Source of the DNA: Saccoglossus kowalevskii
Taxonomy: Eukaryota; Hemichordata; Enteropneusta; Harrimaniidae
Length of the DNA stretch: 64,000 nt
Assembly: GCF_000003605.2 (NCBI RefSeq)
Contig: NW_003128862.1
Location: forward strand, 1,096,660 to 1,160,659
Direction of reading: 5' to 3'
The notes under the pieces were generated by a model that made no database searches, had not been told where the DNA came from, and saw only the letters and a list, made by a program, of their open reading frames with translations. The position numbers and the translations under genes were made by a program. Each line of letters starts with the position of its first letter. The first letter of the stretch is position 1. This document shows, in pieces, positions 1 through 64,000 of the stretch.

Positions 1-2769
1 AGAGAAGCAACAGAATTAATCGTAAAATATCGGAAAGGCCGCTGTTTATGTCTATAAATTAATTAAAGTAACAGCAATACACTTGTAAAATTGACAACGC
101 TTAATTAGGTTCACGAGTATACAAAATTAGTGCGAACGCATTAAACATCCCTTTTATTAAAAGTTGTCTTACAGTACGAATAGATATTCCAATATTTTAA
201 TTACTTTTCTTAATTAATTGGTTGTAAAATTTGATTAGAAACCATTATCGATAATGTATGTCATGGCTCCGTTATATCGACCTTGAACTATGTAGAACAA
301 AATCGCCTAACCCGAAATGCAGGACAGGTTGATGTTTTCCGCCAGTCGGACTTTACTATTAATTATCGTCTACTAAAACTGGTACATAATTGAAATTGAA
401 AGACGATCAAATATTTCAAGATTCATTTCGTGCCAAACACTAATAAGCTAACAATTTACGGGATCTCTGGTTCCCCAGGCAACCATGATAGTTGGCATTT
501 CGTTTATGTTTCATGAATTTCAATAAAACAACAGACATGGAATGTATTAACACACATCTTTGACACAATGGCCTCCTCATGTCACATAATTGTAACAGTC
601 ATGCGCTGAGTAGCGCAGCAACACGGGAACCTAAAACTAATCCATGTCGTATGACATAGAGGAGCATTTAGCGACAAGTAGATGCAATAAATTCGCAAAA
701 CCACATCTCGTAAATTGACCTGTCATGTCCCCGCGTAGGAAGTCCGGGATGCGCAAAGATTTCAGCAATGTATATATTTAATTGATTCTATCTTGAGGTG
801 GAACTATATACAGGGTCGTGCCAACTCACAGTGAATGAGTTCCCTAGGGTGAAGAAGTGCGAGAAAGAAGAAAACTACTAACCCCTGTCTATGTCACGAC
901 CAAGTTATCCGAAATGTATACAGTTTGAAAAAAACTCTCCCAAACTAAATCAATTTTTTGTCGATATATTCAAACCAATTTGACTATCTAATCGTTCAAA
1001 TATTAGTACTTGTCAGGATTTAAACGATCATATAATGATTGTAATGGCATACAACGTGAAAGAATAGCACAAACTAATTGAATATAATTGCAAGATTTAA
1101 TCGAAAATTGAATATTTCTACAATAACATTTTTAAAAAGTTAAACTCCTTATAATTGCTCAAAATTCCGATTATATCTAGCTGTGATGTTGTCGTAGTTC
1201 TATTTCTAACGTCGTGCCCGTGCTAGTCGCGTCGCCGTGAGTTTACAAGCCCCATATATTTAACTCCGGGATTCGCATGGTGCTACAACCCCCAGTTATA
1301 ACAGGATGAGGCGCCGGCAGTTGGAGACAAATTAATCATACGTTTTTCACATTGACGATAACACATTTGTCATGAAAAAGACAAAATTAATGAAGCGATA
1401 TTCTAGAATAATTTTCTGGTTTTAGTTTTCAAGAAATTCAGTAGCTATCTTAGTCAACTATATTTTTATACAATAGAATATGCTAATCACTTTGTGGCAA
1501 AGTTATGTATGCTATATTATAATAAAATGCATGTGTTTACAATGAATTATTCACGTGATACATCTGTTAGTTTCAAACAGATATGAAAAATATGATGCAT
1601 GACAAATATAAAGAATACTAAACAATCATTGATAATAAAATATTGTCTAGAATAACGTTTGAATATAAAACCCCAATGCACATAACACCAAGTCAGATAA
1701 TGCATAGAACATCCATTAAGTAAATACCATTATGGGATATATGATGTGGGTTTTATTGTGAGTGTTATAATGAACACGTGAGATACCTGCTCTCCTCTCA
1801 TACAGTAATAACTATATTACAATACTATCTAGCATTGGAGTTGTTCAATACAGTTTCATGAAACTGTGATTGTTTTAAACTCGGAATATTAAAACATTGT
1901 TTCTGAAACTATATTTTAAAAGATTAAAAAGCGGGTGCGGACCTATTTTGAAGATAAACAGTTTCAATACAGTGAAAATTACTGCTCGACTACTTCGAAC
2001 ACTGCCATTTAGAAACATTGTAATTGCAAATCTTAATAGCACAGTACGAGCCACGATGGTTTTACACAAATCTGCGATTATATTAAGAGTCTCCATAATA
2101 AAAAAGAAAATTGATGATAATTTTTACCAGAGCGAATGTTAAGTACGTTTGTTTATTTGTATCACAAGAAATAACAATCAACCCATTGTGAGGCGCTACA
2201 AACATATTTTTGGTTACGTGCAAACTGTATTTCTTTTAATAATTTGTCGGTTTCATTCCTAATTTTCATTTTCCTATTGTTACTTATGCGTATCGCAAAC
2301 ACACTACAATTGTTATTGTAAGATTAGCCTGCGGGTGAATATAAGGAAAGACAATAATCTGACTAAGCACTTTGTAAAAAGTCACTAGTAACAATATTAT
2401 TGACATTTAGTTTATTTCTATCCGTAGTCAGCCTATTTTATACAAAGAGAGTGTTTTTTCTTTAAATCCGGTCACCGGCATGGTCTTATAAAGACATTGC
2501 CACATACACCCATAGACTAAAGTACTTCACAGTTGTTAAAAGTTGGCGATTTATATAAGTTGTTAACGTATACAAGGAATTCGACCATTCAGTAACGTGT
2601 TTGTTACAGGCCGTTCATATACCGCTGCAGCTCTTCATTCCGAAATAAGTATATTGAAGGACACAACGACGCATGCTGCAATACGAAAAGGATAATTGAA
2701 CACAATCATAGATGACTGATACGCCGAACCATTGTTCTCTCTGTTCAACGGGTACAGCGGCGGCGGCAC

Positions 2770-2784
2770 GGGGGGGGGGGGGGG
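2770..2784. repeat. G15 homopolymer
   Basis: An uninterrupted run of fifteen G preceded by CGGCGGCAC. Shorter G or C runs of the same kind occur at 12159-12168, 19660-19671, 43839-43850 and 53425-53435. Confidence 0.9.
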
Positions 2785-3134
2785 CAGAAGGGACGGTCGC
2801 TCATCCGAAAAAAAAAATGGCGTTGAAACCGTGTTTGTCAGATAAATTTGCCCATCAAAATGCAGTAAATAGCCATTTCAGAGGGTCTAGGTTTCAGATC
2901 GCGACGTTCGCAGGTTCCTACCACACCTGTGTACTCTCAACACAGCTTCGCACTAGATTACGTGAACACAATATTGAGACTCATTAAAAATATACGTCAG
3001 TCTCCTCCGCTTTTCGCGTTATCGGTAATCATAGAGCGATGTAAACATACTGGTTGTCAGGTTAACACAACCGAACAATGAGAAGCGGCCTCTGTGGTTT
3101 TAACGACCACGGTCGTAATTTTCCCGAAGTGTTT

Positions 3135-3335
3135 TTATTCGCTTATTAATGCCTGTGTATTACTGCCGCTGACCCTGCCATGACCTGCAACTGCCTCGGT
3201 GTAAACAATCTTTCTATCGAGTCCTCCGTACCAATATCCGTATTGGCTATTAATCAATGCCACGACGTTCGAGGTTAGGTCACCGTTGAACTCCAGTAAA
3301 TCTCCATTTCTGTCGAAAATGACAACTATGAAATG
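3135..3335 (-). other. Protein-like open frame, unidentified
   Basis: On the minus strand a frame of about 66 codons ends in TAA at 3137-3135. It has ordinary protein-like composition (for example FIVVIFDRNGDLLEF, then INSQYGYWYGG) and uses GC-containing codons unlike the AT-rich surroundings. The frame stays open to the left of the quoted start but becomes low complexity there. No ATG, splice pair or family match fixes its ends. It could be an internal exon, a remnant of a mobile-element protein, or chance. I assign no function. Confidence 0.2.
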
Positions 3336-3592
3336 GGCAACACAATACAGAAACGATATTACTTGTATTGTTTGAATTGTATTGTATTGTATGAATGGCT
3401 TGGTTTATTAATTCGAACATCTTTTGATTTGATATTCGAATTCGTTAGAAACACCGTCAACTTCTGGGGCGCGTTAAGGATGAGATATCTGACTTACTTA
3501 CATTTTTTAGCATTTTAATTTAATTAATTTAATTTATTTTAAAAATCAAGCTGATATAACTGTTAAATATACAATTTTTGTCCAACTTTTAA

Positions 3593-3717
3593 ATGCCTGT
3601 GAAACGCTTACTGCCGCTTGAAAAGGTATACGGAAATTGGGGCGATTCATTTGCGATGTTTCTGGTCTTGATTTTTGTAATCAGTTCTCAATTTCAATCG
3701 CCAACGAACGCCACTAA
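3593..3717 (+). CDS. Candidate signal-peptide first exon (hypothetical)
   Basis: An ATG at 3593 opens 41 codons plus 2 nt that end exactly at a near-perfect splice donor, GTAAGTATG, at 3718. A second ATG at 3656 would begin with a hydrophobic core (MFLVLIFVISSQF) followed by a polar stretch with an NAT sequon, as in a secretory signal peptide. Without splicing the frame stops at once after the donor. The reading is that this may be exon 1 of a secreted or membrane protein, phase 2 at the junction. No following exon was found, the next kilobase is a repeat element, and frames of this length occur by chance, so this is only a candidate. Confidence 0.25.
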
Positions 3718-4036
3718 GTAAGTATGTTAGTGATCGCGTATTGGGATACTGACTGTGCATAGTTCTCCAATACAATGCCGCCAGAAGACATATTGTTCGA
3801 TAATATTTTGCACCAGACATTTATTTAATATTCAATTGATATTCAAATATCCTATTAATTCCTGAACAACAAAAATCACGATTTTTATCAGCCTACTATG
3901 ACAAAAGTCTATCGTATTCAGGGCATGGCACTCGCATGGCTCCCTCCTTTGTTTGACGTTTGATGACACAGTTTCAGTTCGTGAGAAGTCGAGTTCGGGG
4001 TGGCTACAACTTATATTTTTTTTTTCAATTTTATTA

Positions 4037-5255
4037 GTCCCCGTTCGGACGAAGTCCGAAAACGGGGACTTACAATTCGGTCTCCGTCCGTGCGTCCGTG
4101 CGTCTGTGCGTCCGTGCGTCCGTGCGTCCGTGCGTCCGTCCGGAGTCATATCTCAGAATCTCTTGGACCGATTCCGTTCATTCTTTGCATGTGCCTAGTA
4201 ATTTATGTGGGACATATGCACATGCAGTGGTTTAGCGATTCGATTCAAAATGGCCGACTGGCAGCCATCTTGTTTTTTGAAAATGTTTTATTTTGGACAT
4301 GCTTTGTCTGTTTTCATTCAAACTTGGTACATAGATTATACATGTTAGGATACATGTTCATGACGATTTATTTCACAATTGGATCAAAGATGGCCGACTG
4401 GCAGCCATCTTGTTTTTTTTGAAAATGTCGTATTTTGGACATGCTTTGTCAGTTTTCACTCAAATTTAGTACATAGATCATACACGTTAAGATATATGTC
4501 CCCGACTGTCCGTGAGTTCCTGAGTCTATCCGTCCCGTCCGTCCGTCCGTGTGTCCGCCCGTCCGTCAGTCTGTCCAGAGTCATATTTCAGAATCCTGTG
4601 GACCGATTCCGTTCATTCTTTGCATGTGCCTAGTAACTTATATAGGACATATGCACATGCAGTGGTAGCGATTCGATTTAAAATGGCCGACTGGCAGCCA
4701 TCCTGTTTTTTGAAAATGTTGTATTTTGGACATGCTTTGTCAGTTGTCATTCGAACTTGGTACATATATTATTCATGTTAGGATACATGTCCATGATGAT
4801 TTATTTCGCAATTGGATCAAAGATGGTCGACTGGCAGGCATCTCGTTTTTTTATGCGGTATCTTGGACGTGCTCTGTCAGTTTACATTCAAATTTGGCAC
4901 ATTTATATACTTTATCCATGTTAGGATGCATGTCCATGACAATTTGTTTCAAAATCTGGTCAAGGATGGTCGATTGACAGCCATCTGACTTTTTGCCTTA
5001 CTACTATATTTCCGATTTTTTTCCATTTTCATTCGTATTTGGCAGATACATCATACATATCAGTATGTTTCATAATCAGATCAAAGATGGCCGAATAACG
5101 GCTGTTTTTATTTTTGGCCATATTACTACTACACGGAACACCTGTTTTGATGTAAATAAACAATCTGTTGTATACGTCAAGTTTCAAGGACACGTTCGCG
5201 ACAACCCCTCCGCTTTAATATGACGAGCACAAAGAGAACTTAATTTAACGGGGAC
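4037..5255. mobile_element. Non-autonomous element of tandem ~140-bp units
   Basis: The left end is a hairpin (4037-4069) in which GTCCCCGTTCGGAC pairs with GTCCGAAAACGGGGAC. The right end finishes AACGGGGAC (5247-5255), the reverse complement of the first 9 bases, so the two ends form a short terminal inverted repeat. Inside is a GTCC-rich microsatellite (4084-4141 and again about 4520-4575). There are six diverged units of roughly 120-155 bp, each starting near a near-palindrome of the form ATGGCCGACTGGCAGCCAT (about 4247, 4387, 4682, 4823, 4965 and 5087). The microsatellite plus the flank GAGTCATAT...CTAGTAA is repeated about 435 bp apart, which shows a higher-order duplication. Reading frames across it are shadows of the repeat. 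I see no target-site duplication and no transposase, so the superfamily is unknown. Confidence 0.6.
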
Positions 5256-5311
5256 TGTGTCATTTTCAATGACTTGTTCGAAGATGATTTATTATTAATT
5301 TTTTTCTTTAC

Positions 5312-5422
5312 AAATGCCCATTTAAGGGCAACTGAAAGCTTAAATATAAATCTATAGGTGGGCATTTTACAGGCAGTTTAAGTTATCTGTTTTGAGGGGC
5401 AACTGGTTGGGGGAAATGCCCA
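5312..5422. repeat. Small nested direct and inverted repeats
   Basis: AAATGCCCA occurs at 5312-5320 and 5414-5422, with its reverse complement TGGGCATTT at 5359-5367. GGGCAACTG occurs twice in direct orientation, about 5326-5334 and 5397-5405. The arrangement could fold into alternative hairpins and may be the remnant of a small inverted-repeat element. No function is assigned. Confidence 0.5.
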
Positions 5423-7200
5423 TGATCAATCCAGCTCACGAATTTCGTTTGAATAGCGCCTTAGTAGCTCCGGTCGTGCAATATCATCCAACAAACATTT
5501 TTCAAGACCCATAGACAAAAGTTTGAAATGATTGGCTTGATTAAATCTAGTTATCCAATTACGGCCATGTGACTTTCAGCGCCTGAAACACTTTAACCCA
5601 AATTGCCCAACACAATATTTCGCAATTGCCATCTCAGTTTGAACACCACGGTTTTAGTTGTTTACGGACCATATACCGTCGGCAACGTGTAATGATTTTT
5701 CTTTTCCCCGACAGCGACTGATTATGCCAGAAACATACATCACTGACTCAGTTACATACAACGATAATAAGCACAGTTGACCCCAAACACTCTAAATAAA
5801 TGGCGCACATCAAAGCAATCATCGGTTAATTATTATCCTCATTATTTTGTTGAATGTTGAACTAAGAATCTCGTTACGTTCTGATTACAGAATGTTTCCC
5901 TAGTTACGGCGTAACCATACAAAAGCGAACAAGGAGTATTGTCTGTCAATCAGAATGGGTTTTGTTTGAAACATTACAACATTGTTAAAATAGGTATTTT
6001 TTCCCTTAAATTGAAAATATAAGTACTTTTAAGAGTTCTATTTTTGACTGTGATTATGGTTAACAGTTAAGGCGTCATCCAGATACCTATTTTTTTAAGA
6101 AAGACACAACAAATATCGAGCTTTGACATTATAAGCGCAGTGCGCATGCGTGTATCGCTGAGTCTATTTGTATGCGATAATCATTTTACGCCCCAAATGA
6201 GACTAGTGATATGCGACGTCATCATCTCATTCAAAAAGACAGGTTTATATATGGCTAATATATTTTGAACTTTAATTATCACATATCAAGTTAATATCAG
6301 CTTCTGAACTAATTCCCGATGATGTTAAAGTGGTCGGAATTAATAGTTTATTCTCGTAAAATATGTAGAAGGTTGGGTGTAATTAAACAAAAAAACGCAT
6401 GGTTGCCTTGCAATCTTGAGAATTGGTACAATGTCAATCGGCTCTGCAAGCATCTAATAAATAAAAACTCTTGTAGTGTGACGCTAAATTCTCAGAATAT
6501 TTAATGTCTCGTGAACGTCAGTCTCCAAGAGATTGTAAAAATACAGTGGATCGGTTGAGCCACTGCCCGGAACATTTAAAAAAAAAAATATGTACGACAT
6601 TTAGTATGTAATAAGAGCTGATTTGTTTCATGCAAATGTGTTTTATGTGAACCATTCAAGCATTTAATTCACGAAACCAAAGGACTTGCTCTCTTTTTAG
6701 AAACAAATTGTGTCTGCCAATATATTTGCATTTGATGGGTAAACGGATTTGCCAGTGTTTGCATCCAATAAGCACCAACAGAAAAACCTAGTGAAAGATG
6801 GTTTCACCGTCCACTATTCGTCACGTCAACAAATAAGGCTCAAATCGCCTAATTTCCATGATGACACCCATCTAAACTTGAAAAAAGAAATGTTAATCGT
6901 ATTTGTAAGCCATCTCATACGATAATCATTTTTATATATAAAATTATATAAATATAAAATTGTTCAAATGATGCAGCAACGTGAGTTTATGAAACTGGCA
7001 AAACAAACACAGTATTGTTATTATTTGAAGGAAATTGGTTAGAAACACAATGATGCATGTTTTCGTACAGTACTAGCTTTAAAATTCCTTAGTACAGCCA
7101 ACAATTGTCTGATAATAACTGTGTTGATATAATAAAATATCACTGTACACTCGTCAATGACTCACAACTGCAGGAACTGCTGTGGTAAATACGCCCCTGT

Positions 7201-7213
7201 GGGTCAAAGGTCA
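7201..7213 (+). promoter_or_regulatory. DR1 nuclear-receptor-like motif
   Basis: GGGTCAAAGGTCA is two half-sites separated by one base, the DR1 arrangement bound by HNF4, RXR and COUP-type receptors. It lies in gene-free DNA, and a single motif is weak evidence of function. Confidence 0.3.
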
Positions 7214-7576
7214 TCTATTGTATCGCTGAAACAACGTGTGTGGATAGAAAGTCAACACACTAAATAATATATAATCTCGACATCAAAATAGTATAAATGT
7301 ATATAAAACCCAAGGTTCATATTAATTGCAATCAAACAACTTACAGTTTCTATTCACAAGATCTAAATCAAACGATGACGCAATGTCAAATAAGAAAGCC
7401 TCGTGGACAGCAAGGAATATTAATAATATCGTTACATGAAAGCGTTTCTATACTCGACTTAACTGTAAAAAATACCCTGTAAAATAGCTAATTATGAGGG
7501 CTAATCCCGGATTGATTGCTTGGAGAAAGGGCTCTCTTACATCCAGTCAAAACGTGTTCGCGGCGAACGACTGAGA

Positions 7577-8093
7577 ACCCCCGGGGGCACTCACATTGAC
7601 GTGCTTTATGTATATGTGCCGCCAAAAGGGGTCCCAAATTCGCCACTTCTGTCTGTAAAAAGGTATGTTATTCTACCCTGACTGTCTGAAAAAGGGAATC
7701 CTTTTTTTCATTATTTCTGTCATATTTTCCAAAGACTGTCTCTAGAGCATGAGTGATCAAATAATCTGGATAATTCAAGCCCACCTGCTTTTCCCTTGGT
7801 ACCATATATGCATTCTCCTACGCAGAGACTATGGGTCTTTTATCACTAAGCTAGGTAGTCGCCAGGGAACGTCCCAATAGTTGCGGCTCTCTGTGGCTCG
7901 CTAAGGCAGGTCATAAGCTCGAAGACTCTGCAAAGGAGAGTGCAATTTATGCTTACTGCCTGAAAAGGGGTGTCTGATATTCACAGTTTGTCTGAAAAGG
8001 GGTAGGAACATTGAGATTTTTTCTGTCTGAGGGGTTTCAAACACCCAGCTACACACCCCTGTCAGAATTTTTTGCAAGTACCCCCCACGGGCT
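7577..8093. mobile_element. MITE-like element with CCCGGGGG-type ends
   Basis: The left end reads ACCCCCGGGGGCACTCAC and the right end AGTACCCCCCACGGG. The right end read in reverse complement (CCCGTGGGGGGTACT) matches the left, giving imperfect terminal inverted repeats. Between them is an array of short related phrases such as GTCTGTAAAAAGG, CTGTCTGAAAAAGGG, CTGCCTGAAAAGGGG, TTGTCTGAAAAGGGG and TCTGTCTGAGGGG. Phrases of this type are, as I recall them, common in small non-coding elements of several marine invertebrate genomes. There is no coding capacity; a 69-codon minus-strand frame over it is a shadow of the repeats. Confidence 0.55.
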
Positions 8094-11000
8094 GAAAGCA
8101 CAACGACCATGTACAGTGTGCAAGTATGTTTCTATTTTTGAAACGCTGTCTTCGTCCCGGTCTCGCATCCCTTTTTGATCTCAGATTCCCTCGTGTCACT
8201 CACTTAGTTCCGCAACAGTTGTACTCAAGTGCCTACAAGTCCAATCCCGCACAGATTTACTCCGGTGATACCGTCTACCAACAATATCTGCCAGGAAAAT
8301 CACCGTCCGGTAAAAAGTAACGTTCACCAGCGCGTCTCCAGTTTTGTTGTTTTTTCTCCTCCCGATGTCTCCCAGACAAACCTTATTAATTAATATTGTC
8401 CAACCTGTAAACCCATAGCTTCACTAAATACGAATGTAATAATTGCCGGTGTACTGGGGTGACTCTCAAAATTGTTTCCTCAGCAATACATTGCTTATTA
8501 TAGTTCCTCGCCGCCATCGTTGGCTCCATTACGTGTGGATGTACACTGCTGCGGACGTGGGCATCTCAACTGATTAAATAACAAATCCCCTGTACACAAT
8601 TGCATCAATCAACCATAAACAAATGGCATTATCTTGACACAATCACAAAAACAGTGCTAATTATAAAAACTTTTGACAAATGTCATGTGAAACATAATGT
8701 TCTTCGGCGAGAAAAGATTGTAATTGATGGCTGGTCGGGAAGGTCTTTAGAGTCAATGATTTTGGCGCTAATCCGAATGACAGTTTTAGCGTAATGACAT
8801 AATAATCGTCACAACCTAAATGGTCGTTGTTGGGATTATTTTAAGTTAGTAATCGTATTATAGTAATCCTTGTTCTAACCACAACATTGGTTTGCCACCT
8901 AATAGTAATTATTTTAATTAATCACTTGGGAAATGACAAATATCAATGTTGGCTGAATACTGTTTTTCCATTATACCAATTGGAAGGGCGTTCATGTACA
9001 AATCACGTGATGGGTATTCCCACATTTAAGAGGGCAATCATTAGTGTAACCTGCTTCAGATTCATTTACCACGACACCGAAATGTGTGTCAAAATGAAAA
9101 ACTATATAAATAAAGTTGGTAAATCTTCATATACCTTCAAAAACATGGCAAACAGTGCTCTGATTTGCGAAAAGAGATTTTAATAAGGTTTCCATATACA
9201 AAAACAGTGATTTAGACTTATAATTCATTTGGAAAACACGTAGCATGTATAACGTACAACGTATAACGTACAACGCATATATCTCGCACTAATTAGAAGA
9301 TTAACACTCCGATGAAATACTATGCTCTCTACCATATAAACGCAAAACCGCAAAAACGAAAAATACAAACGAACCTAAATGTTCCACAATTACTTTTTAT
9401 ATGCAATCCTATGTCATAACATAACATTGAGTACCATAGCACGCATGTTATAAGTTTGATTACTACACGCAATTGCCCAACTTAATCTAACTATGGAGTT
9501 TTACAACACATACTAAAAGAAAAAAATAACCTGTAATATACGCTAAGAGAATTACTTACTGGCCTAAGTAATCAACTAAATGTGGCTTATAGAAGATTTA
9601 ATGATGTATCAATAAATGTTCACTTTCCTGTAGAGCATCCACCGTGACAATTCAAATTGTTATCGATGCGTGCCGTATGATATTAAATACAGCACTATTA
9701 TTATTTATTCGACACGTGGGTAATTGTATTTAAAAAATACTATGATTAAATAGGGAAATAAAGTTTTACACAACAATAAAGTTTCGGGTGTTCATATACT
9801 ATAACTATTCAGCAATGTGAATGAATGCTTCCAGTTGTACACCACTCAACTGGCTTCATAGGATTTCGGAGAATAAAACTTTGAAGATGAGACAATATAC
9901 TTGGATTTCTGGCAGTAATATTATATTCTCCAATTTCGGCTAATTACTTGCCCAGGGACAGTAATTTCCACCGATGATATTGATAACTCAGATGGTTTGA
10001 TCCTGCAATCCCGGCCATGACTATACTCCTGGAATACCTAACACTTTGGTGAGTTATGCTAACACGTGTCCACTTGATCACTCTAAGTACACGTTCAAAT
10101 CTCGTGTGTTGCTTGTACTTATATATTACAATATGGTGGCGAAAACTATCTAGTACTATATATAGTATGGAAATAAAGAACTGTATCGAACGTCTTGAGA
10201 CGTCAGACAATCATTACCAGCATGTACCAATGTATTCAGTGAGTATGAATGATCATTTAGTCCATACATGGAAAGCGTGTGCATTTTATTCACTGCCTAT
10301 TGCCTATACTTTGCATTTCAAGGTATTTCAACTTGTAATGCCAGCACACCTAAGACAAACACTTACCTGTTTGCCGACTGCTTTTAAACAGGTTGCGTAC
10401 CTTGTAATTGATTCGCGAGAATAAGAGCGAACTTCTGCTCAAATCATCCAATTAAAATACTACGCCGACAACACGCTTCTATTGAAGGATTGCGACGTGT
10501 ATCAGCCCGTAATGCATTTAACATGGAAACAAGAGACCAATTTCTTAATGAAAAGATTCTATTTCGTGATCACTTATTGATTAGCACACACTATCATCGA
10601 TAGCAAAACAGTGCTGATACTTCAGGAGTGTTCATGTCACAGAAATGTCATGAAAATGCATTGCTATAATGTAATTATATCGATTGTTCAGTCACATAAC
10701 TACATGTGCGTTGTCCTGCAAGTTAGAGTAAATGACGCAACATAACAAGTGCCGAACGGCAAGAACTGCGGCGTTATTACGTATTTACCAATTTAACATA
10801 TTAGATAAATTGTGCACCAAGTGGTAGTATAAATCATATATGTATATACAATATTGCGTGATATTCAGATATAAGAAATCGGATTCCTATCTCTCTACCC
10901 ACTTAATGGCACAGACAATCGCTCGTCATTGATTTCCAGTTGACAGCTGTCTCGTTGGATGAATTCTACATGTATGAGACGAGTATGGGTTTTTGAATCA

Positions 11001-11759
11001 GGTCTGCATCAGCCATATGAAAGATTCCAACTATCAATGCCCTCAAGGAGATGACGTATGTTCTAATTGCGAGAGTGTGTCGACTGAGCGTATAAGTGGC
11101 TTTCAATGCATTGTATGCTGTTCATGAGAATGCATGTCTTTTCATCGTATGCCTGGAGCACAATATTATGAAGGCAGCATGGCGCAATTTTCTCATGTAC
11201 ATTTCACCTAATTACGCTGATGCATGATTTGAAGATCTCCGCGTGTATACCTTATTTCTATTTGGCAATAACGTCATTGTAAAGGTGAGCGCTAATCCGA
11301 AATCGTAACAAGTTTTTGTGAAGTTCCCCTAGTTTTGAGATGAAAGTAGGAGTTCCGTCTATTGTAAGTTGTGTGATTAAAACACATATACATAATCTGT
11401 ACATTAACAAAAGAGACCAATCCCTGGCATAAAAAGTAGTGTACAGTTCAATCCTGGGACACCACTTACTGCACTTTTCTCATTGTGACTTTACATATTC
11501 ACTTATTTGTTTTTCCTAGTGACACAAGGCTTATATGAAAATTTTAGATACAAGCTAGAGATCGCTGGCATAAAACCTCTATCTGTTTTATATATTAACA
11601 ATATTTGTTTTGGTCAATGCGATAATGTTATCCACCAGTGTCGATGACGTCGTCCTTCATTTCCCCTTTACAGTTCACACAGATCAAGGTAATGATGTTG
11701 TCTTTCAACTTCCAATGATGTCGTCCTCTGTCACTAATGTACATTGGCAATATAGATAT
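8094..11759. other. AT-rich stretch without a supported gene
   Basis: Frames of up to about 120 codons (for example 8887-9183 and 10056-10424 on the plus strand) have no recognisable motif and composition typical of chance. A short tandem duplication of GTATAACGTACAAC lies near 9247-9278. Nothing else is seen. Confidence 0.5.
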
Positions 11760-12119
11760 GAATATTACAGTGAAGGTGTGTGAAGTTATGAGGTCAAAAT
11801 TAAAATAATTTGTATCTTGAAGTCTAGTAGAAAGATGGCCACTAGTGTCTTGTTCAAGGTAAATATCAAGATATGAAGCAGCAAATAGTAATTCACTTAT
11901 TTCCGATAAATATATCAATTGACTAGCACCATTCAAGTTTGAATTGCTTATAGAAACTCGCTTCATACGAATGTAGAAATGGATCAGCCAGCAATGGGGC
12001 ATATTGTGTACCCATTGAAATTCCAGTGATTTGAAATGTATGTCCTTCAATCTCCAAAAATCAATTGTTAATGAGCAATTCAAGCATTGTGATAATAGTG
12101 ATCACACTATAGTATACCC
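11760..12119 (-). mobile_element. Penelope-like reverse transcriptase remnant
   Basis: On the minus strand one frame reads GISMGTQYAPLLADPFLHSY, matching the GIPMGTNCAPLLADLFLYSY block of Penelope-like (PLE) reverse transcriptases, preceded by a LELLINN-type stretch. About 70 bases downstream, in another frame, comes ASYLDIYLEQDTSGHLSTRL and then FNFDL, matching the conserved SYLDLHLE...LRTKLYDKRDDFNF segment of PLEs. The piece is broken: the first frame contains a stop, the frame changes, and the catalytic YxDD box expected between the two blocks is not visible. No N-terminal part or GIY-YIG endonuclease was recognised nearby. It is a short, dead internal fragment. A longer minus-strand frame (12083-11628) mixes the right and wrong frames. 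Confidence 0.72.
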
Positions 12120-15071
12120 TTTTGTGTGAAGGTTTTTGATGACGTGCACCCATTATATGGGGGGGGGGACTTTACCTAACTCTCTTGTATTTTGACAATG
12201 GTTCATGACAGCTTCTGCTGACCTATGAAGTAAATAATTCGTTTTTATTACCACTTGACTATGATTTTCAGATCTGGTCAAGTAAGAAACAGAAATGCGC
12301 GAGTGCATTGCTCAATATACTAATTTAAATACGCCAATGACAGTGCTGATGGCAAACTGATGAAGGCGATGGCTTTGCTGAACTTCCTTTTGCCATTATT
12401 GTTCAAAGGTACGCGCAATTACGGTTAATAAGAAAATACTTTAATTCACGTTCTCGTACACTGTGCGCTTCGATATTGTCCTCGACTCTACTCGTATCGG
12501 CAATACCTTCGCCGTGTTATAATTTGATTACTGCTCACGTATTTAGCTAACCTCCCAACTTCAATGAGAATATACACGCACGAGAAGACATGCATATTGA
12601 TCATGTACAGAGAGCAAATACTGGACACAAACAAACAAAACCCGGACACCATAATAAAAACAAATATATTCGAATAGAATCAGTGTCATAAGAACACAAT
12701 ACCAAATCAAAAAGTTCAGGTTTATTTAATGTCTTGTTCATTTAATTCCATTGACAGCCAGTCTGAGTGCTGGTTTGAGTGGATGATGACATAGAATGTC
12801 GGTTGACTACATGTAAGGTCGCAACAAGCTGACTTTTAGGATATTTGATTAAGAAGGATGCACAGTACCCTATGCTGTAAATCTGTAGAAGTATAGAAAG
12901 ATGAAAATAAACTCATTCTGGTCAGTGAGCATGTCTTCATGGCAACCGATTTGTTGTTATGCGAAGAAAGCAAAACATTTATTTTCTTCGCATCCGTCGA
13001 CGAGCTTAACTGGTGTTCTGAAGATTACAGTGCATTAATATCAGTTACATATGAAGCCAACGAAAGACTGGCCCCTAAAAATGATTTTTTCGTTCGTTTT
13101 CTCTTTCACTTTTTCGCTCACCTAACATTATATATTATGTGAGGATTATCGTCGGCATTATAGTGGTATCAACAAATTGCAATGATCTCTGACTATTTAA
13201 TCTCCACTGGATATATGTGTCTATTCAATCTTCTTGTATACTGTTTATTTATTTCCCTCATCTTCTCGGCGTCAGTGACCCATTTTTTGTTCTTGAAAAA
13301 ATATTTTATATAAGGGATACGCTGAGCTTCTTGGTATTGTATTTACATGCTCGAACGCTGCACAATTCACCGATGCATGAATCATCCAACATACTTCTCT
13401 GACGACAGCTCATTCAACAAGCCGGATCACGAAGACAGAAACCTCTGAAGTTGTATATTTGATAATGATATTCTTTCAAAGCAATCTCATTATATAAGTT
13501 ATTATGGCTTTGCGGCCTTGTTTATATATAATATTGGCTACATTTTGCAGGATTGGGTTTAAGTGATATGGTCGATCCACTGGCTGTAACATCACGTATA
13601 TGTACTTCGTATGGCGAGGGGAAAAATTGCATAGTTATGGGTAATTATTTTTTTTTTTTCAAAAACCTCGTTTTATATGTTAAAATGATAATTCAAACAA
13701 ATGTTGCACTTGACATTAGATATGCATTTTACTTAGATAGGGCGTACACATCTGCACCACTCCTGGAGATACACAGTGTGCTGACCACCAGAAGCATAGT
13801 CACTTTCATAGGGCTAAATTAGTTGCAATGTAGACACTAACATATTATAAACCCCGAGTGCTGAATACAGTACCCTGAATCATAAAAATGATGTTATAAT
13901 TCGCGTTTATTACATCTATTTCACTACACTGTTAATAGAATTCATGTCTCCCTGCATGTATTAGATGTGTTCGTGAGTATATCATCAGTCGCACAAACAG
14001 TGACGTCAATATTGCTACAGTCAATGATGCTAGAAAAAAGGAAGACCGCTTTCAGATCACTCCACCATCAGATTTTAGAGAATTGTTGCTAAACATCGAG
14101 TTAAAAGAATGTTGATGTCAAACCTGACACACACAGAGACACACCCATACACACACACAATATTACGATTGAATAACTCCTAATAAAACAAGAGTTAACA
14201 CAAAAAACGTTGCTAACTTGTACAGCGCAGATTTTCTCTGTTTCAACCGTACGTCGTCTTGCAATTTCCAAGTTATGCGGAGTCCAACGTATATTAAATC
14301 AAATATGTGGTTCACTCTACGCATGCGCGCTACAGTCATTACCAGGTTTAGCTTTTTGTGGTCTGCAATTGCGATAGGTGGCGGAAAACCATGATAAAGT
14401 AAAGGCTCGAGGTTCTCTTTAATGCCGGTTAAAACAAAGATTGTTCAAGATTGAGTGTCGTCCGGTTAGGTGGATTGCGATGCAAATCATACTTGAGTTA
14501 ATGCGACGCTGGACAGGTCGCATAGCATGGGATAATTGTATATTACCCAGACTCAATAAGCACCGTGCCGAGGTTTCAAATGTGGTTAAAAGTCACATTT
14601 AATTTGATTATTTTTGGCATCGCACAGTAAGCTAGCAATGAAGGGCTTTGTGATAACGCAGTTTACGAATTGATACCATTACTTTATATCATGAAAGGTA
14701 GTCCATGGTTATATATTTGCGACGAACACAGATTCATGGCTGTAAGACGTGGAGCCACGTTTAAACGTGTTAAAGCGTTTATTTACAGATGCAATATTAT
14801 CAAGTGGGGAAATTATACATAGATTTTTGATAATTTATTGCATAAAGTAGTCTGTGATTGTATTGCGCCCGCAAAGTTGATAAAGCGATTTACATGTAGC
14901 AACAGAGGTACATATATAGATTCTCAAGAGGCCAGTAGATTCTCTGAGATCGTATTGGTACATTTATCAATTTGAAAATTAAAATATTGTTTCACACGTA
15001 TTACTTTTGTAAGGCGGTCCAATTATTTACGAGGGCAGCCATTTTGACCGTCGCCATGTTTGTTATAATTG

Positions 15072-15083
15072 TGCGCATGCGCA
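15072..15083. promoter_or_regulatory. NRF1-type palindrome
   Basis: TGCGCATGCGCA is the perfect palindromic NRF1 core, unexpected in such AT-rich DNA. Two YY1-like words (GCCATTTTG about 15040 and GCCATGTTT about 15054) lie just upstream. Together they resemble a housekeeping-type promoter, but no coding exon is recognised next to it. It could also be part of an old repeat. Confidence 0.35.
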
Positions 15084-16361
15084 TTATTAGGTGAACGGTA
15101 CATTTCAATAATATTATTGAACGAAATGTACTGGGTGCATTGTACAAACAAATTGACCGGGCGACGATAAGTCATGTTTCAACGAGTAGATATAAAATAT
15201 AAATCTCCCGCCTAACAACAATATCGACAAATGCTGGTTCACTTAGGTGTATGTCATCAATACTGTTAAAACACGGACGTGCTGTTCATTAAATTAATTA
15301 TTGCCCTGTCCCTCTGTATATCTAAATAAGAGATATTACATGTTTATTAGCCCCAGACTGGGTACAAAACAATGATTTTTCCGATTGGAGTAATGAATTG
15401 CGTAATCTTCACATATGCATATTTTATTATGCTGATACTCTGTGTTATCCTGAACCACATTGTAAAAAAAGACGAAAATGGAGCGTGTTATTGAGGTAAA
15501 TAAAAACCTGTGATAAACGTCTGAATAATTCAACTCTGAGCAAATATAGACAGATAAGAAATCCGCGATCTAGACTAAATATAAGCGCAAGCTCTTTCGT
15601 CAACCATCGCGGCGGTAATTTTAACGGCCAATCTGCATATTGTAAATACCGGTCAATATTTGTAGGAAGACATATTATTTCATCACATATTTAACAACGA
15701 TATTTCTGTGTTATCTTAAAAAAATCATTATTTAGGGGTACGTGCCAGTTCATCTGACGGAATGAAAATAATCCACCCACTCAAGTCTGCGTTCCACATC
15801 AGATGTTTTTTTGAATATAAAACTAAATTATTTAATTATTAAAATAAATTAGTTTCGTGTATGCTTGTTTTTATAGCATCATCACCACCAAAATCTAATC
15901 TGCTGACTGTCGACAACTATAGATCTGTGACTACGCTATGTCGTTTTTCGTTTTGACTTGATCAGGGCCGCTTGAACTTAATACCGTCTATTTCTCGAAA
16001 ACGCGCGTATGCAGCACTATTAATACTTGTTCAGTATTGACACAGAAACCAGTCATTTCAAACTTACCGACGTATTTAGCATCCTCGTCACATGGGTTCT
16101 TGAAATAACTGTCCTGAAATAACGTCACGATATTTGCCAATGACAATAAGGAAGTGGTATCCTTCCAGTAGTATTTACGCCAGGTTTATCAAGCTGTCTG
16201 TTGTTTCCCCTTTTGCAAACGGGGCAAAACGACCTTTCTATGTGTAGATACAATTGCAGCAATACCACGATAATAACGTGCACAGCAATGCGTAAGTAGT
16301 CTAGCGAAGGCCGACTAGCGTTCACTATGAGCCGCGCATGAATGGCGTAGAACTACTATCG

Positions 16362-16407
16362 TGACGTCATCACCGTCATGACATCATTTCCTAGCGTGTT
16401 TATATAA
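16362..16407 (+). promoter_or_regulatory. Candidate CRE/TATA promoter
   Basis: A palindromic CRE (TGACGTCA, 16362-16369), a CRE variant (TGACATCA, 16379-16386) and a TATA-like TATATAA (16401-16407) lie in sequence. Eighty bases after the TATA-like word begins a 68-codon plus-strand frame (16481-16687, rich in Cys and aromatic residues, no family recognised), with a very short earlier ATG frame near 16426. A 66-codon minus-strand frame starts on the other side at 16325. The order CRE-CRE-TATA suits plus-strand transcription, but neither frame is supported by homology. Confidence 0.25.
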
Positions 16408-17428
16408 TTTGAACGGCCACGAGGTTATGAAGCTCTGCCATATATGAATAGAACACCTGTTTAGCTTGTATTCAATGTAAATGAGGCACACTGACAATTG
16501 TACCAGAGTCGCATGGCATTATTGTCCGAATATGTCATCAAATCCGCCATTTTGTTCTCCCTCGTTCGTAGCTATTTGTTATGATGACCAGTCATTCAAA
16601 TTATTAGACCTGGCGGGCAAATGTATACAGAGATATATTTCCCATGGTGCATACTCGAGCATGTATGAGTTACAGGGTGAAACGTAGTACGAATCAGTAA
16701 TTGTGTGAGTTATAAACCAACATGGAACGATCCTGCGAATTGCTGACGTAATCAAACAGAATGTCTATTGACAAATAGCTCCCTCATTAGCGATCAACGA
16801 TGTGGCAACATTACAACCATCCGATCAGTTTGAAAACACGTGTACGAGTTGGTGGCAGAGAGATGGGAAACTGTCAGCCACAAGAAAATTATGAAACAAA
16901 TGATGATATGACATTTTCCGTTCATAAAGTCGTCGATAATGGTTCTAAGTAAGATATACTGTGTTACAAGCAAAATATGCAATGTGTCGACTGGAAGCAG
17001 CAACCGTATGAGCCGAAGATCAGATGAATACAAACATGTAGGATTTAATTCTGCTTATTGTCTTGCGTCGTCAAATACTAGACATGTTTCCATGCTGAAT
17101 ATAGGAAACAAAATTCTTTTTTTTATCTACTTGTGGTATCTCTTGGAACGAGTCAATTCAAATATAATATCGGAAATGTGTTTTTCAATTGCTTTTGCAA
17201 TCTGCGCTTTATGGCCGTTGTTCTTATCTGATTGCAGGAGTACCGTGAATGCGTAGACAGCTTGGCCTTGTTAAAATGACAATACAGGGACGTAATCGAA
17301 ACGTGGTTAACTGTCAGTCATTTACATGTGTGAACATTATCGAAAATGCTGTATACGTAAATGTCTTGATCGAAATGTTTATTTGAATTTCAGATATACC
17401 TAAACCACATGCTAACCATTATTGGAAA

Positions 17429-17455
17429 ATATATATATATATATACATATATATG
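17429..17455. repeat. TA-rich microsatellite
   Basis: An interrupted (AT)n run with one C and one G, imperfectly palindromic. Confidence 0.85.
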
Positions 17456-18279
17456 TATCTGAACCTACCAAAGGTTTGTCGTATATGATTGAGGATTGCC
17501 ACTTTATGAATAATTTGTTATGGAAATTCCATATGATTTTTTTTCGATACTCCTTTCATGAATGAAGATACAATAGTTTAGTATAATTTGTTTTAAAGAG
17601 GCACACTACAATCCATGCAACCTTACCGTATTATTGATTGATACAATTTACAAAGACCTCGTGTGCTTTTACTTTTACCAAATTATCTAGATAAAATTAG
17701 TTCAACAATATATTAGAGCTTAAATTATCAGCTATCTAAATCGATTCAAAACTGCATCATGCAATTGTTTGGAGAAAACATCAATGAGTTAAAATTAACA
17801 AGAATTTTCTTATAAAATGGTTGTATTGCTGTATTATTATGGTATTCGATATCTTACATTGCACGTCATTCAAAAATACTATTGCTTATCAGCTAATTAG
17901 AAAAAAAATCATCACAGAAAGATGCAAAAAGCTGTAGCAGACGAGGAATATCGAATGAGTACAAAAAACTATGAACATAATGAGGCTATTTGTTTTTAAA
18001 ATTAAGATTAGTTACTCACAATCAGTCACTATTACAATATTATTTTATGATATATTTTGTAAAAAAACTGCGATCTTCAGACTATGTACTAATATACATA
18101 GCCTGTAGGCACATGACATCGTGCTCCCATGATTCACATTCCACCCGGTTGTACTCAGTGTTGTTTATCTTCATTAAAAGTCTTCAAATCGCGTATTTAG
18201 ATTTTTTCGAACGTAAGTCACTTACAGGATTCTTTTAATTATGGTTTGGTGTATAATAACAAGGTTATTTATATAACTC

Positions 18280-18301
18280 ACGCCTATTTGCAACTAGGCG
18301 T
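18280..18301. repeat. Perfect 7-bp hairpin
   Basis: ACGCCTA and TAGGCGT flank the 8-base loop TTTGCAAC. It marks the left edge of a stretch (to about 18790) with more CpG than its surroundings and a palindromic CRE at 18563-18570. It may be the end of a small inverted-repeat element, but no partner end was found. Confidence 0.5.
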
Positions 18302-18389
18302 TTCTGTGACGTGATTAGATGAGCGGCGCCATTTTGATTTTTGATCGTGCGTGAATATAAGACTATATTAGAGATTTACTTGATTCTAA

Positions 18390-18515
18390 ATGGCGAGTGC
18401 CGGCCGAGCAATACAGAGAAACCAACGACATGAAAGATATTGCTTACATTCATTATGTAAATTTGACATCACAGATACGCCAGCACGCTTAAGAGCGCAC
18501 ATATCGGAACGATGA
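18390..18515 (+). CDS. Small hypothetical ORF, 41 codons
   Basis: An ATG in good context (A at -3, G at +4) opens a 41-residue frame beginning MASAGRAIQRNQRHERYCLH and ending in TGA. It is basic and has GC-containing codons. No domain, signal peptide or family is recognised. It may be a small protein, the start of a spliced gene, or chance. Confidence 0.15.
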   Translation: MASAGRAIQRNQRHERYCLHSLCKFDITDTPARLRAHISER

Positions 18516-18678
18516 ATTGCCATTGCCACTGGGATTGGCTACAATAATTGAATTACAAGCTTTGACGTCACATAAGCAAAATATATCAATGTACTAAATA
18601 TCTCAAAAAGAAACCGACTGACATTTTTTTCATATTTTTCGTTAAATATAATATACAATAAATCAAGTGGACACTCAC

Positions 18679-18729
18679 CTCGACAGAAAACTTCCTACGA
18701 GCAAAAGACGTCGACAAACGACATGACAT
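18679..18729 (-). CDS. Candidate minus-strand first exon (weak)
   Basis: An ATG at 18729 opens 17 codons (MSCRLSTSFARRKFSVE) ending at a good donor, GAG|GTGAGT. The composition is CpG-rich (GTCGACGTC). No downstream exon could be linked, so this is only a splice-compatible start in a locally CpG-rich patch. Confidence 0.12.
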
Positions 18730-21617
18730 TACGCCGCACTCAACACGCTATCACGCTAAGAATTGCGATTACCGAGCTGTGATAATAGTAAACCGTTCTC
18801 TCAACTTTAATACATTGACTGTCAAACAGTAGTTCAATGGCCCCACGTTTACCTCAGATATCACTTTGGCCATATATCAAATTGCATTGTTTTTAAATAT
18901 ATAGACAAATTCCCCAACCGCGCTTGTCTCCGTGAGTCTGTAAAGTAAATAAAATGGCCAGCAGATGGCACACGTACCGTTTTTAAGTAAACTATATTGC
19001 AGTCATATAGTTGTATTGAAGTGAATACATACTTTTGGTATCTTCAACACATGCTGTGAACAGCGATGGTCCTCGATTTCTTTCTTGAACTCCTCTCAAA
19101 TAAAACTGCCCAAAGATTGGCTGATTAAAACAAAATCATTCAGGATGGGGAAATACAAATATTTTCGTATAATTTTCATGGATGTGAGTAATCTGTCTGA
19201 TAATATAATAATAATAGTTACAAGGCATACATTATTATACTTAAAATAGTGACGTGCAAATCGTTGTGTACAATTGTTTGTTTGAACTAAATTTAATTTT
19301 CCAGCTGTTTAGGTGTTGGTTACATATATGTAGCATGTTACGTGTTTTCCACGTACGTGATTTACATTTTGTTCTACAAAGATCAATACATGTGGGCATT
19401 CACTTTCATTAAAATGTATCTTGAAAAAAAGCACCTCACGCCCGACTTTGAGAAACCCGCATGTGTTACGTGCTTGTTCTAATCAGTACTAAAATACTGC
19501 AGTCGTCACACCGTGTCGTGTCGTGATCGATGTGGGTCCCATGCGACGATGTGAGGAATACATTGTTTAAACAAATTTGAGGACGCACGCCGCGTGACGA
19601 TTATGGTGATTTAACTGTGGAAGCTTTGACACAAGCGCGGCGTTAATGACCTCATTACTGGGGGGGGGGGGTTATACTAGAAATAAAATTAGTACAGTAC
19701 AGGGTAGCCCCAAACATACTTTTCACCAATGATCAATGTAAGCCTAACTTTTAATTTAATTTTCAGTGGTTTCCCATGTTTTCGAGTCACTCAAGTCGGC
19801 GTAATACCAGCAGGAGTGCAAGTATACCAGCAAATACTATACATTCCAATCAAACGTATTTAACAGCCCTGGGATATAACAAACTAATTGGACTTGTGTT
19901 TATTGTTTTTTCATGCCAATTGGATGAGTGAAAAGGTTATCAAACTTGTGACGAGCAAACCCGCATACTGTTAACGACCCCGCTGTCATTATGAATTGAT
20001 TCGGTGATCAATATTGGATCAGAGGTTATACAGTAATTTGGTTAGTAGTTTCAACCATGACAAATCGAGTTAGTAAGGAGAACAAAAAAATAAGACAGAA
20101 AAATTAAGTTGAAAGTTTGAAGTCGTCGAAAAGTAAACTAAATATTACATAACAGCTTTCGAAATATGCGACAGTACATTGCCTTCAAGGTTTAAACAGA
20201 AAAGGCAGATACTAAATAATCATTGTACAACTGTGTGCTACATTGTTCTACCATAGAGAAAGAACGACCGGAACGTCTGGTTATATCGAATAGTTAACAT
20301 AGACTATGATTACCTAGTACAAACATTTATATGTTATACATTGATTATCAGGTAGTATGCGTAAGGTTTACGCATCGAATATCTTTTGCTTACTGTCATG
20401 TTATGTAAGTGATAAAACTGTGTCTTTCCATGATTAATAATTGTCTTTAACTACAATACGTCTAATAAACATAATAAGTCTGAAGAAGAAAACAAGTGTT
20501 AACACTTACATTTAAAAGTTTTCTGAATTTCGGTGTTGACAGCTTAGACAAATGCGATTAAAACCGGTTGGTTTACAATTGATTGAGCATAATAACAAAA
20601 ACAATATACACGTGGCTATGTACAAACATTACACACTGCATTGAAATTGACCCGTCTGCTTGAATAAGTCGTCGGCTTATTATGGCATTAGGTGACACAT
20701 GAGATGATATTTATTATAGACATAATCGATTCAAATCAAGAACTTAATCTGCAGTAATTGACTGCATTAGGAATTACTTGAAATATTAGCCTTAAGAGTT
20801 CGATATCCCGTATTTTGACCGAGCAACTGATATTCACGCGTACTGGCAGGTTTGTACACGGTGCGTTGCTAAGCGACACGTTGCTTCAAATTTACAACAC
20901 ACATACGAGTAGTAATATAGCCTCGTGCACTTTTCAACTACAACTGCTATATTGAATAAAGGAAGTTTTTTATAACTATGCAATAAAGAACATATACACA
21001 TATAGCTATCATAATATGAAATACCGAGGCCAAGGTGTACAATGTTACTAATTAGGTCTTAGCTACCTTAGTTAAAATAGCAAATAAATCTATCAATATG
21101 TAGAGGTACAATACTCGTTCAGAAATCGCATAATAATTTGGTTCGTGTATGAGGACAGATGCCGACGTTCCAGCACATCTATAGTTAATGTTAAATAATG
21201 CATGCCAAATTTGAAGTGAAGATAGCTGACGGAGTATTCGCATGTGTGTTCTGATCCTGAGAATGTGACAAAATGACCACTGAAAACAAAATTGTTGATA
21301 AATGTATTCATTCGCGCTAGTTTAAGACTATATATCGGAGTTCATCATGCTATTAAAGTCGCATTGTAATTCAAATTGCAACAATAAGCACACAGCTATT
21401 CACAATCACCTTATACAAGAAAGCAATGGACTATAATACATATACAAGTCGTCAACAAGTACAACATATTTGTCGAATATGTTTTCTATATATCTATATT
21501 GATTTTACTTCGTCGCTTTTAAAATTTTCCGTACATATGTACAATTGATAAACACAACTGCAAAACGTGATTCATAATGTATTCTTTCTTGTAAGGCGGG
21601 CCCTATAGCGACGAAAG

Positions 21618-21725
21618 GCTTCTGTGACATTTATAGCTTCCGTTGTTGAAAAAGGTTGTATTCAAAATGAACAGCGAAAAGGTAGCAATGTTAACAACAG
21701 TGTGTCATCTTGACGTCACAGAAGC
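21618..21725. repeat. 11-bp inverted repeat around 86 bases
   Basis: GCTTCTGTGAC (21618-21628) and its exact reverse complement GTCACAGAAGC (21715-21725) bracket 86 bases. The right arm overlaps a palindromic CRE (TGACGTCA, 21711-21718). This may be the skeleton of a very small inverted-repeat element. Confidence 0.5.
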
Positions 21726-24700
21726 AGATAGAGGGCACAACTATTTCGAATGTTAAGTCACAATTTAAACCCTGCACATTATATGTAAAATCTAACTGTC
21801 TAACAACGAATGTAAACATGTAAAGCAATGAAACTATAGGCCGAACGTGTGAATGTTCTACTTCCAAATTCCAATTGAAACCAAAGGCAGTTTAAGCAAC
21901 CCTAAAAATAGCCGACTTTCATAAATACTGTGAAATTGCATATACGGTTTAGAAATGATATACGTAGTCTCATATTTATTGCTTAACAAGCATAGAACAA
22001 GTTTTCATTTCAACAAGCTAATGCTTTTTTGTAATACATTTCATTAACATTCATAGTTTGTAATTAATTAGTAAAAAATAATGACTTAGTCTCATATATT
22101 AAATTATATTCTGTTTCTTGAATACAACAAATACTAATTTGGTTGGCTATGTAGAATATCAAATTGCAATTCCGTGTAATTGATTGATTTGGAATAGATA
22201 CAAAGGTCAGTGGACATTCAAACGTTGATAGATAGATAACTTGGGAAGATCAAAACTTACTGTCGGGACAAAAAGTACATCGATTTGCAAAACATATTAC
22301 CTCAGAAATATTAGCTTTCTATGGAACATCAATCAAAATAAATGTATCGTTAGCGGACATATTGATTCCTTTTTATGTCCCCCATCTGCCTATTTCAGTG
22401 TGTATTGAAAATATATATATTTGCTCTTAAATAAAAGAAAACGATAATATTTCCACATGTGTTTTAAAATATCGCAGATACTTTTCATAATACTTGAAAG
22501 AATTGCTCCATGTTATTACTATCTTATGACGCTTTAATATTATTTGACTAGAGATACGCATCAATTTGTCATGTGATATCAATACTCGATTAAAATATTT
22601 ATATAATGCATAGCGATGTTTCATTTCACTGGGATTCAAGTGTTCTATAATATACGGCAATGTAAAAATAAAAATGTATGTAATACAACAAACATTGAAG
22701 AGTAATGAAATATATGCTATTCGTTTGAATAAATTAGTTTTTAATTATTATATATGATGTTTACCAGCAGCAGTTCGTTGCCATGGTAACACATAATGCA
22801 AGTGCACTCGCTCTATCCTCACCATTGAAATATACTTTACGTCCGACTATATTTGAATTTCCCTTACATCGCAACATTCTCCGTCATTCATTGTAAAATG
22901 AATCATGTGTTTTATATTAGAACCATCTTTTGAGAACGGCCAATTCGAATCCCGCTCTGCATGTTTATGTGTATAATACTGGATGAAATTATATGTATTT
23001 AGTAATATTTAATTATTTTTTGATCACGCTTCAAACAGTAATTATATGACATTTTGTCATAGCAATCTGAAACACAATCTGACCTCCTTCAAGTACTTGT
23101 TGCGAACTGATTGATTGTGACCAGAATCAGTATTATGTCCTTCTCAGTCAAATATATGGTAACAGTTCAATTTGAAAGATTTTTAACAATTTCGGTATAT
23201 CGTAATTTTATATTTAACAACATTTTACGAAGATATAGACACACAACAAACATAAGCATGTGTCTTACTGCAATAAGCAGACCTTCCCTCACCCCCAAAA
23301 CGTTGATTAGAAATAGCCGGTAATGCCTGCCGGCTAAAAATATGCCCTATATTTCGGAATATTTTAGGTTTATATGACCTCAATGCACTGTCGTTGGATC
23401 AAACGTATTTCATACATACAACAATAACACCGGCTAGCTTTAAAATTATTGACAAGCGCAATTCCCTGTAGATTTATTGTCGACCTTTCAGACAATTCTT
23501 TTAGTGCAGATTGTAATAATATAAGCGCCTTAAAAGGCACAGGATTATGGTGCCCGTGCTAATCTGTCTGCGGTAGTACTTAGAAACAAGTCTTCATCTG
23601 TCACGACTTGTTACGTTTCAGGATATGAAATCTTGTTCGATGACAGGCAAAATATTATGTGACATCGAACCATCAACAGATACATAAGAAAGTAAACTTT
23701 GCTTATACCTTCACACATACGGAATATCAATTGAAACTATTGATGTGTTGTTTGTAAATTTGCTTGTATTAACGACTTCTCCGGAGAAAAGTTTCCTAAT
23801 GTGTAAGGGTAATTGATCGTACAAGTTAGTGGGCAATGTTATCGGAAATTTCAATGTTCCTTGTTATTTGATTTGTTATGGAGATGTCATTCTAAATATT
23901 ATAATACTGCAAGTCGTTATTTAAAATGAAAAAAAAAATAACTCATAAACCATTCACACTTTTGATATTCAACATTATTTGAATTGAACAACAACAATCT
24001 TTAGATTAGAGGAAATTGTGAATCTCCTGCGTAAATATTGAGCATTGATCAGTTATTTATGAATGTGCCAATGAATTGACTCTTAAGAAACATACCGTTA
24101 CTGGGAAAATCTCAAATAAAATGACCAAGTGCTTTGACGAATACCTTGGCGGAAATCCCTTCATAATTGTACATTGATTCGCAATTACAGAATGAAACAG
24201 ACCCAATCACAATACTTTGATCTGAGGTTAAAACAGTACATGAAATGCCACTTACTGCTTGTCGATTAAAAATGGTTTACATACAATTCATACTTTTACG
24301 ATTACCGCTGATACAATTTTAGGCAAGAAAGAGTTGCTGTCACATGGTGTGAATCTCAAAATATGTACTGAGATATACAGAAGACTTTATAGGAACATTT
24401 AAATTAGGCGCAGCGTAGTGATGTTTCAAATTTTGGTAAGAATTCTTAAAAATTTAATTTCATTTGTAGTTTTTGATTTTACGAAAGGATTTGCTATATA
24501 TTTATACCGCTTCGTGGGCTAGTCAAATAATTTTGAAAAGTTCTGAGACATACGCACGAGTGGAAGGCGAAATATTTGGTGGTTATTCATACTGGTATGT
24601 CATGCCGCCACAGTTTATAAATGAAATTGACAATCGTCCTAACTCAGTCTGTGATGAACAAAATATATCGTAATACACCGAGCCGCGGCAGTATATTATA

Positions 24701-26162
24701 ATTTATTTTTCAAATTACTTTTGCTAAAGCAACAATTTATTGTATATATAACACGCATGTGTTTTTAAACGTACGTATGTCGAAACATGTGGATATGGTC
24801 CACACTCAAATCATCGCTTCAATAAATTAGAATGCGACTCACTCAGTGATCTGTTACTAAAATTTCACCGCAGTTCGAAACAATGGAGTGTGCCAATAAA
24901 AGCGAAACGAAGGAAGATCAATGTAGGTGCTTCAGTCCCACATACTTTACACACACGCTATGTTAATACTTTACAGTATGTTACCGTTGAATAATACCAT
25001 CTTGCGCGGTTGAATGTTCTTTATATTTATTTGTTCGAGTGGTTGTCGAGACTGGAATGTCAAGTCTGGATATTCAATCCCTGATGGATTGATTAAATAT
25101 TCTAAATATAGAACCTCTGCACAGAACTGGATTTAATTCCCGTCACATCCACGTATTCGTATATGGGTTTTCTGAAGAGAAAAGCTTTGGGCACTAAGCA
25201 ACATCGTCACATTAGCAATGTATTTACCCGGCACTTGTTGTTACACTAACTAAACCGCCCATTTACCCTGAAAGGTTATTTGTGTATTTTGTAAACAGTT
25301 TCTTTGTATGGGCATAAAACATTCATGATATCGTGGATAATCGTTAGGAAGCCCCCTTTTCCATTCTGTTTCTGTCAACATTGGTATCTATTCTTGCCAA
25401 TAAAGTTCCAGCGTTTTCACAAAAAATATAGTTTTTTCTTCAGGAAACATTCGTTTATTACACCATTTTACTAATATACTACTGTGATGATTGCCATTGT
25501 TCAAACTCCTGTATGATTAACGTTCTCGTAATCACAAACATAAGGAAGGTAAAATGCGAAGGAAAAAAATGTGATTCATGTGAGACAAAGCCTCACTGTA
25601 AAAATTATTTTGTGCAATTTAGTTGATGTGATCATTTTTGTATTATTACTAACATACATTAGTACACTCAACGCCGATAACAATAAATCCGTTTTACCTG
25701 ATTTTCGCATAGAAGGTTAGATCCGCCGATTATTTTCCAAAAGAATATAATTTCGATGGTTCTGTAATTGATATCGACGTTCACACGTGTGTAAAGGATG
25801 GTGGTCGTTGATTGGAATGCTGGTAAGTGCTTGGCGATATTTATTTTCAATATGCAAAATAAAAATACAACGAGTTTGCTGCCTAATGCAAAACCCCCTA
25901 GTTCGACGTAAATTATTGAAACAGACAGCTAACATATCAATTCGACGCATTAATTCAGTGCTTGTCCCTTGTCACAGACACACATTCATTGTTTGTACGT
26001 AGCCATAATGAACTCTTTCCTCCACGTCGAGATCACGCACGTGTATAGGTGATAAAGTTTTATACCTGCCATTAGTAACAAACAGTGTACATTACATGCA
26101 TTGTATAAGTTGCATATGTCCTAAATGGCATTTTTAGCTAAACAGTATCCAGCAAATGACAC

Positions 26163-26213
26163 TGATTGATTAATTGATTGTTTGATTGATTGATTGATTG
26201 ATTAATTTATTAC
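26163..26213. repeat. (GATT)n microsatellite
   Basis: About a dozen copies of a GATT tetramer with a few substitutions (ATTAATT, GTTTGATT). Confidence 0.85.
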
Positions 26214-27194
26214 GTAAGACATTTCGGGACCGCTTTAAATATGGCTATCGTCACTAGGCTAGGGAGAAAATAAAATGAATGTCTTTAAGACGGAAATCCA
26301 ACTATGCCACGTATAAATGGAATCTGTGAATATGGACATTTACTAGTATCAGAACAAATCGGATTATCAATAACTAATATTATCTGGTTCATAAAAGTAA
26401 ACACCGCTTAATGACAACTATTAAAATATGTAATTACAAAGTAATTAGTATTTTCGACGCCAATTTTTATTTAGTTAGGCACATCGCACGGTGCGTAACA
26501 AGCGTTCTCACAATTAGTATGTAACGAAACGAACACGTTTTACCTATCTTATCAGTAAATATGCAAATACGCAGTCATGAACATCTTTAAATGCCACTAA
26601 AACACGATTCACCAGTGAACAGTTATTTTAGTATGAGCTATAGTATACATGTGTCTCACAAATGGATATAGACATAGATAATTTTGCAGCATATATAAAT
26701 TTGAACCGCATACTACAAAAATCGGAATACTTTCAGATACTACACAAATATCAAACTAAAAAACACTGCTAAATATAAATCTAAATACCATGTCAACATA
26801 TCTGATAATGGGGTCGCTGTAGTGCTTTTATCATCTGACAATCATTGTTGTTCGAAATTTTTAGTTCTGTACCGTAGACTCCACATCTTCCCCATCGTCC
26901 GATCTTACGGTTTTGCTAAAGCGGGCCATTCATAAGTGCTCCACGAAACCGTGCGTTATCATGTTATGAAAAGCTGTATTTCACTGCAGATGAATTGAGT
27001 CATTTGATTTGGCGCGCCATGCATCACGTGACAAGGTCAAGAGATCAGCACCATCTTGCCTTCTGTTCAGTCCCCTGTTTTCTCGCTATTTGAGGACTTA
27101 TAGCCAATCGGTACCGAAAGTGTGGTGGTTCGGAGGGATCTAGAGTCTATGGTTGGTATGAGCTAGGTGAATAGGCAGGTTGAAAACCCTCTTC

Positions 27195-27233
27195 CTCAAT
27201 TCACTACGTTCAATTACCCACCATAGACTCTGG
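27195..27233 (+). repeat. Left terminal inverted repeat of the DIRS-like element
   Basis: This segment (CTCAATTCAC...ACCATAGACTCTGG) is, in reverse complement, clearly related to 29661-29695 at the other end, with an alignment of about 35 bases including small gaps. A further partial copy in inverted orientation (GAGTCTATGGTTGG, 27143-27156) lies just outside. Confidence 0.6.
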
Positions 27234-29660
27234 TCAGTCAAAATGATTATTTTGAACTCCAGGCAGAGTCAGACGGGGAGCGGTGGTGGGTTTCCGAGCA
27301 AAACAGAAAATAAAGAGTACTCGAAATAAAAAGTGTCCCATCCCGGGAAATTTTTTACTTATCTTATGACTACGGTGTCTTACCTTGTCAGTGTAATCCA
27401 CCTAGTAAAAGCATACTGCAAGTAAGTTGACGGGGTCGGCATTGCCCAAAGACGCTAGACGCAGACCCAATTATGGGGTAACTAGCATCCCGAAAAGAGT
27501 CCAAAACAGTTCTGCAATAGGTTAAAAGCGAGACCTGAGAATGTCCAAGGAGCGAAGAAGGGAGAAACTTTTCCACGCAAATATATAGCTCAGACTGCTC
27601 TGTTGCTTATGTGCAGAATCCCTGTAGTCGTACGGGCTGGATCAACAATCAAAGTCTGACCCACGAGGACAGAAGCCACCCTAAAAAGCCCTTCCTCAAT
27701 TAATTGCGTGTTTCTTAGGCAATAATTGATAAAGATGTTTCGCCTTTTCCAGAAGCCTGCCCTAAGCATGTGTTCCAGGGTGCCACCTGACTCAAGAATA
27801 AATGAGTTAGCAATCGCACGAACCTCATGTGCTCGTACTGCCTTGACTTCTTAGTACATCTCTCATAGCAACTCAAAGCTCAAACTGGGCATAGAAGCAA
27901 CTGCTCCTGATCCTCCAGTCCGACAATATTGGCCAAACGGGGGATCACGAATGGCTGTGGATCGTGCCCTAGGAATTTGTTCCACAACAGTCCAAGAAGG
28001 ACAAGGCCCCTAACTCAGAGCGATGTCTTCTACGTTGAATATTTCAGTGGTGCTAATTCCAGCGGTTCAAATAGTAGACCACTTAGAGCTGACAACACAA
28101 CCATGAATTCCAATTTGGTGGTACCCTAGATTGGGGTCTATGCCTCTGATTATGATAGGACAATCGGTGAGTCTTGTCCCCCCAAAAGCTCTCAATAGCG
28201 GGTGACAAGGCTGACCTATAGCCAACGATTGCGGCATAGTGCAATCCTAACTCGTCAAACAGATGGATGAAAAAATCATCTACCTGGCCAAACGTGGAGT
28301 GGCATGGATCAACCTCCCTTCCACTACACCAATCAACGTATGCCCGTCATTATAAATCGTAGGCTGCGTCAGTGGAACCAATATTCGCCCTGGCCAGGAT
28401 GTTGGCAGCCCGCTCAGATAAACCCTTCATCGATTCGAGTCTACTGAGAGCCTCAATGCGTGTAAGTGATACACTGCTGGGCTCATTGGTAGTGTGCTGT
28501 CTCGTTGGGACAGCAGATCCGGGATGTCCGAAAGCACTACCGGTGTCTCGACTAATATTTTCAACAGTAGTGGAAAACAGGTCTTGGTTGGTCAGTTGGG
28601 CGCCACCAGCGTCAAGTTGCAGGTGTGCTACTGTCAAAGTTTCCCCAGTACCTGATGAATCACTCCTTGATTTGGCACGTACGTCTGGACCTTGGCATTC
28701 AAGGGGTGTGGCAAATAGGTCTATCTTTGGATCGTCCCACAGCCGAAACAGTCTGGAGGCTATCTATTGAAGTACCTGCCACTTCGTGTTCTGGAAACGA
28801 AGTTGCTGCGAGAGGGTGTCCCTTTGACCCTTGGGAAGTGGTGTGCAGTTAGCTCCACATTGCATTCCAGGGACCAATGGGAAATTTGCTCAGACAGAGA
28901 TGCCAGTGATGAGGATTTGGTCCCCCCTCCTTGTTGATGTAGGAGAGTTTGTAGTTTGCTTAGATCCAGAACTGGACGCCAACCACCTGTAGCTTTTGAA
29001 ACTACAAACACGTGTGAGTAGAAGCCCAGACTTGTTGTTGGGTCTTCTATTGTATTGCGCCTTTTGTGAGAAAGCTGTCTGCCTCCTGTCGAATTGCCTC
29101 TACTTTGAGGGGATCCCCCAGCAGAGATAGCAGCAGAATTTTGTAACCATGTATCACCACATGTAGTATCCAGGGGTCAGTTACCCGCTGCTTCCTGTGT
29201 ACAAGAGGGATATGTGGCATTGGGTTCAGCGATTCTACTTGGTGGCCATGTCTCCTCCGCCAAAGTATGTCCCCCATCACAGTTTTTAAGAGTCGAACAG
29301 CTCAAGCTGCACCCACGAAATGATTGCCCATCCCCCTTGTTGCAGGCGAATTCGTCAACTCGCTTCCCCCTTCCTTCTCCTGGAAGAGTTTGGGCGCTTG
29401 CCTTCTGGCTGCTTCTGGCCAGTGGGTGGCGACTTTGGCCATTGCGTTTTCTTCGCTTGGGGTCTTTTTGCTGTGATGCAAATTCGGCGCGGAGAAAACA
29501 GAGAGTGAACATAAGGCAAGCTGGTGCTGACCTCTTGACCTTGCTACATGATGCGTAACAAAACAAAAAATCAAAAATCCTGAGGTCATGGGGCTTCCCC
29601 TGACTTAGATTTATCTCTCCATCATTGGCTGAATCGTAGATTAATGCCTACAGTTCAAAA

Positions 29661-29695
29661 CCGGAGTCTATCGTAATTGAGAGTATTGAATTTAG
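29661..29695 (+). repeat. Right terminal inverted repeat of the DIRS-like element
   Basis: CCGGAGTCTATCGTAATTGA and the following bases pair with the reverse complement of 27195-27233. Divergence between the two ends points to an old insertion. Confidence 0.6.
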
Positions 29696-29938
29696 CCATG
29701 TTTTGCCAAAAGGCACTAGAATTTGAAATTATGACCAACATATACTATTTACGACGAGACCATACATGTACATTTTTACGATCTATCTGTAGTCACTGTG
29801 CTACTCTGTGAAACCCTCAATATAACGACGTTATATTAGGGCAATAGAGGTCAATATATACTTTGTGGCTATTGTAACGTGTGTTTGCTTCCCGGAGCAA
29901 AGTATGTGTTACATGGCTTACTTCCAACTATAGTGGTA

Positions 29939-29944
29939 TTTAAT
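29939..29944 (-). terminator. Candidate poly(A) signal for the distal receptor isoform
   Basis: ATTAAA on the minus strand, about 270 bases downstream of the exon 4b stop. It is the first canonical-type signal I see after that exon. Confidence 0.35.
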
Positions 29945-30212
29945 CACTGTTTACTGTACCCCATATATATTTCAATATATACTTACTTTGATCAGAAACA
30001 AAAACAAGATTCCTTTCTAATTTGTAATAACCCGCACCAAAATCACAAGTAAATTAACATCAGTTCATGTATCTACAAATATAGTTTAAAATATACGTCT
30101 CGTAGTGTATCATCCATCCTATTTGGCCGGAAGTAACGAAGAATTTCAGTTTACCATGAAATAATGGTTCTTTCTTCCCATAAAAAGCAAATATCATTAC
30201 AATTGTTATTGT

Positions 30213-30405
30213 TCAAAGCGCGTTCTCCAGCATGGATTCGTCGACCGTTGTTATCATGTCTGATCCGTTCCTCATCAACTTCATCCCCTGAGTGGTACTA
30301 TACGTGCCGCTCAAATTTGTTGGTCGTTGAGAATCGACCCGTTCACCTGGCGTCCATTTGAAACACGGCAGCCATCGCAGAGCCTTCCTGAAGCCGCGTC
30401 GGAAT
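30213..30405 (-). CDS. Tachykinin-type receptor, exon 4b (distal alternative C-terminus)
   Basis: Acceptor TTCTGTTACAG then ATTCCG. The first base completes the split codon from exon 3 (AG+A, Arg335). Sixty-three codons and TGA follow, a length that fits the frame exactly. It begins FRRGFRKALRWLPCFKW, which is the helix 8 segment that follows LNDR in tachykinin receptors, with a palmitoylation-type Cys at residue 349. The remaining tail of about 48 residues is Ser/Thr-rich, with an acidic VDESMLE near the end and ENAL at the C-terminus. It matches the family pattern (LNDRFRxGF) better than exon 4a, so it is probably the ancestral form. Use of this exon gives a 398-residue receptor. Confidence 0.85.
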
Positions 30406-33400
30406 CTGTAACAGAATAAATGTATTTCACTTATTTAAGGACATATCATTTTTGGTTTCGACATTTTTACTAAGTAAGTTATAATATCCCCTATGCTGCC
30501 TGTGTACGTCATTAATCACAACTTGATTGGTCATATACGTCATCAGTTTCGCCATACGTCATCAAATTACACCACAACATAGGTAGGTAAATACTTACGT
30601 TTCGAAATTCCGATTAAAAGTTTAGCAACTTGTATTAAAATGTGATGACCGTGAGCGTTGAAGAACGACTCTGAGCATGCATGTGTTTTTTTTTAAACTA
30701 AAACGCAAATGGTTAGTGTTCGTGTCAGGCATTTTATCCTTCAAGTGCAATTGCGTGTATTCGGTTTTCTATATTAGAATGACATCGATCGATTTCGTAT
30801 CCGTTTCTAAAGCGAGTAGTACCGACGTGCTAAATAGAATTCTCATCTTATACTTACAAGATTATGAACATTATATACCTAGTTTTTGAGTTTTTATAAG
30901 TCGGCGTAAACTTGGTGACCTTGCCACGTGAACGTCATGTGATTGAGTATATGCTATATGGATACGAACTCTCAAGTGTCTACAAGAAATGACGGACACT
31001 TCGGAGTGGCCGCAGCACACTAAGTGTGCATGTGAATATTGAGTATGCTGTAAGGAATGTGCAGAAACATAATAAACTCATAGTAACACACTGAACCATT
31101 ATATTTATTTATTTATTTAATAAAATTTAATAAAATCTTGCAATAATTTGGATGATTTCATGGTTATCCTGAGAAAAAAATATATGTAAGTTTACTGATA
31201 GGCGAAAGGAACTCGAATTGTGGTTCAATGCGGTTAATTCGATCAAAAAGCGGTTTTCGAATATGGTTATATGCTGGACAAACTACCAGAAAATGAGTTC
31301 TTCTTCAACAGCATCTATACATATTTGGCAGGTTCTATTTTCCACTGGAGTTCCATAATATCTACCGGTCTCAATGCGTAACTTATGATTAGAGCACCGA
31401 AGTTTAGTTAAAGCTTGTCTGTACACGGGAACACGAACGATATCCAAATAATTCTCATAAAAAATATTTGTTTTAAATTGGCGAAACGTTCGTAACTTAA
31501 CGTTCGTAATATCTCGTGTTGAATAATATTGCCAAGGATTGCGCCCTATTTTATAAAATATTAAATGAAAATGATTCGTTGTAAATTAACTTATTGATTA
31601 TAGATCACTAAATTTATCTGTGTTATTGAAAAAGCAATTTTAAATCTCAGAAACACCACCAATGACGGTATAATAAATAATATAAATCATGCTGAGATTC
31701 AGCCGCTGCTGACACAATACTAAAATTGAGTCCACATTCACTCACATAACTGTCTGCATGATCAAATGCTTATGTTTGCGCCACCAACGCCCTTATGTGT
31801 GAAGACCTGCGTTATCATGTATTCATTACGAAATGCACTAAAACGAGTCCAGAAGCATAAGCCGGATTCTGATTGGTTCTTAGGGATGCGTGAACAGTAG
31901 AGATTTATGTAACATGCAATGGTCTCAGGCCGAACAAAACTGCATTAAAGATTTAGGATATTTTACAAGAAAACTAGTGAACAGAGATGATGAAAGGTGC
32001 TATGGAAATAGACAAAGACGATTCAGTAATGTGAGATAAAGTGGATATAATAATTTGTTCGAACAATTTCTTTGCCAGATGAAAGACTGTTCTTTGAGTG
32101 TGAAAGCAACTTGGGGTTTAATTGAAATATTACATACCGAAAATTGTTAATAATATGTATGTATTTTATATGCACATAAATTAATACGTGCAAGACAGTT
32201 TAATGATAAGGAGTGTGATTTATGAAAGAAATGTGATTGATTAACATATGGATTAACTTATATGAAATAATTTCGTCATGTAACTCTTTAAAGCCGAGCA
32301 GCTCATTGAATGTACTACTTTCCCAGAAGCTATTTCACTAATGCCACAATAATTAAAAATAAATTAGCAGAAAACCGGTTAGCAAATAGCATTTCAGATA
32401 CAGAACTAAAACATTGTACTCAACGTAGTGTTTTAATGTAATGCTTTTCAAAATTAGTCATGCAATTTAGTCACATTCCATAAGGGGTCATAACACGTGG
32501 GAGAAAATGACCAACCAGAAACGAGCTTTGCTTTCAAACTCATGAGACCATCTTACTTCTGGTCGTGGACACGTCATGTACTCGGTTTTTGTATCTGACT
32601 TTCGTGTATCCCAACGATTTGTTCCATTCGTCCGAGGTATATTTTACACACGGAAGCCATTGGAAAACTTTCTTGAATCCTATTCTATAGCTATAAATGA
32701 ATGGAGTGAGGGCTTGGAATGCTGATAGTATATGAAAAGAGAGAGTTCAATTTAATTATACGAAGGAAATAAAAACAAATCCTGTCTATTGTGAGAACTG
32801 GGGATTTAGAAATAGTAATATGCTGATGGAAAGTTCACCGGAAACACGGTCAACATTGACTGTCTTGTGCAAGTGCTGCTGTGTAAAAAACTGGCTTCCT
32901 TTTGAACCAAAACAAGTCTTTCAATGTATTCCGAGTTTGTCCCAAGCAGAATATTTATTATGTAGTAGCCGTTAATGTCGTCGATAATCTCCACAACCTG
33001 TGGCAAATAAACCTTCAAACACATAGCTCCATATGCTAAAGTTAACGACATCGCATAAATAAAAGAAGAAATACAATATGGATGACAACTTACCTATCGT
33101 TCAGCCAACAGTAAATGAACGGATTGTACATGGAATTGCTCATTCCCAACCAAAACACACCCATGTAAATCTCACGGGCATTAGGATGACTGTACAATTC
33201 ATCGCTGTAGCTTCGTCCCAGTAAAAAGTAGATATGAACCGGAAGCCAGCAGATTGCAAAGATAATAACGACTAGAATCATCATTTTCACAACCTGTATA
33301 TAAAAAGACTAACAGTCATTACATATCGTACATTATTAATTTGGGTCACACGTATCAACGTATGTTGCAACGACGAATACTCACACACATATTATATTCT

Positions 33401-36400
33401 TATTATGTATTTAAAATAAAAAAAATGGTGATACCAAAAAATGAATATTTGAATGAATAAATTAGTTTAATGTACAAAGGCAGAAACTAGTTAAAAACAA
33501 CCTGATTCATTGCCGCATCGAGGGAGATCTCCATTTTGTATCACGTGTTAACATCGCAGTTATAACAGTGTTGGTGAATTTATAAAGTGTTCCCTTAATG
33601 CATAGACAAGTTTCCTGTTTCCTGTACTACAATTATATAAACATACATAAAGCCTACCAGGAATATATATGTTAACACACTCTGAGACCGTTGAGACAAA
33701 CAAACGCTCTACCGGAACAAAATATTTAAACAAAAGAACGCATTTAATCACACATCTACAGTCGCCAAACTTATGCAGTGATGAATTCGCTTGTACATTA
33801 AACGTACGTCTCGTACATTAAACTGATCAACGAGCTCGGCGATTTGGTTGCATTGGTAATAATGCCGTTCCTAAAACCTAGTAATAGATTGTAAATACCA
33901 CGTCGTGTCACTCACATTATTCAAATGCTTATCGCCATAAATTAGTCAATGCCATATACAATTCAACATATATTCATTTAGAATGCCTATTTGTGAGGCG
34001 TGACCTAATAACATTAACAATATTGTATAATCTGATCTGCTGTGATGTTCAATAGATGCACTGATCTGATAATATCACGTGTCCATCATATAAATGTAAT
34101 GTTTCTAATGTTCAATGGATGAACTGATAATATCACGTATACATCACATACATGTAATGTTTCTAATGTTCAACGGATGCATTGTCTGAAAATATCACAT
34201 ATGCATCACATACATGTAGTATTTCCAATGTTTAATACAAAAAGCGTATCATGTTAATCAATGCATCATGATGACGTGATGGTAAACGAAAGCACGGTGA
34301 AGCGAGAACTGAACTTCGGTTACTCGCGCTATAAAATGAAATAGTTATAATGGAAAACGTTCCGAAAACAATAAAAATGTCATGAAAATATAATTGATCA
34401 CTTGAATTTTACAACACGCGAGAAACTGACTTTTTTACGACGTTGTGTATGTTTTCGTATTTGATAATGGTATATTGCTGATTGTGTTTTTCACACGCAA
34501 TTGTATGTCCCTGGGCATTTTTTCTGCCAATAAATTATTCCGAATTCTTTATTCACATTTATATTACTTTAACAGTTACAATTTTGGGCGAATTATGATA
34601 GAGTGTGTTTCGTTTGAACATTTGAATAAATAATTAGTGTAATATACCTTAACAGCTAAATTCATGAAATAGTTCCGAATAAAAATAGCATCGAAAGCTT
34701 CTCGTTGTATTCATTAAATGGAATGATATTGTTTCTTCACTAGCAATCAATTGTTTTTTTAACGTAAAAAATCAGCTGTTACTGTGATTTTACTTTGTCC
34801 AAGAAGCATATTAATCAATACAGAGCAAGGAACATAGATATAATTCAACAATTACACAATTATTGTCGGCGTGTGTCGTGTGAAGCAGCATGTCGTGTTG
34901 CTCTCGAGCATTGTAAACAAACACGAAATGATTTGCCATCGACTGTGTCAACACAAACCGATAATGCCGACTGTTTAATCCCCTTATAGTAGGATGAAAT
35001 CTCGTAATTACAAATGTGTGTATCGCGACATATTTATACATCTATGATGTTACAGGTGAACAAATAATTTCAGAGAGCGAATACTGTAAAGCCATTAAAT
35101 ATGCAATGGGTTTTAATGCTATTTTCGTTAATAAGTGAAATCTGATAATTGAAATCTACCTGAATATGTAAAAGAACAATAAAAATTGTTGCTTCTTTGA
35201 AAAAATCGTGACATTAAAACTCAGGGAATAAGCTCAAAACATCAAAATTGTGAAATCAATGATGGCAGCTGCTAATTTACATATGACAAACACGGTTTTG
35301 ACGATTTTTAGTAAACAGACCTAAACAAATCTAAATATTACAATATGACCTAGATCTCATTAATTGCAGGACAATTTAGACACAGTGTTCGAATTTAGCG
35401 GATTTTTTTTTCATGGCAACAGGAAATTGATTTTAATTTCAGTAGCTGGTCAGCCATATTTATTGTACTGAAGTGTGTTTTGCAAATATTCCGCATTCAT
35501 AATACATATGAATGTGACGTCATAACACACAACACTTCATTCTAACGTCGAAGTTAATGCACACTCACTCCCTTAAGAATTATTGAATCAGTGACGTGTA
35601 TTCTGTATACGTATTGTCCTTTGTTAGTACAGCTGGAACAGAATGAATGTGTGTAATTTTACTTACAAGCGTTTTCCATACACAACCTACATTTGTCAGA
35701 ATGATTATCGTATCCTGATTTCATTGGGGTTGATTTTGTGGACAGACATATAATTATAACAATAAATACGATTCTTGATATGTTATTTCAATATACATAC
35801 CTTTCTTTTTGCCTTTAACTGTTCTCTGTGCCTGTTTGATATCTCTCCAGGAGCCTGACTGCCCCATAGCTTAATACCAACGATACTATAAGACACGCCT
35901 TGAGCAATCAACGGTAGAAAATATGTGGCTACCATGAAACTGAAGCTGTACCTATATATATATATATAAAGGGTAATTGTGTTCGACATTGTATTACACT
36001 TTCTCTTGTATCCACAGCAACGAAAACAGCAGTCATTGTGTAAATGATTGTTTCATGGCCTCATTCACCCACATCATGATCAGAATTACTTCTGAATCAT
36101 GCCAACTGTATATATACATCAATGTCGTTTTGTAATACAATATAAAAAAAGGCATTTGGGTACATGGAACATAGTGAATATTGTAAGTCGCTCATTGAAC
36201 TCTCACGTAACATCAGCATCTGCCATCAATTGTAAAATTTTATCGAATCCCATTATGCCATTAACCAAATAATATCACGTGTCGGAATGAATTGAACCAA
36301 TATTTTAATTTGCATATGTTTTACTAGACATCATCTGATATTATTCGACATATAGACTGGCAATACGATCAACGTAATATTATAGTGATTTAGATTCACG

Positions 36401-38669
36401 GGTAAAAGAAAACAAAAACCCTAACATTAAACGTAGAAAAAACAACCCTTAGAACCCCGTCGGCAGGCTAGTCACACTAAGTATTATAAAATTCGTATTG
36501 TACATTGTTAATTTAGAGCATACAATCATAGAACATGTACTTTTTTATTTACACTATCAATCTGTCAATCTTTGACTCGTCCTTTATTTGACTGTACTTT
36601 TAATGAAAACGTTTAACTAACTATAAAAGCTTACAGTAATATCCAACTCTCTGAATAGTCACCTCTCCGAATGTATTAGGAAACGATGTTCGTCACTGCG
36701 ATTGTAGTCATGAGAGACGTTTCAGAACTACATTAGAAATAACTATTTAGATTTAATACTAAACTCTTTAAATATAAATCGCGGCTCCATTCAGAGGTTC
36801 CCATTTTTACCTTTACACAACTGTGTCGATAAGTCGGTTTAAATGATGAATTAAAAATGCGGACCACGCATCTTAAAATTGTGCAAGGCGTGGTGAATAA
36901 AAAGCATTGTTTTAGTGTCAGACTTGTGATATTATCGCCTCGTCTAGCATATACAGCCTTATTTTATGATCACTTTATCTCGTCCAAATGAAACACTTCG
37001 CCGTTTTATCAATATATTTTATATTACTGCTGTGCCTCCTTGCATAAATTATAGAGCCGTTTACAAAGCGAAATAACCCGAAAACGTTTTTCAGTAACCC
37101 CGGTGCCGTTAAACTAAATCGTCGTCATAACATGGTGAAATGAAATGAAATGTTATCAAGCAGAAACAAACTTAGTGTGATTATTGCCGTATAGTTAATC
37201 ACTAGCACGAACTATATGCATTTATATTTCGTATCTATGTTATATCACGTGTTATGTTTTTTATAAAACCTTTACAATTAAAAGTAATAAGGGATTATTT
37301 AGTAACATATAGGACATTAAATTACAGTTGTGTTCCACAATTTATCTAACTGCATTATAGATTATTAAATATAAATAAAATCAGAATTTCTCATTTGGCA
37401 TTTAGTATTTGGAATGTGTAGCGAAATTGTGCTAAAGTATAGATAGGATTGTACGATATGCGAGAATTGGAATGTAAAAACATGACAAACAATGCTCATA
37501 GTTTCAAAACATTGTGTGCGATTCCACAAATGCCAAACTATTTTGGGATATTTTCACGTTTAATAATGTTCTATACATATTTGATGGTGGTTAATTTTGA
37601 TGAAAAACAGATATCGCAACGTCCTATTCCTCTCTGCAAAATAAAAGTTTTTACATCTAATTCTAATAAAAAGAGAAATCCAAGTTCTAAATCAAATATT
37701 TGTGTGCAGACGTTCGAACTGCACATTTCACGCACTATAATATCAATTCAAATCACCAGAAGGAATAAAACGTATTTATGAATAATAAAATTGTCTGATG
37801 CTGGGAATGCAAGGAAATTCACAGATATCATTCAGGTGATTTCACCTCGCTATAATTGCCTTCCCACTGTACAGATACACATACAAGCATTTTGTAATCA
37901 CAACTGCAAAAGGTTTATGAATATTCTAAACTTTGTCTTTTTAGGATAATACTAACATATCACTAGTATTCCGGCCTGCATAACTCATTATATCATGCTG
38001 TTATAATAAGACTTACCAGAAGTACCATTCTCCATAATTTTCCTGGTCGGGCCATATTGTCGCACAGACTCTTCGTACGTAGATGGGCGTGTCAGTAATC
38101 GCAGGAGGAGGACATGCCCCAAAGTCAATATTAGTAAATACAAGCCAAGGGAGGGCGATTGCGGCTGACGCAATCCAAACGACGGCGATAATTGTTTTAG
38201 CGAGAACCTTAGACATCCTCGGTCTCATGGGGTGAACTATGGCGATATATCTGTCTATACTTATAGCCATTAGAGTGAATATACTTGAAGCTACTGTTAT
38301 TGGTGAGATAAATCGTACGATCTTGCAATAAGCATTCCCAAAATACCAATCGTTTCGGAGGACGTAGGTGAACGTAAACGATATATTAAAAATCGCGTTT
38401 AGGGCATCGGCGAGAGCGAGATTAACGATGAAATAGTTGGTTACTGTTCTCATACGGCGATGGGCGAGGACGATCCACATAACAATGCAGTTTCCCACCG
38501 CAGCGGTTACAATCATTGCGCCAAAAATTAAAGTCCATATAAAGGTCTCTATGATCGGCTGCTGGAAATCTTGACATGTTTCGTTCCAATTATACTCGTA
38601 GTCGTATTCTACCGATGGTGCGAGTGTGGAATGAAGAGTAAAGTTCAATCTTGCGATGTACAATGCCAT
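30213..38669 (-). CDS. Tachykinin-family neuropeptide receptor (GPCR), spliced, two C-terminal forms
   Basis: A rhodopsin-class receptor for tachykinin-like peptides at the plasma membrane; the family mainly couples to Gq and calcium signalling (family knowledge). Exons: 38669-38017, 35951-35801, 33293-33094, then either 32690-32540 (384 aa) or 30405-30213 (398 aa). All junctions are GT-AG and phases agree. Seen in the protein: sequons N9 and N29, TM1 about 44-69 with N60, LALAD in TM2 (D88), C115 at the top of TM3 and C202 in loop 2 for the disulfide, DRY 139-141, LWGSQAPGE and AKRKVVKMMI around loop 3 and TM6 (diagnostic of tachykinin receptors), CWLP 283-286, NPFIY 325-329, and helix 8 with C349. 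Length is typical of the family. The first ATG (38669) has A at -3 and G at +4, with an in-frame stop upstream. Leucokinin- or NPY-type receptors are less likely because of the loop 3 signature. The exact orthologue is not assigned. Confidence 0.93.
30505..30562. promoter_or_regulatory. Cluster of three TACGTCAT words
   Basis: TACGTCAT occurs at 30505-30512, 30536-30543 and 30555-30562, each containing a CRE half-site (CGTCA). The cluster lies 100 to 160 bases upstream of the exon 4b acceptor in the direction of transcription. It could be a regulatory element or a decayed repeat. No function is shown. Confidence 0.3.
31100..31590 (-). mobile_element. LINE 3' fragment (non-LTR retrotransposon)
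   Basis: The minus strand encodes the C-terminal end of a LINE ORF2: KIGRNPWQYY, then ALTKLRCSNHKLRIETGRYY, then CQIC followed by EEE, HFLVVCPAYN and RKPLFDRI. This is the CxxC...HxxxxC zinc-knuckle-like tail of many invertebrate non-LTR elements. One frameshift separates the CQIC part from the HFLVVC part. The fragment ends toward lower coordinates in an A/T-rich tail of TTTATT-type repeats (about 31100-31128), as expected for a 3' end. The upstream RT and endonuclease are absent, so it is 5'-truncated. It sits in the intron between exons 4a and 4b, in the same orientation as the receptor gene. Confidence 0.75.
32432..32437 (-). terminator. Candidate poly(A) signal for the proximal receptor isoform
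   Basis: ATTAAA on the minus strand about 103 bases after the exon 4a stop. It would allow exon 4a to act as a complete terminal exon. Confidence 0.4.
32540..32690 (-). CDS. Tachykinin-type receptor, exon 4a (proximal alternative C-terminus)
   Basis: Acceptor CCATTCATTTATAG then CTATAGAATAGG. The first base completes the split codon (AG+C, Ser335), and 49 codons plus TGA follow in the exact frame. It begins YRIGFKKVFQWLPCVKY, which aligns residue for residue with exon 4b (FRRGFRKALRWLPCFKW), including WLPC at 346-349. After position 354 the two tails are unrelated; this one is short and basic (TKVRYKNRV) and ends RSKMVS. A second AG, six bases downstream, is in frame and would give Arg335 followed directly by IGFKK. 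The alignment with 4b indicates a duplicated exon. It could be a decayed duplicate, but the frame is intact. Confidence 0.78.
33094..33293 (-). CDS. Tachykinin-type receptor, exon 3 (TM6-TM7)
   Basis: Acceptor TATATACAG then GTTGTG; donor GATAG|GTAAGT. It encodes residues 269-334 plus two bases of codon 335. VVKMMI opens TM6, CWLPVHIYFLL carries the CWxP switch, and MSNSMYNPFIYCWLND is TM7 with NPxxY. If the donor is not used, translation stops right after LNDR, so an unspliced transcript would lack helix 8. The exon joins exon 2 in phase 0 to rebuild AKRKVVKMMI, the family signature. Confidence 0.93.
33294..35800 (-). other. Intron 2 of the receptor gene
   Basis: 2507 bases, GTATGT donor and TATATACAG acceptor. 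It contains a three-copy minisatellite (34047-34229) and a palindromic CRE (35515-35522). Small open frames in it have no support. Confidence 0.85.
34047..34229. repeat. ~60-bp minisatellite, three copies
   Basis: Units start at 34047, 34110 and 34168 (63, 58 and 62 bases). Each contains GTTCAA(t/c)(a/g)GATG, AATATCAC(g/a)T and a CATCA...ATGTAATGTTTCTAAT-like end, with a partial fourth start at 34230. It lies within receptor intron 2. Confidence 0.85.
35801..35951 (-). CDS. Tachykinin-type receptor, exon 2 (TM5 and loop 3)
   Basis: One base completes Trp218, followed by 50 codons (residues 219-268) and the donor AAAG|GTATGT. YSFSFMVATYFLPLIAQG is TM5. SIVGIKLWGSQAPGEISNR and QLKAKRK form the short third intracellular loop that identifies tachykinin receptors. 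The acceptor is unusual: a (TA)8 repeat directly abuts the AG, where a pyrimidine tract would be expected. Confidence 0.93.
35952..38016 (-). other. Intron 1 of the receptor gene
   Basis: 2065 bases, donor CTG|GTAAGT, acceptor (TA)8 followed by G. A 110-codon antisense frame (37449-37781, plus) is AT-rich, starts at a non-ATG codon and is probably chance. Nothing else is recognised. Confidence 0.85.
35953..35968. repeat. (TA)8 microsatellite at a splice acceptor
   Basis: The repeat supplies the last 16 bases before the final G of the intron 1 acceptor on the gene strand. Only a short CCCTT precedes it. Confidence 0.9.
38017..38669 (-). CDS. Tachykinin-type receptor, exon 1 (N-terminus to loop 2)
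   Basis: 217 codons plus two bases of Trp218, ending at donor TTCTG|GTAAGT. It encodes an extracellular N-terminus of about 40 residues without an obvious signal peptide and with sequons NFT (9) and NET (29). TM1 to TM4 follow: VGNCIVMWIV, RTVTNYFIVNLALADALN, NDWYFGNAYCKIVRFISPIT, MAISIDRYIAIVHPMRPRM. Then comes an extracellular loop 2 with VCATIWP. The reading frame extends 10 codons further upstream but contains no earlier ATG before an in-frame TAA. The ATG context (A at -3, G at +4) is strong. Confidence 0.94.
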
Positions 38670-38722
38670 ACTTGCACATTTGTTCTTTGTGACTCGCAAT
38701 CGGTGTTTTTCGTTGATGAAGA

Positions 38723-38757
38723 TGACGTGACAGCCCCAATGAATTGCACCTTTTATA
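38723..38757 (-). promoter_or_regulatory. TATA box and CRE-like site of the receptor gene
   Basis: TATAAAAGG (38757-38749 on the gene strand) lies about 88 bases before the ATG at 38669, leaving room for a start site near 38727 and a short 5' UTR. An inverted CCAAT (ATTGG) sits about 38740-38736 and a CRE-like TCACGTCA at 38730-38723. The presence of a TATA box this close argues against an upstream non-coding exon. Confidence 0.6.
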
Positions 38758-38759
38758 TC

Positions 38760-41700
38760 TCTTGTTGTCGAAAAATTGAAGTTTTACGTCTTGGAACCAA
38801 CTGGTGATCTGCCGATTTAATTACACGCTTTCATCATTTGGCTGCAAACTTCAGAAACCACGCATACACTAAATAGTCAGTCAGCGGATGCTAACACTAT
38901 AAATAGCAGCATCGGCCTATATAATCCGAGATGTTATCTAACTAACACCCACGTGAGTAGAAAATGAACAATTAAAATAAATCGACAGATGCTGTCCAAC
39001 AGTATCCTTAGAAACAAATTCAGCGTTGATATCCACTCCAGTCTTTCCCATACGCTGCAATTTCATACAAAGGGTTCACGATATGACAGCTGTATCAGAC
39101 AAAGGCAATTGGATGTCTCAACTAACGGTTATTGACTGCAGGTTTCACTGACGTTAATCCGTATCTATGAGAATGTAAAAACATAATATTGTGAGCAGAA
39201 CAGTAATGGCGTACATGTTTCTATGCATGACACATACACACAATAACTGGCGAGCGTTGGTATATTTTGATTTGTTCTCATTGATTTATAGGACAGTTAT
39301 ATACAATCGTCTCTTCAATTCGTGGGTGCATTGACGAATTTCGATCGACAGAATATGCGTCGTTCTAATTACATGATATTGAGTGGATCTGTTAAATCAC
39401 ATCAGCTACGGGCAACTGTTTATTGTAAGATAATATTTTTAGTATGTATAATTTCATATTTGGAAATTTTGATTGCCGGTATTACAATCATAGTTAATGG
39501 TGCAATTGAACATAACTAGTCCCGAATTTGCATATTATTACGACGATGAATACAACTATTGGATTAATTAACAAGCATTAAACAAGATGAGAGACATGAT
39601 GGTAATAAGTCAGTAACTTCAATAGTAATAACTTCAGTAGTGACGGCAAATACCATCATTGCTATTCAAAGATGTAATCAATTTACCAAAAGCACTGTAA
39701 CACTCATCCATATGTGTGGCTGTATCCGAACGCTTGCATGCATTCAACTAAATCAATTTTGACATTACTAATGCAAACCTCCACACAAATTAAACACGGC
39801 TCACCTAGCAAAGAACATCGAATCGCGAATAATAGCGCAGCGTCGCAGCCATGGTGCTAGTAACATGTAGGTTATCTTTTAGGAGTAAGCAATTACAAGT
39901 TTCGATGCAATCGACATCGCTGTTGCCGGATTCTAAATCTACTGGGTGGTCAGACGTCATATGAATGAGCAATGTCCTCGGTAAGCTGCTACATAAATAC
40001 TAAATAACAATCCCACGGGTATTACACCTAATTACGCATCAACATAAATGTAATGTGCGCCCTCGAAGAATTACGATGTGTTTTATGACAGACACTAATA
40101 ATTAAAAGAAGGATTTGCAGCATTCACAGTATAACATAGCCAATAGACAATGTCCTTGTAAGCGCACATTCGTATACAAACAATCGATTAAACGGAAGCA
40201 GATGAGTTTGTTTTTTTCAACTAAACATTTTTATTGGTTCAAATGTGAAAAAGGGCATTTCACTTAACCATTATACAAAATATGTATAAACTCATGATGA
40301 TCAGATTCAATCGCATGGACAAATTAAAGTAATAGAATCCCACGATGTTAAATGTGCTGCTATATCGTCGTATACTATTGAGTACAAATACAATATGTTA
40401 TGATAATTATAATAAAAAGCATTACGCGACAATATATCATGTCGTACTCATTGAATATATACATATTTACACTATTACTAATTCCTGACATGATTAAATA
40501 TTATATTTATTTCGTGTGTGTGAGTGCTATTTAAAGCATATTATGCAATAACTTTGTTTGCCCAATGATTCTTGCTATTTTAAAAGGTAGAACCCTTTTG
40601 ATGATTTCACGGATCTCAGATATTTGTATATGGCAACAGCAGCACTACATTGTGTTGTATATCAGACGTATTACGGAATTATCAAATGTCATTGCCCTCT
40701 ATGACATTCAAGCATTCAATTAAATTAGTGTGTTGACACTTTTTTTGCTCACAACATGGCTGATATTATTTTTTAGAAGTGTGGTCTTATATATAGTAAG
40801 TCGTTTAATTTTTATCAGCCAGGAAGTTTCATGATTTGAACATTTTATGCCATTCGTGAAGACATTATTTCGCGAAAGTCACTGATAATCGGTCTGTGGA
40901 ACTCCAGGATAAATTTCCACGGCTACACAATTTCGCGATTTTTGTTTATATAAATAGAGGTTTGTCTCGTTTGAACTTATTCCACCACGTTTATCAAATA
41001 TTGATTAAGGTTTGAAAGTACATGAAAGGTTTGAAAGACATGACGTATCTAGTAATTGCTACATGTAGTTTCTGTAAAAAACCTCAAGTGGTTATTCATG
41101 TTGTGAAATTATTTAATTATGTCGAAACTGTGTATGTCTGATTGAGATGTATTACTTTGAATGACACAAAATAAAAAGTATCATCACAATATGTCTATAT
41201 ATGTCCATACATACATATAAACGTTATTAGGTCTCATAAAGAACCCATAATACGCATAAAGATACAACGTGAAGGAAACATGTTAACTAGAAAATCCGCG
41301 ACTAAAACACGGTATATCATGCTCTTAGATGTAAATGAACGCAAGAAATAGTTGCATTGTATATTTGAATTGTCACAGTGCCGATAGTCATTGATTGTAA
41401 ACATGAACAAATAATAGTGGCGTTTACTCATCACTTATGTCTGTTTTAAAACGAGCGCAAAAAATACAAAAACTTATGAGAGATCCTCCATTACAACCAG
41501 CTTTCTGTCAAAGGTTTTATATAATTACATTTAATTTTAAAATCATATTGCTTTATTTTCTGGTTTTGTGAACACATGAACATGGTTTCTTTCTGACACG
41601 TACTTACACGTACTACGTGCGACGTACTTACACAGACGTGGAACCAGGATTATTTTTTTCTAAAGTTAGTGAATAAATAAATTATAATTATTACAATTTC

Positions 41701-43601
41701 TTTGACCGTCACGTTTGCAGCTATTTGTTGATACACGCATTTTATATACTCCACCCAAATTAGGAGTTTAGGACGTTGATAATAAAATTAGTCTAAAAGT
41801 GTTAGAGGAGATGAGAAGTATGCGCAAATATAGACTAATGAAAAATCTATCAATTTTTTTTTTTCAATAGATTTAGTGTATCATCGGCGTATCTCGACAT
41901 GTGCGTGAAAGTAAATGTTAACAGAGATGCTAGACACATTCGTCCATTTCTGGCATCAATCAAATTTTATCTAGAAATTATATATTTACTAGCGTAGATG
42001 CCTCCACTATTATGTTCATCGCCTGTGAACTTGACGGATACACTCAAGGACTACAGATTAGTCTCAGTCTTCTGAGGTATAATTTGCAATAATCCTTGGG
42101 ACACAACTTGTTACGGTAAGCATTTTTTTTATCATTGCAGACAAGCGTTGCGCTTTTAGAAGCCTTATGGCGTTCGCAGCGTACCTCAACTAACATTTTT
42201 CTTATAGTGACAATGATGCATTGCCTGTCAGAGTGACTTTCCCGCCTTCTGATTTGAATGGCCAAGTGGCACAGAAGCGATTTAGAAAGTGATCTGCAAT
42301 GAACCAATTACCAAGCGCTGGCAGATTCGTGGTACAGTGCACATATTTGATTTACAAGATATGTAACTCGATACATTCGTGTGTATATCACAGAATGTTC
42401 ACTTAAATAGTAGAAGTGTGTTAGCGATGGAGAATTAACTACATGAAATATGTGAAAAATGTAATGGACAATAAAGTAGATGTATACCTAAATCAAATGT
42501 ACGGTGAATTGGATATTGAAATCATAGTCTCAATGGCACATCACTGTTTTTTCAGAAGGGGGTTAGTCCAGAATTATCAGTCATATATTGTGTTCCCAAA
42601 GTGAATCCTACACCACCTTTCACACAGATTGTTTTCTTTCAATAATCTTGTGCAAATGTTTGTTTTTCGGATTTCAGCTGGAAAGCAATCCGGCAGATTT
42701 AATGGCATACCCGTTATATATTTCAGGCAGCATTCATTTCATTACTATAAGATATGCTCAGGGGGTTCGGTAATTACAATTTTATAATAGCTTTTCCGTC
42801 GTCGTTTGACACGTTGTACGATATTTTGCCGCGAATAAATCATTGCATAATGCAGTTAATGCACCAGTTTTCAACTTCACGCCAATGACTATCTGAATAT
42901 ATGAAATGTAAGATTTTCCTTTCAGTGCGAGATCTCGCGTATTGCGTGAAGGGTGCGGGGTTAACGTCTGCTGAAAAAAAATGAGTGATTTGTCGAAATG
43001 CATATCTCCCAGAGAGAGTGTGGCGTACAGATACGCTATTACCATGTACATCATCAAGATGACGCGCTATAGCGCTAATTATCTAAACAAAACACGTCAT
43101 GAGAATGAATACCGATATGGTCAAGTGTGCTAAAATGGCGTTAGTGACAACTACTAGGTGAATCATGTATACGAGAAAAACGTGTTATTACAGACGATAT
43201 GGCATTAGGGGTATAATAAACAAAAGGATCGTTCTTGCATATAACTTTGTCAATCAATGTAATTGCGGTGTTTATTGAAAAACAAATTGTCCGATGAATG
43301 GAGTGTTATATTAAATAAATTTGAGGTATTGTTCTAATTGTATGCCAGCGAATAACTGGTTTTTATATGTATTTATGTACATGAATGTTTGTATAGTAAT
43401 GTTTATATCCCTGCACTTAAAGTGAACCACTTATGGTCATTTTGCTCTGTTTGTGGAAGATAGACGACAATAACACAAATGAGATGGAATGAAAGGCCAA
43501 GTATTCTTGACATTTATTGAAAAATAAAAGGCTTGTAAACCTTAAAAAATCCCTCGCCAGTTTCCTCAAACTGAAAGATTACAACAGAAAAACCTCCAAG
43601 G
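38760..43601. other. Upstream intergenic AT-rich stretch
   Basis: Upstream of the receptor gene. Frames of up to 87 codons (for example 42307-42044 minus and 43057-42782 minus) show no family. A GTAAGC...TTGCAG pair at about 42114-42140 is only some 30 bases apart and is not an intron. Small repeats of ACGTACTTACACG lie near 41600. Nothing else is seen. Confidence 0.5.
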
Positions 43602-43621
43602 AGGTCACAGGTCAAAGGTCA
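43602..43621 (+). promoter_or_regulatory. Triple AGGTCA direct repeat (DR1-DR1)
   Basis: AGGTCACAGGTCAAAGGTCA is three identical nuclear-receptor half-sites, each separated by one base, giving two overlapping DR1 sites. It sits in a GC-richer patch (43530-43900) with an inverted pair CCTCGCCAG / CTGGCGAGG (about 43552 and 43624) close by. It may be an enhancer core or part of a small repeat element. Confidence 0.4.
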
Positions 43622-49352
<5,731 letters not shown>

Positions 49353-51456
49353 GTGAATGATCTGTGACCTGTCCTTGTACATATATTATCGTCGAACCTT
49401 ACTTGAACAATTGCCTACAGTATTTTGTCATATTTTGCATATAAATTACTTTACTTTTTAAGCTGATCTGTTGTTAATGTTTTAAAAATATATAATTTCT
49501 AAAAATATATATATAAATCTGTGAGATAATTTATTATATCTAAAATTGTAAAAAGTGGAAGTTAAAAGGTAAGTGCCCTCTATAATATCATTTTTACCGT
49601 TCAGGTAATTAACAGATGCGTGTAAAAATGAGTCACCATGGTGAAACACGTGATGAGCTTTTATGTCATGACCAAAATACATATAATTTGTTCACTCCTG
49701 TAATACACAATCAAAGTTAATGCAATTCCACGTAGAGACTGAAATGCTTTGGTCTAGAAAAACATTTATTTCTCTACTATTCTTATTTTGACTACATCGG
49801 TATACATCCATGGGCAGCAGATAAGTAAATTGTCAAATAGATCAATTCCAAAATTAGATTAAGTAAGATATAATCATCTGACATTTGTCGGATGATTGTG
49901 TATATTCGATATACGCCAGGGTCAATTACCGCAACAATGTTGTAGTATAAGTGTTTATCGAACTCGTATTTTGAAACAAATTTGGGGCTTTTCTCGAAGA
50001 ACTGCTTATTCGTATCTTAGCAAGTTGCCAAACGGAAGTCAAAATTTCTCTTTAATCCCATATATGTTGTTGACTGTTCTATAAAATATGAACATTAACG
50101 TTATGAATATTAACTGTCTTTGTTTACTCAAATTGATGCCCTTTTCTTTATAAGTTTGCGTTTGGCATATATTAAGTACAGTTTACATAATCAAGGGACA
50201 TACTTTATGTGTGTGATACATATTTAAATGCGTGATTAAAAATCGGCATTTTCTTTACGGTGTGACTATTTGAAAAAAATCCAAATAACAATAAAAATTA
50301 TTATACCTAAATATAATTCGTAAAATTTTGTATAAATCATGCTCTTTGCCTATCACAGGTTGTATTTGAAAAAAAAAAAAAACTTACCAGCTGTTTGCAT
50401 CAGTACCACTCTTAAAATATCAACACGGTGATTTCAGATGCGAAATACATTTCATCGCTCGCTTCGTTCATTCGTACAATGAATTTCTATTCATCTTTTG
50501 TGGTTAACAAACAGTTAATAAACGAGGCATACGGAGGGTACATGGATGTATTGTTCATCAGTCACACCTTATGTATCTCCAAGATGTCATACACTGTGAG
50601 CGATAATTGCGATGACCTTTGACATTTTATGCAGAGCATTTCAATATATGCTGGTAGTTGGGAGTTCAGTATTATATTTTTTTTATTTAATCTCTGATTG
50701 ATGTAATTGTTGGTGATAGTTTTTCGACTTGCCATTATAAGGCAAAATAAGATAAACTGCACAGATCTGTCTATGCATGGATCTAGACTAGGGATAAATG
50801 ACTGCCGTTAGCATTTGTAACGACAAGTATTGTGCCTACATCGCTTCCACTCGTGTAAACACAAGAGCCGCGTTATCAACAACATTTCCATAAATTGGAG
50901 ACAATATAATGAAATGACAGGCAGATGAGTAGAAGACATTTTCAATGTATAGTCACACAACCGATGCACACAACGCGTAAATTAACATACTCATTGCTCA
51001 ACCCTGCTCCATGATATACGTTTGACGCACCAAATAAATGGAACAACTTAAAACAGTGAATTTAGATCTAAGGCATGATTAAAGGAAGAAAGTCGCGTAA
51101 TTCTTTTTGCTGACAATACGTGTCCGATTCGATGCATTTACAGTTTGTCTATTTCAGGGCGATAGATGTCAATTTCACGGACAGAGTATTAAGGCTCTGC
51201 TGCACTGAAGTGAAAATAAGTGGACATTTGCGGAATTTGCAAACGATTGTATTGAGTATGCATAAAGTAGCCTTGTGTTGAAACTTAATTTTGCATGGGT
51301 TTGATGCTGGCATTTGAAAACAAGATTTATGAGTTTTCTAAACACGCCATTGCGAGTAGATAGAATTGCCGTACTAATGTGTTATATCAGTTTCATAGAA
51401 GCAATACATAGGGGCCAGGGTCACATTACAAATGGATTGTCAATTTTCCTTTATAG

Positions 51457-51464
<8 letters not shown>

Positions 51465-51487
<23 letters not shown>

Positions 51488-51488
51488 A
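51465..51488. repeat. A24 homopolymer
   Basis: Twenty-four consecutive A following ATAATGT. It could be the poly(A) tail of an inserted retrocopy on the plus strand, but no element body or target-site duplication is evident upstream. Confidence 0.85.
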
Positions 51489-54400
51489 CAAGTACAAACA
51501 TGCGTGAGAAAAGTAATATAAATAATGTAGACAGCTTAATAATTGGCTTTTAAATGAGTGACACTAGTCCCATGGCGACTGACGAATAATATTAAATAAA
51601 TTAATTTATTAAACGCAAGAATAAGTTTATATTTTGAAAGACGATGGTAATGAAATAATGAATTATAATAACATATTTACGATGTAGTATCTAAATCTTT
51701 GATGTTTGGTCTATGAATTCCGTTTCCCGAGAAACGTCAAGCGCTTCCTGCCCCTGTCTCGGAGAACAGAATGTACGTCAACAACAATTTGATTTAATGC
51801 TGTGGAAGATATCGGGTCGCACAGTGGTAGTAGTGTTATGTTCGTAACTACCCAACAGAAACTGTTATTTTTGGGATAACAGCAACCATATATGGCAGAT
51901 GGGTTCAACAAGCCTATCACGGCCCTGTGCATTTCGAAAGCATTCCGATACAACCTTACACCATGTCCGTCACCACTAAATAATGTTGATTCGCGTCCAC
52001 CATAGTATATTTACTATGATCTACGCTGCTGAAGTCCGCTGCAATCAACATACCCATTCCTGAATTTCACAGAGGTCAATTCCAGGGGATACTAGGTTTT
52101 TCTGAATGTTTTATTGTAGCGATATAAACACAATTTATGTGAGGTAAATACAAGTACAGTTATATATCGTATGAATGGAGCGATCGTCAGCGTCAGCGTA
52201 ATACCATGTTACTGAGACATACATTGTATACATACAATTTATGAGAAATGCGCTGAAGAGTCAGCTGTTAATCCATAGTTAATAATCACCCAGTCATATA
52301 AACGTCATTTATTATTGGTTCGTCACTCATAAATTATCGACATTGCATACTAATACGTTCAACTCAATTTGACATCAGCAGTTTATTGAATATATTATTA
52401 CGAATAAATGACAAAAAGTCAGTTGCTCATTGAAAAGTTAGTCACCTAAATCTAGATTTACTCTTAAAATGACCATAACTAGTTATAATTATCATGCAGT
52501 TTATGTTCTATATGTTTGTAGGTCACTGACATATACTTCAAAATACAATATATGTAGATATAATCACTACATACGGGTTCTACGTAGAATAGTAATAATG
52601 ATTGACGGACATCTCACTAACGACATTGTAATTAATAAGATTGTCACATACATTAGTGTGGTTAGATGATTAAAATATTTGTGTTAGTGTTGAACAGTGA
52701 ACGGCACCTTGAGATAAAGAAACAGCAGTCTTAACATAATAATTAAATCACGCGTGGTGTTCCATGCTTTCTTTGTATGGGACGATTAATTGCATGCTGT
52801 ATCGAGCAATTCTAATGATACGCATATTAGTTGTGAACATATGACCGAAATTTTATTAAAGTGTTCTGAAAATAATAACAAAGCCAAGAAACTTAATAAA
52901 GGCATATAATTAACAACACGATGTCGCCATGTACATATACAAACATACAAAATACTGAATTGCCAGTACTATTTATATTCAAACACGCGTTAGTTACCTG
53001 ATTAATCCCGAGTGTACAAACATTTCGCTCTTAAAACCACACACGTATACAAGGTTATGAGAAGAGCTATACTTTAAAGTTGAATAGTATATTTCATGCA
53101 CATTTACAAGTATAGGTGGTCAACTGGGGATTCAAACAATACACTTCGTGCTTCGTCTTTGTAAGTTGACTAGATCGTCTCCAAACCTACCGTCAGGCTC
53201 AACTAACAGCAAATTGTTTGTTTGAGAAAGCACCCATAATGCCTAGCGTTAATGACAGAAACAGGTTGTCCCGCAACATGAATTAATCATGTTATCTGCG
53301 ATACATATATCTGACGGTCGTAATCAACACCCCACGCTAGAGAAAATGTTATTGAAGTTTGTTGCGTGAATCAATCTGTCACATAACACAACGAAATACA
53401 ACTTCCCGAATTAAGGTAAGATATGGGGGGGGGGGCAAAGCGTTTCTTAAAGTGTGTTTTATGAGATTATTACCAATTGGTGTCGGTAACTACGCAAGCT
53501 TATAGACATTTCTTTGCAATGCCTTAGAAAATTGAATTATTCTGAGAGATAAGAACCAACATTCCATCGTATTCATGCTATGATAAGAATCTTAGGCGGT
53601 TCTTTGCTGGGATAGACAATAATTATGAGTGTTTGTATCTTTAAATTTGTCTTGTATCATTATTACCAGTACAGCGACTTTCCCGCGTGAAGTTATACCT
53701 TTAACTTCATTAGTACGTCATACCGTACGTCAAAGTGGAGGATTCAACGCGCACTAATGTAATGAAATCTTTATAGCATGTTAAAACCTAAATAATTGTC
53801 AATCATTTTATCTGCCATCTTTTGTATACGTGCATTATGAGAGCAGGGTCATGGAATTAGTCAAATATGCGGCGGCTTGTCGCTCGCTTAAACATGTTGG
53901 CTACGGTTTAAAATCATTTTTACTTGAATCGGAGAAATTCATTTATCGAAGTAAATACGGAGTTCAAGTATTAGTATCTTTAGAAACGTTTTATAAAAAT
54001 CAAAAACACATAATATCAACGTGACAATATCTTCGCTCATTTCTTTATAGCGACATTGAGCAGATTCGTGTACGTGATAAACAGGCAAATATACACCGAG
54101 TAATTAGAAGCACATACAGCAGACCATGTCATTCAACGTTCACCCATGAAATGAAATCGTTATTTGCGTAAATTCAGATAAAACATGTACTCAATAGGAA
54201 TTGTCCTGGCGGTTTCGCAAGTGATTATACAAAACTTGAAAAGCATCTTATTAAATTATTTTCCATGCTCTTTCAGGAACATATTTTACATATAATATTG
54301 ACTTACTAGATAGCAATATAAATGAGATATAACTCATTTCACCCAGAGGGATATATACATTTATTTCCCAGGAGATAAAACCCTTCCATCCAGGATCACC

Positions 54401-57359
54401 ACCTCAACATTCAGTAATCTACATGATTACTATTTTTTTCGCGCCATGGTAATTTTTCCGCGCTGTATTATTACTTGTGGGCTAATTCATGTTAAATGAT
54501 TACATTGCGTTTCAATGTGTATAATTTTCTTGACAATATAATGGATACAACATTCACGCGTACAATGAAAACGGTCGATATGGACAGGCCACGCTGTCAG
54601 TTAGGTATACGCAGTAAGCGATTTAAGATGACCTCTGACACACAAAAAATTGCTACATATTGGAATTCTTAGAGAAGCAATTTTGCAAATAATTTTCGTT
54701 CTTTTAATGAATACAGATTACATGTACATTATTTTTTTTCTGTGAGTGTGTCTTATTGAATAATGGTTCGCAACAAGAAAGCAATACATCATTCCATTAC
54801 ATACTTTGCAATGCGATGCAATGTGTTCATCAATCTGACAGTTCACATTGTATCGTGCTACGTTGTAAACTACATCGTTTTCTTTTGAGATTAGAGAATC
54901 AATTCCCGTATTACCAATGATATGGTACAAGGAAAACGCCGCTAAAATTAAACAAATCCAAATTGTATTGACAATTAGAAATTACACTTAATAACTTGAA
55001 GAAAAATTAAGCATTTTATAACATATTTACTTTTAAAAAGTACACGTCGATGTGAAACATAATCAAACACGAGTTGAAAAAAAATATTTTGTTTAGGACT
55101 TTACATCTTCTTTTTTTCTCATTTCATCAATGACCTGTCATTCGTTTTTCCTGTGTACTCTTTGTTTCATGTTAACATCATTCAAATCTTAATAATGCAA
55201 TGTTGTTGTACAAATTAAACCGAGAGCAATAATTGATTGGAATTGATTTGATATAAATATTGTGAATCTCATTACAAAAATTAGTGTTAAAGCTAATTTT
55301 TCTAAGCTTTTTTTAAATACTATATGACAATTTTGGCACAAATTGGTTCATTTTGCAAATTAGAAAATTTTCTATGTTTATTTCCGAGCACCCAAGAAGA
55401 ACACCCTAGTTCAATTGTTTTGAGTTTTTGACTCGAAAAGATGTATGTTTTAATATTTTGAACAGAATATTGAAAAACAATATAAAATATGCATAAAAGT
55501 GTAGTTTTTGTTGAGCATCAGATTATACAATTTCGGTTGTTGAACTAAAACAACGGTCGTAATTTATTACTCTACACCTTGCCCGTTTTTATCTTCGCGA
55601 CAAGACGTTTTAAATAAGCTGCTCTAATCAGCTTTTTGCATATATACTATATGTATGGAATTTCATCTTGCGCATACATTAGCTTTGTTTAGTTTTAGAT
55701 TAAATCAACGGTACCTGCCAGTAGCGACAACAAAATTAAATAACACTTTTGCTGATACGAATGTGTGAACTACAAAAAGTGTAGTTGTATGAAATAACGT
55801 GGCGTCATAGTTCTTGCCTGCATATACGTATACCTGCCTAATTTGTATTTTGATTATTTGCCCGAGAAACACTCCTTTGTATATAACTCCAAAAAAAATC
55901 AATCAGTTCAATTTTATAATATGCGCGTGCTTATGGGAAAACCAAGCGATGCATCTACAACTTGAGGTTGCACTGCGTTGTTTTGGTGGATTCGAGAAAG
56001 TTATATTATTAAAATGAATTACCTTAACAAAATATCCTTGGTTTGTCAAGTTCGTACATGTTTCGACAATTAACAGGCTTTGCGAGAGTATATTTTAACA
56101 ATCATTGTCTCGTTAATTTGTAAATTGAAAATCATCGTAACTTCTGTTCATGGAAGGTGTCAGCATAATCATGTGTACGCATTAGCAAGTTACATTGTAT
56201 CACCCCACAGTTACATGAGGTCGCGATCTCTCGCTTGTGAATGCACAACCCTCTCAAGGCGTGATAACAACAGATTATTACTAGGTTTCGTAGACGAATT
56301 CTCGACTTATATTGATTCTGACTTAACACGAATCTTTTTTTATAGAAATGGAATAATTGTCATCGGATTTTTTATTTGAATGTGCTTAAAATTAGACTCA
56401 TTTCTGTCCACTGGGAGGATGGGATAAAGGCGTTCTTGACATCGTACAGATGAAGACAAATGGTGTTGTCATCACCAGATGGCGATGTGTGTGGAATGAA
56501 AATTCCCAACCACTGTTATTGAGGCATTCGTAAACTACTGTGATTGAACATATGATAACACTACAACGTGATTGCATATGCATATTTTTGTAACAAATTG
56601 AGTAAACAGTATCACGTTTACAATAGGGCTTATAACATAGTAAATTACACAGAATATAGCTCTGTTTCTGTGCCGCTAATGTAAATATATTTCACATGTT
56701 TTATTTTTTCCTTAGACTTGTTTGTGTGTCCGCTATTGAACGCCATCAACTGTTATTGTATGTGCAAATTGCAAGTGAAAATACAGAAGGTACTTGATGT
56801 AATTACTTTATGGCGATGTAATGCCCAATCTCATTATCAACCAGGCCCGGTCGAACAGCACATACGTGTAAGTCGATAACATCCCTGCTTTCTGGTATTT
56901 GGGTAAGGGGTATTGTTTGGCAACATAAAGGAAGTTATGTAACATACACAGTTGCAGTAATTGCCTGTATGACAATGCATTGCCCGTAGTTAGTATATTG
57001 AAATGAAAGTTGACATGGCCTTCGATCAGCATGTCGAAAACTACGTAATACTTGTGCAACGAATAGTACAAAAAACAGAAGGCGAGAAACTAAACAGATG
57101 ACGGATATATCATCTAAGGCAATGCAAAAACATTTGAACGTACACAGAAGATTACGTCTGTGTATTGCATGTACAGTCAACAAGGAAGCTGATGTGAACC
57201 AGATATAATATTGCACTTACCATATCTCGGGTATTTGTGCAAAACGCCTTGCGATATCTGCATGCGCACCGATTACCACAATTTACCAAAAAAATACTAG
57301 CATGATCGATATGTTATTTCAGAGTAACATTCCCAAGTGTTCCAAACGCAATATAGATA

Positions 57360-57378
57360 GGTGACTGTGACAGTCACC
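57360..57378. repeat. 19-base hairpin palindrome
   Basis: GGTGACTGTGACAGTCACC has two perfect 8-base arms around TGA. It may be chance or a small cruciform or binding site. Confidence 0.6.
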
Positions 57379-60300
57379 AAATTAAACATACAGATATGCT
57401 AAATTAGGTTAGATGAGTTTATTTCAACAAACAAACACCTTCCACTGTGTAACGAATCAATCACTCAGAACTCGTCTAAAAATACCTGTTCAAAACCATT
57501 TGTCTAAATACAAAGCAATTCCACTTGCTCGTCAACAATATACTACAGGCGGTCGTGACGAATTCGAAATGTGGCAAATTTAAAATTTTCCTTCCATTCA
57601 ACATGTAGAATCGGAGTTAATAGATAATGAAATTCGTTCACTAATATATGTGGAAGGGGCTGATAAATTGGCTTTCCTAATTGTGTATTGACGAAGCTCA
57701 CCTATATATCATCATAGTTGTTTTATGATGACTGATTAGATTATCCATTGCCTTTTTGAACACATCATGTGAATCTAATTATTTAACGTAATTCGATCTG
57801 ATCTTTGTTCTCAGCCTAATTTAACGAAACATCGCACGCCTTTCGGGTTAAATCCACAACATATTACACGTGTCAGCGAATCTTTGGTCAATTGGACAAA
57901 CAGATTATCAATAAATCACAGAACTCATTCAGCAATGCCATGATGTAGCGAGACTTAATATCGTGATGTATCGTGCTGTTCGAGCCTCGGTGATACACAA
58001 GAACATCAATTGATTTCACAAAGGTATTTGGTGTTTTTCTGAACTGATACAAACAGACATACTGTTTATATGTTATTCGTACTTATTATATCTGCGTTTG
58101 TCATTGATGTCAAACTAAGTTTTTAAAAATGCGCTCTTCTCCAAAATATTGTCTGAAAACATCTCAAATTATTGTGTTTAGAAGCAGACGGATAATACTT
58201 TTGTTATAATCACAACACAATGATTTACTTTTCTATTTTGCGAGTTCATCTAGGACTGACGAGACACAATGATACAGTAATATCATATATAATATAACAA
58301 CGAACTGGATGCTAGGTTTGAATATGTTTTATCTAGTCACTGTAAGCCGGGCGTTTATTCCAGGCTATTTTGATAAGTCATTTTGAAGTGGTGATCAGAA
58401 TATGGCGTGCTGAAAGACGTGTTGTATGTTTGTTTTTGCAATTTGTTTTATTTCACATAATGGTCATAGATGAACAAATGAAAAAGTAATGTGTGAGGCT
58501 GTATGGTTCTTCAAATCAAATAAGTGTGCATCATACATTGATTATAGAAGTATTATAGATAAAAATCAAACCGGAATCTACCATTTTAACAACAGACGTA
58601 CATTGGCTATTTGAATTAGAAGATATCCCCTAACTGTCATTACTACCTAAGTTTACGCTTTTATGTCTGCATACAGGGATACGGATGGATTGGAAATTTA
58701 TTTTTTTATTAAAATGAGTCGATCTAGCTGCATTCATATGGTGATGCATCCAGACTGACTGAAGAAGTTAATAGGGGTGAATTAAACAGATCAATGGCAT
58801 ATAAAAAACAAAATTAATTAACGTGTGGATGGGAGATGGACATTATTCTTGTCGTACGGTGCGCTATTACTATGGTCAAATAAATACATATGATTTTAAA
58901 CAACATTATGATCATTATAGTTAGAAATCCCCTGTAACAGTAAATGAAGGACAATTATATGTTATTATCTGCTATGATTTGTAATAAAATATGATGTACT
59001 CTGATGATACGCATTCAGAAGGGAGAGGAATTGTGGAGGGAGATCATACAAACTCAGCTGTCTTTTCTTCCTCGATTTATCTTTCATGAGAAATCTGGCG
59101 TAACGTCAAGGGATCTTTTATTGAACTCTATTGCATTTATGACACGTTCGAATGCAGTTATCTCAATAAATCGTGCAATCACCGTGGTTCATCGTGTTCG
59201 ATATATGTATTTCGAAATGCAGTACATAGCTACCCAGTTTTTTTTGACAGTTTTTGTATGTGATGAAAGTAATTGAATGTAGACTGGTAATCACTATACA
59301 ATTTGTACATGATTACATGTCTGGGATTCATAGTAGATAATTTAATTTTCAAAACGAGCGTGTCGAGTGTGCCATTATGTAAATACCATTGTTTTTGCCT
59401 ATGGTTGTAGTAGGATCGTCAAATTTCCTCATTTTTTCTAAATCCGTGAAGATTTTATTTTATACATAGATAACACAAATGTATGGCCATCGCACGCAGT
59501 GACCCACTTTTCGCACAAAACATGTGTAAAACATTCATCAAATCGTGGAATACTTCACTATGGTGAAAATAACATTGTATTTAGCAACAAATGGTAGTAA
59601 CATCATGTTTATCATAACATTGGATGAGTAGTATTGATTCTCATGATTCATATATAAAAGAAACAGAATAGTAGTATGACATCCCCCCTCTCGAATGTGG
59701 GTGCAGATTCATGCGATTCCAGCCGCTGTGAAAACATATGTTGTAGATACAATTAAAAACGTATATACATACTCAACCGAGTTGTTCATCAAAGCAAGTG
59801 TATATTATCGACTATTGGACATAAGTGGATAACACATATATTATCCTGAACATCGTGATTTAAACTATCTTGAAATAGTTAATGATCAATAACTAGGACT
59901 TGCATTTCAAATTGTCAATATTTTTTTTCCTGTTACATGCTAGTGTAAAATAACTGGTAACAAGTTCGAAAATCATAAAGAAATGTACCTACTCTAAATA
60001 TTATTATTTATGTTCATTAGACACTGCCAGTACTTCCAAAGGTAATATGCCAACATTGAAAAACTAAAACCTTTAGTGAAAGTGTTTTCGACTGTACATG
60101 ATGTACGCCGGTTCATGGAACGAGACTTGGATGATTTTTACCGACTTACTGACAGTACTACAACAAGAAAGGCGCGCCATGTTGGAGTATTATTTCTAAC
60201 TAATGATCTTCTAGGAAATATGCTAACGCCCACGGACATGATTTCTCTAAATAAGTAACAGTTCAGTGTTGATATGAGATCAATGAAGTCGATATGAAAG

Positions 60301-60601
60301 TTTTCTGTGTATCGAAACCCGTCAAACCAAATATAATGACTTCAGTAACAAACAAACACTCACTGATGTAACTGCAAATAAACGACTATGATTAAGCTAA
60401 ATTTGCGTTTGGTTTGAAATGACGAAGTTGGACATGGTTATCCACCCGAAATGTTTCTGAATGGTAGATTCCTCGCCACACTGCTGTTAACAAAATGAGA
60501 CGTATACTTGATACAACAAGACGTTACAATTTCTTTTCGGAATAGGAGTCAGTTCTGAATGGTGGATTTAATACGTACTTAGTATATCGCGAGCGCTCTG
60601 T

Positions 60602-60663
60602 CCAATAAGCAAGCGGTCAGCGCCAATGCCACGCCCTCCCAAATTATTTAAATAATATATACC
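60602..60663 (+). promoter_or_regulatory. Candidate CCAAT/GC-box promoter
   Basis: Two CCAAT boxes (60602-60606 and 60623-60627), a KLF/Sp1-type CCACGCCCTCCC (60629-60640), a perfect 14-base palindrome ATTATTTAAATAAT (60643-60656) and TATATACC follow in order. The arrangement resembles a compact plus-strand promoter. The only start codons within the next 200 bases open very short frames (for example 60819, 22 codons), so no gene can be attached. Confidence 0.25.
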
Positions 60664-63119
60664 ACACATTGTAATCAAATTTGCGTTTTACGGTAGGCGA
60701 ACAAAACGTCATATAAACAACCGTACACAATGACATCAAATTGACGAAAAATATACATCATCATCACCAAGCATTGTCTAATATAGTCACGACGATTTCG
60801 CTGGCTAAATCATCTCCAATGCATAACAGTTCGTGGTTACTTGAATTTTTCAAACAAAACAAAGGAATCGGTAATCATGGTACTTAACGCCTTATATATT
60901 CCTTCGGCTGATAATTTTAATCCTTGTTTAAACATATCACAGCGAATGATTATAAGTTACGCAACAAGGTTACACCGGGGGCCATCGATTAAGTCTTTTT
61001 TGATGTGTAAATAAGACAATACAATATAGTACTTCCGTTATTAGATTGCCACATACGTCATCAACATGCGAATCTCGTGATATAATACGCCTATAGGCAC
61101 TCAATATACGTCACATTCAGAAATGAAGTTTCATAATATTAGTGTAGTCGGTTCGCCTTAGACAATCAGTCCGCCATTTTCTGTTCTGATTAACATCGCG
61201 ACTCGTTTATTGACTGTGTCATGGTTCATTGCGGCTGCAATTGTGATATTGATAATTACTTTTTCACCTACAAACGGAGATGAATGATCCACGCAGTCGA
61301 ATACAACAGCGTATTTTCCATTAGGAAAATTAAACGCCATGCATATTTTTTTACATTACGCTATCAAAGGACACTTGCAATATCAGTATTACAATGGTCA
61401 AATAACAATAACGCATGTATCAAAGTAAAAGGGTCAATATATATGTGTAGTTTACAAGAGACCGTCTCATGCTATACAAAATAAAATGCTAATAACATGT
61501 TTGTGGTGATTTAGCTCGACTAGGAATGAAAAATTGTCCCCTCGTTTCGTAACAGATTATAACGCATATTAGTTTTCACATACAATGTCTAAATTGCGAC
61601 TCCATCATTATTGATTATGTAATATCTCTGTACTAGAATTGTTTCGGGAAGACTGCCATGATGAGACGTGGGAATAAAAGAAAAAAACGCTTGTTTATCA
61701 GCACAATTATACAACGGCTTTCAAGTGTAAACTAAACGGCACCTAAACAAGTGCTGTATAGTTAATCGTTCGGCGCTCTAGCTACGGAGCATTCTTATTT
61801 GCTTTTTGGAGTTAAAATGGCGTAAGCAATGTCGTTCAAACTGTCAAATGTGTTGGTTACGTGATCATTCGCTCTTTACAATATCGCAGTATTTTTAACT
61901 GACGGTGACAATATATCAATAAAATATGACGCCTAAATGCTTCAAAGAAACGCATTATCGCTAGGGGCGCGCCTTCTCATAAAGTGTATGTTGGAGTCGA
62001 TTTGTTTTCCATATGAAACCATTTTTGAATTTCATAAATTGGGAATAAATAATAAAAGTCAGAATTTACTAATAATTCATGACAACCATAACTCTGCATA
62101 CTAATTACATGACGTATCAGAATATTTACAGGACACACATGAGAGATAAAATAAGATATTTTAGCCATAGCAACCAATCTTATATTTCCTTAACATAGAT
62201 GTTTGATCCATTGTTGTGTGTTTTGTGACCACATTTCTTTTTTCTGGATGCTGTACAGTATACATATTTTAAATAAAACAATTTTCAAATTGACAATAGG
62301 CTCCAATGATTTTTTAAATAACAGCCGACTACCTTAAAATGCTATACATATAATAAAACATGTGACCTTGTTGCGTAGTAAACCATAATTACCCAGGGTA
62401 ATGTTCTTAGCGCGCACATTAGTTGTCCCACTTAATTCAAACATGTTGTAATCGCCATTGAATGACATGCTACACAAGATACTATAATTGACAGACAGAC
62501 AGACCTTATCGTATAACTAAGTGCTGCTAAAGATTCGTCTAAAACAAGTCCTATTCCAAAATAGGAAAATTCATATTGAAATTTGTCAAGGGATGTTTAA
62601 TCATGGTGTGACAAAATGTAGCACAATCATGCGCAGTGTAAGCAACCACTATTTCTCGAGTCTATCCAATCAACATCAACGTATTCCCTCAGAGAGTCTT
62701 AAAGTTGATGTACTATACATATGTATTGTCTACAGTTAAATTCATAAATAATACATGAAAGATAATGCAAAATCATTGTAATACATGCATACTGAAATAT
62801 TTCAAATTTATAAACTTTTAATTTGTTCAGTCACGAAGTCGCAATTTCCTCATAATTAATTTAATAAATTGGGAATTTAACATACAATAAATGTTTCAAT
62901 CAAAACGCCTGGATATCGGAACAAAACGACTGGGGGATTCAAGCATATTTGCTTGGTGAATGACTAATTGATCCTGACAGATAATTTGTCGTACAGTACT
63001 TAAACACCTAAAAAACATTATGATAAAGTGCATCGGTGATATACTAGTATCTTCTGCGTACACATCACAAACTATCTATATAAAAAGCACCAGACTATAG
63101 TCAATTTATAAGACGCATT
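60664..63119. other. AT-rich stretch without a supported gene
   Basis: A 60-codon minus-strand frame (61340-61158) starting MAFNFPNGKYAVVFDCVDH is protein-like, rich in beta-type residues, but matches no family I know and lacks clear splice signals. Other frames are shorter or lower in complexity. Confidence 0.4.
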
Positions 63120-63500
63120 TGTGTTCATGGGAGTAACTAAAACACTTGTTATCTAAATTGTTTTATATTGAAGCACTTCCTTAAACAAACACACATGTAA
63201 TGATTCAAGGTAAAACACTCGACTATGCATGTTTCATAAGTGTTTGTGTATACGACATGCACACAAGTTCATAAGAGTTTGCTTCCAGACTGTTTTATTT
63301 TGAAGCACTTCAGAAAACGAACACAAATGCAATGTTTCAAGGTAAAATACGCGACATAAATGTTTATGTATAGATAAGTTCAAAAGAGGAACTAAAAAAC
63401 ATGTCACTGTTTAATTTTGAAGCACCTCCTAAAAACAAACATACATACAAGATTTCTACCTAAAAGACCGACATTATAAGTGTTCATATACAGGATACTT
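63120..63500. repeat. ~125-bp minisatellite, three diverged copies
   Basis: Units share TGTTT(t/a)AT(a/t)TTGAAGCAC(t/c)TCC, then AAACAAACACA and CAAGGTAAAA(c/t)AC-like words, and a GTGTTTGTGTATA-like end. The common start occurs at 63159, 63291 and 63408, so spacings are 132 and 117 bases. Copies differ by many substitutions, so the array is old. Confidence 0.75.
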
Positions 63501-64000
63501 CTGTAAAAAAATAAATTAATTAAACTCAAGTTCATGCATTTACAGAACCAGAGAATTCCATACTGTATCACTCCTTTGCCTACATCACTCAGACACATAA
63601 TATTGAGTTACCAAATAAAATTATAGAAATGTTAGGCAGAATGTAATAGATAAATGCTGTACACTTCGTTTTAATGGTGTATGATCATATTTTAGTCTTC
63701 ACATGACATGTGCGTTACTTTATAACAGACATATTTTACATCACATATCGCATTGCTTAAAACAATATAGATAATTAATTAAACCTTACTCACTGTATTT
63801 TATATAATATACTTTTCGGATTTTAAGAAACAAGGATCGGGCAGACGAGATGATATTACTTTTAATGGAAAATATTTTTGTCCTGTTAATATGGATTATT
63901 TTGAGTAGATTAATTACCGATGCGTGCTTCCATCCTGTTCCTGGAAACCAACGGATGCATATATACACCACCCTACAATAAGTGCCCTTTTTTAATTGAA
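63501..64000. other. Window end, nothing recognised
   Basis: AT-rich sequence with small minus-strand frames (63598-63404 and 63971-63786) that show no family. Confidence 0.4.

Follow-up and report, generated by a model that had tools for sequence, protein, structure and literature searches.

The full-length NK1 receptor comprises 407 residues. In vertebrates a full and a truncated form of this tachykinin receptor are found; truncation is brought about by omitting exon 5, without a second homologous exon. The truncated human receptor lacks 96 residues (PMC4278563, available text). Two different tails on one tachykinin receptor have been described in Aplysia: apTKRPR-A and apTKRPR-B arise by alternative splicing from a single gene, only the intracellular C terminus distinguishes the two proteins, in length as well as in sequence, and their desensitization is not the same (PMC11365428, available text). 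Both isoforms desensitize; apTKRPR-B, which contains more Ser/Thr, does so more strongly and in a partly phosphorylation-dependent manner. Similar isoforms are suspected by the same authors in oyster, silkworm and fruit fly; as most like the Aplysia pair they name bNK1-B and -C, two isoforms of the NK1 receptor of Bufo marinus (PMC11365428, available text).

Alternative 3’ exons are also known from other peptide receptors. In the human neuropeptide S receptor the alternate terminal exons 9a and 9b provide NPSR1-A and NPSR1-B each with a tail of its own, 29 and 35 residues long; whether 9a and 9b are homologous is not stated in the available part of that paper (PMC3142248). The insect ETH receptor, likewise a neuropeptide GPCR, has the mutually alternative 3’ exons 3a and 3b, and both isoforms are present in all arthropods examined (PMC8175484, available text). 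These exons begin where TM4 ends, cover about 60% of the protein and change the ligand response, whereas the exons described here encode helix 8 and the tail only. For hemichordates a 2019 review lists several tachykinin receptors, whereas a tachykinin itself had not been identified in this group (PMC6880623, available text).

Here we analyse a receptor gene of Saccoglossus kowalevskii that shares with the Aplysia gene the combination of one tachykinin receptor and two, here potential, C-terminal tails, in another animal group. According to the initial annotation of the locus a duplicated cassette of helix 8 and tail had not been described in this family. Alternative C-terminal tails had in fact already been published for Aplysia; the novelty of homologous, duplicated exons that each contain a helix 8 stands, because the available text of that paper is silent on them (PMC11365428). 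Among the papers listed in searches of the open-licence PMC literature we found no tachykinin receptor with homologous last exons each encoding helix 8.

The receptor gene and its two possible last exons

The window, i.e. the whole stretch of DNA analysed, comprises 64,000 nucleotides (C2070:1096660-1160659). It contains a tachykinin-type receptor gene on the minus strand (38669-30213) with two possible last exons, 4a and 4b (Table 1). As the initial annotation had read it, exon 3 stops two bases into codon 335 and the frame is carried on by 4a as well as by 4b, each with an AG acceptor, a fitting phase, an intact frame and a stop. WLPC occupies residues 346-349 in both cases and is followed by 35 or 49 residues, respectively. 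Counted from the assumed ATG the predicted proteins are 384 (with 4a) and 398 residues (with 4b) long.

Table 1. Receptor gene and neighboring features, positions within the window
Feature	Position	Strand	Description
Exon 1	38017..38669	-	begins at assumed ATG (MALYIAR...); donor GTAAGT, phase 2
Exon 2	35801..35951	-	YSFSFM...AKRK; matched in 5 other paralogues
Exon 3	33094..33293	-	VVKMM...NPFIYCWLND + 2 bases of codon 335; donor AG/GTAAGT, unspliced gives NDR-stop
Exon 4a, alternative last exon	32540..32690	-	AG acceptor; helix 8 YRIGFKKVFQWLPC + 35-residue tail; TGA stop
Exon 4b, alternative last exon	30213..30405	-	AG acceptor; helix 8 FRRGFRKALRWLPC + 49-residue tail; TGA stop
ATTAAA, poly(A)-signal-like	32432..32437	-	102 bases past 4a stop; weak
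ATTAAA, poly(A)-signal-like	29939..29944	-	268 bases past 4b stop; weak
Insertion between 4a and 4b, about 404 bp	31105..31508	-	LINE-3’-end-like: short ORF + AAATAAATAAAT tail

Both predicted isoforms match PF00001 (7tm_1) with an E-value of about 1e-63, indicating a seven-helix core of the rhodopsin type. In a sequence search of the PDB the best 11 of 882 matches were substance-P, neuromedin-K and substance-K receptors or their chimaeras (1.8e-88 to 6.5e-73), followed by the PrRP receptor (3.3e-54, among the best 60 of 882). Receptors of the luqin type, the sister family, are absent among the best 60 of 882 matches and could thus not be contrasted with the NK type. The protein contains AKRKVVKMM; together with 4b it also reads NDRF, but with 4a NDS-YR stands in its place. 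With the NK receptors as its best solved relatives, the gene is by its sequence a tachykinin-type class A GPCR, as the initial annotation had proposed.

The helix-8 segments of the two exons, YRIGFKKVFQWLPCVKYTSDE in one and FRRGFRKALRWLPCFKWTPGE in the other, align without gaps over 21 residues (BLOSUM62 score 70, reached by 0 of 20000 shuffles). The common segment of 4a and 4b seen in the initial annotation is thereby confirmed; its extent had been understated, as it really comprises helix 8 plus about six residues. Past LPC the tails are unrelated: 19112 of 20000 shuffles score as high when the 4a tail of the C14/c1045 copies is compared with the 4b tail of the c864 copy. The 21-residue alignment bears out the homology that had been assumed, and on this evidence 4a and 4b are an adjacent pair of homologous exons, as expected from a tandem duplication. 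Both are also retained among the paralogues. A helix-8 profile run over the six frames of the 64 kb gave 50.5 for 4b and 50.4 for 4a, top scores that follow by construction from the presence of both exons among the profile rows. The next best score was 13.4 as against about 50, and therefore a third exon of this kind is not apparent in the window. The amphipathicity of the 4a helix 8 is unremarkable in the window copy (a fraction of 0.195 of 5000 shuffles is as high).

Repeat-like sequences lie in and next to the gene. The insertion between 4a and 4b, which resembles a 5’-truncated LINE, is absent from the five other copies with readable flanks, which adjoin there (L010, L011, L014, L015, L016); its ORF has no match in Pfam or NCBIfam. 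A repeat within an intron has units of about 63 bases; a few of them stand at 34235-34045, and the c1045 copy of the gene contains an extended array (L009, about 3900-5050). Just 3’ of 4b, at 28083-29647 on the minus strand, broken ORFs resemble by eye an element bearing a reverse transcriptase (GGWRPVLDLS...); neither Pfam (two pieces searched) nor NCBIfam (three pieces) yielded a match.

Paralogous copies and constraint on the last exons

A search of the genome (572 Mb, 4830 contigs) identified at least nine close paralogous loci including the window copy. Seven of them have a close first exon: five on C2070, of which the window copy is one, one on C129 and one on C3406, the last being cut by the contig end. 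The other two are C14, where exon 3, 4a and 4b lie next to a gap, and C4136, which has 4b only. The five C2070 loci are located near 636k, 857k, 962k, 1052k and 1135k (the window), spaced 80-220 kb apart and in both orientations. In exon 1 the mean dS among copies is 0.24-0.27. An origin as haplotype duplicates was rejected for the five C2070 loci because exons diverge by 2.5-14% between copies and these five are all on one contig; for C129, C3406, C14 and C4136 such an origin would still be formally conceivable. A further relative is found at a contig end on C842 (L008, L019), with 56% identity in exon 1.

The assembly also includes a mitochondrial contig (C4830, 17037 bases; L038-L039). COX1, named by family search, is opposite in strand to the other genes, named by eye, bar one that is ND6-like. 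ATA occurs at COX1 sites that are usually Ile, AAA at Lys sites and AGA at one CYTB Ser site, and TGA encodes Trp. Presumably ATA is Ile, AGA Ser and AAA Lys here, and the gene order is of the deuterostome type, fitting a hemichordate and speaking against a mollusc.

Seven of the nine loci have an assembled 4a site; the other two, c864 and c636, have a run of N there (C2070 856-866k and 635-655k). Searching the genome with 4a returned 13 matches, namely six 4a exons, four 4b exons and three helix-8 exons of C593. The 4a acceptor, TTTATAG/CT, is identical in all six loci that carry the exon, and the frame is open in five of them (window, c1045, c954, C3406, C14). The 4a exon of C129 is frameshifted by a 1-base insertion within the helix-8 codons. 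C4136 has no 4a, because its similarity starts only just past the end of 4a. Exon 4b was recovered at eight places and is open in each of them; in c954 it lacks 6 bases without a shift of the frame. The TGA stop of 4a is private to the window copy: the five other 4a copies have CGA and read on to SRV-stop, an ending that the window 4a lacks because its stop comes earlier. SRV-stop is the terminus of the 4a tails of L009, L010, L014, L015 and L016; this S-x-V terminus, we assume, is a possible class I PDZ ligand pattern.

Among the six 4a copies pairwise distances average 0.041 for exon 3 and 0.087 for 4a, compared with 0.13-0.29 for the surrounding non-coding segments. The 30 bases that follow the stop codon of 4a are conserved to much the same degree as the exon itself (0.067). 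Variable columns amount to 33 of 157 in 4a versus 115 of 279 in the flanks (p=1.5e-5), gapped columns to 1 versus 141; exon 3 varies less than 4a (21 of 200 columns, p=0.007). Exons 1-3 have a pooled pN/pS of 0.08-0.145; the corresponding values are 0.30 in 4b (8 copies) and 0.48 in 4a (5 copies, C129 excluded). In a neutral simulation (star tree, C14 copy as root, 20000 runs) amino-acid changes in 4a were as few as observed in 0.245% of runs. All five copies stayed free of stops in 14% of runs, and an open frame by itself is therefore weak proof of coding. Group-wide, 4b appears from these ratios to be kept by selection. The same data argue moderately for 4a having been maintained as coding sequence across copies, under looser constraint than exons 1-3.

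Given its short length (50 residues), 4a could be taken for an accidental open frame or for a stray piece of sequence without any past as an exon: of the 145 AGs from exon 3 to 29900, 6 are followed by open frames of at least 49 residues. However, 4a is homologous to 4b and to the C593 helix-8 exons, its acceptor and frame are conserved, and it diverges less than the intron. A chance origin is rejected because of this homology, the conserved acceptor and the conservation relative to the intron, and we regard such a history as extremely improbable. Since 4a is open in five of six loci and less variable than the surrounding intron, it is a long-established coding exon.

The picture differs for the window copy taken by itself. 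The private changes of its 4a comprise 8 nonsynonymous and 1 synonymous; for the remaining exons of this copy, taken jointly, the counts are 8 and 23 (p=0.001). No sign of present purifying selection is seen in this 4a. Its 4b, scored on 8 copies, has 1 nonsynonymous and 4 synonymous private changes (p=0.02 against 4a). When both exons are scored on the same five copies, the contrast becomes 8:1 versus 2:4 (p=0.089). Constraint on 4a in this copy is most likely weak or lost, judging from the substitutions; drift or selection for change would each fit the ratio. Because the private changes mostly alter amino acids and the last two residues are gone, the window 4a may be giving up its role or acquiring another.

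One explanation is that 4a was an ancestral working exon, which it still is in some sisters (c1045, C14), and is decaying in the window copy and in C129, so that 4b alone is used there. We consider this possible but unlikely. Besides the ratio of 8N:1S and the private TGA in place of CGA, the frameshift in C129 and the absence of 4a from C4136 speak for it, and so does the 4a of c1045 and C14, where private changes jointly number 0 nonsynonymous versus 3 synonymous. On the other hand the frame, the acceptor and the ATTAAA past the stop are all intact in the window 4a, positive selection on the tail would yield an equal ratio, and the contrast between 4a and 4b depends on the 8-copy scoring of 4b, as given above. 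Within 4a the window copy does not differ significantly from the other copies pooled (p=0.18).

The reading that we prefer, in which both exons would provide tails, has to accommodate uneven ratios among the copies. On the equal set of five copies the private N:S counts for 4a and 4b are, apart from those of the window copy, 4:1 and 0:3 in c954, 0:2 and 3:1 in c1045, 0:1 and 6:2 in C14, and 5:3 and 2:1 in C3406. In 4a the changes of c954 and C3406 thus lean towards nonsynonymous, as in the window copy; in 4b no constraint is evident for C14 (6N:0S when scored on 8 copies). The window copy and c954 seem to hold 4b and alter 4a, and c1045 and C14 the opposite. A label shuffle gives p=0.034 for the unevenness among copies; groupings reach p=0.007 and 0.044 but were chosen post hoc. 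Pooled over the five copies, 17N:8S in 4a stand against 13N:11S in 4b (p=0.39), and a clear split in constraint between the two exons fails on these equal sets. A specialization of each gene copy on one tail is a hint, no more.

Origin of the exon pair

C593 carries a second cluster of tachykinin-like receptors (L032-L036), about 40% identical. These more distant paralogues, among which the three best first-exon matches are 39-42% identical, lack intron 3: exon 3 and the tail are undivided and contain FRNGFKYVFRFLPCVHYTPTE and near variants of it, similar to both 4a and 4b. Because of this twofold resemblance 4a and 4b look like descendants of an exon of the C593 type. Scored against three C593 rows, the 4a of C14 reaches 81-85, the window 4a 68-72 and 4b 66-78; the human NK1R and NK3R rows favour neither exon.

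The simplest reading of these alignments is that a single exon coding for helix 8 and tail was duplicated first and the gene multiplied afterwards. The 4a of the less changed copies would then have retained more of the old helix 8, and 4b the usual Arg at the junction. No homology is claimed between the C593 tails and the tails of either exon: 1190 of 20000 shuffles score as high for the 4a tail, and 6357, 2509 and 1302 of 20000 for the 4b tail.

A wider and rather improbable proposal is that tachykinin receptors have switched tails at the intron after TM7 since ancient times. On this view the boundary is common with vertebrates, and the paired last exons described here and the paired tails of Aplysia would be one old arrangement, kept in protostomes and in a probable deuterostome. 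Here it would have been multiplied with at least nine genes, whose copies may divide 4a and 4b among themselves.

Predicted use of the two tails

We infer that 4a and 4b probably serve as alternative last exons, derived from an old tandem duplication of a helix-8/tail exon, and that transcripts ending in one or the other give the receptor two tails. Usage of both exons, poly(A) choice and the effect on signalling are predictions from the gene structure. The donor of exon 3 would be joined to 4a, with polyadenylation soon after, or 4a would be skipped and 4b joined instead. Either product would comprise the seven-helix core, helix 8 with its terminal cysteine and a Ser/Thr-bearing tail, the tails being different; from residue 335 onward there are 10 Ser/Thr in the 4a form and 12 in the 4b form. 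With unlike tails of this kind, phosphorylation and arrestin binding would be expected to differ between the two forms, and so would their recovery after desensitization, comparable to the different desensitization of the Aplysia isoforms. In the window copy 4b would be the default and 4a a regulated or minor choice.

AATAAA or ATTAAA occurs within about 260 bases of the 4a acceptor in five of six copies, the exception being the frameshifted C129; this evidence is weak because AT-rich DNA contains many hexamers of this kind. When the 145 AGs between exon 3 and 29900 are ranked by a crude score, the acceptor of 4b comes 10th and that of 4a 13th, and therefore neither stands out. The AG at 32722, 31 bases ahead of the 4a acceptor, ranks 2nd.

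In the alignment with the NK1R chain 2ks9_A, residue 335 corresponds to residue 311. Together with the loss of 96 residues in the truncated NK1 receptor, this alignment indicates that the tail is decided at one and the same point in NK1R and here. The donor of exon 3 reads AGG TAA in all six copies looked at, and retention of intron 3 would therefore end the protein after NDR. It is conceivable, though very unlikely, that both exons are used and that 4a chiefly lowers the output: transcripts that end in 4a or retain intron 3 would yield a short or poorly regulated receptor and set a dose rather than two signalling modes. The conserved AGG TAA, a stop at a residue equivalent to position 311 and the precedent of the human truncated form fit such a role. 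However, 4a contains a full helix 8 with its terminal cysteine and is under constraint as a group, which would be needless in a mere carrier of a stop codon.

Two alternative tails on one receptor core thus are our favoured interpretation. The homologous pair of last exons is real, and what is new about it is a variant of the known variation in receptor tails; use of 4a in the window copy is in some doubt. Two helix-8/tail exons on one core represent a natural experiment on tail function, and the paralogues supply several exon pairs of common origin and varied constraint. If both exons are used, tail switching, known in Aplysia, would extend to another animal group.
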